Shown one piece after another: positions 1 to 64,000 of a stretch of 64,000 nucleotides of DNA (its first letter is position 1; every line of letters begins with the position of its first letter). This stretch comes from Phytoseiulus persimilis (lineage: Eukaryota; Arthropoda; Arachnida; Mesostigmata; Phytoseiidae): the NCBI GenBank assembly GCA_037576195.1, contig CM075101.1, forward strand, positions 13,826,001-13,890,000, in the 5' to 3' direction. A program made the position numbers and the translations under genes. The notes under the pieces are model-generated. The model ran no database searches, had not been told where the DNA came from, and saw only the letters and a program-made list of their open reading frames with translations.

Positions 1-3000
1 GGTGGTATTGCATGTCGCGTCGTTGGAGGACAATATCAGCTTTCATCTTGATGCATCCCGTTGCGAGACGATGCGGCTCGCTGGCCCGACACGTAATCAC
101 GACGACAGTTGGTCCTTCTCATGAAAAAATGTAACAATACATTCCAGTTATTAATATAGCAGCTATAGCGGGATCACACAAAAATGCTCGACTGCACGCG
201 ATGATATGCCCCCTCATCTCGCGTTCGGAGCCCAGCTTGGATCTACGCAGATCTCTTCTTTCCTATTCCACGCGCAGAAGAGCCTTGAAGTATCGTTTTC
301 ACACGACAAGTTCGTTTCTCCCTCCCCCGCGACTCTCCGACGCCGTGGGAGGAGGCGTCGTGCTGGAAGCACGATTGCATCCGAGCGCGCATGAGGCTGC
401 CTTGGAGATTGGAAAGATTCCAAACAGAAATTTCCGAGACGCAGCATCGTCAGCGCATTTCGTCATCTCAGCACTCTGTGAGGAAGACCACCCCTTCAGC
501 GCAATGGGGGGATTCTAACGTATCTTCCCCTTTCAGAAGGCTGAATGAACTGACGGAAATTGGTTCACGCGTCGAGGTAGCTCACTGATTCGTTCCAGCT
601 TCTTGTACTCGAGCCGCGGTCGGAATCAACGGCCACCGCGAGCAACACAACAGGTTTGGAGAGAGTGGAAAAAAAGTTTCCTAACCGCTACAGGCGTTTA
701 AAAGCAAGCGTGCGGTGTTTACGTTGGAACATCAAACACGTCTGTGAGGCTCTCCGCTTCCTCGCCGCCTTTTTCAGTCCCTCCGCGATGGCCACGAAAC
801 TGTGCGGGTCCGCAAGTACAACAAACGGAAGAGCACAGAGATTCTAATGACAGGTTTGACTGCGGCGCCCCCAACGACTCCAAGTTCAATTTGTTCTCTA
901 CCCGTATCGCTCCGTTGATATCATCACAAACATCCAGCCCTCTGATGTGCCGTTCCGGCTTGCGATGTCTTCAGAGCTGTCGTGCAACGAGCTTCGGGGA
1001 GGCGCCATACTTTTCTTATCGAAGATCGACTGGAAATCATTAAAGACCTCCGACTCAGCCCCTCCGGTCGGATCATTTCCGTTTGGCGGGTGCGTGAGTG
1101 TGAAGAACTATTTGACGACGGCCAAGTCGGCGCATGATGGGTTCATCATTCGATGCATTCGCTATACGCAGCATTCCAGGGCTCGTTCGCAGTGCACGCC
1201 GAGATGGACGCAACGGAAGTTACACTGAAGGCCGGGCTGATGCGCACCGTGTCCTGACAATGGACATGTTGCGGGGAGCTCGCGAGGTCGAAGGAAGCTT
1301 CTTTACGGTGTGGGACAACCCAGCAACACTGTCAGAACGATGCAGGGCTCTGGAGCTCGCGTCCCAAGGGTGTAGCCGATCCCGACAGGAGCGTTCAGGA
1401 GAGGCCTAGAGTAGCTCAGCGAGGCGATGTGTCATCCGCTTGCTTAACTGGTCGTGAACACGCATCAAGTGCTGGAGTAATGCGAAAGTTGCGAAATTGA
1501 ATTTTCGTTCCCATGAACCTCCTCATGGACGTAGCTGGGAGAGATCAGACGAGTCATGTTCAGCGAAGCAGATTCAAACGGAGGAACGAAACTCACAGGA
1601 AGAAAGCAACCGCCAGACGGTGCGGCACAGGCCACTGGCGGCTGCCGTCCGGCCGTCCTGGGTTCTGCTATCGGCAGGTTGTCCATCACGAAGCGTTTTT
1701 TGGTCTTTCTTCCGCTCCCGGATCGCACAACAGCGACAACACTCCTTGCTGAGTGGGATCACTAGACGCTGTCACGATTTCTGCCGAGATAGTCGAGGCG
1801 CTGTCCAGAGTTTCGACCGACCGATATCCAAAACCTCAGGGCTTCATGAGTTAGCAAGAGCCTGAGTTCGTTGAATACGAAATTAGGCATTTCGGAGTCA
1901 CGTTCCTTCTCGTCGTAGCGCACGGTGTTCAGAGAGTGGGTGATCCTCCCCGAAAAGACACCGTTCAACATCGAAGCGCACAGTCAGGATGAGCCAACGC
2001 ACTGGCGGCTCTTCGCCGTGCTCAGTGTTCTGCCCACGTTATTGGTGAATCTCCCCGCTCCCTAATAGCCTCTGCCTTTCGGAGATGTCCCTGCCGTTCC
2101 GTGGAACCCAGAGGTTTTTGCAAAGCGATGCTCTTCGACTCGGCTGCGCGAAGTGAGAGTTCTCATCGAGTTTGTCATCGAGATGCGTCTGCTGGAATAT
2201 GCCGCGATCGAACCCGGTGCTATCAAGATGTCGTTCGGAGAGCCCGGCGTCTTTCCGTGGTCCGCCTGTGCTGTTCCACTGCTGATGCTCAGGCCACCCG
2301 TTCGTTTGAAGAGTGACGTTAACGTTTAGTAAAGGAGTGTGCAGCGAAAGATGGGAGAAAAGGAAAAATTGAGGGAGCCAAAAGACGCCATCCATCTCAA
2401 GGAACGACACAGCCATCTGTCCCATGGCGGGCTCTGCTCGTTCCTTCTCCCCGCCGTGTCGTGGGTTCGCTCGTTGCTGTCGTCGTTGGTAGCCAGCCAG
2501 CCCGCCCGCCCGCTGGTTGAACAAAAAGCGCGACAAGCCCTTCTCCTCCCTACACAGCAACCATCATTGGACAACAATGTCGCTCGGCGGTATCCTCCGC
2601 CGTTCCTCTCCCTGTCGCCGTCGTCGTCAAGCCACCGTTACTGAGGCATCATGGTCGAATGGGGGTCAAACATCGGCCAACTGGACGCAGAATCTATTGA
2701 GATGCTGCTCTCGCCCGCGCTGCACGGACTATATGTCAGTCAAGCTGAATCGACAGCGGTCGGTCCGTTCCTTTACGGCCAGTTCGACACAAGCGCCAAC
2801 TTATTTCGAGGCGGTTTGCGTCTCCTCCTGAGCGCGGCGAGCACACCGGCTAATTCGAAACGTGCCAACGAACGGATCTTTTCCGCAACGGAACAAAGTG
2901 TCTCGGGAGCACCACGGCCAAGAGGTGACTCCACTCCCGGGCGGCATCCGCCGAACGGAGGGAATAACGTGAACGGAAACGCATGCTCTGCTCGCATCCA

Positions 3001-6000
3001 TCATTCCCGCAGCTGTCGCTCTGCATGACCAATCCTATTCAATAAATCTTCTCTCTCTTTAGCCAGCGAGGAAGTAGCGCGTTCGCGGAATCTACATACA
3101 GCGTCGCAAAACTGCTACCGATACAGAATGAATATACCGAGTAATAACATTCAAGAGCGGAGCCCGCCCGCGTTATGGCAGGCCGCGCGAGTCTCACTCG
3201 CAGACGATCGGCACCACCTTCCGATCTTCTCCGACGGAGATGCACCCTGGAACGGATGCGGCGGAAAGTCACCCCGGGTTGCGTGCTCTGTTCCGGAGTA
3301 ACGGGAAGCGGCCGAGGCAGTAGTGCCCGGAATATTGCAAACTGCGGATTTGAACACAGCCGCTGGGAGATTCCCGACTTCACTTGCGAGTTGCGAACGC
3401 GCATACAGCTCCACTCAAGCCGAACGGAGGAAACAGCTCGCGAGATGGGGAGTTGCCTGTCGTCTGCATCTGTAACCGTCCCAATCTCGTTCCAACGTCA
3501 CAAGGTTTCTCAGGTCTGGAGGCATTGAGCTCACACGTTCGGCGGGACTTCGTTCCCGGGAATATGCTCATTTGCCAAGATGCCGAGCTTCAGGGCGATT
3601 CAAGGAACATTGGGATCTAAAATTACGCGCGAGGGGGGGGAAGGCTTTCGTTCTGGGGGGGGGGGCTTCAGTTCCCCACGGGGCTTAAACTAGAAGTTTC
3701 TCAACTGCTAGGTCCTACCCCTAGAGACTTTGGGGTTATTACCGATCCAAATGTTCGCAGAGTTGTCTCTACAAGGTACGCTCGGCCACCGGCTGATGGT
3801 TATCCGTCTGGTGATTCCGTAAATGTTCTTCCGGGATCAAGCGGAGCGCGAGCAACTTGAGCAGGAAATGATGACCCGGAATCCAGCGCCCCATTTCCGA
3901 ATATTACTGCGTCCCGCTCGGTAATGAAACCCGCATGATCGTTCCGCTTCTTATTCCCGTCGCCCTCTAGAAGTTCGCGAGGAGGCCTTGGGTGACCCGC
4001 CGAAGATCCAGTCCGAGTACTCGATTCGATGTAGCTCTTACGCCGGTGGATAACAGTATTGCTCGTCGCATCTGAGCAATAATCCTATGTCTCAAGCAAG
4101 TTGATAACCTTCGGGTTCGAAATAAACACGCGAGATTTCGTAGGCGGGTTATGGCGGACGAACAGCGAGCCGAGCGGATCTGGAACTCTGTCCCCCACGC
4201 TGGGCTACGTCCAGCGCGCCTGTCAACTCTGCGGTCGATATACGGCAGACCTCCCCCGAGGGCAAGTTTTTCGGGCAGCGCCGTGTCTGGATATAAATGC
4301 TCTGTTTCCAGCCTGCAAGTGATCATTGTGTTCCCCCTTCGAGAATAGCTCGGGGTACATTGTTGTCAGGGACAGCGGTGGCTCGAATTCGGAATCTGAC
4401 AGGATCGTCGGTTCTATTCCGACCGAGCGGATCGTCCTGAATTATCGCGTCCGCTCGAGAGGACTTGGATCATTGGATGTTTGAATTGATGGCCTAGTAG
4501 CGGCAGAGCGGCCGGTTGTTGGAGAATCGGTTCGTGCGGCGGGCCGGAGGGATGCGTCGATGGATCGGACGGCATCGTTCAGGAGGTTTCCCTCGTTCAG
4601 TACTTCGAGTGGGAGGGGAATGGAGGGTGGCGGCGGCGTTGGTAGTAGTTGTGAGATGGTGGAAGGAAGCTGCTTCTGCAGGGAGTTGTGAGCAGGCAAG
4701 TGGAAGGAAGGAAGGAGCGCTGCCGGATGGGCTGGCGTTGCTCTGGGGGACAACGAGAGGGAAGCGGAACACCATTTAGATCATGGCTGGCTGGCGAGGC
4801 CGAGCAGGAGAGAGGAGGACAGAGCCAGGAGAATGGCCCACTGCTTCAGCTTGCTCGGCCCGCCTGTCTGCCGGCGGCTTGCTTGCCTGAAGCTCTGTGA
4901 TTGCAGAAGAAAAGGAACAGCGCAACCACTGCCTGCGCGCCGCCCGCCGGTCTGGCCGTTATCAAACTTAATGAACAACGGCAGCAGCGACAACAACAAT
5001 TTTTACTGCTGCCACTGCTGTTGCAGCAACAACACAGCAACAAAAACTAGCATCCGTCTTCTAGAAAAGGCAGCAGCAGCTAACGAGAGAGGCAGCTACT
5101 CATTTTCAGCGGAGCGCAACGTTCGAAACGGCTCGAGTTCGACTGCGAAATCGACCGAGAGCCCCTGCGGATCGTCAACTCAGCCGTCAGGGAAGCTTCT
5201 GCTCCGATTTCGACGTGTCGGCTACAAAGTGTTGTTGAAAGCTGCTCAAGCGTTAGTTTAAAATTTGCGAAGTTTGACAACGGCGCTGCCGAGGCTTTGT
5301 TCGTTCCGGTTACACTCTAGCGGCGTTGACTAATGATCGCTCTAATGGAATTGTAGAGAGTTTGGCTTCTGTTATATTCATCCCCGTTCGAGGTGATCCC
5401 TGCGTCGGCTGACGTGGCAGAGGAAACTGGGACCTCGGGAAGAACCTCTTTGACGTTTCCAAATCATTAACTCCACCACCGCGACCTTATCTCGCCAGCC
5501 AACATCCTCCGCCGTCTCCTTGAGCCCCTTGGAGGGATTTCCAGGGAGTTTCCTTGCATTCTGAGGTAGACTTTGTTGCCCTGATGTTGAAACTCTTCAA
5601 TCATCTAGTGACACATCATGCTTGATGGTTTTGTGTGTCGTTCGCTACAGCGAGTTCGAGGATGCTTCAGCATCGGAGAGCACCGATCGCCTCCGATACG
5701 ATCGCATGCGCACTCATCTCGGGCACAAAAAAAAAACCGTGACAACATCAAAATCAGTTATACAGGATCTGGTGATCCTGAGCGAGCGGCTGTTCTATGG
5801 ATAACTCGTATGGACCCCTGATGTGACTAACAGGGTCTAGAACGAGTGTTTCCTTTTTGTTCCTTTTTTTCGCTGCAGTGTTCAAGAGTACTTAGTCTAA
5901 GTGATCGGGAGCACATTCTTCGGATTTCGAGAGTGCCCAGTGGCTCTCTACCCTGGATCTCCTGGGACGGAAAGCTACGTGAGCCATCTACGAATCACTG

Positions 6001-8662
6001 AGCTTCACCGAAACGGAAGCCCTGATCGCTCCCCGCGGGTGGAGGACAGACCCGGCTGGGTTCTTTTCCGGAAAACTCCAACCCGTCCACCGATCAGGAC
6101 GGGATGAACTGGGTTGATAAATGGAAATACAGCAACTCCAACGGAAACGTCTGCCCCGTTTGGCTTTGCTCCAAAACAGGGAACGCTTCCAGTTCGAAGA
6201 GCTGGACCCGGTTGTTGGACCGTCCTGTCGGCCAACGGCTCGGTCAAGCGGCCTGCGTGCACGTCTGTTGGCCTGCCAACGTTGTGATGTCTGACTCTCA
6301 GGGCGGTCGTGAGTGCTCAGACAACAGTGCGAGTGAGAGATACACTGAGCCTCTGCCAACTTCGCGCTGCCAACTTTTGACGCGTATCGAATTTGCATTT
6401 CAACAACAACGAGTCAGACGGGAGGGATGGAGGCTTGACGATGTTCCCATGCGTGGCAAGGAGAACTTCATATTTCAGAGAACGCCATCTCAATCTTTCT
6501 GGTCCTCTCGCGACTCCAGGAGTCGATCGTCAGCAGTTTTCCTCTCGAGTTCGAAGCGTCCGTGAAGTGGAGAAGCCTTGAGATCCGTCGAGACCAGCCG
6601 ACAGGGCTAACAGACACAGCGAGCGATGAATCGCAGGTCTCGCTGTTGCCCGGCTTGTGTTGAGTCATTCTTATTTCTACCCAGCAGCACTGTGGTGGTT
6701 TCGGTTTAATTCCAGCATGGCGTGCCGCCTCGCTCTCCTTGTGCGATAGAAACAAATATCGGGAGGAGCAGTCGGACGGCTCGGACCCTTCGATCAGATG
6801 ACGACGGGTGCCATGCACTGTCGGAGCGGAGTTCTCCAAGAAGCATCGAGGGGATCGGCCGATCGTTAAAAAATATGGACCCAGGGCGCCTTCCTGAGCC
6901 ATTCAGATCTCTAGCAACCATGAATCTTGAGCAGGAAGGCGGGAAATCGGCGCTACTCATCGAATCTCCCCGCAATGCTCACCTATCATCATAGCGTTCA
7001 CAGTAAGAGCTCGACGGAGTCGACCACTGGTCGGAGTTCAATCGGGAGCGGTACCTAGTTTTAGGTAAAACGGTACTCACTGTAGGTCGCGCAAGGAACG
7101 CTCTTGCATACGAAGGGATGATAGTTGAGAGCGAAAATGGTGAACGGGTGATGCGAATTTCACGGTAGAGTTCGGTATTTCACTTTGGTTTTCACCTTGA
7201 AAGACCGCTTGGGTCCTCAACGGATCGATTCGGCTCAATGATTATTGATCATCGGAGACTTGAACTACGTCGATCGGTCGTTGCTCCACTCGCCTTTTCC
7301 CACCAAAACGTGCGAAGCTCTGTTCGTGAGCTTGAATCAGTGTGTCTAATGTGAACAGTGCTCGAACGCCGAAACTCTTGGTAGATCACTCGGTCGAAGG
7401 ATGGAGGCGAGCTCATCGAACGGTCGGTCTGATCCCTGAATCGATCGGAGTTTTCTTAATCTGATCCGAGCTGAATTTGAGGCGTTCGAATTCACTCTAG
7501 ATGATTTCGCGGGTGAGATTTGACGTCGTCGTCCCGGCTTCAGGAGATCGGAGATCGTTTCCTGCCGGTCTCTCGATGTGTGATCAACCAACGAGAACTT
7601 CGAGGATTACGCAAGTAACAGCAGAAGGGGCGGATTTGCGCAAACCGTCAGAAGACGTCGTCTGGGTCGAACTGCAGAGGGTGTCTCGCACCGAGTCGCT
7701 GCGTACGTTCTGTCAGGGGCGCAAGTGATTCACGGTTGAGGTGGTTGTTGTTCTTCAGACTGCTAACGTTGGAGTCGCATCATGTCGTCGGGTTGTGTCG
7801 ACGATTGTCGAGCGTCGTTTGGCAATTAGAGTCGCCAGATTGTTTCGTCGTGTTGCGAAGTGGGGAACTCAGTCATCAGACAGACAGGCAGTCAGACATT
7901 GAGATTCGGAGTGGCAGTTGGACGACTGCAGAGAGTTGCCGCTTCCAGAGATACTGCTGTTGGTAGTGCCTTGTGCTGGCTGAGATCGTTTGTTTTGATT
8001 GGTTGGCTGACGTTATCTTCTGCGTGACGCTGATTACCGATCACCCGGACCGAGGGCCGCAACAACAAAGTTGAATCGATGCCGGAACTCTCGGAGTGTT
8101 TCGCCGATGGCTAAATTTCCTACAGTGATGGTCGTTGTCGTCGTCGTCGTCGTCTTCGTCGCCGCTGCTGCTGCTGCTGCCTTTCAAGATGAAATGATCC
8201 CCCACGAACCGGTGATTACGCGGCGCTCCTAGAGGCAAGTTCGTAGTGGGCTTCCTCGGGGCGTTCGAAGAAAGGACGTAGGTGACCACTTGAGCGAGGC
8301 AGGTGAAAACTCCGGGGTGTCACTGTCGCGAACGAGAAGGGGATAGGAAGGCAAGTTGGCAGATTCGAACTCCCTACGTCTATACGGTCAGATAATCGAG
8401 CAGCCGAACTGGCGAGTTTACAGACGGAGGAAAGGACTCACTCACGCACAAATGATTTACGAGCCGATGGACGGACGAACGGACGAACTAACGCACGAAC
8501 AAACCGACCGACGAACTTACGAGCGCACAGTGCGTCGGCAAGGGGTTTCGAAGTCACAGTCGCGTGTTTACGAGACGGACACAGTCGGTCTCCAAGTCCT
8601 CCGGTCAATCTGACAGTCGAGCAGTCAGTCGGTTGCTTGCTTGTTCGGTCGGTCGGTCGGTC
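1..8662. other. Region without a supportable gene
   Basis: I find no exon chain here that combines a plausible protein with matched splice phases. Open frames up to about 170 codons exist on both strands, for example minus 2039-2560, but none shows a family motif. Visible structure: two G tracts at 3633-3640 and 3655-3665, a GTC/GCT trinucleotide run at about 8131-8180, and patches around 2.3-2.65 kb and 4.5-5.2 kb rich in CAG, GCC and AGCC words, which look like 5' UTR or promoter-type sequence. The region could be intergenic or a long 5' intron of a gene to the right. Short exons may have been missed. Confidence 0.5.
8131..8180. repeat. GTC/GCT trinucleotide repeat tract
   Basis: An interrupted run of GTC units (about 8131-8160) passes into GCT units (about 8164-8180). 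It is not inside any coding exon I can support. Its significance is unknown; it may be part of a transcribed leader. Confidence 0.7.
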
Positions 8663-8762
8663 AGTGAGTCGAACGGGTGGGCATCGATCAGTTGGTCGAT
8701 TTGTCGCTAAGTCGGTCGGTCAGTCAATCAATCAGCAAGTCAGTCAGATGGTCAGTTATCCA
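8645..8762. repeat. Degenerate GGTC/AGTC tetranucleotide repeat
   Basis: Tandem GGTC units at 8645-8662 are followed by looser GGTC, AGTC and AATC units up to about 8760. A similar GGTT/GGTC run occurs at 57107-57132 in an intron of the Iroquois gene. It is a microsatellite-like tract with no coding evidence. Confidence 0.7.
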
Positions 8763-8860
8763 ACACCAAGGTCTGGCAGTAGTGAGGGAAATTGTTGTTG
8801 ACGTAGAGGAGCTGTCGTAGATTTTGGTTTTCGTCGTGCGGCGGTAGCAGCGGCAGCTAA
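8661..8860 (+). promoter_or_regulatory. Candidate Inr-DPE promoter with a non-coding first exon
   Basis: An initiator-like TCAGTG has its A at 8663. AGTTG, which fits the DPE consensus RGWYV, occupies 8690-8694, exactly +28 to +32 from that A. A consensus splice donor GTAAGT begins at 8861, so a leader exon of about 200 bases (8663-8860) can be drawn. No start codon context or protein motif is seen in it. If real, it could be an upstream first exon of a plus-strand gene, possibly the smash homologue, whose first coding exon has an acceptor at 24550. The tract lies in tetranucleotide repeats, so a chance match is quite possible. Confidence 0.3.
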
Positions 8861-10630
8861 GTAAGTTGGGTGGTGTTTGGTTGTTTTCCCTTCAGAACTG
8901 TCTCCGTCTCCTCCTTGTGAACAGGGTCGTCGGGTTGTCCGGCTTATGAACGAGTTGGGCCCTCGCCGCGGGGCTTTCGGTTCGAGCTGTGGCTTGGGCT
9001 CGTCTGCATCGAATGCCTGCTGCTGCTACTGCGGCTGCTGCCCACCACCAACACCACAAGCTGGCTGGCGGCCTGGCTAGTTGCTTACTTGCTTGCACGC
9101 ACACGAACCCTCCTCCAGCCAGCCGAACCACAGTCGAGCAAAGTGTCCTTTCCTCCGCGTACACTGCTTTCCTTCGTCCCTGACTCCCTCCCTCGTTCGG
9201 TCCCTCTCCCTCGGCGGTGTCCTTCTTACTTCGCTCGCACTCTCTCTCTCACTTCACCAGCCGCATCCCTACGAAGGACTCCTTGCTTTCGCTTCCCTGC
9301 CCACCTATTGAAGGCAGCGGCATCGACAGCAGCACCATTGCTGCTACGATCTTGGCCAAGACCCTCTCCCACTACGGCGGGCCGCGGGAGAAACCTTCGT
9401 TGCAGCAAAAGCAAACGACGTCGTCGCTAACGCCACCGCAACAACTGCATTTGATAACTATTTTGAAACATATCGACGCGAAGAGTGGTGTCAGCTGGTA
9501 AGGGAGCAAGCTAGCGAGCCCTGGCCTCAGCCCGAGGATATCAAGACACGACGGGCTCCGCAAGTGTCGGTCTCTGCGTGACCCGAACTCCTTAAGATCC
9601 TCAACTAAGTTCTCCCACCCCGTCGACCTTGCGTAGCTCGGCTGCCCATCAGCAAGAGGAAACGGAGGGGGAATCGAACAATTTAATGAAGTCCTCACTT
9701 GCAGAGCAGGAATGAAAGCAATCCACCGTCATGGTATTATTCGTTCATACCGTATGGCCCAGCCCAGGAAGCGGGTCGTACTCGAATGCTGAATGTTGGG
9801 ACGATCGCTGTCACGATCGGGGATTCTGACGATAACTGAGTGAGCAAGATTGAAATGATGAGTCCCCGCGGCAACCGAAGATCCGAAATCGGGAAATCGG
9901 AAGAACCTTGTTTCGCCCCCTCATTTGATTCTCGAGGAGACGCAATGGACGATCGCATTATTATGAATGAATGACACGCTCATTAAAAGGGCCGCACCGC
10001 CAAAGGCATCGATCAGCTTGTCAGCACACGGTCGCTCCGCTAATCGAATTTCCGATCGGCAATGAGTGAGCCATCCAGACGGCGAACGAAGTCAGCTCAT
10101 TTGTGAAGTTTCGCTTGCTTCTGAGTAGGAGTCGTGTCGTACGAAAATAAGATGTGGAAATGCATTTCGTCGGAACTAGTGGTGGGATAAGTACCACGAA
10201 TACGGCTCGGTCGTGTGTGGATGATGAATGAACGAAAACGGGATGGGAAGGAACCGATGAGCGACATGGAACGTGTCGGATGTCAGTCGGTCGGACTTAG
10301 CTCGAGGCTCAACATGGCTTCACGAACATTCTCTCCGCTCGATACCCAATACGTGGAGTACAGGTGCTTCTTTTGACGACGAACTTCTTGCAGTCTTCAT
10401 CGAGATGGCAATTTAGTCTCTCCCTCTGTCATGGGTCGACGAGTCTCGACACCGATCTCGAATCGCTATGTACGTGCGAGATGCACATGGAAGAAATATG
10501 ACACTAGCCAGAATGTTCGCACGGAGTTCATCGACTGTGTATTGGGAGAGCGTAAGGTAGCCCTTGGCATTCCATCACAACCTTTTTGTTGTACTTTTAT
10601 ACATTTCATGATGGATTTCCTCATCATGGC
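8861..10630. other. Region without a supportable gene
   Basis: CAG/GCT-rich sequence (8.9-9.5 kb) is followed by unremarkable sequence. Open frames on both strands are short and show no family resemblance. I see nothing else that can be named. Confidence 0.5.
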
Positions 10631-10635
10631 TTCGA

Positions 10636-10641
10636 TTTATT
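10636..10641 (-). terminator. Polyadenylation signal of the CHTOP gene
   Basis: TTTATT on the plus strand reads AATAAA on the minus strand, 190 bases downstream of the stop codon of the CHTOP homologue at 10831. Position and orientation fit the end of its 3' UTR. Confidence 0.6.
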
Positions 10642-10830
10642 AGATTCCGACTCGACAGGGTAGTTCTCACAAATGCAGGAAGTACACGAGGAAGCTTCAT
10701 AATCATGAGCCAGACTGAAAAACGCAATATCTGCTATACAAATGCCGAGTTTTACAAATGTGTCGTGATGATGTATCCCGAACAGCGCAACTTGCGAAGT
10801 TCGTTAGGAACATCAGCGATCTGAGAGGTC

Positions 10831-13168
10831 TCAATCTTCGCCCATCTCAACATCCATGACGATTCCCTTCTGGCGGTACTCGTCGAGTTCTCGATCCAAA
10901 TCCTCCTTTGTGACTACTTGACGGGACCCGGAAGCTCCGCCGGAGTATTTGCTCCCTTTGTTACCTGCTACAATGAAGGGGACCTTCGTTAAACAAAACA
11001 CTCATCAGTCGCTCAACGCTCTCGCCTCTTTCCCGACGTATCCTCCTAGGAACGCCTGAGTCTGACGATTTCCAAGAGCTCATTGTGGAACTCACCTGCG
11101 CGCCGATAGTTGCTCGAGTTCGGCCGGTTCTTGTTTAGACTACTCTTGGGCCGAGCACCTTGTTTCATGCCGAGCCTCGAGTGAACAGAGGCGCCTCCAG
11201 AACCGCCGCCGCTTTCAGCGGTGTCGTCGTCCGAGTCGCGGTACAGCGGGTTCACGTATTTCTGCGAGTTTTTCGACGGAATATCGGCGGAGTCGACTCC
11301 CCTGAGAGCTTCAGCCCGCCAGTGCGAAACCTCGCCTCTCCCGTTGTCCCTGCAGAATAGACTTGGTTTTAACTCCGATTGAACTGGCCGAACTGATGAA
11401 AAGCCCCACTGAAGACACCCAATCAACCTGCGGTCCATCAAAAGCCTCTCGCGGCTGTGCCTCTCGTTCTTGATATTTCGCTCAACCCCTCTGAACAGTT
11501 CGATGATCACAGTCAGGGAAGGCGAGACGCATCCAGTGGCGACACGTACCCACTCCCGAGAATGTCTCCATATGTGACAAGCCGCGACTCATTACGTGAG
11601 TGTTTCCTGACACCACCATTCCGTTTTCCGCTCTGATATAGGAGAGGGCGGTGCGCAGGAACGATAGGCTCCTCGTGAACTTCGCTACAATTATAATAAC
11701 CGTTTATCGGAGCGTTCGTGTTGCCTAAGAACCATCGTATCTCTGAATAAAAGCTCTCAGGCAAGAACGAGAGTATTCATCGAAGAATGACTCAAAATGG
11801 AGGTGCCACAAACGAGTATAGTGGGTCGTGCTTTGATCATCAATCGGAGGTGCTTCTCACGAAAAATCTAGCTGATAAAGTAACGAAAGGAGATCTCGGG
11901 CGAGACAAGCATAATCTGACATAGAATTGCTGCCCCGGAGCGCCATGGCCTTTCTTGATTCTGCTGGAACGACGATCCGGTCTCTTCATACAGCAGCTAC
12001 GAAAGCAATGAATGTTTGACAAGGCGGCGTTGACTAGCAACCAATCATGCCTTCATTCATTCAACCCAATCGGAATATGGCGGGGTCTGAAACTGTCCGC
12101 ATGCATATTTCAAAATCGTCAAGTCAACGAGCGAATTTCCCGCCAAAATGGTTACCGGTGGACACAACTCACTGGGCGTCACGCGTGCGATGATTTTCCC
12201 TCGGTCGATGTTTCTTCCGCGAGAAAAGATCTGCGTGTCTTTCAGGATTGTCGATGTCTCGGGTCAATCGATCCAGCTTTTCGGAGAGTTCGGCGCTGTC
12301 GTGAGTACCTTGAAGGAATTGATCCGCTCTAATGCGCTGAGTGCGAAGAACGAAAGTACGATGGGTTCATCTGGTCCTCAGTCCCCTCGATCGAACTGTT
12401 CAGCCAGACTTCAGCCTAAAGACTATGTCCACACCTCAGGGCCGCGGCTGTCCCAAAGTGAGCCCGATAGGTTTCGAAGATGAGAGTCTAACGAGATATG
12501 ATGACAGACTGGAATCCTTCCCCGATCTAAACCGCTCGCACTTATGGGGAAGCCATCCACGCGAGGTTGGGGGATCCAAGTATTTTTCTGAACGTTAAAA
12601 CTAGTGCCGGTTCCATTCATTGGAATAACATCGGCTCCACCATCGTGGTCCTTCATTGAAAAAATATTGATGTCACAATCGAATCGACGCCTTCGGAGAA
12701 GTCCTCTCCGACGGGGAAACAGGACTTGACATGCATTCCTGACTCCACCATCGATTGACAACCAAACAGAAAAGTTGCAGCTCATTCCGGTGTCAGCTCA
12801 CCGGTTTGATAAGATTCTTCGACCATCCTCGTCCGGAGATCATTCTTGAGCATTTGCAAACGAGCCTCTTGCTGCTCCGCGAATTGGGTGAACCTGCAAC
12901 CGATCTCGAGGGTGATGTTCGCTCATCCAGTTTGCATAACCAACATACAATACGCATCAAGCAATGGAAGGGTGAGTAACACAAGGATATCAAACTCCTT
13001 TGGGTCTAGCCAAAATCCGCATGGCGATTTCGAACACGGACAGACTCCCAGAAGCATGTTCCAAATACCATCGAGCTAATGAAAGGCCGTCACATGAAGA
13101 TGTACATACCTGTCATTCAAAGTTAAACGGGTTTGAGACTTGAGCACAATTTTCGGTATGTTGACCAT
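10831..13168 (-). CDS. CHTOP (Friend of PRMT1) homologue, mRNA export adaptor
   Basis: Seven exons, all phase-matched on the minus strand: 13168-13110, 12893-12802, 12308-12173, 11684-11550, 11490-11428, 11349-11096 and 10967-10831, giving 291 residues. The N-terminus (PKIVLKSQTRLTLNDRFT, residues 5-22) matches the conserved CHTOP start. The C-terminus (VTKEDLDRELDEYRQ) is the FoP/UAP56-binding-type motif also seen in ALYREF. A SVHSRLG motif in exon 6 recalls the ARLG element of CHTOP. Exon 2 looks helical and charged (FAEQQEARLQMLKNDLRTRM). Known CHTOP binds the TREX helicase UAP56 and PRMT1/5 and promotes nuclear mRNA export. Oddities: the middle is basic and serine-rich but nearly lacks the long RG-rich tract of vertebrate CHTOP, and only one C-terminal LDxxLDxY unit is present. 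The family call rests on both termini; the middle is diverged. The upstream UTR is not resolved. Confidence 0.8.
10965..10970 (-). promoter_or_regulatory. Tandem NAGNAG splice acceptor in the last CHTOP intron
   Basis: Read on the minus strand, the intron ends TAGCAG before GTAACAAAG. Splicing after either AG keeps the frame (G+CA GGT or G+GT), so the two products differ by one alanine (YRRAAGN or YRRAGN). The choice is visible in sequence; its use is inferred. Confidence 0.6.
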
Positions 13169-16100
13169 CCTGATCGATTGTAACGGAGCCGCTTGCGATG
13201 TGTTTTGTTACGGTGAGTTGTAACGCCGTTCGTTCAGTCGCAATCAGTTTCCCGAGCGAAGGTTTCTGCTGGAGTCGGCGATTAAGGAACACATTCCATT
13301 CTCCGACGGGGGCTCCCGTTAACAACGCTCACCTCATATTGCTGTATTTCCCTGAGGTTGTTTCCCTTTGTGTATGGGCTGTGTATACTCCGGAGGCGGC
13401 TAGCTGGAGGCAGACAGATGTTCGACGATGCGTTCATCCAGTAAGTTTCGAATCGTTGGCGCGATAGATGGGTGGGGAGGAGAATAGTTTCAACGAGCGA
13501 GGAGAAGACGCCTGGGAAAGGGCGGCCGACCACAAAGCCAGATCTTCAGTTCAGACTTCGACAACAGGATAGCCAACGCGAAGGTTAGTCGTTGTCCAAG
13601 TGTAGTGACAACAGTGGTGACAGTGGACGTTATCGCCTTTCTGGATACACCTGATAGCGGATCTCGAAGAACTGCTCTGGATTAGTTATTGCACCCTGTG
13701 TCACTCGAGAGGACGCGAACTTTCTGCTTCTGCTAACAGTTCTGAGCGGTGCCGCCGCCGGACAGGACAGCAGCATCAGGTCGGTGGTTTCTTCGGATGA
13801 CTCTCCTCTGTTTCCATGGATCTGCTTCGCCAGACGCCGAGCGGCTATAATCTTCGACGTCGTATCATTCGCAACACGTAGAAATGACCGGTTTCCGGCT
13901 CGCTTCGCACTCGATGCGGATTGAGCATCGAAGGCAATCACGAGAGCGCCAGAATGTACGCCAGAACCTTGGGCGAACCCTTTTCCCGAAGTCGAATGAT
14001 GACCGCTTACAATGAACTTCTGCGATCGAAGCTTGCAGTGTCAAGAGCCGGCTCTGCGTTTACGTACAACTTGTTGCCGCGAACTATATGTACCCAAATA
14101 GCTGTGATCAGGGAAGACGAATGGTCAGTTTCGTCACCGTTCAGTGATGATTGATTCAATTTGACAGTTCTCTACCTCAAGTTTCCCGACAGCCTCGAGC
14201 TTTGGTAATATTTGCGCGCTTGGGGTCTGTGTCACGGTGCTAGGAGTGCATTGCACAAAGCAAATGAAAGCATCGTCGGACGGTTTGATTGCTGGAATGA
14301 TGCGAAAGAAAATCTCATGACACACAATTGCCCGTCGTGAACCATGCATTAGTTGTTGGCGCTGCTGAATACCGGACCCGGCTTCTGGGAATGCTCTAGG
14401 GCACCAAAGTTTTGATTCCAACTGCCTCCTCCGTCTGCGGCTGTCGATGTTGTAGGTTGACTTGTCTTGTGTTCCGACCCAGGAGTCGTCACCCGTTGTC
14501 GTCGATATTCTCGTCTACGACGACGATGATGCCGCTTACGGCCTCGCCTGATTTCGGAGACACACGCGGCATGTGGCACCTGGGAGAAAATGGAATTCCG
14601 GGCTCCTCCTCATGCGTCGGATTCCGAGTGCTGAGCACATGATCAGATGTCAGCGTGGCGAGGCGACAGGCGGCGCTCTGACTAACTTCAAGTCGAGGAG
14701 AAGCACAATAGGAATCTAAAGATGATGGAATCAAAGTCTTCGACATGGGTGTGCGGCGTTGATTTCTGGAATCAGCAATCGGAGACGTTGACCCGGTCTG
14801 TGGTCAAAGGCTTCAGAAAACGAGTACAATCGCACAACTGTACATCGATCAACATTGCGTAGGAAGTTTCGGCTACCATGTCTGGCAGTCTGAAAGAGAT
14901 CGAATTCGGACCGACGACACCCTACCGCAATTTATTGGATTCCGAATTGTATACGCCCCCCCCCCCCCCCCCCCCTCGGGGAATCCAGTTCTGGTTCCGA
15001 CTATTGCTCCGAACTGACCACTCTATTGGCGTTTCCAGCCGAACTATTGGCTCGATTATCCGGATCCCAATGACATGAAGATCTCGAAACATGAGCTCAG
15101 AGACGGTGACCTGAGGGCTTTTCGCTCTTCGTCGAGAGGTTCGAAAGCGCTGGAGATTTCCATGCTTCCATGCCAAGAACTTCGGCTCGGGTCACTCCGG
15201 CATTCTCGCTGAAAGTCCGGTGTCGTCAGACTGGAATCATTGTGGCGTCAAGTCATCGCTTGACTTACCCAGCTGCTTCCGAGCCCAGAAACGTCTTCAG
15301 AAAGTCTTAAGCGATCCACAAGCACGAGAGGCTAACACTCCCGTCTTGGCCGAACGGCGATTCTTGTGGGAGCAGCCGCCGAACACAAATCTTCAAGAAA
15401 CCTAGCGAAATACTCGAAGAATCAAACAACGACAGGATCGCATCTCTCCCCCGTATTCAACACTGGTTCCCCAATACGCAGTTTCAATCTCTTCATGTCA
15501 TCTGACATCAGAGTGTCACTGGGAGCGGCTGCCTGCGAATGGCGGCAGTAAGAGCTGCCTAATCATTAGACTGCACACTGCTAATCTTCGCCCACCACCT
15601 ACAAACGCGTCCGAGATAGAGGAAGCTTTGCTCGCTCGCGATCAAGTCCGGCGCACGAGAAGAGTCATGAGAACATTTATGACAATTTTCATCTCGCAAG
15701 CAGAGGGTTTCACGCTATATTGAGGCTCGAAACCGACCCGTGGCAAATAATCTATAATCCGTCCTCCCCTCCTCTCCAATCGATACACGCTGGACATTCC
15801 CAATAGATTTGCTCGCTCCGCCCGAGCCCAGATATCGCAAATTGGAACAACGCGATCGGCGTTCAGGCCAACAATAGCTTGTTCCAAAACGAGAAACAAT
15901 GAATCATTTCAAAAAGACCTGTCGGTCCGATGTTGTGAGCATGCAGTTGTCAGTCCGAGAACATCTGCTGCTCGTTTTTCGGCAGCCGCCGCTACACTGA
16001 GAGCGCGGGGGAACCTCACCGACACCTGAGACAGGAGTGTATTTATCCTTGGGAGTGGTATTGAAGGATCTCATGTTAGTGAAACAATCTTTTGAACAAT

Positions 16101-19100
16101 CCGACGATTCAAAAATTCCCTTCCAATATATTATACACTCATACCAACATTTCCAAGTGGATTTCCATGATTGGCTTAGTTTGCAGCAAGAAAACACGGA
16201 TATTCCATGGCAACCTCCCGCAGTTCTCCCATCCACAGAGTTCCTAACGTTCATCTGGTCGGAAGAGTAACGCTGAAGTCTGATTCTCGGAAACCCAACG
16301 TGCGACCAGTTACATTGGGTAGGCTCTACGGATCAGCTTTTGGGTTGACCGTTTTCCTGTCGAACGTCAAGAATGTGGGCGGGGGTCCACTCCAACTACT
16401 TTGGATCCGATGGACTGTTCCTAGAAGTCCATGAGAGATAATCCAGGATACGAGGACTGAGCTATAAGCAAACAGATCCAAGCAACCCTTCGGATTACTT
16501 GTAACATCCATGGTCTCGTTTCCAGAACAAATAGTTCACGCTAGATGGTTCCGTTGCGACGATCAGGATTTTTGAAGGCCGAATTCTTTGGCAGCATTCC
16601 GAGCAAGGTGTCTGATTCTCGGCCGATATCCCGAACACATTAGCGAAATCGTCCATCGATTGTTTAACAGAATCTGCCTTACGCTTCCTTGTCTACATTA
16701 CACGTACCTTTCTGGCCATAGCTGTGGCGCGTTTCAGGCGAAAAATGTCTCAACTTCCCTCTCCTGTTCCGTTAATCAATCCGAAAGAACCTACCGATTT
16801 TTGGATTGGGACGTGATTCTATCGTTGTTCCTGATCGATGATACTCAGAATTCCCTCGATCACTCAGGAGCCGACGCCCCGCGGCTCAACACTTTCACCT
16901 GAGGTTCGGTGCAGTGAAGCGTTACATTCGACTGCAATGTGTCACGAATGGATGCTTTAATTGAATGCACACGAACACGTTGAGCAGGTTTCGCCTGAGG
17001 GACATGAATAAATATGTACGTAGATGATTCTGAGAGCTGGATGGATGATGATTTCCATTCACGCTCGCCTGATCATTCTGCAATGCCAGCATGTTTATCG
17101 GTTGTCAATGAGGACCGGGTTCAGCGTGGGGATCCCTCGAGGAACCCGTTGGGTAACAGGAGTCGTATGGACGAGAATAGTAGCGGACGCAACGGAAATT
17201 CCCACTGAGGGTGAATAGATCAACGTGAAAACATTTCATGGCTCACTACAAACAAAACAAAAACACCTGTGACAGTAAACGATTCCCGCGCGGGAGTACG
17301 CTCGAAGAAAGAACTACAAAGTGGGTAAAAGGTCAGTTGACGTCGTCGGAAAAATTGAGGGGCTTCCGCCAAGCTCCAATAGATCGATCAGAATAAGCTC
17401 AATCGTGCACTGTCACGTCTGCTGAAGTGGTTCGGCGAGACCCGATGCTGCCATTGAAGCCGCTCGCATCGAAATAAGTTGAGACTTGATTCACCTGCGA
17501 TTTCTTCGTTCTGCTCGCCACAAATACGAACGAGGAACCGTTGCGACGCTAGCAGGATGCTATACGCCGGTAGGTCGCGCATCTGTTCGAAGTAGATTAG
17601 CTATGATGATACAACCAACGCCGGAACAGGAAGACACGATCCCACTGCTGCCGATGGGCTGTCGGGTTTTGGCCGCACCGGTACAATCGCCATCGTTCCT
17701 TGGCATTGATGAGGCTTCTGATGCTCTTGTCGCATCGGTAGCGACAAACAGGACATCATACGGTTCTACACTCGTCAAATGTCGGGATGCTCGAAACCCC
17801 GACAATTCCAAACGTAGACGACGTGGATAACGGTGAATGTTGACACAGATGATTTGAAAACGGCGTCATCTTCCTGGCGGGCTGTAAGGATACTTTTGGG
17901 ATTGAGCGAACGGAGGACGCGTCGGCGCCGAGAGACCCGACGCCAGAGCTCCTCACAAACCCATGGCTCGTCCAGAAGGCGGTGGGAACACAGCGGAAGT
18001 GAACCTTGGTAGCGATCGGTGCGCAATGGCGCATCGGAGCTAACCAGAGATTCCTTCACGGCTCGTTTGACGTGCAGTAATTTCGCTGTATGCCGCTGCT
18101 GCTGTTCGGGTGCTGCTGTCGCCGATGACGACCATGTCGATGGCGGTGTTGCTCCTGACCACACAAACAGCGAATACGGTAGTTTGCGTTCGATGATTTA
18201 AGTGCGCAATGGAGCTTGACTCGAGTCGAAGCCGCCCGACTGTTCGCAGAACAGAGAAGACGGACCAAGTAGCCACGACAAGGCTCCTGCCGGCGTTATT
18301 GGCGACTGATTGGCTTCGCCTTTCTGAAAATCAACCGAGCGGTAGTTGATGGTGGACTGCACGAGAATCTCTGAACGCCAACGAACGGACGCAAGGACGG
18401 ATCACCAGAGAGAAAAACTTCTTCAAGTGTGCCACTTCAACTACTCGGTCTTAGTTGCCGGTCCCGGAGCAGACCTCAAGCCGCGGCTCATACACACCCT
18501 ATACGTGGAGGGATCTGCTGCGAAGACGGTCAAAGCTGCCAGCGAGTTGAATCAAAGTGACAGAACCCCACATCGCTGCTTTGCTCAGTTTGAACGTTCA
18601 CTTCGGAAAGTTCTTCCGCTTGTTGTCGTTCGTGACGCGCTGAATGACGGCGGTTGTGGCTGTGGTAGGAGACCTCGACCGACCAACCCGCCCGACTGTC
18701 CGTTTGGCCGCCCGCTCCAAAGATCTAGCCAACGTCAACCGCTTCAACTTCACGTCACGTCGGAAGTCTTCGAACTCAACAATAACTTTCCGGAGTGACT
18801 GACATCCAAACAGGCAGAACTATATCCTGAACAAATCCCAATCTTGCTCCGAGGAGGAAAATCAAGGAGGAGGTGGATTGACCTCGTTATCGCTGATGCT
18901 CGCATCCGAATAACTGCGCGATTTCTCGCTTGAGCACACCCTCGTCAAACAAACATTTCGAGGTTTCAATCTGTGACGGGGATTCAAAGATCCCCCCTTC
19001 CGTTTCCGATCGATTCCCCAAGGGTGCCCCCATCTCAGAAAAGCACCATGTGAATTTCCGTGGACGAGTTTCCTGAACCGCCGCTGCGGTTCCCCCCAGA

Positions 19101-22100
19101 GGAATTGCAACTCTTGCGGATGAGCGTGTCTTTGCGAAAGTCGTCAGATTCAAAAATGCTCCGCCTCGACGTTTGAGTTCAACTGAAATATGAGAGAAAC
19201 AACCACTGCACCCGACTAAATTTAGTAGAACCCGAAGCGATCGTCTTGGGAACAAGCAAATCGTGGATCTTGAATGTGACAAAATCGTAGTTATAAGGTT
19301 TTGCTGGAATCGCCGATGCATCATGTCTCTCGCAATCGCGTGCGACCGAACCAGGATAACGATTCTCTGACTGGTGACGATTTCGTCTCCTTTGCGTCCG
19401 GCTATCTATCTGGAACAGAAGAGGAACGCCACCATAAATGCTGCCACCGCGATCAACCCGATTCCTGGCACCGTTTTTGGGAACGATACTCGCGCAGAGA
19501 ACTCCACTAAATCCTCCAAGCAGATCTGGGAAAAAATCTCGCGGAATCTCGCGTTGACGGACAGAACTGCAAGAGTAGCGGCGTTTTCGGCACCAACAGA
19601 AAGGAATCAAACTGTTGTATCTCCGATCGGCGTTCCTGAAGAAATGTTCGAATGTGATTTTTCCTGGCTCGGCTTATCTGCCTAATCTGTTATTATTTCA
19701 AACAAAGACGGAATACGCCACAGTCGGAGTAGAAAGACAGGGCTCTTAGCCGGCTTCGCTTCCCGATCGTGGAGCGTTTTCTTTCGACTTCGTACTGTAA
19801 ACGCGACAACTAATCATGCCGGATGATAGTATACGATTCGGATCGAAAGCAGTCTAGGGAACCGCGGACCCATAGGAGTTTTCCCTCGATGTGGAGGAGC
19901 CCCGAAACCGCCTCGCCCTATTTCCTCGATCGGAACCAGGATCCAGCCGACAAGAAGACCGAGTGGCCAGCCCGGCGCGATACCACGGGCTACCTCACTT
20001 CGAGTATGGTTTGCACAACAGCCCTCCGCTTCGGGCTTGTGCCGGGGAGAAATACCTGGGACACAAGCCCGGGAAAGAGTCTTGCGGAGCGCAAGGGGAG
20101 GCGCCTCCGGTTCGCCGGAATTCTTAAAGTTGCTCTTTGAGGCGGCCTGATTGTTCGCTGGGAAGTTTGGAGTCGTTCACGAAGCTTGCAGTGGTTTGCG
20201 CACCGGCTGTCAAGATCTCACCGAGTGGTCATCGATTTCTCTTGGCGAGAGCCCGAAACGTGACAAACTATGAAAAGATCGGTGTTGCGTTGGACCGCTG
20301 TGAGAATTCAATCAAAGGCTCGGCGATACGACAGCGTGATCCGTGAAACAGGTAGCTTGCTAGTTATTCGCTGTTTGAGTTCGTTTCACGTGTGCTGCTA
20401 CAGCAGCTCGAGCTGCTCGATCTTCGGATTAGAAGACAACAGAGTTGTTTGCTCGTGGCGGGTTGGCAGGCCGACGAACCGATCCGCGGAACGACTGCGA
20501 GTCCGTAGTGTCTGGGGCGCCCTTCCTATCTAGTTGTTTGTCTGTCCTGCTTGCTTCCCGCCGCCGCCACCGTCGCTCGGCTGACTCGTTCGGCTGTCTC
20601 CAGACGTACCGGAGCGAACCTGCCGGCTGAGAAGTCGCACCGAGTTAGCGGTGAGGCGCTAACAAGGAACAGGGTGGTGAAATGAAAAGAGCCACTACCA
20701 ACCACCACAACCAACACCAGCCATAACAGCAGCGACCGGCCCGGGCGTCTAGTGAGGAGCCCGTCAGCTAACACCAAAAGCACCGTATGACGCCGATGAT
20801 GACGGTCGAAGGAGGCCGCGAGCTTCTTCTGTGTTTGTTGTGTGAGAGAGTCCAGTCGTGTTTCGGCGATCAGATAAATTAATTGTTCGACAGGAAAATC
20901 AACACTTGCCCGGCTATACCACGGAGCTCCGGTTTTCACCGCGTGTCCAACACTGGCTCACAGCTCCAAACAATGGCGGAAGAGTCCCGGCAGAATTCCA
21001 AGTCTTCGATCCCCTTCGAAAAACCATGCGTTAGTGAGACGTTAATGTTTTCCGACGCTGACGTGATTGAGGGATTCGCGACCACGACTCGGGTTGCTCA
21101 ATCTAATAACAGCGTCAGCGACGGCGGCGATAATAAAAGCTGTATTTTGAGCGTCGAATAACAAACACGTTTTCGACTCATTGAAGGGAAATATCCGTTC
21201 TCAGGGTTGAGGCGGTGACGTAACGGGTTCGGAAACGTCTTCGAAAGGGCGTAGGGCACTCATAGGAGGATGAAGCGATGCACGGATCAGCAAGCGCACG
21301 ATTCACGCGCATGTATTACGCAAAACTCATTCCAACCCCTTCTCGGAATACTCTCAAACACTTTGTCAGCTCACAGGAGGGCGGTTGCTGTCCGAGCGAC
21401 AATCGTGATCGATTCATTCTCACTTCGGGCTGGACATAGCGGTTCACAGCGTCGATTTTTCCCTTGTGCGGCTGTTGTGGCTTTCGCTTTGTTCCTTTCA
21501 GAGCCAGGTTCAATATTCGTTCTCTCCTCTGCTCCGATTAACGCCTCCTTCTGAGCATTGTAAGATGTCCTTCATCTGCCTAGTTTGAGAAATGCTTCGG
21601 AGAATAATCATAGGAATTCTACGATCAGGCCTCTGAAGTTGTCGGCGCTTTCCTGTTGGGAATCCATTCCGGTGTGGAACGTGTGTTCGTGAGCCGGTCG
21701 GAATAGATGTTGAGACTTAGGGTTCCCGAGATGAGTTGGGAGTCCCAGAGTCCGACCGGTTCCGTCGAAGACCGTGGTGGACTGAGACTGGGAAGCTATC
21801 TTGGGGTAGAAGACGGGAACGACCTGCGAAGAATGCAGTGGTTTTTCCGAGCGATTCGATCCGAAGAATGGAACCGCTAGTCGAGGCGTTCCGATCGAGG
21901 TTTCGTGGGCTTCCGGCGGATCATACGACAATTTTTTTTCCTAGCGAATTCACGGTTTTTGTGAATTTCAATTTTTATGGTCCTGATTTTGCGAAGTTCG
22001 GGAACAGGTCGGGCCGAGTTGCGGAGCATCGAACTGTGTCCGACTCGGACCACAGCCATGATGAGGACGGATCAGGCACGCGCTCATGCTCTTTAACTCC

Positions 22101-24550
22101 AGCCGAAATTTTGTCGCCGCTTGTGGAGCTCATTCAATATTTTCCGATTTCAGATTCCGATTCATTCCGATCTCTAGATCGTCCATAAGTGGACGATCAT
22201 CAGCTGTCTTAGCTGATGTTGATCAGAGATTTCCTTCCGCGGCGTCTCCATGAGGAATCTGCGGCAGGGGGATCCGTCCAAGAACTGGAATTCCCCATTA
22301 ACATGCTTCCGAAGTTCTGGAGTACTCTGGCGCTTGCCCGGAAAGATGAGGGGAGGTTGACTACGCTTGCAATCCCCTCCTCTCCCAACTTGAGACGGAA
22401 CTCGTTCGTTCCTCTCGGAACGAATGTCGGTCGTGTGAATGAGCATGAGCTTGGCTTCCCGTCTCAAGCTTCTTTTGAAGAGAATCCTCCGGGATCGCAC
22501 GGCAAGGCTCCCATTTTCTCCTCCCGGCTGCAACGGACGCCGTTCGTCGATCGGTTGAGGCATGTTGAATAATGACGAATGAAGCGGAAGGGAATCTTGA
22601 CTAAATTCACTGATTGGACGGTGGAGCGCTTGCCTGCTTTGAATTTTGGTTCCTTCGGCCGGCGTCGGAGCAGCTACTGCTCCGGCTATTCTGGACCGGA
22701 CGGTGTTCGCACAATGAAGAACAGGAAGGATGATGCCCAGTCTGAACACCGGTCTGACCCAGATTTTCGTAAGAAGCAAAAACGCTGAGTAGCGGCGGCA
22801 GTAGTTCTAGCGGCGGCGCAGAAAACAACGACAACAAAAACGGCTTCATGTGATTACTTCTTCAGCAAGCCTGACTACAATGCAGAGATTAATCGGGAGA
22901 TAGAGGAGGAAGATGATAACTGTTCCGTTTGTACAGAGAGAGCAACCACGACGTCGATGGCGGCAGTGCGTTTGGAAAACCACGACTCGATCCAGAGCAC
23001 TGACTCGGGTTCGCGATGGTTCTCTTTGCGGCTCTCGATCGCAATCGAATATCAACAGTTTTCCCCCGTCTCGAGATGAAGTCTGTACAAGACTTTTATT
23101 CGTTTTGATCTCGACGGGATGTCGGTCGATGAAACATCTCTGTGATCGTGTGTTCCATAGCTGCATTAGTGCCGTTTCGCTCTGGTTTCAACCGCAGCCA
23201 TTGCTCAGATCATTCGCGTGGCGCATTCTCGGCGTATAAAAGGGATGCAACAGATGAAAAATCTGTTGTATCCACTTCGGGACCACAATGAAGCCCCGTG
23301 GAATCACATTGTTTCCTCGTAGTAAACCATGGATGGGTGCGGATCATCGTTGACATGTGTTCCGCCGACGTAATGCGGAGTGAAAACGGGAGATGATTCA
23401 TGATGGCGCTGAAAAGCTCGCGAATGAGGATTCCGAGCATTCGATTCCGACCACACTGGGTGCGTGGGCCACTTCGGGAATTCCTCTCGCAGCGCCGCGC
23501 TGGACAACAAATGTCCGATCGCGGTGTGATCTGAGGTTCACGACCAACGACGGCGGAGGAGACGAAGAACAATCTACAGCCACTTTCGCGATTTCACAAG
23601 AGCTTGAGCACCAGCTCAAATGAACGCGTGAAACACAGACTTTCACGAGGAAGAAGAGAAGTCCTTGTCAGCGGGTCGCTTCCATCAGTTTTTGCGCTGG
23701 ACCACTTCAGATGTACTTCACACTTGACTTCACGCATGAATTTTGAGGGAGCACGCGCACACGCGAACCTCGAGCACCTCGGAAAGCTGCCACCGAGGAA
23801 AGTTGTCGCGGAGAGCAGCCGCTAGAAAAATGGAACTGTCCGTCGGGGCCTGCCCGTCGCAGTGGGGCGACGGACAGTTACGGAGGGTTACGCGTGAGCT
23901 GGCGGAACAATTCGCGAGGCAACGCAGAGTGGATTCGAGAAGTTGCAAACAGCCAACTGCGTTCAACGCCTGGTGCTAACGATTACGCGGATGCATATTC
24001 AAAATACTTATGATGGGATCGACGACTGGCCTGCATATTCACTCTCGGTCTCAGTAGGGAAGTTTTCTGCTCGATCGGATCCGCCGATGAGACGTAGAGG
24101 TTCGAAACATTCTCAGCACGACCGCAGTTGAGGTCCACGGCTTCGAGCTGTCGCCGAAACTACCTGATTTCACTGATCGAATGCGTCACTCAACTAACCA
24201 CGTGAGTTGTGCCTGCTCCTCAGAAAGTGGAGAGATGAGTTATGGGTCCCGCGAGTTCCGCTGAAATGCTTTTCGAGGAATGTTCACACCAGAGATTCCT
24301 GAACGATGTAGAGTCTCGTGGACGACCGGAAAAACTAACTAACTAATGGTGGTCAGTAAAAATCCTTGGATCTCGTCCAGAGCGTGAGGCTCCATGGATG
24401 CTTGAGTGGAATATTTGCCAGGACTGAATAGCCGGACATTGGCGCAGAATGTATTTTAAAACTCGTAGCCGTCACGCCCACATGCAGCGCTCGAGCTGCA
24501 TCTGAATGTGAATGAGTTGAAACTAAAGTGCGTGTCATTTTTCTTTCCAG
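13169..24550. other. Region with unresolved open frames only
   Basis: No convincing gene is seen. Minus strand 13520-13336 is an open exon-like segment bounded by an AG (CCCTTTCCCAG) and a good donor (GAG|GTGAGC), but it does not join the CHTOP frame and its product is unrecognised. A 62-codon plus-strand frame starts in good context at 20973 (ACAATGGCGG) and stops at about 21161. Other frames of 140-200 codons occur at minus 19610-19179, plus 21736-22188 and minus 22779-22174, in numbers expected by chance. A 20-base poly-C lies at 14956-14975. CAG/GCC-rich patches at 18.0-18.3, 20.4-20.9 and 22.6-22.85 kb resemble leader or enhancer-like sequence. Parts may be upstream intron of the smash gene. 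Confidence 0.45.
14956..14975. repeat. Poly-C tract (20 bases)
   Basis: A pure run of 20 C lies in non-coding sequence. Similar homopolymer G/C runs recur at 3633-3665, 49653-49664, 56416-56429 and 61879-61904. Confidence 0.9.
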
Positions 24551-27500
24551 AAGAACCCGCTGCGATGCGATAACCACAGCCTCAATAACGGTGGTGCGGA
24601 ATTTTGTCCACCAATAAGAGAGACTGACACGCCTCTCGTCAAGCAGTCGGAATGCCTGGCAGTAGTTTCCGCTATTCGGCCACCTACGAGAGCCCCTACC
24701 TCGATGAATCGGCAGCAGCGGCGTCAGAGAAGCCCGTAGTCACGATTCGCGGCTACGACGATAGAGAAAACACCGCAGCGCGACCGGTAAGTTACGGAAT
24801 CAACAAAGGAACAGTAATGGAACGCGTTCGTCAGACGCACATTGCTTTCCAGTTCCGACGCACCCTCCCCAGCCGATCCCAACCCGTAACGTCAATGCCC
24901 GTCTTGCAGTCACACGTACTTTTTTTCCTTCTTCTTTCCCCTCTCTGAATGAGACTTCCTGTGAATACTTTTCCTGAATATGAATGAAGCTTGTCGACGC
25001 GACCGGCCGCAGCGACCTCCCAAGTAGACAATCGTGCGCATGAGCTCCCGGCGGGGCGGGACCGACTCGAAACACGGCGAAGTTTCACTCGAGCCGTTGC
25101 TTCTGGAAAGCACGGAGGTGAACCCCGCCGACAGAAGTTCGCGAAGGCGCAAAAAGGCAAAGAAGCTCGCGAAGCTTCAGGAGTTCTCTCTCCGCAAGCC
25201 CCTTTCTCGAATAACCACACATTGCCTCAGCCGTTGTCTACTTGGAGGACCCTTCAAAGAAGTCGTTGGCGTTGTGTTCAACGTTCTCAGAGAGAAACCG
25301 ATTTCCTTCTCCTCGTAACCTGCATAACCCGGATCGCCTTCGTCCAAGAATGTTCGCGGCTCGACCGATCCGCGAAGGCTATATCTCTCGAGATTTCACC
25401 CAGGTCCACTTGACCGACTATCCAATTTTCCGCTTTTGCATGGAGCCTCTCTTGAATGTGTCCTCTTGTTGTTTTGCAGATATGCCTGACAGAAGACTAC
25501 GGATCCGCGGGAGGATCTTCTTGTCTTTTAGATGACGGTGGAGGCGGTGGCTGCGACGGGGAGAGTGGGGATGGCGGCGAAGAATCGCCGCCGGCACCTC
25601 TCATAAAAACTCTAGCGACACCGGCTTCGAAACCTCTGCCGATCGATCCGCTACAATTCGTTAAAACACCTGTACCGCCGCTATGTAAACAGGTACTAAG
25701 CGTTTACGTTGCAGTCCGATGAACGTCGCCTGGTCCGAACGATTAGTCTGCGTAGGGAAATCATAACCTTTGACACCGACTCTGTGCCGTTACGTCTTCC
25801 TCAGCCGATTCTAGGTCGTCGTTCTTGGAATTCTCCCCGGATGAACATTCTCACGAGGCCCTGCTCTTGAATAGGAATGTGTTTGCTTTGAGAAGTCATC
25901 CCAGTACGATCGTTTGCGGCTGATCCGTGTCACAAACTCAGAACGTTTATTTTCGTCATCGTCCGCCTTGCGCGACGAACAAACGACATTTTTATTATCT
26001 CTGTTTTCTACTCATCCCCTATCCGCATCCTACACTTTCGGAAAATCGCGGCTTGTGATTCCATCGAGCGCTTCAATGGGAAATTTTGTGTTCACGTGTT
26101 CTAACTGAAATTGAACGAGAATGGTCTACAGGCTGCGCATGGACTCTGTGGGCTTGAATGTGTTCTACAGTCGGGGTTATTCCAAGTTCGAGTTTCCTGT
26201 TTGGTATTGACCAAGTTTGAACGTGCGACGAGCCGTGCGATTGTGCTGGCTCCTACCCCTGCGGAAAATCGTTCTTGAGGAACTCCTCGTGTTTATTTTC
26301 TTTCTGGAACTCAAACGCGATGGCTCTGCGCCGTCTTTATTCGCGTGAAAAAAAAAATGTAACAGGCCAGTGGGGCAGAGGTTCTTCCAAAAGGTTCTGA
26401 ACTCTTAGCATTCAGTTGACACTGAGCGCCAATTAACGAAGCGTTTGCCGGTTCGTCTCTTGGACATCCGAGCTGAGAGCCTTGGCCCATTTTGCACCGT
26501 GAGCGGCGCATATTGAGCAAGCGCTTCGGATCGAATGCTGTGGTGGGCTGACATTCAGAATAAACAGAATTCCATCCGAGCGCAGTCTGGCGTCGATGAC
26601 GGCATTTGAGTTCCGACATTTCTGCCGATTTGGGAAATACTTTGTTGAGTGGTACTAACACAGTAGACCGGGTCGTGGCGGGCTGCTGGAAATCCGCGAG
26701 AGTCGCCATTGACTCTTTCGTCGCACCCGACGCATCGTCACTGCCGATTGATTCATAATGATTTTAGGAAAGAAAAGAAAAAAAAAAGAAAAATAGAGAG
26801 TTCATCGATGCTTGGTGATAACCTGTAATCCCCGAAGGCTCAACCAGCAAGTGTTTACGATTTTTTTTTCTCGCAGGCGGTCGAGCAGATTCAGCTGGCG
26901 ACGGAAAACAAAATTACTAAGGAGAAAGTCAAGGAGGAGGAAGAAGAATGGCAAGCGGTAAGCAATCGAGCCTCATCCCTTCTTCTCTCCATCGACCAAT
27001 CTTTCGATCCGGCCATCAAGCCCCTCATGTTCGGCAATTCATCACTGTTTTTTTCCACACGTCATACGCTGCAGACGACTGAAAAGCCAGCGTGCCGTCT
27101 TTTCGCGATTCTCAGGCCAGCCGACGTCACTGGTCCCATGTTCGGAACTCAAGCGCTTTGAACGGAATCGCAACGGAAGCCTCGCTCTGAGCTTTGGTGG
27201 AACCTCATCTCGTTCATTCGTCATGCAGATGCCGATCTCGTCTTTATGGGGCAGTGCCCTGCATTCCACTCTCGCGCTCTCGTGATTCCATCGCAACGAG
27301 ACACCCAGAAGCTCTGATCCTACGGTTGATGTCATCTTGCTCCAAGTGGCAGTCCCTCCGAGAGAAGGAGAGTCCGAATGCGGACGGGAGGCGGTGGCTT
27401 CGGAGCAAACCGAACTGGAAAATTCGTTGCGATTACTGGAGAGATTCGCAGAAGATGACGCTGGAGCCAACAACATGACTTCCGTGAGGGGATGGGGGCC

Positions 27501-30500
27501 AAGCTGTCTCGAAGCTAACAGCAGGGTTCCGCTGACCCCAATTTCCGTCATTGTATCAAGTTGAATGAGTGGAAGAACAAAGTGCTCGTCCCGGCTAGTT
27601 GAGGTCGATGATTTTGAAGAATAGGCCGAAACGAGTGGAACACTGCATTCCAGAGTGTTCTCCGTATCCCATGACTAACATGGACGGTCTACGAGATTAC
27701 ACGAGATACAAATTCATTGGACGGAAAGCTGTTCCTTGCTCAGCTGGGGAGATGCTTCGGATACATTCGAATTTCCGGCGGAGAGCGCATTGAGCCACTG
27801 TTTTCAGTGTTATCGCCGAATGAAAAAACCCAGTGCTCATATCGGCTTATGATGGAGCTCTTAAGGAACTTGTGGGGTGATTCTTGGAGCCAGAATTCAT
27901 AGAAGATCATTCGGTTTTGAAGTATGGGCGTATATCACGTCCAGAGCTATGGTTGGTCCCTTTTGATCGCCTAGGACGAGTTTAATCCCCCGTGGCTGTG
28001 GAGCTTGAGCAGGGCGGCCAGAATAGGTCTGTACAGCGGTCGAGTGATAGATAGCGAGGTGAACAGTAGCCGTGACTTCCAGAAAATCTCTTTGCGGAAC
28101 CTGGGCGTGGCCGCAAGAAGTCGTTTGGGCCAAAACTAGAAAACACCACGCTGGCAGTCTCGAGAAACTCAACTCCATTATTCCGGGATCCGATTCATGA
28201 TCTGCATGGATGAAAGTCGTGCGAAAACTGTTTGAGATGATTGCCCGCCAATATGATCGAAGACCTACTCACTGGAATGCTTTAGCTCGAGTATTCCCAC
28301 CACTGTCTGCGCTGTATGATCTTTCGAATGAAACCACCGTATTCAGAAGTCATTGATTCTGTCGGAACGCTATATATTCTGAGGAATGTTATCTCTATCA
28401 TCTCGCCTGGCTCTCCGCATTCTGCTCTCCGCTCCCTGTAATCAGCAAACGGTAATGCTTTCACATGATAATTCAGTAGCGTACTCCCGATAACGAGTTC
28501 CGCACATTGGGATTCCCCTGGGAATCCAACCAGTTTCATCTGAACAAATCACTGCCGACCAGGGTGCAGTCGAGGTTCAATGTCACCTGCTTTCGGGAAC
28601 AACTCTCCTCGCAGTCTGGCAATCAGCTCGAGTCCAGATGGAGTCGTTGGTCTCGCCATCAAGATCTTCTCCATCGTTTCCAGGGGGCAGCTGTCATGGC
28701 GGTAAAGCGAAAACTAATCATGGAACTCATTATGCGTGTTACCAAGGTGGAAGGAGCAGTCGGTTCTCATTAGCGTGATGATATGCGCTACTACCGTTGG
28801 AACATGTCCGTGCGTGGAAGGAGTCAGTCATGTCCAGTGCCTCGTTCCTCTGAGAATTTCTGGCGAATTTCGGCTTCGTGACCACCACCATCCGTCTCTT
28901 GTCGCTCGTATTCATCATATCCGTACCACCACATCGAGAGCTCACAAAACTCCTCAGACAAGAGTTGACGGTTCGCATCCCTGGTTTTTCTCCGATGCGG
29001 GAAATTAAATTCCCAGAATGAGCTCCCCGCCAGAGGCAGCGGTCGCTTCCCCTACAAAATGTACGGAGTTCAGGCATCAACGGTTCTTTTCAAGTTCCGC
29101 CGAGGCCGTTAGAGCGTGACTCCTCCCGTGCGGCGGCGATGCCTCGATCGTGTCAGCTGCGGTGTTCGTGGAGCGGTACCGCGTGGAAAGACAGGAGCAG
29201 GACGGAGGCCTCTATGCATTCTTTCAGATCCGGCGCGCAGTTAGTTCAGAGGGCAGTCAGTCAGCGAGTGAGACAGTCGCCGGAGCAGACTCTGTCTGCA
29301 CATTTGACGTGAGCCAACGCCAGCTGGCAGTAGAGCGAACCAAGCGCCCAAACAAAACTCCACACGGAGGAGCAGTGAGCCATCTCGGACGCACAGCCTG
29401 GTGGGATTGTTGAAAAGTCGACGGAGTGGGCGCCCCAAAGCAAAAAGTTTCCTGTTTTTTGACTCGTTGCCCAGTGCGCTTCCTGTGGTCGTCGTTGTAT
29501 CTGGTGCCGATCGTGTCCGCTTGATGACGCCTGGTAGCGCTTAATTACGAACGAGCACAACTTGACAGTGACACAGAATTGCCGAACGGACCGCCGAGCG
29601 AACGGATACGGACGCTTCATGAACAGAATTCTCGCTCCGCGCGGCAGGGTATTCTTCCTCTTTCCCAGTTTGACCAGCCAGCTGACTGGCTCGCGGCCGG
29701 TTGGCTCCACCACACCTCCTTCTCCGGTCTTCGGAGCCGAATAGTGGCGGGTTCTCGAAACGACCGAATCCATCGTACACATCAGAGCCAGAACGGGCGT
29801 ACGAAGGACCAAGCGACCGGCTGATAGAACCGGCAGGAATCGTGTGCTTCCAAAGTGATTGCCGTTTGCAGCTGCATCGCTCAAATGCCTCATCGAACTG
29901 TCCACGGCGAAGGCAAGGTTGCCATTGTTTGAGGACTGTGTTCGACCCGGACTGCGTGTGTGTATGTGTGCGTCGCCTACGATGGACATGAAAATGTGAA
30001 ATGAACGTCGTGTCATAGCACCATGGAGCGAAGAAGAGCCGTCGCCGTGAGCAACGTGCGCCGATCGAAAAGCTTGCTGTTCGACTTCATGCACATCGGC
30101 GCTCTCATCGAAGAGCCGAAAACTCAGATTTCTCGACGCAGATCGATAAGCTCCTTGGTCCGAGAGAATAAAGACTTCATCAATGACTACGACGATTTCA
30201 CCATCAGCGCCCCCGAAGTGAGTCTAGACTGAAGACGCGTGCTCTGTTCGCTCATTTCGTTGTCACTTCACTGACCTAGGAGTCGAATTCGAAGGAGAGC
30301 CCGCCGCTTCATCTCTGACGATTTTCTTGATCGACAACTGCGGTACTTTACTGTGATCATCTAGGGAGAGGCCGTTAATGGGTTAGTGAACCGAGTGTTT
30401 CAACCCTGGACCGATCGAAGACGAATCAGGATATGTCCGACTGAAACGGATTCGCGGAAAACATGTGATATGGCGGCGAGCACGTGACGTGGCGGCAACG

Positions 30501-33500
30501 AACTATAGAGGCTGATCACTTCGTACTCGAAACCCTCTCCCCGATAGCAGATTCCTTCGATATCGTCACGATATTGCATTCTGCTGCGGTCAGGCGGGCG
30601 GGATTCTCCTGTCCGTCCATGAAGGGCTCTGAGAGAACCAAACTTATGCCCGCGGTTACCACCGACATGATATTCTGGTTTATGTGCGAGACCAATGCAG
30701 TTTGTGGTCATTCGGCATGATCGTTCAGAGAAGAGAACATTTTATGAGACCATTCCGAGTCCAGCCGAACGTGATCCCGGATCGCGTCCAAACTGGACCG
30801 TTACGGATTTACCAATGCGTTTGGACTGTCGCATGCCGAGAACTTTTTCTTTTTAGCAGAGAAGGAGGATCCGAATCAGGCAACACCAGTTTTGCGCGAC
30901 CAGCGATGAGAATAAAAACTTCACGAAAATGCTCCTCCTGGGCAGAACTGTCTCTTGGAGATAGCGGATGAATCCTCGGGGCGATATTCAATCGCGTCGA
31001 CTTTTCCGCTCGAGGAATAGTTCGCGATTCGTGATTCGTGGTAATCGAAGCTAAGGGTTTTTTGGATGAGAAGAGCGCCGTGTTGCTCGTGTCCATAGAA
31101 CGCTGTTTTGAAATCACAAAGATTACACGAGGTCTTCGTGTTTCGAAGAGAAAACTGGATGTTCCCATTTCCTCGTAGATATAAACAGTGAAATCGCAAT
31201 CAGACTACAATAATTTGATCATGAATCGCGGGAACAGCACGAAGGTTACCGATATTCTTTTGAAGAGCTTTCCACAACGCTCTGACCTAAGACCTCGTTC
31301 ATGACCAAGTCGCGACTCACAGATTGAAGCTTCGATCACTCCGACGCGATCGGTTCTAACTTTCCTCCCCACCGGTCATCGCGCCCCGCAGGGCAACGAA
31401 ACGAGTCTCCCGAGCCCGAAACTGTTCCCTCAATAGAGTTTGCAGTCAGCTGACATTGCCGCAATGAATTCCTCGCTCAGCTCGGTTCTCGACCGATCAG
31501 AAGCGGGTTTCAGCTAAGGCCGCTGATTGGATGGCGGCTGGGTTGCCTGATTTCTTGACTGACTGAGTGTTCGTTTGGGACTTTTTTCCGCAGCCGATAT
31601 CTCGACACATCTCCAATGGCTCCGAAGTCGAGAAAATATCTCCGTCTTCGGACGCTTATCTGTTCCTGGGTAACGGTTACACTGCCGTGATCGAGTCACT
31701 GGGTCACTCCGCGTCGCGTTCCACCTCGGGCGGTGCCTTCTATGTCGAATACCTGGGCTCTGTTGTGCCATCGGCTCTTCAATAGCTCTTGCCTTCTGCT
31801 GTAACCAGAAGTCCTCCTCGTCATCAACGGCACCAATATGCATGCACCCAGGTACTCAGTCAGTCACTCAACCATAGAAGGCACTTCAGCTGTGATTCCC
31901 CGAGTGTCGATCCGCAGTGGAATCTCGCCCGGCTGGCAAGCAGCCGCTCTTGAGATTTATGCCACAACAATCCGGAGTCGGGCCCGTCGTGGGAATCGTC
32001 GAATGACCGAAGGGCTTCCGAAACGTCGCGTTCGAATAATCGTTCTATTCAGAGACATTGAACTCGATCCGAATGAATCTCGTCTGAGCTTGGCGCTGTT
32101 TTCGTGGACGAAAGGTCGGTGATTAGCGGCGCAGCGATTCTTCAGCCGCGCCACGCTGAACTGTGCCGTCAGAGGTGAATACATCGAAAACATGTACCCG
32201 ATGCGTGTTAGTATTCTGGGTCGGTTGATGACCTTTCGCTTGTTTTAGGCGATTGCGAAGCGGGCGGCATGCGGTTTCTATCGAACTTTTTCCCCCTTGC
32301 ATCTGGTTGCTCGTACGAGAACGCCTCTAACGGCGAATGTTTTCGTTTTCCGTGTGAAACCTCCCGAACGACGCGTCAGAAGACGAACTTTCCAAATACA
32401 GAAAGGCGCATACAACTCGCGCGACCGGAGCAATCAGTCATCGAGCAGAAGCGGTCGTCGGTCATGGTAGCCATGATCAATAAAAACCAACAACAACTCC
32501 GAAAGCAATCACAGGGCATCAACGACAGAAGCCGGACAGAGAGCTAGTTACGGCTTCTGATGCTCTTAATTCGCTTTGCAGAACCTGGACAAATGGAAAT
32601 CGGCGCGCCGTCAGCGGGTCCCCGAAAGACTTCTGAGCCGGGCCGAGGAAGCGAAGAAACTGCTCGAAGAAGAAGAGCAGAGACAAATTCGAAAAGTGAA
32701 GACTTTTTCCGAGATGATGCAGCAACGGCAGCATCGCCAACAGAGCCGCTACAGTCTTAATTTCTACCAGGATATGGACGAAAAGTGAGTCGCTCGACCA
32801 GGATCCCGAGAGTTTGGTCCGGCACCCACTGGTCTGGAAGAGGTTCTCGGCGTACGGCTCCACCCACCCACCCACTTACTTTATGTCTGATTCCAGTTTC
32901 GACGAAGAGAACAAGGAGAACGACGCGCAGCGAACCGCTCGTTTGACAACGGCAGATTCTGTCGACAGTCAGTCCGAGGGTAAATCCTCGGACGGAGCTT
33001 CTTCCGAAGAGCGCTTGACCGAGAGCGAATCGCACGGCTCGGAAGAGCGCTTGGCTTCGCCAGTTGAAGTTTGGACGGCGGATTCCGGCGTGGACTCGTT
33101 CAGCGGCAGCAACCAGATCGAGCTCGCTATAACGACGAGCACTGACCTTCTGAAGGAGTTCAGTTCGCCCTCAGAATGTCAGCCGATCCCTCGAGACGAG
33201 CCCTCGAACCCGAACGAAGTTATCATCCGGCTTTCAATCAATCCATCGTCCGACATTTTTGGTTTCACTCTCATGCAAGACGGCCAGAAAGTCGTTGTGG
33301 AATCCGTTGATGAAGGTAACAGCTTTGCCCGAAGCCACGGGGTGGAAAGCACCGAGAGTCTTCCGCTTTTCGAAACTTGTGCTCGCCGCGAGCACCACCG
33401 GCAGCCGCCATCTTGGTCTCCGTCTCCAGAGAGACTTATACAGCGATTAGGAACGTGCCGGATATCCAATCGACTAATTCTCCTTTTCAGATGGAGTCGC

Positions 33501-36500
33501 AGACCTCGCCGGACTCAAGAAGCATGACGAAATCATCTCGTTGAACGGGGTGCTAGCAGACTCGCCCGGCAGCGTTCCATCGTCGATGGACCTGGCACTA
33601 ATGACGGGGCAGTTGGAGATGGTGATATACCGGGCGGACGCTTCTGGCAGAAACGCGGACGCAGAGGAAGCAGAGCGCATGAGCGAATTTCAGAGGAAAC
33701 TCGCGAGGTTCTCGGGTGACGTCGATGTCGGTACGATAGGCGACAGATCGGCTGCGAATGAAGTGATCATCGAACCGAAACTTGTCGAGCGGCGAAAATC
33801 GCAGCTCTTCATCCAAGCGCTTCAAATGGAGCAGCAGGAGAACGAGGAGAAAGAGAAGCTCCAGGACCTTGTGCCCGTCGAGGATCAACTCGTTCTGAAA
33901 CGGAAAAACTCTCTCTCGAAGTCGATGAACGAGAATCGGTACGAGACGGCTGATAAGAAAGCTCCTCTCGACGAGATCGAGCCCCAGATCATCGAACGGA
34001 AGAAGGCGGAATTCATTCGTCAGGCCAGCATCGACAACATCACGAGAAGCGAGCTCAGAGCCGAGATCGCGGTGGAGCCGCACATCGTTCTCCAGAGGAA
34101 GGCGTCCATCGAGAACTGCGCACAACGTCAGGAGGACGTCCGTGTCCTCGACTTGCAACCTTCTGTGCCGGTGGCTCAGCTGAAGGCCTCGATAGAAAGC
34201 AGTGGCAACAGCTCCGAGCCGAACAAACCAAAGACACCGTCTGTTGACATCGAGCTGACCATCGAAGAGCGAAAGGCCAGTTTCTTCGAACACTCGGGCA
34301 AAGACGTCGAGAAAACGACTGTCGATGTCCCGATCGAGCCGAAGCTCATCGAACAGAGGAAAGCCAGTTTCATCGAAAACCGAAACGACAGCTCGCAGAA
34401 AGCATCGAAAGCTCATCTCGAGCTGGACATCCAGCCCAGGCTGCTCGAGCAGCGCAAGGCGGATTTCTTGGAGAACGCGGCGAAGACCGCGGTGAAAACT
34501 CCGCAAGACGAAGCGATCTGTGTTGAGAAATACCGGCTCCCCCTGCAGAATAGCTCCGGAGCTCCATTGGCCCGCTCTGACTCGGGCCGCAAGGTGGAAC
34601 TCATCGTGAACAACATGCAGTCCAAGCCAAAGTGTGAGGTGCCCATCGAACCCGACCTCATCCGAAAGCGCAAAGAAGCTCTCTTCTGTTCGTCCTCGAT
34701 GACGAACGAAATCGAGAGGCGTCGCGTTAAGTTGGCCAACATTGAAGCTGAAGTTTACGGAGAAATCCGGGGTTTCGACCCGTCCCCTCCCGCCTCGGTT
34801 GTTGAAGAACTCTCCGCGGACCGGAAACCGCCAAAGGCCACGCAAGTCGATATCGGTCAGTCGGCGATGTCCCCGGCGGGCTGCTCTGAGACGAGCGAAG
34901 ACTCCCGCAGCCTGTCCAGCTCGACAACGACGGTCACTGAGATCCGTCGAGAGGTGGGAAACATCATGCTGTCGTCCGTTGCCTCAGGTTCTCTGTTCTC
35001 GCCGGTCTCGGACAGGAACGAGTCACCGGCTCATCTCTCTGACGTCTCGCCCGAAGAGATTTGCAGTCCGCGCTCGAAGAGTTCGCTCTTCGAATCCGCG
35101 CGAGATGAGCCGCTCGACTACGGCTTCCTGAAACAGCTCACTCCAGCGGGCGCCGTGCCCGAACGGAGAGACCTCTCGGACATCGTTCTGGATTCCCCCA
35201 CAAGCGAGGGGGAGCAAAACGTGCGGAGCACATTGGTCGCCGACCGGAACCGAACCTGTGTCAAAGACGCGGGTCATACGCCTTGGGTCAGGGAGAACTC
35301 AAGGAGAGACGAGCTGCCCGCGCGCCAGCAAGTTCCCGTGACATCGAAGAGCTTGGAGCCGAGGCCAAACCAGTTGAATTTCATGAGACAAGAAGATGAT
35401 TCCCAGAAATGTGAGGTAAGTTTCCAACCACTACCGGTAGAAGAACTGATCGGCGAACGCTGCTCCGTATATTGAAACTGTCCAATCAAACACCGGAGTG
35501 TTGACGCATGGCGTGTTTCCATTTCAAGGTTGTCAACTCGAAGTCAACTCCGCAAACACAGCATCCCGGGCCGGCTCCGACGAGGATTTCTATCGATGTG
35601 GAGAACAATGCATACGAAAACCACGAGGTGGGCGCCGGGGAACGCATGAATCAAGTCCCACCAATGTACGACATTTACGATCAGCTGCCTGGTCAGCCAC
35701 CCAGAGGTCATAAGAAAGGAGTCCCTCCGCCGCCGCCGAGCGGAGTTGTCCCGTATGGGGAGGAACTTTATGAGAACGCTCCGCAGTTCAAAACTCAACA
35801 ATACCATCAGGGAGGTCTCCAACCCACGTGGAAAGAGCCGATGAATCCGAGATCCGTGGGATCGACTCATGTACAACAAGCCACAAATGTTCAAACCAGT
35901 CACCACACACAACCGCCTAGCCATACGAGAGACGATGATCTCTACGGAGAGCTCCGCAAGACGGCGTCTGACTCCATTAATCAGGTCGAAGTCAGAAAAC
36001 GAGAGAACCAGATCCGAAGGCAGGAGAGGAAAAGTTATCACGAAGGGATCGTCAACTATCCCGCGTACGATTATCTTGGTCAGCCGAATTTGTATAATTG
36101 CCCAGAAGACATTTATGAAAATACTCGGAAGTACGCTTCCAAGTCTTGCGAGGATGTCTCTGACGTCAACTCCCAGTATCAAGGCAGAACTATGTCACAG
36201 TTCATGCCGAGCAAGGATCTGAGTGTCGGGAGACCCGGATACGGCCACGACATCTACGAGAATGTGGAAGCCTACGCTAAAAACACAGACTACCGGAATA
36301 ACCTTCACAAGCCTTCGGTGACCGAAGACTTCTACGAAGTCCCTCGGCGATCGGAGCAAAGTAAAGTCAAATTCCCTGTGAGCCAGTCGTCTGGCCACGA
36401 TCAGATGCAGAGGTACGTTTTCCAATCAGCGATACCCACCTCATCACGGCTTTTCTTTGTCAGAGTTCGTTCTCGCGGTCAGATTCCGAACTCAGAGGTC

Positions 36501-37803
36501 ACATTCTCGTAGTTTCGGACAGGAAGTTCTCTCCCATCATCCTCACAAGTTCATTCAATCGCAGGTCTCGTAGTCAGCCGTACGTGGGTACCCCCGTAGG
36601 GAGTTCCGACCCGAAACTTAGACCGCAGAGGAGTAGCGCGGAGAACCTCGATGAGCCCCGACCGCTCACCGCGGAAATTGGAGCCAAGCGGAAACCTGCT
36701 CTGACGAATAAGTGAGTTCAAGACTTTGCCCTATCGGAATATGATTCGGAATGGGAGCGATTCGCGATCGACTAGCTCCGCGGAATCGTTGATGACCGAT
36801 AGTCGCTCCCGGGAGGGCCGAGATGAAGAGAGAGGCGACGAGACACGAAAGAGTCGTGGGAGAACAATATTCAAAATGTTTAACGATCGGACAGGGGGCA
36901 GTCTCGTGTCTGATCCCGCAATGCCCGCTCATCACTGCTCCGCTTATTTCGCCAAGAAGCGACACAGGTCGCAAAGGTTGTGAACGCTGTTGTTGTCCGG
37001 CGTGAAACTGTTCAGGTCGGTGTGATGAGACCTCTAAAGCTGTTTCTCTTTCAGGCCTTTCAACGCTAATCATTGGCTGATACAGGAAGCTGAAATGCGA
37101 AGGCAGCTCGAAGCGAACATCTACGCTTCTGCCGTTCCCCAAATCCAGTCTGGAGGCAACGCTGGTCATTGTGGGACGGCCCCGTCGATTCCCGCCTCAC
37201 AAGCAAACATAACGAATGTGTCCCTGAATGTGAGCGAAGCGTCTCCTCAGGTACCTCCAATGAGGAAAACAGTACCGCCCAACACGGCGCCATTCCAAGG
37301 CAATCAGTCGGGACAGCCTCTCGCCATCTCCGGAAAGTAAGTAACGAAGCCTCCCTGTCGCCGCGCCTTGTTTCGGTCTAGAACCGAAGAGGCTCCATCT
37401 TTTTTCGATTGTTCATGTATCTCTCTAACTCCCTTTTAAGGAAACGATGTTCGCTCTGCACTTCCGAACTTGGTCGGGGGGCGGCCATGGTTATCGAAAG
37501 TCTCCAATTGCATTTTCACTTGGACTGCTTCCGCTGCTGTGTTTGCAAGCAACGACTGGGAAACGGAACATGTGGAACTGACGTCCGCGTGCGCAATTCC
37601 AAGTTGCATTGTCAGAATTGTTACTCGAACGACGAGGGTAAGCATTCATCTTCACTCGACCAGGATGCAGGCCTGGATTTCGCTCGCATATGGAGCGAGG
37701 CTAGATTTCCGATATCTCCGCCTCTTCAACATCGAGTTCGAGTTGGAGCTCACGGGGGTATTCCTTGATTCTTACAGCGGGCGTGAAGCTCAGCCGCGTG
37801 TGA
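24551..37803 (+). CDS. Smallish (Smash)/LMO7-LIMCH1 homologue: PDZ-LIM junctional protein
   Basis: Eleven phase-matched exons: 24551-24786 (ATG 24652), 25480-25692, 26877-26957, 32582-32784, 32897-33315, 33491-35415, 35529-36412, 36565-36711, 37055-37336, 37441-37637 and 37778-37803, giving 1503 residues. Stops lie in frame upstream of the ATG. Order: acidic N-terminus; the LMO7/LIMCH1-type EEEWQA-NLDKWKS motif (about 138-150) with a charged helix; PDZ (about 318-400, GLGF loop as FGF), split by an intron; repeats of an EPxLIExRKA unit (440-751); a tyrosine-motif segment (about 1015-1290); the family motif HWLIQEAEMRRQ (1342-1354); and LIM (1433-1490, ligands C1433 C1436 H1456 C1459 C1462 C1465 C1487 C1490). 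The protein ends 13 residues after the LIM domain. Drosophila Smash acts at adherens junctions with Bazooka, Canoe and Src42A; a similar cortical role is inferred here. Confidence 0.9.
29251..30022 (+). promoter_or_regulatory. Candidate internal promoter and 5' UTR of the smash gene
   Basis: This segment precedes the start codon at 30023, which is in very strong context (CACCATGG). Repeated TCAG initiator-like words lie at 29257-29264, and AGACT, which fits the DPE consensus, begins 29 bases from the first A, one base off the usual spacing. This supports a second transcription start only weakly; the stronger evidence is the phase-compatible coding exon that follows. Confidence 0.35.
30023..30217 (+). 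CDS. Alternative first coding exon of the smash gene
   Basis: This is 65 codons from a strong-context ATG to a consensus donor (GAA|GTGAGT) in phase 0, exactly the phase needed to join the exon at 32582. The peptide is basic at the start (MERRRAVAVSNVRRSKSL) and contains an RRRSISS stretch that could be a basophilic kinase site. Since the exon at 26957 also joins 32582 in phase 0 and completes the conserved WQA-NLDKWKS motif, this exon probably starts a shorter isoform that replaces the first 143 residues. It could also be a skipped internal exon. No homologue is recognised. Confidence 0.55.
31594..31669 (+). other. Possible extra exon inside smash intron 3
   Basis: The segment follows a strong acceptor (CTTTTTTCCGCAG) and reads PISRHISNGSEVEKISPSSD and onward in phase 0. 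The first donor (CTGG|GTAACG) leaves in phase 1, which does not fit the next known exon. The opposite strand is also open here. Treat it as a candidate only. Confidence 0.2.
33757..34690 (+). repeat. Degenerate protein repeat array in the smash homologue
   Basis: About nine copies of a roughly 16-residue motif lie within one exon. Examples are VIIEPKLVERRKSQLF, EIEPQIIERKKAEF, VDIELTIEERKASFFE, VPIEPKLIEQRKASFIE, LDIQPRLLEQRKADFLE and VPIEPDLIRKRKEALF. The shared core is hydrophobic-x-[IV]-[EQ]-P-x-[LI]-[IVL]-x-x-R-K-x-x-[FI]. Copies are about 25-37 residues apart, with one longer gap that may hold a decayed copy. Spacers are polar and low in order-promoting residues. The DNA is diverged between copies, so the repeat is old and kept at protein level. 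Confidence 0.8.
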
Positions 37804-37923
37804 TCAGACGAATCACAGCCTTGTGTACAGATCGTGTTGCTCAGAGGACGATGGGAGAGGAACGAAATCCTCCTCTCAGACCATGTTTATGTATTATACG
37901 TTTCAACTGCTACTTAAATTTTG

Positions 37924-37929
37924 AATAAA
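37924..37929 (+). terminator. Polyadenylation signal of the smash gene
   Basis: AATAAA lies 121 bases after the stop codon at 37801-37803, so the 3' UTR is short. No other gene is seen for several kilobases downstream. Confidence 0.7.
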
Positions 37930-37949
37930 TTTTAGATCACATACAACAC

Positions 37950-40900
37950 GTTGTTTCATGTTATTGCATGTCAGTCGGGTGCGGGCAGGAGCAGAGGACC
38001 AATTATCTCCTACTAGCTTATCCTACCAGAATCTGGGAGATACCCGGTGGCAAGGCTTCCTTGATATGATTCTGCTCCGCGAAATACATAGAGCCCACAA
38101 TCAGCCTCGCCCGGATGCTCGTCCACTCGAATCAATTCACTTCGAATAATTCTATGGACACTCCTGTTGGAGGGTCTTCCATGATCTCGGTGTAGCGGCT
38201 CCACGGATAACGGAATTGATACAGGCAGTGAGCGCGATATTCTAAGCAGACATACAGTGTTGACTTCACTGAGCGTTGATCTTCACCGATTGAGTTGGTT
38301 CCGTTATCTCAGCGCAGGTTTGACCTTGAGAGGATTCCTTTCCCATGAACTTCATCTTTCCTCGCCCCATTAGGATTGAGGTTCAGGATCCGCATCGACT
38401 CAAATTTTCCGGGAAATTTTCCTAAAAATGGGAACAACGCTGTCTGATTTTCTGTAAAGGACCTGTGATATTTATGCAAGAAGGCGCACCTCCACACATA
38501 GGTGTTCGCTGTTTGAGGCACGGCGCCGAACGGCAACCTTTCGGGAAGCTCTCGGCCTGGGCTTTTCTCGTTAAAAATAATCTGACGGAACTTTGGAGAA
38601 ATACAATGAGCGTTCAATTCACTCGAGCCCTTTTCAAAACCAGAGAATTTTTTCGACCGTTCAGAGCCTTTCGAAAAACTTCCCGGACTCCTATCGAGCA
38701 ATACTTTCATAGTGCAGGGAACTGACTGTTTTCGTGAGTATTCTTCGAAGGTTGGTAGGTCGGAATGACGATGGCTTCGTGCTCCGCACGATCGGGTCAT
38801 TTGCTTCAATTGCTTCTTTCTCTTCTGAAATCCGACTTCTGGTTCGAGAGGTTCGTGAGCCTGGTCTGCCTTCAATGTTCGAGCTCGAAGATCAGCAGAA
38901 GAAACAAAGCATATTCCTCGCACTGTCAGTAGATACGAACCATATCAAAGAGTGCACCGGCTTGCCCTCACGGTGACGCGCGACTGAGAGAGTAGAAGGA
39001 ATGTGAATAAAACGTCAGTTGTGCATCTCATGCTCAAAGATAAACGTGTGGTTCTTCAGAACACTTTACTCCGGTTGAAAAAAGCTCCAATCTTGGAGGG
39101 TGGCTCCATTCTTTTGAGCGCCAGTTTATATCGAGACGAGACAGCCCGCAAGGACTGTCGAGTTGTCCAGGAGGGAGTTGCTTCCATGGCCTATCAGAGA
39201 GCACGGGGTGGCTTATTTTCGTCAGGAATATTCTGACCACATTTTGTTCTTGCCACAACGTCATCATCTCCTCACAGATCGGAGTGCGAAGGTTCCTCGC
39301 GAATCTGATCTTTCGTGACGTTACTTTCCATTGGCTCATCCATGGTGACCGCTTCATCAAGTTCAGGAACAGGTCGAGTGTTGCTTAAATCGCAATTCTT
39401 CACGGAGTAAAGAGCAATGCGTTTGTCAGTTTCTGATTGCTGCTTTGAGGATCGTCGCTTTTTCGTCATCAGGGGTATCGGCGCCGAAGTTGTTTTCGGC
39501 CGTGGAATCGCTCAACCGACACCTCGGATGAACCACAGGGAGTGCGAGACTCGCGTTCGAGATGCGGATTAAGTTCGGGCTGAATCATCCGTCCATCTTC
39601 CCTTGAGCGACGGGCCTATCGCTGCTAGCCATCGTTTCACTGTTTCCTTCTCGATTTCTCCAACCTTCGCTATTTTCTGGTCTTCCTCATCAACTTCGGG
39701 ATGGTAGAGTGTGTTCGGGCCTCCTCCTCTGCTCGATCCTTTCGGAGGGGTGCGAGCGAGCGAAAGCAAGGCGTCCTTAGGCACTGATTGGGTGCACCGA
39801 GTTGCGGAAAGCCCGTGAGCTCCTCTGGAATTTTCCCTCTGGGCCCCAGTTCAGGCCAGCCTACAGCGAGATGGACTGCGCAACGATGGCCAAGACCCGT
39901 TGTTGGGTTTCTACGGGCCCGTGTATCCTTATTTTCCTTGCTGGCGACTAAAGCCGCGCGTTCTACGCTCCCTGCGTCGTTTTGGAATGGCTCTGAGCCT
40001 GGATCCGCGTTTCCGGAGTGCGTGCGGCAAGTTCGACAGCCTCTGTTCCGCTCTTCCAGCTCTTCTCGGTGGCGAGGATTTATGACGCTTTCTGCGGCTC
40101 CTCCCGTTGCCGTGTTACCGTTCACAGACATCCAAATTCAGGTCGGATGTCTGTGAATCAGATCAGAGGATCGGACGGAGCCCCATCGATATCTTAGACC
40201 ATTTTCTCTCATCCAAACAGTCGAAACACAGTGCGAAGTCCTTCGAAAAATCGAAGGGATGTGCTATCCGATTTCGACGGGGCCCCGTTGATCACGGCTG
40301 TGACAGTCTTGCTCGGTAGACTTATCGTCTAGGATTATTTTTCCTTCCAGCCTCGGATTGAGGGCCATCTGGTGAGTTTTCCAATTGTACGGAAGAACTC
40401 TATCGGGAAGTACCGTATCAATCATTCGTCTCTCTGTTGCATTCGCTGGAATGATCACACCCCATTGCCCTTTTTGCCTGGAAACCCATTGGCCTGAAAA
40501 TTCGTTAGACCGAAAATTCAGAAAGTACTTTCTGGGCTAACGAGGCTTATACCCGTAGCGCTGATCCCGCAGACAGATGGGCAAATAGACACCGATTCCG
40601 AAAGCTCGGGAGCGTGGAAGCGGAACTTGAGAGCAGTGATGGGCATGATTCGGATTTGATTATTCGAATCCGGCCCACCCGGGTTTGGGTTCGAATTCTG
40701 CATCTCCTCCTCAGGCCGCTCGATGATCGCGGATGAGCGGATCTGAACTGTGACGCGGCGAGAAGCTGGCCACAATCGGACTGCGTGCAGATGTTGTTTT
40801 TTGTTGAAAGCAGAGAAACGCTCTTGTGGAACGGAATGTCATACGACCGCAAACACCCACGCCGAGTTCGCGCTTACAGAGACGGTGAACGATTCCGGCT

Positions 40901-43900
40901 CCGAGTCTGGACCCAACTCCAGATTCAGATTCTAATCAGAATTCGAACGAGCCTTCCCGTGAATGTCTGAGTAAATGTCACAATATTTCCCACTACACGA
41001 TCTCTTCCTCCCGCCTTCCGATTTCGCGTCTCGTGTGAGTAGAGCCGTTTGTCTGAGTTCGCTTGCGGATGTTGTCATTATCCTCGACTCCGTTCCCGGT
41101 GTCACTGTCGAAATATATTTCCATCCTATCAGCCGTGTCGGTGTCGAGCGTCTTTCACTGCTCGATGAGCCGTCAGTCCGTCGAAACTCACGTAATCCGA
41201 TAGTGCCCGCGAGCGATCCGTGGAGTGACTTGTTGTGAATCTTGCGGAATTCCTTCCCGGAAAAGCTCTCAGATATCCTCGACTGCCTCCGTGTTCCAGC
41301 GCTCTCGTCAACTGTTCCCGATAGCGTCGTTCCTGATCGACTCCTCGGTGTCTGCCAGGTCACGATGCCCTAACATGATTCTCCCAATAGCAAACGAAAC
41401 ACGCCGCGGGTGAATCGAACCCACCCTCTCGAGAAGCACTCGTGGAAATACGCCCCGAGTATTCATAGCCGTGTCGCATTCTTCCACCTGCTTGTTGACG
41501 CTCTCGAAAAAGCCCTTAGCAATCTCACTCATGTTCTGTTTCATCCCGAAGGGAACGTATCGCTGGTACTCTCTCAAGTCTTATGAACTCAGACTCGTTT
41601 CTCGAATGCTCCGACGGTTTTCATCAGCTGTTGGCATGGCTTCAGACCTTCTTGATCTACCTGATCGTTCTCGGACTGGCCGACATCTAAGTTTCTGGAA
41701 ACCGGTCCGATCTCTCCGCAGAAAGTGGCTGGAACTCTGCGTTTTCCAGCGACTGCTCACAGCTCTTCCACAGAGAGTTGTGTAGTATATTCTCAACATC
41801 TGGGGGAATCCTGCTCAATCTTCTGCAGGGATCCGCGCGTTTGCCTCAGTGAGTGAGAGAAACGGTTCTCTTTGATCTTCTGTAACTGTTTGCATAGTTT
41901 GTCCACCAAAGCCAAGTCACGGGAGGCGACAAAGGAGTTTTGCCATCATGGGCAGATGCCCTCACCTTGGATCACCTTCATTGACATAGGAACAGGCATT
42001 CATGAATCCCGCGAGGTCTCTGTGCTGTGAACTTCAACTTGGCACTGCGTTCTTTTCTCGGTTTGAACGATGGTGATTAACAATTTCCGTTGAACTTTCC
42101 CTGCGGTGCCACCTAATAATGTCGAGGCTTGAGCTCTGGCACCGTTTCGGCCATATCGATCTAGCGGCTCTACTCCAACAGCGAAGCCAAGATGACCCGG
42201 GAACGGACCTTCCGATACCGATATCCGTGCTTTGCCGCGGTCAAACAGCGTCATTCCTCTTCAAACAACCTTCTCCGACTCATTTAACGGTCCGGTGAAA
42301 GAAGAGAGAATCATCATCTCAGTTGTTGCGGGATATCAGAGGCGCAATTTCTAGAGCATTTTAGTGAAGTCGCACGCCGCTCGTCGTACCAACTCGAGCT
42401 TGATCGAATCTGAGAGTTGACTGAATTTCACGTATTTCCGCGTGCCATAAGTCTCCTGCAGCTCCTGAGAGAAAATATATGAGTACTTGGAACTCAGGGC
42501 TCAGATCTTTCTCCTCCACCCGATATTCTACCGGATGTGAACCTCATGAAAGTGTACGAGTCCCTCTCCATCGACCTGAGATCAAACGGATTGCGCAGAA
42601 CATCGGAGCTCCCTCTAACATGATCAGAAATTCCTCCTCGAATCTCCTCCTGAAGAAGTCGCCTCCTGGTATCATTTCAAGTATGATTGATCATGGCAGA
42701 GGCATTTCGGAGTGACGGCGGCATTCTCGATTCACGTGATTCGACCTGATTACTTAGCTACTTCCTCCTCCACTCTTACTTGAGTGCTCTACAGCAATTA
42801 TGAATTCACGCTTGGCGACAATCAACTTGGAACCATGGGAGCTTGGAAAAAATATTGGAGGCGGGGTTTCACCAGGGGATGTGAGTAGTGTGTTTTTTCC
42901 TTCGTTCCCAACAGGCGTGCAGGGAGCGTCGGTTTCATGCTTCTTGCGGTTGACATTTTTGCCTGCATGACTATTCCCAGGTCCGTTGTCGCGATACAGT
43001 ACCTAGTCTCGTTGTTGCGAAATGTGAGTAATCGTCTGGTTCAAAGGAAGTGGAAACACATAGTTGGCTTCCCATGCACAACGAGAATGTTGCGAATCTC
43101 TGTCTCCCACATTGCACGTTCGGTTTCAGGAGTATTCTCTCGGCTTGAATTGAAAGCGCTTTGCGCATTACAGCAACTCCCACCGAATCACCGGTGTCTT
43201 TTTCATACTCGCACGTCGCATGATCCGGTGATGGAATGCTACACAGAGTCCTTCCGATACTCTCAGAAGCTTTTTTTGTACGGGGCTCCTCCACGAGTCA
43301 GATTTTTGCTAAAAAAGACATGCGAACCGTGTCTGCTGCTCATTGGGAACCGATTACTATGGGACCGGATTTCCTTTCAAAAGAAAGCATACGAAATCGG
43401 GGTTCCTAGTAAGAAGTATCCAGCAATCCCACGAGTTTCAAACAGAATCGATACAGGGGCTTCGCAGTCCATATGGTATGAACCCTTATCGCTTTTGAGA
43501 TTTCGGAAGCGATTCGGCTGAAACTCATGTTAAACCCTCAATCTCTGCTAGTCATCTATTGAAAACCTTTCAACGAATCGCCGTCACACATCGAAAGGAC
43601 TCAATCTTGGAGAATACTTGCTCATACAGTTTTGCGCATAGCTTCTACATGAGGAGCGCACGAGTTACCCTCCTGCAGACTGAAGATAACAAGAACGTAG
43701 TCTCAAGACGGCTCTTCGTCCGACGGACGCATACACGGTTTTCCACGGGAGGAGTTGAAATCGGACCTATGATAATCACGAGAACTCAGTGCTCCGCGAA
43801 GCACGAAGGTGCTGATGACTTGGGAGTTCTTGTACAAAGATGCGATGTATATCGACAGACGAAAAACTCGAGCAGAAGACGTGATCGAAGGGAACGAGAG

Positions 43901-44918
43901 GGCCTCTTATCAGGGAGAAGTTCATTTTGTTTTTATTATGGAAGCTTATTGACAACTTGGTGAATCGGGTGAATTCGTAGAGCTTGGATTGGCTGTGCTC
44001 CGAATCCATGTGAGGCAATGGAGTTCAAAGGAGATCAGTCACTCTCACATGTATGGAGTTCACGCAGTATTTGGTATGAACATTATTACAACCGTGTTGA
44101 CCAGAACGATCAACATATCACTATTCCGAACATGGTAGAACAACGATGAGCGATGAACAGTGAAATCCATGATTTCGAACCCTGATTAACGGATTCCCGA
44201 TTCCCTGATTAAAGGATGTAGAGAACCCACCTATCCATAACAAAGACTCTGCTTTCGTCATAAAACTCTCACGTTAACCAGGTAGATAACAAACACATAC
44301 GTTGACATAGATTTGGTGATTGTCGCGGGAAAAGTCCTCCAAGAAGATGGGCGTCATGAACAGAGAAAATTGACAAACTACTGAGCCGAACGATAACGGT
44401 GGTGTTTTCCATGGTCCATCAATCCATCGCTCTTTAATTCGGCTGCGCTGACCAATCTTCGAGGGCTGTCCGCTTGTTCCGTTCGAACAGTGCGAACGAT
44501 ACAAATGATCAGATCTCGACCCTCCTCGAGGTCAATCGCCGGGCCTCAGTATTGCTGAACTCGGAATATTCAGAGAAACGGCATTCGCTGAACCCCATGT
44601 CTCTCTAATAATATGTATTGGTTTCGATAAATTTTCTGATTCGGCCATCCGTTCAGCACCCCATTTGCGACAACTTGACCGCGGATCTTGTGTCCACGAA
44701 CGGTACTCCAAGAAGCTCCCTCAAAAATGCATTAAAGGTAAGCAAGTGCTCCACATATGTTTTGTTCCTATCCTCATCAAAATGTGAATATATACATTTC
44801 CTGCTTGGTTTCCCGAACAACAACAAGAAGGGTTGAGACACAGCGCTAGCGGGTTAAATGAGGAAAGTGTTTCGATGTGATTATTGAGAGCGTTCGCGAC
44901 ACTTGATGTTTGAAGCAC
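37950..44918. other. Gene-poor region with transposon remains
   Basis: No complete gene is supportable. It holds a short transposase remnant (about 38461-38530). A cluster of adjoining minus-strand coding-like frames occurs at 40131-39569 and 39469-39272, and another at 41577-40932 (QMSEIAKGFFESVNKQ-like text). Neither cluster shows a recognisable family, and the frames break into each other, as in decayed elements. A 194-codon plus frame at 42937-43521 has no motif and a length expected by chance. The 3' UTR of the LOTUS/Tudor gene must lie at the right edge, but I find no clear AATAAA for it. Confidence 0.5.
38461..38530 (+). pseudogene. Fossil DDE transposase fragment (Tc1/mariner-like)
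   Basis: The reading PVIFMQEGAPPHIGV matches the signature around the second catalytic aspartate of DDE_3-type transposases (FMQDGAPPH), with glutamate after Q as the only change in the core. Beyond it, all frames lose the expected region leading to the third catalytic residue, and stops appear in two of the three frames. No inverted repeats or start were found. It is a short decayed remnant. The whole call rests on about 14 residues, so convergence by chance cannot be excluded. Confidence 0.5.
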
Positions 44919-47521
44919 TCATTTGGCCCATAAAGAGAATATTTTCAAGACATTCTTCTCGTTATCTAGAGTCCTTCCCTCGACATACAGGAAGGCTCGC
45001 ATCAAAGGCGCCACAGACGCGACCGGTATGAGCACGTCGCGAGCACTGAGCTGAATCCAATCATCAGTACCTTTCAAAATTGCCATAATTTTAGAGCCCG
45101 GCTCCCAACTGCCGTCGACCGCGATGCAGAACTTCTTCAAAGTTGACAAGAAAGTGTTTTCTGTCAGCCCCAGCACACGAGATATGGCGCTCGAAAGCAC
45201 GAAAGAGGTCGCGTCGCGATGAACGACAGTTATAGTCTCACAGTTTGGCAGGACTCGGTTCTGTAATGGAACGTGCAGAAAATCAGCGATGAGGGACAAG
45301 GATTCAGGAGAAGCCGACGAAGATTCCTCGACGAGCTCTGAATATAGGAACAGATCACAGAGATACCAACCTCAAAGGTTATTTTGGACAAGTCGTCATC
45401 GGCCGCTTTTTCGACCGTCAGCGCCCTCATCGACTGAGCTAGGTCAGCAGGAACCTGCCTGTGTTGGCCATTGTTGATCTGAGTCGGCACCGAGTGGGGA
45501 CCGTTCGACGGAACGGGCCTGGGTGTCCCATGGTCGTATTTGAGCAAATTGCTCTCTTCCAGCTGGCTAGCGGTTTCCAAAAGGTCGACTTCGTACCTCT
45601 TCACGTCCGCGTTGAAGCTTTGCGAACAGATAGTGAACATGAATTCGGATTCGAGTATCACTTAAGCCCGGCTCAAATGGAAGAGCACGGATGAGGAGCT
45701 TACCTGATTATGTGAGCTTTAACGATTTGAGAATCCAGCTCAAGCGCTATATCCTGCAACGCCTTGGGACTGAACGTGTCACCTCCGTCTACTGGCCGAA
45801 CGTTGGCTAGGGTGGCTGGATATGCGAAGATGCCCTCCTGGAGGTACTCATCCGAGATTCGGAAGACATCTCTTATTGGCACGGAACTCGTCTCCCCAAC
45901 ATCCACCAGGTACACCTCTACGAATCCGTTCCCGATGCCGATAATCGAAGCTCGGTAGAGATTCTGGTCTTCATCCCGAACAATGCATGGTGCGCCCTTC
46001 TCAAGCTTTGCTTGTGGAAATGGGGCATGCTCGCGACGGAGTCTCTTCATCAGATCCAAACGTCTTTGCGTAGCCTCAATCAGAGTGAAGTAGAAGTTCG
46101 GTTCCCCGTGACGGAAACAAAGCACTTCGATGTCAACACTCACTCCGCCACATGGCAGTCTCTCGTGTTTGAAGGCTATCGAGAACGGCTCGTGCTTCAA
46201 GAGCGACAAGGCGCTGAGGTTTACCTCGGTCTCTGGGACCTGTACGGTTTGCGGAGGCGAGCCACGAATGAAGATGGCGTCCTTCCCGGGAACAACGTCA
46301 ATAGGAAGACTCAACTTATCTGTGACAAAAGTGGAGAATCTCCCCATGTCGAAGCGTTGCGCCGCCAGCCATGCTGCTATGTCGCATCCCGCCTCGGTTC
46401 CCAGCTCACGAACTTTCGACAAATATTCCGACATAGTGACCTGCCGGCTTGCGTAGAAGTCATTAGCTTGCTTGAAGAAGGGTATCACTTCATTTATATG
46501 TGGGAAGCGTCTCTCAGAAAGAGCGCTCGTAGATGGAGGGGGAGTGTTCGCCGGGAGATAGGAGCTTCGTCTTGCTGGCGCTGCATTCCCTAATTTGTCC
46601 AGAGATAACGACTTGGTTAGTGCAAGGTAGAGCCTCACGACGCCGCCTTCCGTTTCGACGCGGAAGACATCGCTCAAGCCATGAAAAAACTCCATCAAAG
46701 TCAAGCCTTTGAGGTCGAGGTCTTTCCGGACTTTGAATTTCTCAAAGTTGGATAGATTAAAGTACTCGACGAACTCGTCGGGATCGCAGCCAACAGAGCA
46801 AGCTTGTAATTTTTTTCGCAATTGATGACGAAAAGGAGGGGTGAAAACTCTGCGGCAGTGGGTCTCTAAATCCTCACGAGTCATTGACTCGAATTCAATC
46901 GAATTCGCGGCTGGCGACAAATTTTTCGAACCTAATGAGGATGTGGACGCTCTGAGCCTTGGTGGAAGAGAAGACAAGGGCCTTCGCCTGTTGGAGGGTC
47001 GTGGGGCGTTTCCGATCGCCACTCGTGGCTTGTTTTTCTGTCCTTCGAGCTGAAGAAGAGTAGGGTCCTCGTCAGTTTTTGGAGTTGATCGCTACGACAC
47101 CCTGATCCATGTTCCAGCACGAAAAACGGTTACCAGTTCGGTGATATGGGCCGAGTTCTCCGAGGAAAATGACACATTTCCGTCGCCCGCACGACGGAAA
47201 CCAGCTTCTTCTATCAAGAAGCTCTCAAGATCATGATATCCGTATTCTCCGAACGGAATGTCCCTGCCTTCCTCAGCGATGTAAAAATTCTGAAAACTCT
47301 ACGGAGCGAAGCTTGAGTCATTATGTGACACTCATATGAGCTGACTGATGCAAAGAATCAATCCGACTCCGGAAGCAGAAATCCCGAACCAGGTCGTGAT
47401 TATCCTCCGCATAACTTACCTTCACGCTGATTGATTTTACATACATTGCTACGTAATAGGATCGGACTGAAGCCACCAACATCACTTTCTTCCTGTGCTT
47501 TTCATCATCGCTCAGTTCCAT
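44919..47521 (-). CDS. LOTUS/Tudor domain protein (TDRD5/TDRD7, tejas/tapas-like)
   Basis: Five phase-matched exons on the minus strand: 47521-47420, 47289-47134, 47049-45704, 45617-45371 and 45260-44919, giving 730 residues. The first two exons form an N-terminal LOTUS (OST-HTH) domain (about 8-86; IPFGEYGYHDLESFL fits its core). A second LOTUS-like unit lies at about 136-227 (GLTLMEFFHGLSDVFRVE) and a weaker third at about 267-347. A Tudor domain follows (about 395-510; PCIVRDEDQNLYRASI and VEVYLVDVGE). The last exon may be another degenerate Tudor-like unit. Proteins of this family sit in germ granules, bind Vasa through LOTUS and methyl-arginine Piwi proteins through Tudor, and act in transposon silencing. 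Three LOTUS units plus one clear Tudor favour TDRD5/Tejas, but TDRD7/Tapas is not excluded. It is head-to-head with PSME3. Confidence 0.8.
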
Positions 47522-48245
47522 CGCTGCACAGGTCAGGATTCTGCCGGGTAGTATGAATCTTTGAGTTGCATACGATTTATCCCGACGACCACAACGATAA
47601 GCGTTGCTCAGTACATTTACTCCGCTCTGATCATCTATAGTGATGGCTCATTCCGCATGAGGTGATGATTTTGGTTCCGTACGAGCGACACACAATAGTT
47701 CACCTCAAATACCTGAGGCAGCGGACTGGGCCTATGTCATTATAGATAACTGATCATCTTGCGACTTCCTACCCAAAGCTCTGCGATCGACGAGATTCCG
47801 CGACAATACACTAGTGCGGTGCGGTGTGCGGTGTTTCGGTGGTGTTTACGGTCGTCATCCAAAGCGCGAACAGTCCAGGTCGATCGCTAATGATATGTCA
47901 ACTCCACAACATCTTCCGACTCAGCCCGAATACGACCTGACTTGATGGCTGCATGAACTGTAAGATTCGCTCAAGCTCTTCCAATATCACTTCGGGGTCT
48001 GGAGCCGCCAAGGCGCTGCTCGACCTCGGCACCTGGACTCCATAGCATTAGCACGGTCAATAGGGAGAGGAGACCGTGCGTAAGCACAACATAAGAGAAG
48101 AGCACTTGCCGAAGTTACACGCGCTGCCGTGTGGATTCCCATTTTCCCCAACATTTGGATACTGTGCGGCTTGGAAGTGGGTTTGTGAGAACGGCTTGTC
48201 GCTTTCAAGATATCATCGTATTTCCCGGCGCCAGCTACACTCCAA
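47522..48245. promoter_or_regulatory. Shared divergent promoter interval, LOTUS/Tudor and PSME3 genes
   Basis: Only 724 bases separate the two oppositely directed start codons, so both promoters and leaders must lie here. A repeated GTGCG/GGTGT stretch is at about 47813-47850. A pyrimidine-rich AG at about 48210 (CGCTTTCAAG) could end a leader intron of PSME3. No TATA box in a convincing position was seen. Confidence 0.5.
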
Positions 48246-49049
48246 ATGTCGGTTGTCAAGTCACAATCTTCTGACTCGAGCCCGTCAGCGGCAGGAACGA
48301 CCAATGCTGCGGAACGCCTCGAAGCTTTCAAACTGAAGGTGATGAAAGACGCCGAAGAAACACTTTTGCAGAAGTTCCCCTTGAGGATTCACGAGCTTTG
48401 TGAGCTCATGAAATCGCCGGACTTCAATATGAGTTTCATGCAGTGTCACGCTCCGATCAACATTCCCAGACCTGATCCTTCGGAAGCGATAACAAATGGC
48501 GGCGGGGACGGAGCTGAACAACCGCGGAAACGGAAGAGGATCGATGATGAATCAACGGAAAATTCCGAGGTCGATGGATCGAAGGTCTTACTACTCCCGA
48601 ACGGACCGGTCAACCTCAATAAAACTCTGACTCGACTCTTCGAAGTCATCAAACCTTTAATTGTTCAACAAATCAACGACTGTAACTTGTTGAAAATGTG
48701 GATTGAGCTCTCGATTCCGAAGGTTGAAGATGGCAACAACTTCGGTGTGGACATTCAGGAAGAATGCTTGAAGGAGGTGAGTTCCGCAGAAACCGAAGCT
48801 GCTCTCTACCTCGATCAGCCCTCTCGGTACTACTTGTCACGTGCCAAGATGATCGTCAAACTAGCGAAGTACCCTCATGTCGAAGATTACCGGAAAACCA
48901 TCAACGAGATCGACGAAAAACAGTATATGAACATCAAACTCGTGGTCCGAGAGTTGTGCAACAATTATGCGGCCATTCATGACATGCTCACGAAAAACCT
49001 CGAAAAAATCAAGAGGCCCAGGACCACGAACGCTAACAGTCTGTACTGA
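48246..49049 (+). CDS. Proteasome activator PA28-gamma (REG-gamma)
   Basis: One uninterrupted frame of 267 residues, the usual family length. It forms a heptameric ring that caps the 20S proteasome and promotes ATP- and ubiquitin-independent degradation, mainly in the nucleus. Visible features: N-terminal helix region (20-60), a variable insert with the basic nuclear signal RKRKR (94-98), the activation loop PKVEDGNNFGVDIQEE (158-173) with its key asparagine, the conserved YLDQ..RYYLSRAK and KYPHVEDYRKTI blocks, and the C-terminal tail RPRTTNANSLY, which docks in the 20S ring. The coding region has no introns, unlike its neighbours here and many animal PSME3 genes, so a retrocopy origin or intron loss is possible. 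The frame is intact, so it is probably functional. The assignment to gamma rather than alpha/beta rests on the insert, the NLS and the tail. Confidence 0.95.
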   Translation: MSVVKSQSSDSSPSAAGTTNAAERLEAFKLKVMKDAEETLLQKFPLRIHELCELMKSPDFNMSFMQCHAPINIPRPDPSEAITNGGGDGAEQPRKRKRIDDESTENSEVDGSKVLLLPNGPVNLNKTLTRLFEVIKPLIVQQINDCNLLKMWIELSIPKVEDGNNFGVDIQEECLKEVSSAETEAALYLDQPSRYYLSRAKMIVKLAKYPHVEDYRKTINEIDEKQYMNIKLVVRELCNNYAAIHDMLTKNLEKIKRPRTTNANSLY

Positions 49050-49480
49050 CTCCTCTCAATTGATTTCTATCCATGCCAATTTTCCCCCGCCTCCGCCTGT
49101 TGACTTTTTTTGAAGGCGCTTTTCTAGCCAGTTTCAATCGTTCGCAAATTAGCGCGTCTTCTCTGCCCGGGCGCGGCTTTTAGAGTAGGAAATGAGATTC
49201 TGTCGGTCATTCTTCCCGGGATTAGGGCTTGCGCAACACGTTTCACAGTGGTCCGGCGTCCCGGGGAGTTCAACTTCCAGAATGAACGTCGTACCGAGAG
49301 ACAGCGATTAACACTGTTCATAGGCAGAATACCGGTATTTGGGCACTGATTTGATCGACTGTTTATAACTGCCGCAATGACATGTTCAATGAAGCTCTCG
49401 GACGGAACAAGTGTTTTGTGGAGGACTGTCGTTTACACTGAAGACTATTGCATCGGAGACGATGTACATGAAAGGCTATC

Positions 49481-49486
49481 AATAAA
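49481..49486 (+). terminator. Polyadenylation signal of PSME3
   Basis: AATAAA lies 432 bases after the PSME3 stop codon. It is the first such signal downstream on this strand. Confidence 0.6.
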
Positions 49487-49489
49487 ATG

Positions 49490-52400
49490 GAAGCGAAGCG
49501 AATGAAATTTTCATGACCTGTCCATTTTTCCGCTCTGAAAATTCAGTTCCAGTAACGAAATTGTTCGAGACCGAGCGATCGGCTGCACGACGATACCAAG
49601 TCTCTGCAGCAGTCAGTGAGTTCAGAATACATCTTACGCTTCTATTGTCTTCCCCCCCCCCCAGTCCAGGAGTCCAGTCTCCGTTTACTGTGCGTTCCGC
49701 AGGCGCTCTTCCCCGCAGAAATTTTTGAAAGAGAAACCGAAATCAAGGTAGAGTGTCGATTCCTCTTTATCGTCAATGCCCTCGAGGAAAACTTGATCCG
49801 AAAAAACTCACCATAAAAAGGAGTAACTGATGAAAGACTGTCTGCTAGAGCCACTCGAATGGGTCGAGTTGGGGAATTGTCTTGCGCTTGGAATATCCTT
49901 CAGATGCAGACTCGTAAGCCTTGGCTTACGGTATGTCGTTTTTGTTCGTTATAGCTAGCTTTCAGTAGACCTCAATCAATAGAGATCTTGGAACAACGTT
50001 TTGACTCATCCCGATCGAGCTACGGAATCACGAAGGTACGGAACAATGCTCCGCAAACCCCGAACGACACCTTGCTCCCTCCCGCCTCGGACAGCGATTC
50101 AGAACAGTCCCAAAACGTTAATTCTTACGCTGCCCAAAGTTCGTGGATAACGTCAGGCATCATTCAGCCGCCTCGGATCGCCAAGAATCACATCTGAATC
50201 GCAATGCAATCAATGATCGAGCTCAAGAATCCATGCAGCTGCTATATCTGACACGTGTCATCCAAGATTCGGCCGCTTCGACGATCGTGCTGTGGCACAT
50301 TCACAATAGTTCGAATTTTGTCCTCCAGGGAGCGCCACAAGTGTCGAGATCTCTGCCTGCAGAGGGAACCGATCGAAGCCGGGTAGCTATGCCGGCTTGT
50401 ACCGATGTGTCTTACTAAAACGTTCATCCGAGTTTTGGGCGTCGAGTGAGATGAACTCGACTGTCTACATTTCGCGGAACGACTCGATTCTTATACATTC
50501 CGCCGAGAATTTTTGCGAGAAATTCTAGTTAACTCATATCCTGGTGTCTTCAGAGAAGAAAGAGGATCGAGTGCACAAGCGTTTGAATCGTTGCGAGTCT
50601 GTTATATATTCCATCCTTATGATGTCACTCCGTTTCAGTCTACAATCACAGCCCTACAGGCGTTGACTAGCGAGTCGGAATCCCGCGTTAAGGAATCCAT
50701 TTCCGAGGTACTGCGTTATTGAGCCTTTCCAGGAGTCATTATGCGTACGGTCTGGATCGCGGGCTTGGATGAGTGAATCCCTCCAGCGATCCGGTTTGAA
50801 CCGTGGGTAAGCATGCGAAAAACGACTGGTTACGGAAGACATCTTCGTGACTGCTATCCCGTATGCGCCCTCACAAATTCCTCTCCTCTCTGTGCCGTGA
50901 TCTCTATGAGAATAAGCGGGGAAAGCTCTCCTGATGAAGCGATTCTATCGTGACTCTGGCTCCCCGACGGAACCGACCGACTGAATTCTCGTCGGAAAAA
51001 TTAATGCACCAACCAAGGAGGCGAGCTGCTCCCCATACGGGGAAGCTGCGATGTTCTCCCCCATGAAAATTTGTCATCGAAGGATCTACCAGAAGGGTTG
51101 CCGACCGCAACACTCCTCCTTCGAAATTCGAAACCCGCTGGATCATTGACTCGTACAAACCTCCTTTGCGAACCCTGAATTCGGAACGAAGCCTTCAGAT
51201 TCAATTGTCCCTTCGCATATGAGAATGATCTTCACTCTGGGCGAATCTGATCCGGCTCGAGCGGAAGGGTGAATTTTTGAGATCCCGTGTCGTGCAAATC
51301 TACCAAATGTGTGGAGAAGCGATACGTCGTGCGTTTGGTTCTTACTTGACTTACGATCGTCGGAAGTTTGGTGTCGGACTCCCGCGCGGAAGACGACTCG
51401 GTGGAGCGGAGAGCTCACCAACGGCATTCAGCGAAACCTCAGCCACGCAAGCCGGCTCTTGCTTGGCTATCTTGTGACCGGATGTGCGTATGCGAGAAAA
51501 CATATTGGGGCTACTCCGAGAGGAACCTGGATACGCCACTGTGTGGGCATTCGCTTATTCGGAGAGGCCAAGCTGAGTTCAGCGTTGACCACGAAATAAA
51601 CTGCACCCACCTTCGGCAACTTTCGGGCTGGCAGCTGGCAAGCCTACCTGGCGGTACTTCCTGTGCCGTAAAGAGCCAATTCGAGTCGAGGTAATACCCA
51701 ATCTACTTCGAGTGGTGAGTCCGAGTCTGCTCTGGAATGTGGATGAACACACGCTCGGCGAAAGACGCATGTTAGCTCCTAAGCATGATATTCTCTAGGA
51801 GTTGACGAGGGCCGATTTCTCACAATTGTCATCCCGTCATGAATCGAGTTTGAGAGGGTTCGCGGGAGCTCTTCTGGTCGACCTCGGGAACTGAGATTGG
51901 GAGCGAGCACGACTGCGCAACGGAAAAACGGGTGACCAGACATCCGTGCAGCACGCCTCGACGAAACAGAGTTTCTGGCTCGGTTCTCTGAATCTACCAA
52001 AGGCCGTGAAACATTCACATCCCTCCGCAGGGAAGGGAATTCGTCCGGTTGTTCCGTGGAGGCTGGGAAACTAGTCCGGAGCTCTAGACCCCCTCCGCGC
52101 TGAAAAATGAGTATTCGTCGATGCATCCGTACAGCGGCGTGGCTCGGTGAGCCCAAGAGTGTGATGAGATGGCATATTGTTCACAAAGTGGTTCGAAGTC
52201 GACAGCCAACTAGCTTGCAGTGATTTAGGCTACCGGTTGTTCCCCCAGCGAGGGAGCCAACGAATGAGTGAGTGAGTGAGGTTGCGCCCGCCCGTCCGCC
52301 CGTGAGCTCGTCCTCCTCGATACTTCGTCGTGCTTGGGCCGTGGTTGGACAATCTGAGCGCCGATGGCGACAACGACGATGACAACGACACAAAATGCTC

Positions 52401-53900
52401 AAATGCTGTGTGTTAACGACCAGCTTATGCACTCGCATATGCTGGCCATGGAAGCAGGAAAGCAAGCGAGCGAGCAGATGTCACGCAAAGCCTTCGCACT
52501 TCGCTCAGAAACGCCATATGCTTCAACAATGAGCTTGCTCCCTGGCGGGCTCGGTTACTTGCAACTACCACACCAGCAGCCGCAGCGGCGGCGGCTGCAG
52601 CAGCGGAGGGTAGGAGATGCTTATGCGGGGCGTGAGGAACCCTCTGTTTACTTGTTTGTTGTTAATAACTGTTTTTAGGAAGAACGGACGAGCGGAGGAT
52701 CGATCGACAGACCTCGACCCGAGCCGGGATGAGAACCGGGACGGGAGGAGCAGTGGAAGCGTTGTATAAACATTAAATCTCAGCAAAGTCGACGGCAATG
52801 GCAGTCCCGTCGCTAGCAGAAAGTTCCGCCGGAGGTTGCTCGAGCTCCGCTATTATCACGAATCTATTCTCTGGGATCTGGACTTCAGCGTCCTGCATCC
52901 AAGAAATGCCGGAGAGCGTTTGCCACGGTTGATTCTATTGCACGCCGGATCCGTGGTTCGCAGTCGAGCTAGCGTCGAACAGATTGAACCACATATCCGT
53001 CCTCCGTCGATCCCACGTTGGATCCCGGTGGATTCCCAACCGATCATCCTTGAGGGAAGCTGAGGTTGAGGGAAGCTGCCATCTTTCCCATCGGGAGAGA
53101 TGGCAGGAATCCTTTTTCCGGTTCGCAAGGAATCTTTCGCTCTGGAGCTGCTTCGTCCGCAATGCTAAATGCTCTGCGAACGCAACAGAGACCCCTAGGT
53201 GCCGAATGATGGGCTTCGTTTTCACTGGTGGTCGTAACGGAAGATCCAGCGTCTGACCGACCGACCGACCCACCGAGCGAACGGTGCAAAGCAAGAAGGC
53301 AAGACAGGGCAAGTGAGTGAGGATCGGAGAAGAGCCGAAAGAAGGCGAACCATGGCGATGGCTACGGCAGCGGCGGCGGGAGCAGAACATACCCTTCTCC
53401 TCAATTTGTCGTTGAGCTCTCACCCGACAAAGCCCGCCTCGGAGGGAGGGCCAGGGAGGAGTTTTGGGCGGCGTCAAGCACTATCCACCAAAGAAACACG
53501 GGTACATGTGTAAGAACAGCAAAATTTTTGTAGTCATTCTTGTTAGATTAGAGTTATTCGTGTTCTGGTGGTGGACGGCACGCAAGCAAGCTGCCTGGCT
53601 GTCCGCTGACTCTCCTCTGTGCTCAGTACGCTCTCGGTCGCTGTCTGATTCGCTTCTGATCCGGCCGTCGTTTCGTTTAGCGCTACCGACAAACCAGGCA
53701 GTCAGCGGTAACCAATCGACCAACCGACACCTAGTTACGAGACCGACTACAACCAAGTTCGAAGCGACTTGTGATCGACATAGTCTTCGAGTTTCTTCAG
53801 CTCGCAGTCACTTGGTTTAACAGTGAAGCAGTGTCCTCTCATTGACTTAGTTGGTGTGTTTCGTTCGAGGAAGTTTGTGAACTAGGTGATCCAAACCGTT
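49490..53900. other. Intergenic region upstream of the Iroquois gene
   Basis: No exon chain is supportable. A short poly-C lies at 49653-49664. A plus frame at 52364-52678 rich in M, T and Q has no motif. GACC/GAGC tetranucleotide-rich sequence is at about 53250-53290. The stretch from 53.6 to 54.4 kb is likely the promoter and leader of the Iroquois gene. Developmental enhancers would be expected here from what is known of Iroquois loci, but none can be read from sequence alone. Confidence 0.45.
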
Positions 53901-54622
53901 TTCCGTCTGTCAGCCAGCAGCAGGGACAGTGGATTCACATGTGACACCGCCGCATCTGCCAATCAACACTCGCCAATCCACGATCGATTAATGGAGTAGT
54001 ATCGTCGACGGAACAGATGATCATCGATTGATGCTCTGGCCACCGCTGATGTCTCGTATCGTCCTCGCTTAGTTCGCGTACGGTGCTCGTGCTACTAGCT
54101 CTTGGCGGCTCGTGCTGGTTCCGTTCTCAATCCGAAAGGGAGAACGAAGAACCCAACGGCGGACGATCACGGAAAGTTATCAGCGAGCCCGCAGACTTTC
54201 CACCGTGAAACGGATTGTGTTCGTGAGAGTTAACTTCTTCTGTGCCTTCTGTTTCGATCAAGTTATCGGATGCCAAAATCGATTTTCGCCACTTCTCGTC
54301 TCAGTTCGCCCCCATCTCCATATCCATCCACTCCATCATCATCGTCCCCTTTTCGATTCGGGTAAGTTGCCTTCACCCCCGCCCCCCGCACACGACAGCG
54401 CGTTCCCGGCCCCGAACTTCCCAAAGCTCACACCTCAGTCACTTGAGTAGAGGCAGTTTCTCAGAGCGAGTGTCCCCGGGCTCGGAGTTTCGGCTCGACC
54501 CGACGTCGGCTCGGCCGGAGCGAACCACAAAAACAGAGGGAAGATTTGATCTCTCATGAGAACGTTGTTCCATGCAGGCTTCACCTGAGGATCACCGTGA
54601 TTGTCTCTAGCGGTGATCTGTG
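53901..54622 (+). promoter_or_regulatory. Presumed 5' UTR of the Iroquois gene with a leader intron
   Basis: A consensus donor GTAAGT begins at 54362. Acceptors stand at 54577 (TTCCATGCAG) and 54610 (TTGTCTCTAG), so a leader intron of about 215-250 bases ending just before the start codon at 54623 is likely. The transcription start was not identified. Confidence 0.45.
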
Positions 54623-57600
54623 ATGCCGGGTTCGAATCCTGCGGTGAAAACCGAATCCACGGAAAGCTCGTCAGCCCCCGCTCTCAGCGCACCGGCCCCC
54701 GCGGCTACAAGCGGAATTCACTGTCTGCCACCTCATTTGCAGCATCTTCCCAACTGTACTCCAGTCGCTGCCGATCCTGTGACACAACGACAGATTTGCT
54801 CCTGTGTTTCACAATATCAGAGGTGAGCTGAGCGTAGGCGAACCACGCCGAGCTGAGCGAGCGCACACAAATGAAAAGCCTACTTAGGGAGAACACGTGT
54901 CGACCGCCGTCGGGAGCGGACTTCAGAAGGGGGGAAAAGATTGAGAACTCTCGGTGTTGGCTCGGAACGCTTCGCGGGGAAGAGAGGCTTGTGGGCGACC
55001 TCTGAGAGCTTCCCGCGCAGATTTCCGTCACTCCAGGGAAAACTCGGAACAGCTCGCTCTCAGACACGTTCTGAGCACCGGGCAAGAGCAATCAAGGAAA
55101 CTGACCGAGATTCGTTTGCAGATTGGCAAGCAGTACGATGTACGGCCCACCCGCATTAAGTCCTCCAATCGGAGTCCCGCCACCGGCTTCTGCGCCTAAA
55201 GCGTCGACAGATTCACAAGCTGCAACTGCAGCGGCTCTTCAAGCTGCGGCCGCAGCTGGATTCCTTCCTCTAGGTGCTGCAGATGGAGTTCCGTCGGCAT
55301 TCTATCCACCTGGCGTAAGTATGAAAACTTCTGTCGCCAAGTATCCAATGATATTTCTTCTGCACGGTCGCTCGCGACCGTCACCCTCGAGTGGACTTTG
55401 TTCGCTCGCTTTTGATCACTTTCCTGACGTCAACAACCTAGGTCCCCTTCTCGATCCGCTAACACGGTCCGAAGAGTCACAGAGGGCCGACGTCCCAATC
55501 GCAGCAAACTTTCTCAGAGGCAGTGTCTCGCATGATCGGTTTTGGTTTCACTGTGTGTGTGAGCGAGGGAGAGATGTCAAGAGGTGGTAAAAGGGACACA
55601 CACAGCGACAGAGGACGAGCAGGCTGGGAGAACGAACTTCGTCGACCCACCATCGAAGTCTTGGACAAATATATTAAATCGGCTTGACAAACTCTCCCCT
55701 CCCGAGTGAGCGCGTGAGGGAGCTAATTAACAATCGGCCCTGCTCACCGACCGAGCGACCGACCGGCAAAGCAACTGTTGATCCCTTGAGCGTGCGCCAT
55801 ATCGCGTATCTCCAGATGATGCCCTCCTCCTAGCCGCCCGCTGCGGAGGGGGGTCGGAGGGTGACGCCCTCAGACCCGTCTTGCCGTTGAGGCTTCCTCT
55901 CAACGGGGCTGCGTGCCTTCATTCCGCAACACTTGAACCCTGGTTCGGGAGTTGTCAACGCCCTCGTTGTTGCGCGCTGGCCTTTTGGAACCAACCGAAA
56001 CACCAACTCAAACATCCCTCGTCCAACTGCGACCCAGACCCAAGAGTCCTTGGGCAGCATTTTTCTCTGATCAACAACACTCGAGACGGATCAGATTAGG
56101 TCACATAGGGAGGTTCGAGTGGTGACTGGAGAGGAGGCTCACACTTCGGCTATTTTGTTACAGGCCAATCCAGCGGGAGTTCCCACTCCTGGTGCAGGTC
56201 TCGAACTGAAGGAAAACCTCGAAGCTTGGAGGAATCTGTCTCCAGCTGCAGCTGCATACGCCTCGATGTATTCAGCTGGATACCCCTATGATGCCGCCAC
56301 GGCACCTTTAGCCGGCTACCCATTCGCCGGGTGAGTTTCTTTGCGGATTTGTTGGCAAGGCCCAGGAAGAGTCAGCGTCGTTGGGCGCCCTCCGACGACC
56401 TCGAAGAGGGGGGGAGGGGGGGGGGGGGGCAGAGCCCCCCCCGGGACGTTGAAGATTTGGATGACTTACTGATCGAATCATTGCAGCTACGGGATGGATC
56501 TGAACGGCGCCCGGCGGAAGAACGCCACCCGCGAGACGACGAGTACGCTGAAAGCGTGGCTAAATGAGCACCGCAAAAATCCCTACCCCTCCAAGGGGGA
56601 GAAGATTATGCTTGCTATTATCACCAGGATGACTCTTACTCAGGTTCGTGGCACCCCAGATCGTTAAGCACCAGGGCAGCCGTTAGCAAACCATCACATT
56701 CTCATGGTCGTGCTCGGGCGGTTGGCCGCCGAGTTGACTTCGGTTTCGAAAAGCGCGGCGTTATGCGATTGGCGGCCGCACCGTGGGGCGGAATTTCACC
56801 TCGCCCCCGAAAGGTGACTCAGTGAATCGACTCTGAAATGGATGGAGACGAAATTTCAACATCCAAGAAGTCGCAATCCGCCGGCGAGTAGTTGTTCAGA
56901 TGGGAGTGTACTTGTGAGCGACCGTGCTTTCTCTAGTCGTCGAAATTGAGAGTTATGGTGCCATCCGGCCAGCCTGCGTTGCCTTGGTCCGTGAAGCGAG
57001 ACCGCACAAGGGACCTACCTAATGGCCGCGACTCAGTGGCCAACTTGGGGAGCCAATATACCTTCAGCCACCCAGCTTACCTCTAGATAGACAGATAGCT
57101 TGTTTGTTGGTTGGTTGGTCGGTCGGTCGGTCGCGTTCGCTCACAATGTCTGTCTTTCCGCTGTTGGTCGCCGGTGTGAGCGGCCCCAGTGTGAGCCGAG
57201 CAGCCACTCGACTATGACGGCCATACGAGCCGCAATCGTCGTCACTTCCATCGAGTACTCGAAACCAGCTGTTTTATGTCTTGCCCTGGCGGGGCCCTAT
57301 TTCATCAACACCAAGCTCGTTTTTCGACACCTGAGCAGAGTTTTAGTCGTTCGAGATTGATTTCTGCGGAAACTCGCCGATCGTGGCTCGAAGCAGAGCG
57401 AAGCCGATGTATATATAGGAGCTACCTGGCCCGCACATATTCGCTGCATCCTCGAGAAGGACTCTCCCTTCATCATCCGAGAACTCCCTCCGAGTCTCCC
57501 GATCGAGTTGAGGCTTTTCCAGCGTCGTATTTCAAGGAGGATTCGAATCTATAGCCCAGAATCGTCATCGCTAAATCGTATCTGTTGCTCTTTCGAGAAG

Positions 57601-59135
57601 CCGCCGCAGAGTGAGCTGACTCGGGGCTGTTGGTGATGAATGTCACGCTTCCATTCGTCCGTCCGCACGATGGCCAAGATTAGGCTGTTCATTGTGCTCG
57701 ATTGCACGGCTCAGGTTTCCACAATTAGTAGTCGCCTGGTTTGCTCGGTTCCTCGTCGGGCGGAAAGTAATCACGGACACAAAGCAGTATACCGGTGAAC
57801 TGTCTGCGCTTGTTGCGGGCTGTTACCCTTGCGAGATTCCTCTGCCGTTTGACCCGTGTTTTTCCGCCATACATTCTCGTTTTTTTCCCCACTACGCTCG
57901 CCGGAATCGTCGAATCAGTCTATCGACAATGAGACGAGACGCTCAATGATGGGATCTGTTGTTGCCAAGCAATTAGAAACTCAACGAGGTGTCGACGTAG
58001 CTAGATCGTGGCGCGATGTCTCACAACTCGTCAGATGTCGTTTAGGGCGCCGCGTCGGCGAATCATCTATGTACAGCACGGCGGAACGTCGTCGTGGAAC
58101 GGAGAGGTAGTTAACCTCAAACTTTTTCCCGCTTCAGGTATCGACTTGGTTTGCGAATGCGCGTCGGAGACTCAAGAAAGAGAACAAAATGACATGGTCG
58201 CCGAGAAATCGCTGCGACGAGGATGATGACGACGATCTCGACGAGGCAACACCAACCAACAACAATCAAACTACGCCCCGAGAACAAAGTGATTCCAATA
58301 GATCGAACCAATCGTCTGGCGATCACCAACGAGCGGCGATGATGGCCGCTGAGGAGTTGGCCCAGAGGAATAAGCAAATCGCCGAGTTGATGCGCGGCCA
58401 GGAAATGCTCAGTCACCCGGCACTTCTTGGTCACCCGCATCCTCACCTTGCCCAGCTTCATGGATTGTTACAGCTGAAGCGGCCCGCCCCGTCACATGAC
58501 GACGAAAACGGTAAGCGAACTGGGGCCGAATTTATCGAACGGGGTTTGGTGTCGGCAAGGTTGGAGGTTCGTCTCGTGGACTCGAACCACCGCCACGCGG
58601 CGACGGGGAGGCTTGTCGAGACCTGTAGCGCGGGAACAGGTCCGGACGGGTCCGCTGGTCGATCAGGGAAGAGCTCCCAGCGCCTGAGCTCAAGAGTCTT
58701 TATTGGCCATTTGCAGATCTGGTGGATGTTGACGATGATCGTCCCGAACCGCCGTCTCCGAAGAGGGAGCGTCGATCGAGCGAAGGCTCGGCCGCGAGCG
58801 AAAACGACGCCACCGCCAACGGAGGAACGGAAGGTTCGAAGTCACCTCAATCCAGACCGACCATCCATCACACGAGTCCTGGCAGTCTGAAACCTCGTAT
58901 TTGGAGTATTGTCGACACTGCTACTGAAAGCAAGTCACCTGAGCGATCTCCGCAGTCTTCACCGCCACCAGCACCTGTCCTCAACTCGTTGTTTGCCGAT
59001 CGCCTGTTCGGTGCGTCACCTCAGCAGAAGCAATGGTACGCTGCGCTCGCGCACAACGCGGCGGCGGCGGCAGCGGCGCAGCTGGCGCAACGGGCGCAGT
59101 CGCCCGCGGCTTCGACGGCGTCCTCGACGTCCTAA
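54623..59135 (+). CDS. Iroquois-class TALE homeodomain transcription factor
   Basis: Six phase-matched exons: 54623-54822, 55122-55314, 56164-56330, 56487-56643, 58138-58510 and 58717-59135, giving 502 residues. The N-terminal [11 protein letters not shown] matches the cysteine motif at the start of Irx proteins. The TALE homeodomain spans about 196-258 ([47 protein letters not shown]), with N246 as the base-contacting asparagine and alanine before it, typical of Iroquois. An acidic stretch ([10 protein letters not shown]) follows, and the Iro box [13 protein letters not shown] lies at 422-434. The C-terminus is serine- and alanine-rich. Iroquois factors pattern the body wall, eye and nervous system. 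The homeodomain is split by a 1494-base intron between TLTQ and VSTW. Which member (mirror or araucan/caupolican) cannot be told here. The start codon lies just after a leader acceptor. Confidence 0.95.
56416..56442 (+). repeat. G14/C8 hairpin in an Iroquois intron
   Basis: A run of 14 G (56416-56429) faces 8 C (56435-56442) across a CAGAG loop, giving a perfect 8-bp GC stem. An earlier G7 run stands at 56408-56414. It lies in the 156-base intron directly before the homeodomain exon. G-quadruplex or hairpin formation in the pre-mRNA is possible. Confidence 0.7.
57107..57132. repeat. GGTT/GGTC tetranucleotide repeat in the homeobox intron
   Basis: Tandem GGTT then GGTC units lie within the intron that splits the homeodomain. 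It resembles the tract at 8645-8762. Confidence 0.7.
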
Positions 59136-60420
59136 GGCTCGCCGGCGACACGCATGCGCGCAGAACGAACTCTTCGTATTCATTTCAAACAGGATTCGGT
59201 GCAATACTCAACGAACCGAACCTGAGCAGCAGCCATCAGTTCGGGTTCGATCTTGTGACCGCCAGCGACGCCGACCCGCCGACCCACCGACGGCGATCAC
59301 AAGCGAGAAACGCTTACCAATCTACCAAGAATCTCTTCAAAGAATCTCCGGCAAACGTTACGCGCGTAGCGATCGGTTGCAATCGTGCCGAACTAATGGA
59401 TTTTCACGGACCCATCGACACATCTCTAGTTATTTAGAAACAAAGGAACAGGAAGCAGGAACACGGTCGAGATTACGGAACAGCGCGAGTGGTCCGATGT
59501 GGAGAAGAAAAACACACAGCAACGGTTCTGAACCATCACATCTGCCGGACATTATTCGTCTGCACTCCGCTCCTGATGTTCGAGTCATCCAGGTTTTACA
59601 TGGCAAGTACTGATCGTTCTTGTCAGCAGCAGCATACAAGTCTTCGCAGAAGAGAAGTCCAATCGATGGTAGTGCTTCATCGATGTATCTCCTTCCCCAC
59701 CGGACATGAAGCGAGCAACCAACCTGTGTTCTGAAAGTTTATCCGTCTTCGTGCATGGTTCTGTTTTCGACTGTTTTAAGCATTGATTACAAATGACGCC
59801 CTCGAATGACCCACGGACCGTCAAAAATCGTGGATGGGGAGATGTTTGCCTTAGGTGCATTAAGTTCCAGACTTGGGAGGAGTGTATTTATCAATCAATT
59901 CGACGAGTGGGGTAGTCTTTTCTCATTTGTAAAATGTAGCGTGCCACTACCACGAACGATGAAGTATTCATACGCTGTTATCGTCAACTAATGTCGCGCG
60001 AGTGTTCTGTTTCCTTTCGATTCCCTTGCATTTTCACAACCAAGAAGAAAATTCTCGATTTCCACTCGACATCAACCGCAAACATCATCGAAAGTGAGCG
60101 AGCGAGCAGACAAGCGAACAAAGAAACGTACAGATCCGCATCCATTTAGCTTTGTGATTAATGAACATTTCGGGTCGAACTGTCTACTCCAGAGAACTCA
60201 TTCGAAACTTTGGTTTGGGTCGGAAAACGAACACGGTTGAGAGGGTTGAGCAAGCGGGAACAAGAGAATGAGTTTCGAGAAGGGAGGATTTGCGCGTAGT
60301 CGATTGCGAGTTCACGATAACGACGGCAGAAAATATTTGAAAACATCAACAGCAACGGATCCTTAACGTTATAAGCATCATTTCATTTTGTATATAATAA
60401 ATGTGAATATGGAAATTAAG
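59136..60420 (+). other. 3' UTR of the Iroquois gene
   Basis: The sequence from the stop codon to just past the AATAAA at 60396-60401 is probably one untranslated exon of about 1.28 kb, much longer than the 3' UTRs of the neighbouring genes. Such length is common for regulatory genes. No specific microRNA site was identified. Confidence 0.6.
60396..60401 (+). terminator. Polyadenylation signal of the Iroquois gene
   Basis: AATAAA in an AT-rich setting (TATATAATAAATG), 1261 bases after the stop codon. Confidence 0.6.
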
Positions 60421-61662
60421 TATTACCCGCGTCGTTTTCAATAATTTTCTGGAGACTCGTGCGAGGACGCATCGTTCCGAGGAGCTGAATGAAAAAAAAT
60501 TCTGTCACGTTCTGTGAAGTTCAGGGGCAGAGTATTGAAGTTTTTCCGAGTGGGTGTCTCGACTAATTGATCGGTCCAAAACAGCAACCGGAGATCGCAG
60601 GCGGGAGGAAACGCCTTCCTCGTGGCACTTGGCCACCACGAGCCGGACTTTGTTCGACACCCTCGTGAAAGTGTTCACTTCAGTTTCGTCCAACATCCTT
60701 CCCGTCCACCCACCTGAGTCTTCCATTCATTCGCTATCGCACCCGGCGCTTCGTGTGCCGAACAATTCCTCAGTGTCGTGCAGTTCAAAGTGAGCCAGAT
60801 CGAGAGCGACTTTGAGCACGCAGCGAAATCTCTTGGAGAAAGCACGCTGTACAAAAGGAAGCGAGGAAGGACGAATGACCGCGCGGTGAACGACCGTGCA
60901 CAGTGTGCCTGTATTGAAAATGAACATTCACGGCCCACGAGCCGCGACTCGGCTCACGGCGAGAGGCGTCCATACAGTCTGCTCTGATTCAGTGCGATGA
61001 ACAGTTTCCGTGGAACCTGACGATTTCGTTCGATTAAAACGACGAATCAGACGAAACCACAGTTGTTTTGGGACGAAAAACAGCAGCGGCCATCGTCGTG
61101 ATGGTTGTCAGTCGTTCGAGTCATCCACGAATCGTTCTTTTCTGTTGAGATTCCAGCAGAGAAGACGTAAAGAGGGCTCGATTTGCGGATGGCATGATTG
61201 GAGCGGATTCGAGCCCTGTTCGACCGTGGCGACGTTTGCGTGTCTGCGTGACGTTCGTGTATCCGAACGAGACCGGCTAAACGATACGAATTTCAGATGG
61301 CGACGGTGGCGGCGTCGTGTCTGTACATTATGAAGAATTTTACCACTTATTATCTTATGTGGCTCAACCAAGCGCTTTCTGATAAAAACATCTGATGTTA
61401 CATCTCTGTTATCAGTTTCGTCTTCTCCTCGGCCGAGCGTTGCTGTGCCGAATGCCTGTCCCGGTGGTTGCCGACCGACCAGTCCGTTGGACGTTCGTCT
61501 GTCATTCCGACGCGCAGACGAGCTGACTGGATAAATGGAATGCCTCTGTAGATGCGGTACAGAACTGTCGCGTTGACTCTTCGATGGGGTAGCCGTGGTC
61601 ACGGGAGCTGCGTTCGGCTACCTTTCGCTCTCGCCGTCACGTGGCGGCTGCCGTGACCGGTG
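60421..61662. other. Intergenic region without a supportable gene
   Basis: Open frames below 170 codons occur on both strands, such as minus 61602-61108. No motifs and no matched exon chain were found. Confidence 0.5.
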
Positions 61663-61670
61663 ATCCCGAT

Positions 61671-61933
61671 CAGTGGCGTACCCAGGGAGGGGAGGGCAAG
61701 GGCGCTATGCCCCCCCCCAAAAATCTTCAACAATCTTGGGAAGGGTGGATCAAGTTCTACTTTGATGGACGAAATCGTCCCGCAAAGATTCAGTCTTAGG
61801 CAGGAAAATGTTCACCGGTTTGCGAACCATGTTGATTGCGTCATGAAGAGCTCGCGGCGAAGATGATCGTCGCATGCTCCCCCCCCCCCCCCCCCCCCCC
61901 CCCCTACCCCCGAAAAACTGAGTACGCTACCGG
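61671..61933. mobile_element. Non-autonomous TIR element (MITE), hAT-like
   Basis: The left end CAGTGGCGTACCCAG (61671-61685) is matched by an imperfect inverted copy at the right end (61918-61933, reverse complement CCGGTAGCGTACTCAG). Both ends are flanked by the six-base core TCCCGA (61664-61669 and 61934-61939), compatible with a partly decayed 8-bp target duplication. The CAGTG terminus and 8-bp duplication are typical of hAT transposons. The interior of about 230 bases has no transposase and consists largely of G- and C-rich sequence, including a poly-C of 26 bases (61879-61904). The superfamily assignment is inference from the ends. Confidence 0.6.
61879..61904. repeat. Poly-C tract (26 bases)
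   Basis: A pure C run lies near the right end of the MITE-like element. The exact length may be unreliable, as long homopolymers are error-prone. Confidence 0.85.
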
Positions 61934-61939
61934 TCCCGA

Positions 61940-64000
61940 CTCCCTATCACCAGCTGGTTTGTTCGATTCGGATGACTGACGAGGGCACTTGTTTTCAGTC
62001 ACAAATGATCTTTCTCCAGCCGATTTTCCTACGGACTTCAAACCATTTTCCCAAAAAAGACGATTCTGGTATGAGATAGTTGACTCTCGATGGAAACATC
62101 AACTTCCTCTTGAGTTCTTCCTCATCCAGGCGACGCCTGATGCAGCAATGACTTCCGTTACTGCGGTTCCTGGCTGTGGATCGGTGGAACCTCCTTCTTC
62201 GGCTTTGATTTCCTTCAGCGTCGCGTCTGGAGGCAGTAAAAAATCCGCCTCGGGTACCCTACCGACTTCTCGAGTTGAATGGTGCTCTGGCAATTGAGAG
62301 AATAATGGTGCCGATTAGACTGTTGTTCGACGAAACAAATTCACGCCATGAAGTCCTCACAGTCGAGTTGCAGTTGCGAACAACCGATTGTAGTTCTGTT
62401 TGTTTGGGTTTTCTTTTGTCTAGACTACGACGTTGTCGCCATCGGTTGCTGGCTGGCCGGCCGGCTGACTCGCTTGGTGTCGTATTCTGGCTTCGGTGAT
62501 TTCCATCAGAATGGAGGAGCCCATTAAACGCGAGAAGGAGCCGGCACGCAGAGAAGTTGGGCGGTCGGGCGACTCGCAGCAGTGCGACTCACAAACGCTC
62601 AAATCGACACATGCACACAAACACTGCACGGTACGGTTTGTTTTTCCACGATTCGGCTCAAGTCATGAAGGGTTCATCAGGGACAATACACGGGCGAACC
62701 GCACCGTTGTTGTCACTGCTGTTGTTCATTGCTGTCTTGGATAACAGTTACTTCGCTCCGGATTTTGATTCAGTGTCTTGCGTGTATGTGCCTCGGACTT
62801 CTTGTGTGAGGCGTTCACGCGCCAGTCTGCATTTGCCGACTTGACGAGCTACCTTTGTGTCTATTCATGTACTACAGCTTGAAGCAACTCGAGAAAGACC
62901 TAGGCCGAGGAGCTGGGCTTCAGAGGAGTGTACTGCCCATTACGCTATTTGTTTTGTGTAATGCATAAATGATTGTTCCAGTTTCCAGCTGGTATGCTTC
63001 GCTCCGGAAGATAAACGAAATGGCATGAGCGCTCAAGATAACACCAACAGCACTCCGGTTTCGGCAGCTGGAGTACCCGCGGAGTCAGATATGGTCCGTT
63101 TCCAGCGAACAGTTGCAACATTTTCTGATTTTTATCAACAGCGTGCAGACAACTCATTTATAAATGGAGGAACTAGTGCGCTTTCGGTCCAGAACCGAGA
63201 AACCATCATCAGTGGGTTCATCACAGTCCTTTGAACGCGAGCTCGTGAGGACTTGCTTGGACGATGCATATGAGGCTGGTTAACTCCGCCGATTTCTTGT
63301 CGTCCGAAGCGACAGTTGAGCGCTGTCGTTGTCGTCGCTGAATCGGACCAAGTTCAATCCCACCGAAGAAGCACAACAACCAGGAGCCCGTCGATGATTT
63401 CGGTCCGTTGGGTCGATAGTTCGGGCGCACAATCGCTCGTTGGCGTTCACGTCATGATACCGCGTAACGACATTACAGAGAGAAAGACGGAGCCTCAACG
63501 AAAAAGCTTGGAATGCCACCATGAAAATAGGTGGACTCCGCCGATTGTTTACTGTGTCTGTCAACATCGGCCCAGTACACCGGCCACGAATTATGAGCTT
63601 TGACAACATTTTTCATCCCCGTCGCAGACCACAATGGAGTGCCGAGAACTGTTTGCCGCAAGAAATTACGACAAAGAAGAATTAGCATCACAGAGATCTC
63701 TCAACGCAGAGGCCTCGGTACCGGTTCTCACCGACAGATGATGTACAGCTGCGTTTATTTTTACCATTGTGGCTTTGCCATCACGAGGAAATAAGCCTGT
63801 TGCGACTTCTGCCATAGTTTCCGATTTTGGGAAGAGGAAGACCTCCAGCGATTTTCCACGTCTGATAGTATAGTACCTGGTTTATGCTGCTAAAAATCGA
63901 TCACGACCAAAGGCGTGCTTTCACAATACGAGGTGCCGGCTCGGCATTCGAAAATTTTCGGGAGGAGCCACTGGACGCGAATCGGGCCGATCCGAGAAAG
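61940..64000. other. Right-end region without a supportable gene
   Basis: Short frames lie on both strands (plus 62496-62744, plus 63025-63234, minus 63609-63280) with no family motif and no convincing chained splice sites. It may belong to the next gene's leader or an intron. Confidence 0.45.

Follow-up and report, generated by a model that had tools for sequence, protein, structure and literature searches.

A short motif array with a retained core in the PDZ-LIM linker of an LMO7/Smash-type gene from the mite Phytoseiulus persimilis

Proteins of the LMO7/LIMCH1/Smallish class are recognized by a DUF4757-like segment, a PDZ domain, a long linker and a single LIM domain, and vertebrate LMO7 and LIMCH1 are further characterized by a CH domain. 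The class does not require CH, since PMC3305314 reports members without it; according to the same source, LIMCH1 has no PDZ domain and its Drosophila LMO7 model has neither PDZ nor CH. PMC8657913 describes long disordered regions surrounding the PDZ and LIM domains of human LMO7 and does not use the word "repeat" in its main text.

The functions assigned to these proteins center on the junctional cytoskeleton. Mammalian Lmo7 is described as acting on F-actin (PMC3305314), and LMO7 as possibly regulating apical myosin (PMC10081768). Fly Smallish is reported to be an LMO7 homologue at the zonula adherens that regulates actomyosin contractility and binds PAR polarity complex proteins and Canoe/afadin (PMC10081768), and to be needed for Bazooka localization (PMC6175575). 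Afadin proximity proteomics includes LMO7, with direct contact and its site given as unknown (PMC11810119).

Other systems also bear on the locus described here. Linkers of the p130Cas/IRS type are multisite arrays of Tyr motifs that are read by SH2 domains, and nebulin and Xin carry actin-binding repeats, one unit per subunit. In Miranda, a basic-hydrophobic membrane motif is described as being released by aPKC at S96 (PMC5783611).

We analyzed a window of 64,000 nucleotides from P. persimilis, whose own coordinates are used throughout, and found in it an LMO7/Smash-type gene with the spliced order partial DUF4757, PDZ, motif array, tyrosine-rich exon, LIM and C-terminal -SRV (Table 1). The splice model, based on GT/AG signals and frame, begins at the DUF4757-like exon and joins 8 exons into 1,393 residues with one stop, at the end; all copies of the array lie in one frame of a 665-codon ORF (33478-35475).

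The individual domains differ in how clearly they could be assigned. The DUF4757 match covers profile positions 116-166 of 167 and drops to 23.0 bits once the next exon is joined. A family search of the whole genome for DUF4757 gave no match, with the control likewise silent, and the gene's own DUF4757-like exon, used as a query at E up to 1, revealed no second such exon in its own genome. Pfam picked up the PDZ domain only in the spliced sequence; human LMO7 PDZ (2eaq, E 0.0036) is among its 137 PDB matches, without being the top one. The LIM domain is single and close to the C-terminus of the model. The best solved LIM by sequence is that of CRP1 (E 4.5e-07), and its five PDB matches include no LMO7 LIM. 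None of the 50 CH matches listed in the genome falls in the window, in an exon-by-exon search of the best candidates that a finely split CH, or one located beyond the window, could escape. The designation of the gene as a smash homologue in the original prediction is therefore reasonable, given PDZ and LIM domains over their Pfam cut-offs and the -SRV end, yet unproved, with DUF4757 just under its cut-off and no CH match in the window. In contrast to the Drosophila LMO7 model reported in PMC3305314, the mite protein has a PDZ domain.

Two further observations concern the ends of the gene. By the definition of the class, the C-terminal -KLSRV appears to fit a class I PDZ-binding motif; Smash is said to end in a C-terminal PDZ-binding motif. 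Given this end, the mite protein may bear both a PDZ domain and a PDZ ligand. Upstream, positions 30023-30220, in an ORF at 30005-30232, read ERRRAVAVSNVRRSKSLL...SRRRSISSLV and might represent an alternative first exon that adds more basic-Ser sites.

Table 1. Features of the LMO7/Smash-type gene and its motif array (window coordinates)
Feature	Core sequence	Positions	Strand	Basis or remark
Model exons		32582-32784, 32897-33315, 33491-35415, 35529-36412, 36466-36711, 37055-37336, 37441-37637, 37778-37803	+	GT/AG and frame
C-terminal part of DUF4757-like segment		32582..32784	+	Pfam E 1.4e-05, 25.9 bits, cut-off 27
PDZ domain, intron 33316-33490 inside		33219..33633	+	Pfam PDZ 2.7e-06, 28.1 bits, cut-off 23.2
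Large exon: PDZ second half and array		33491..35415	+	1,925 bases, GT/AG and frame
Core copy 1	IEPKLVERRKSQL	33769..33807	+	R-R-K-S site
Core copy 2	VEDQLVLKRKNSL	33877..33915	+	R-K-N-S site
Core copy 3	IEPQIIERKKAEF	33976..34014	+	E at Ser position
Core copy 4	VEPHIVLQRKASI	34072..34110	+	R-K-A-S site
Probable core copy 5	LQPSVPVAQLKASI	34153..34194	+	one residue longer; non-significant alone, placed by register
Core copy 6	IELTIEERKASF	34249..34284	+	one residue shorter; R-K-A-S site
Core copy 7	IEPKLIEQRKASF	34333..34371	+	top profile score; R-K-A-S site
Core copy 8	IQPRLLEQRKADF	34429..34467	+	D at Ser position
Core copy 9	IEPDLIRKRKEAL	34645..34683	+	A at Ser position; 72-residue gap before
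Next exon, second motif array		35529..36412	+	six [DE][ILF]Y[EDG] sites, three within its four YEN; site counts vs shuffles
LIM domain		37448..37630	+	Pfam LIM 7.8e-09, 36.1 bits, cut-off 22.9
Last exon, C-terminus -KLSRV then stop		37778..37803	+	splice model

The array consists of nine cores that can be aligned on an invariant Lys, with a consensus of roughly [IV]EPx[LI][IV]ExRKASF from I/V at -9 to F/I/L at +3. Seven cores align without gaps, copy 6 by a one-residue deletion and copy 5 by a one-residue insertion. The Lys-to-Lys spacings are 36, 33, 32, 28, 30, 29, 32 and 72 residues, so that the initial figures, about nine copies mostly 25-37 residues apart, are correct, with 72 as the last gap. 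This gap between copies 8 and 9 (34468-34644) corresponds to about two units, holds no recognizable copy and seems to mark a lost or decayed unit.

The existence of the array, as first proposed, is borne out by self-similarity far above that of shuffles and of the rest of the same protein. The exon contains 46 window pairs at BLOSUM62 of at least 40 (mean 0.02 and maximum 3 in 300 local shuffles); the array alone contains 43, where 100 shuffles gave at most 1, and none occurs in any of the four remaining parts of the model. When the bar was lowered to 25, the Tyr-rich exon also topped its 100 shuffles (30 pairs vs at most 23), on account of the second array that it carries. In an ungapped search with a profile from which the scored copy was held out, copies 1, 2, 3, 4, 7 and 8 beat all 100 shuffles, copy 9 beat 98, copy 6 beat 82 and copy 5 none. 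With one 1-residue gap permitted, copy 6 scored 14.7, above the maximum of 200 shuffles (11.1), and copy 5 scored 6.9, under the 95% level of 8.4. We therefore count eight firm copies and one probable copy, as copy 6 passes with a gap and copy 5 fails and rests on its register. At the DNA level, Tandem Repeats Finder reported only two short 9-base rows in 33400-36500 and no array at the period of the unit. A 461-codon open frame on the minus strand (33598-34983) lies opposite the array; its coordinates put it in the same codon register as the sense frame, so that it requires no more than a lack of TTA, CTA and TCA codons there, and it is not evidence for a gene.

The cores also carry candidate basophilic Ser sites. 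Every one of the five R[RK]x[ST] sites in the exon is located in a core (copies 1, 2, 4, 6 and 7; mean 1.00 in shuffles of the exon, p 0.003), and the whole model has only six. Likewise, S/T is found at +3 of R[RK] pairs in 5 of 10 cases in cores and 0 of 8 outside them in the exon (one-sided Fisher about 0.03). The residues at the Ser position of copies 1 to 9 are Q, S, E, S, S, S, S, D and A, with the Ser of copy 1 one residue earlier; At +2, five of nine copies thus have Ser and another two have an acidic residue, E or D (binomial 0.0014, the column having been chosen post hoc). Judged by the PKA/PKC-type consensus, the core copies resemble basophilic-kinase sites with two acidic replacements.

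It is possible, if doubtful, that the conserved cores mainly form a multisite array of kinase substrates (PKA/PKC/aPKC-type, R-K-x-S-hydrophobic), in which phosphosites would recruit a 14-3-3-like reader or add charge stepwise and I-E-P-x-L-I would be the docking half for the kinase. Both the in-core sites and the Ser column speak for it, and the binding of PAR complex proteins reported for fly Smallish (PMC10081768) might place aPKC within reach. However, copies 3, 5, 8 and 9 do not fit the R[RK]x[ST] pattern, and the looser R..[ST] sites of the ORF are less concentrated, with just 6 of 15 in cores. The conserved I, P, L and I belong to no kinase consensus known to us. In addition, three of the nine copies (3, 8 and 9) retain the core without Ser; phosphorylation cannot explain the whole core, which must do more than be phosphorylated, and the simplest proposal for this further role would be docking.

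The spacing of the copies is also informative. When the final gap of 72 is excluded, the other seven have a coefficient of variation of 0.08, an evenness reached by none of the 2,595 random placements that were accepted under a minimum gap of 15. Such regularity across copies 1 to 8 favours their descent by tandem duplication over an independent origin. The array further shares with nebulin and Xin repeats a short conserved core, a period of about 30 residues and a place in a cytoskeletal protein. Attachment of the units to the successive subunits of a regular polymer, for example F-actin or a myosin bundle, at one unit per subunit in nebulin or Xin fashion, would account for the 28-36-residue spacing of the first eight copies and agree with the actin and myosin roles of LMO7 cited above, but we regard it as unlikely. 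Tandem duplication alone also yields even spacing, and the 72-residue gap interrupts the period. The motif is unlike those of nebulin and Xin, neither of which to our knowledge resembles the array core, and Pfam scans at E up to 1 with the array or its nine members matched neither family.

Comparison of the copies with one another provides information on their age and on selection. Across the seven ungapped copies, core pS is 0.672, close to the 0.692 (sd 0.043) of 300 random codon sets drawn from the exon, whereas core pN is 0.356 against 0.731 (sd 0.021, lowest 0.662), although selection of copies by core likeness biases pN and the per-column values towards conservation and the held-out test counters this bias for seven copies only. 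The 3' flank (13 codons) has a pN of 0.711, inside the random range, and the 5' flank (13 codons) has 0.648, under all 300 random sets. Weak conservation thus extends upstream of the core; it includes a Lys at -16, seven residues ahead of the core, which six of nine units retain, and hints that the unit is longer than the core. Identical core residues use the same codon in 57 of 123 pairs, near the 53.0 expected from exon codon usage (62 of 135 and 58.0 over 17 codons), which points to no recent copying, with nothing to suggest a constraint at the DNA or RNA level. With synonymous sites at random level and low core pN, the duplications are remembered by the core residues and not by synonymous sites. 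These data fit an old tandem duplication of a unit of about 32 residues with selection on its core. The selection suggested from the outset is thus supported inside the gene, where the flanks are far less conserved than the core; the expected contrast between core and spacers, compared here on paralogous copies, holds for the near-random 3' flank but is not clean at the partly conserved 5' flank.

The same data bear on a functionless relic of tandem duplication that is decaying, in which core retention would be an appearance created by picking similar copies. The indels in copies 5 and 6, the unit apparently missing in the 72-residue gap and the residual likeness of the 5' flank are in line with decay. 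Neutrality, however, would raise pN and pS together, whereas core pN is half of random and synonymous sites are at random level, and the held-out profile test still picks out seven copies. This reading is already disfavoured, and we consider it improbable. Membrane binding by a series of basic-hydrophobic motifs in the linker, which aPKC would release as at Miranda S96 (PMC5783611), is very improbable. The cores resemble Miranda/Numb motifs in having a basic pair, hydrophobic neighbours and, in many cases, a Ser that a PAR-complex kinase could reach, but they differ in being repeated and in being near neutral or acidic overall (net charge of 18-residue core stretches just -3 to +2, negative in 4 of 9), and so fall short of a strong positive charge.

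Searches for the motif elsewhere were carried out at several levels. Three protein queries against the animal's own genome (one at E up to 0.001, the others at E up to 10) gave no convincing array outside this exon among the best candidates scored; the sole other match was weak (E 0.79) and had two internal stops. Across six frames of the window, the nine-copy profile at a score of at least 10 recovered its own nine members, with scores from 18.4 to 34.9, and a single further site on the plus strand at 60936 (HEPRLGSRREASI, score 10.7), which is probably due to chance. No relative was found in viral and prokaryotic contigs, collections that contain no animals and are hence silent on them. No Pfam model exceeded its cut-off on the array or its nine members. 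The closest, hNIFK/Ki67-FHA (PF12196), scored 18.4 against a 25-bit cut-off on the array (E 0.0015) and matched one of the nine copies alone (E 0.2), and was rejected as chance. In PDB, the nine-copy profile matched six weak sequences (best E 0.15, the 80-kDa subunit of DNA helicase II), and neither the whole array nor copy 1 alone gave a match. An amphipathic-helix dock is likewise unsupported: at 100 degrees, the cores (with the slice for copy 5 off register by one) and the array as a whole have the same mean helical moment, 0.24.

The original prediction held that no such array had been described for LMO7/LIMCH1/Smash proteins, and the open-licence literature searched contains no description of one, in agreement with the lack of any mention for the class in the partial texts cited above. 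No title or abstract in that literature concerns such an array.

As the best reading of the sequence, to which we assign a probability of roughly one half, we propose a tandem-duplicated array with a retained core that would act as a multivalent linear-motif scaffold with a possible phospho-switch. Tandem duplication of an ancestral unit of about 32 residues (about 96 bases) in the PDZ-LIM linker would have produced some nine or ten units. Since then, synonymous positions would have become saturated and spacers drifted, with purifying selection presumably keeping a core of about 13 residues, [IV]-E-P-x-L-[IV]-E-[QRK]-R-K-A-S-[FIL]. Each core may be a linear motif to which one common partner docks at the junctional cortex, with I..P.LI as a hydrophobic anchor next to the basic RK, and the array would bind by avidity. 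A basophilic kinase (PKA-, PKC- or aPKC-type) could phosphorylate the Ser and so tune the number of active sites, and the E and D copies might mimic the phosphorylated state. This proposal is supported by the self-similarity, the even spacing, the contrast of pS and pN, the in-core R[RK]x[ST] sites and the disordered surroundings described for human LMO7. The multivalent docking site for one partner that was suggested initially is a plausible candidate function.

The docking array proposed here also has a parallel in p130Cas/IRS-type linkers, in which one short motif is likewise repeated along a linker outside folded domains, giving avidity. Their motifs are Tyr motifs for SH2 domains, whereas the array has R-K-x-S and a Tyr array is located in the next exon. 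That exon has six [DE][ILF]Y[EDG] sites (mean 0.08, maximum 2 in 5,000 shuffles), with Tyr codons at 35676, 35769, 35943, 36114, 36255 and 36333, and four YEN (mean 0.09, maximum 2 in 5,000 shuffles). Judged by consensus, these resemble Src-family sites accompanied by YxN, the Grb2-type SH2 consensus. A still more tentative and rather doubtful extension is that the array is a lineage-wide, phospho-tunable docking ladder, a new linear-motif family, placed beside a Src-type tyrosine ladder; the protein would then be an adherens-junction scaffold with two inputs, a Ser/Thr polarity kinase and the Tyr kinase Src, each acting on the stretch that separates PDZ from LIM.

LMO7/Smash proteins are otherwise hard to dissect, and the retained-core repeat provides a short, testable peptide in their linker. 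Should the cores all bind one partner, avidity would depend on copy number, which lends itself to comparison across lineages.
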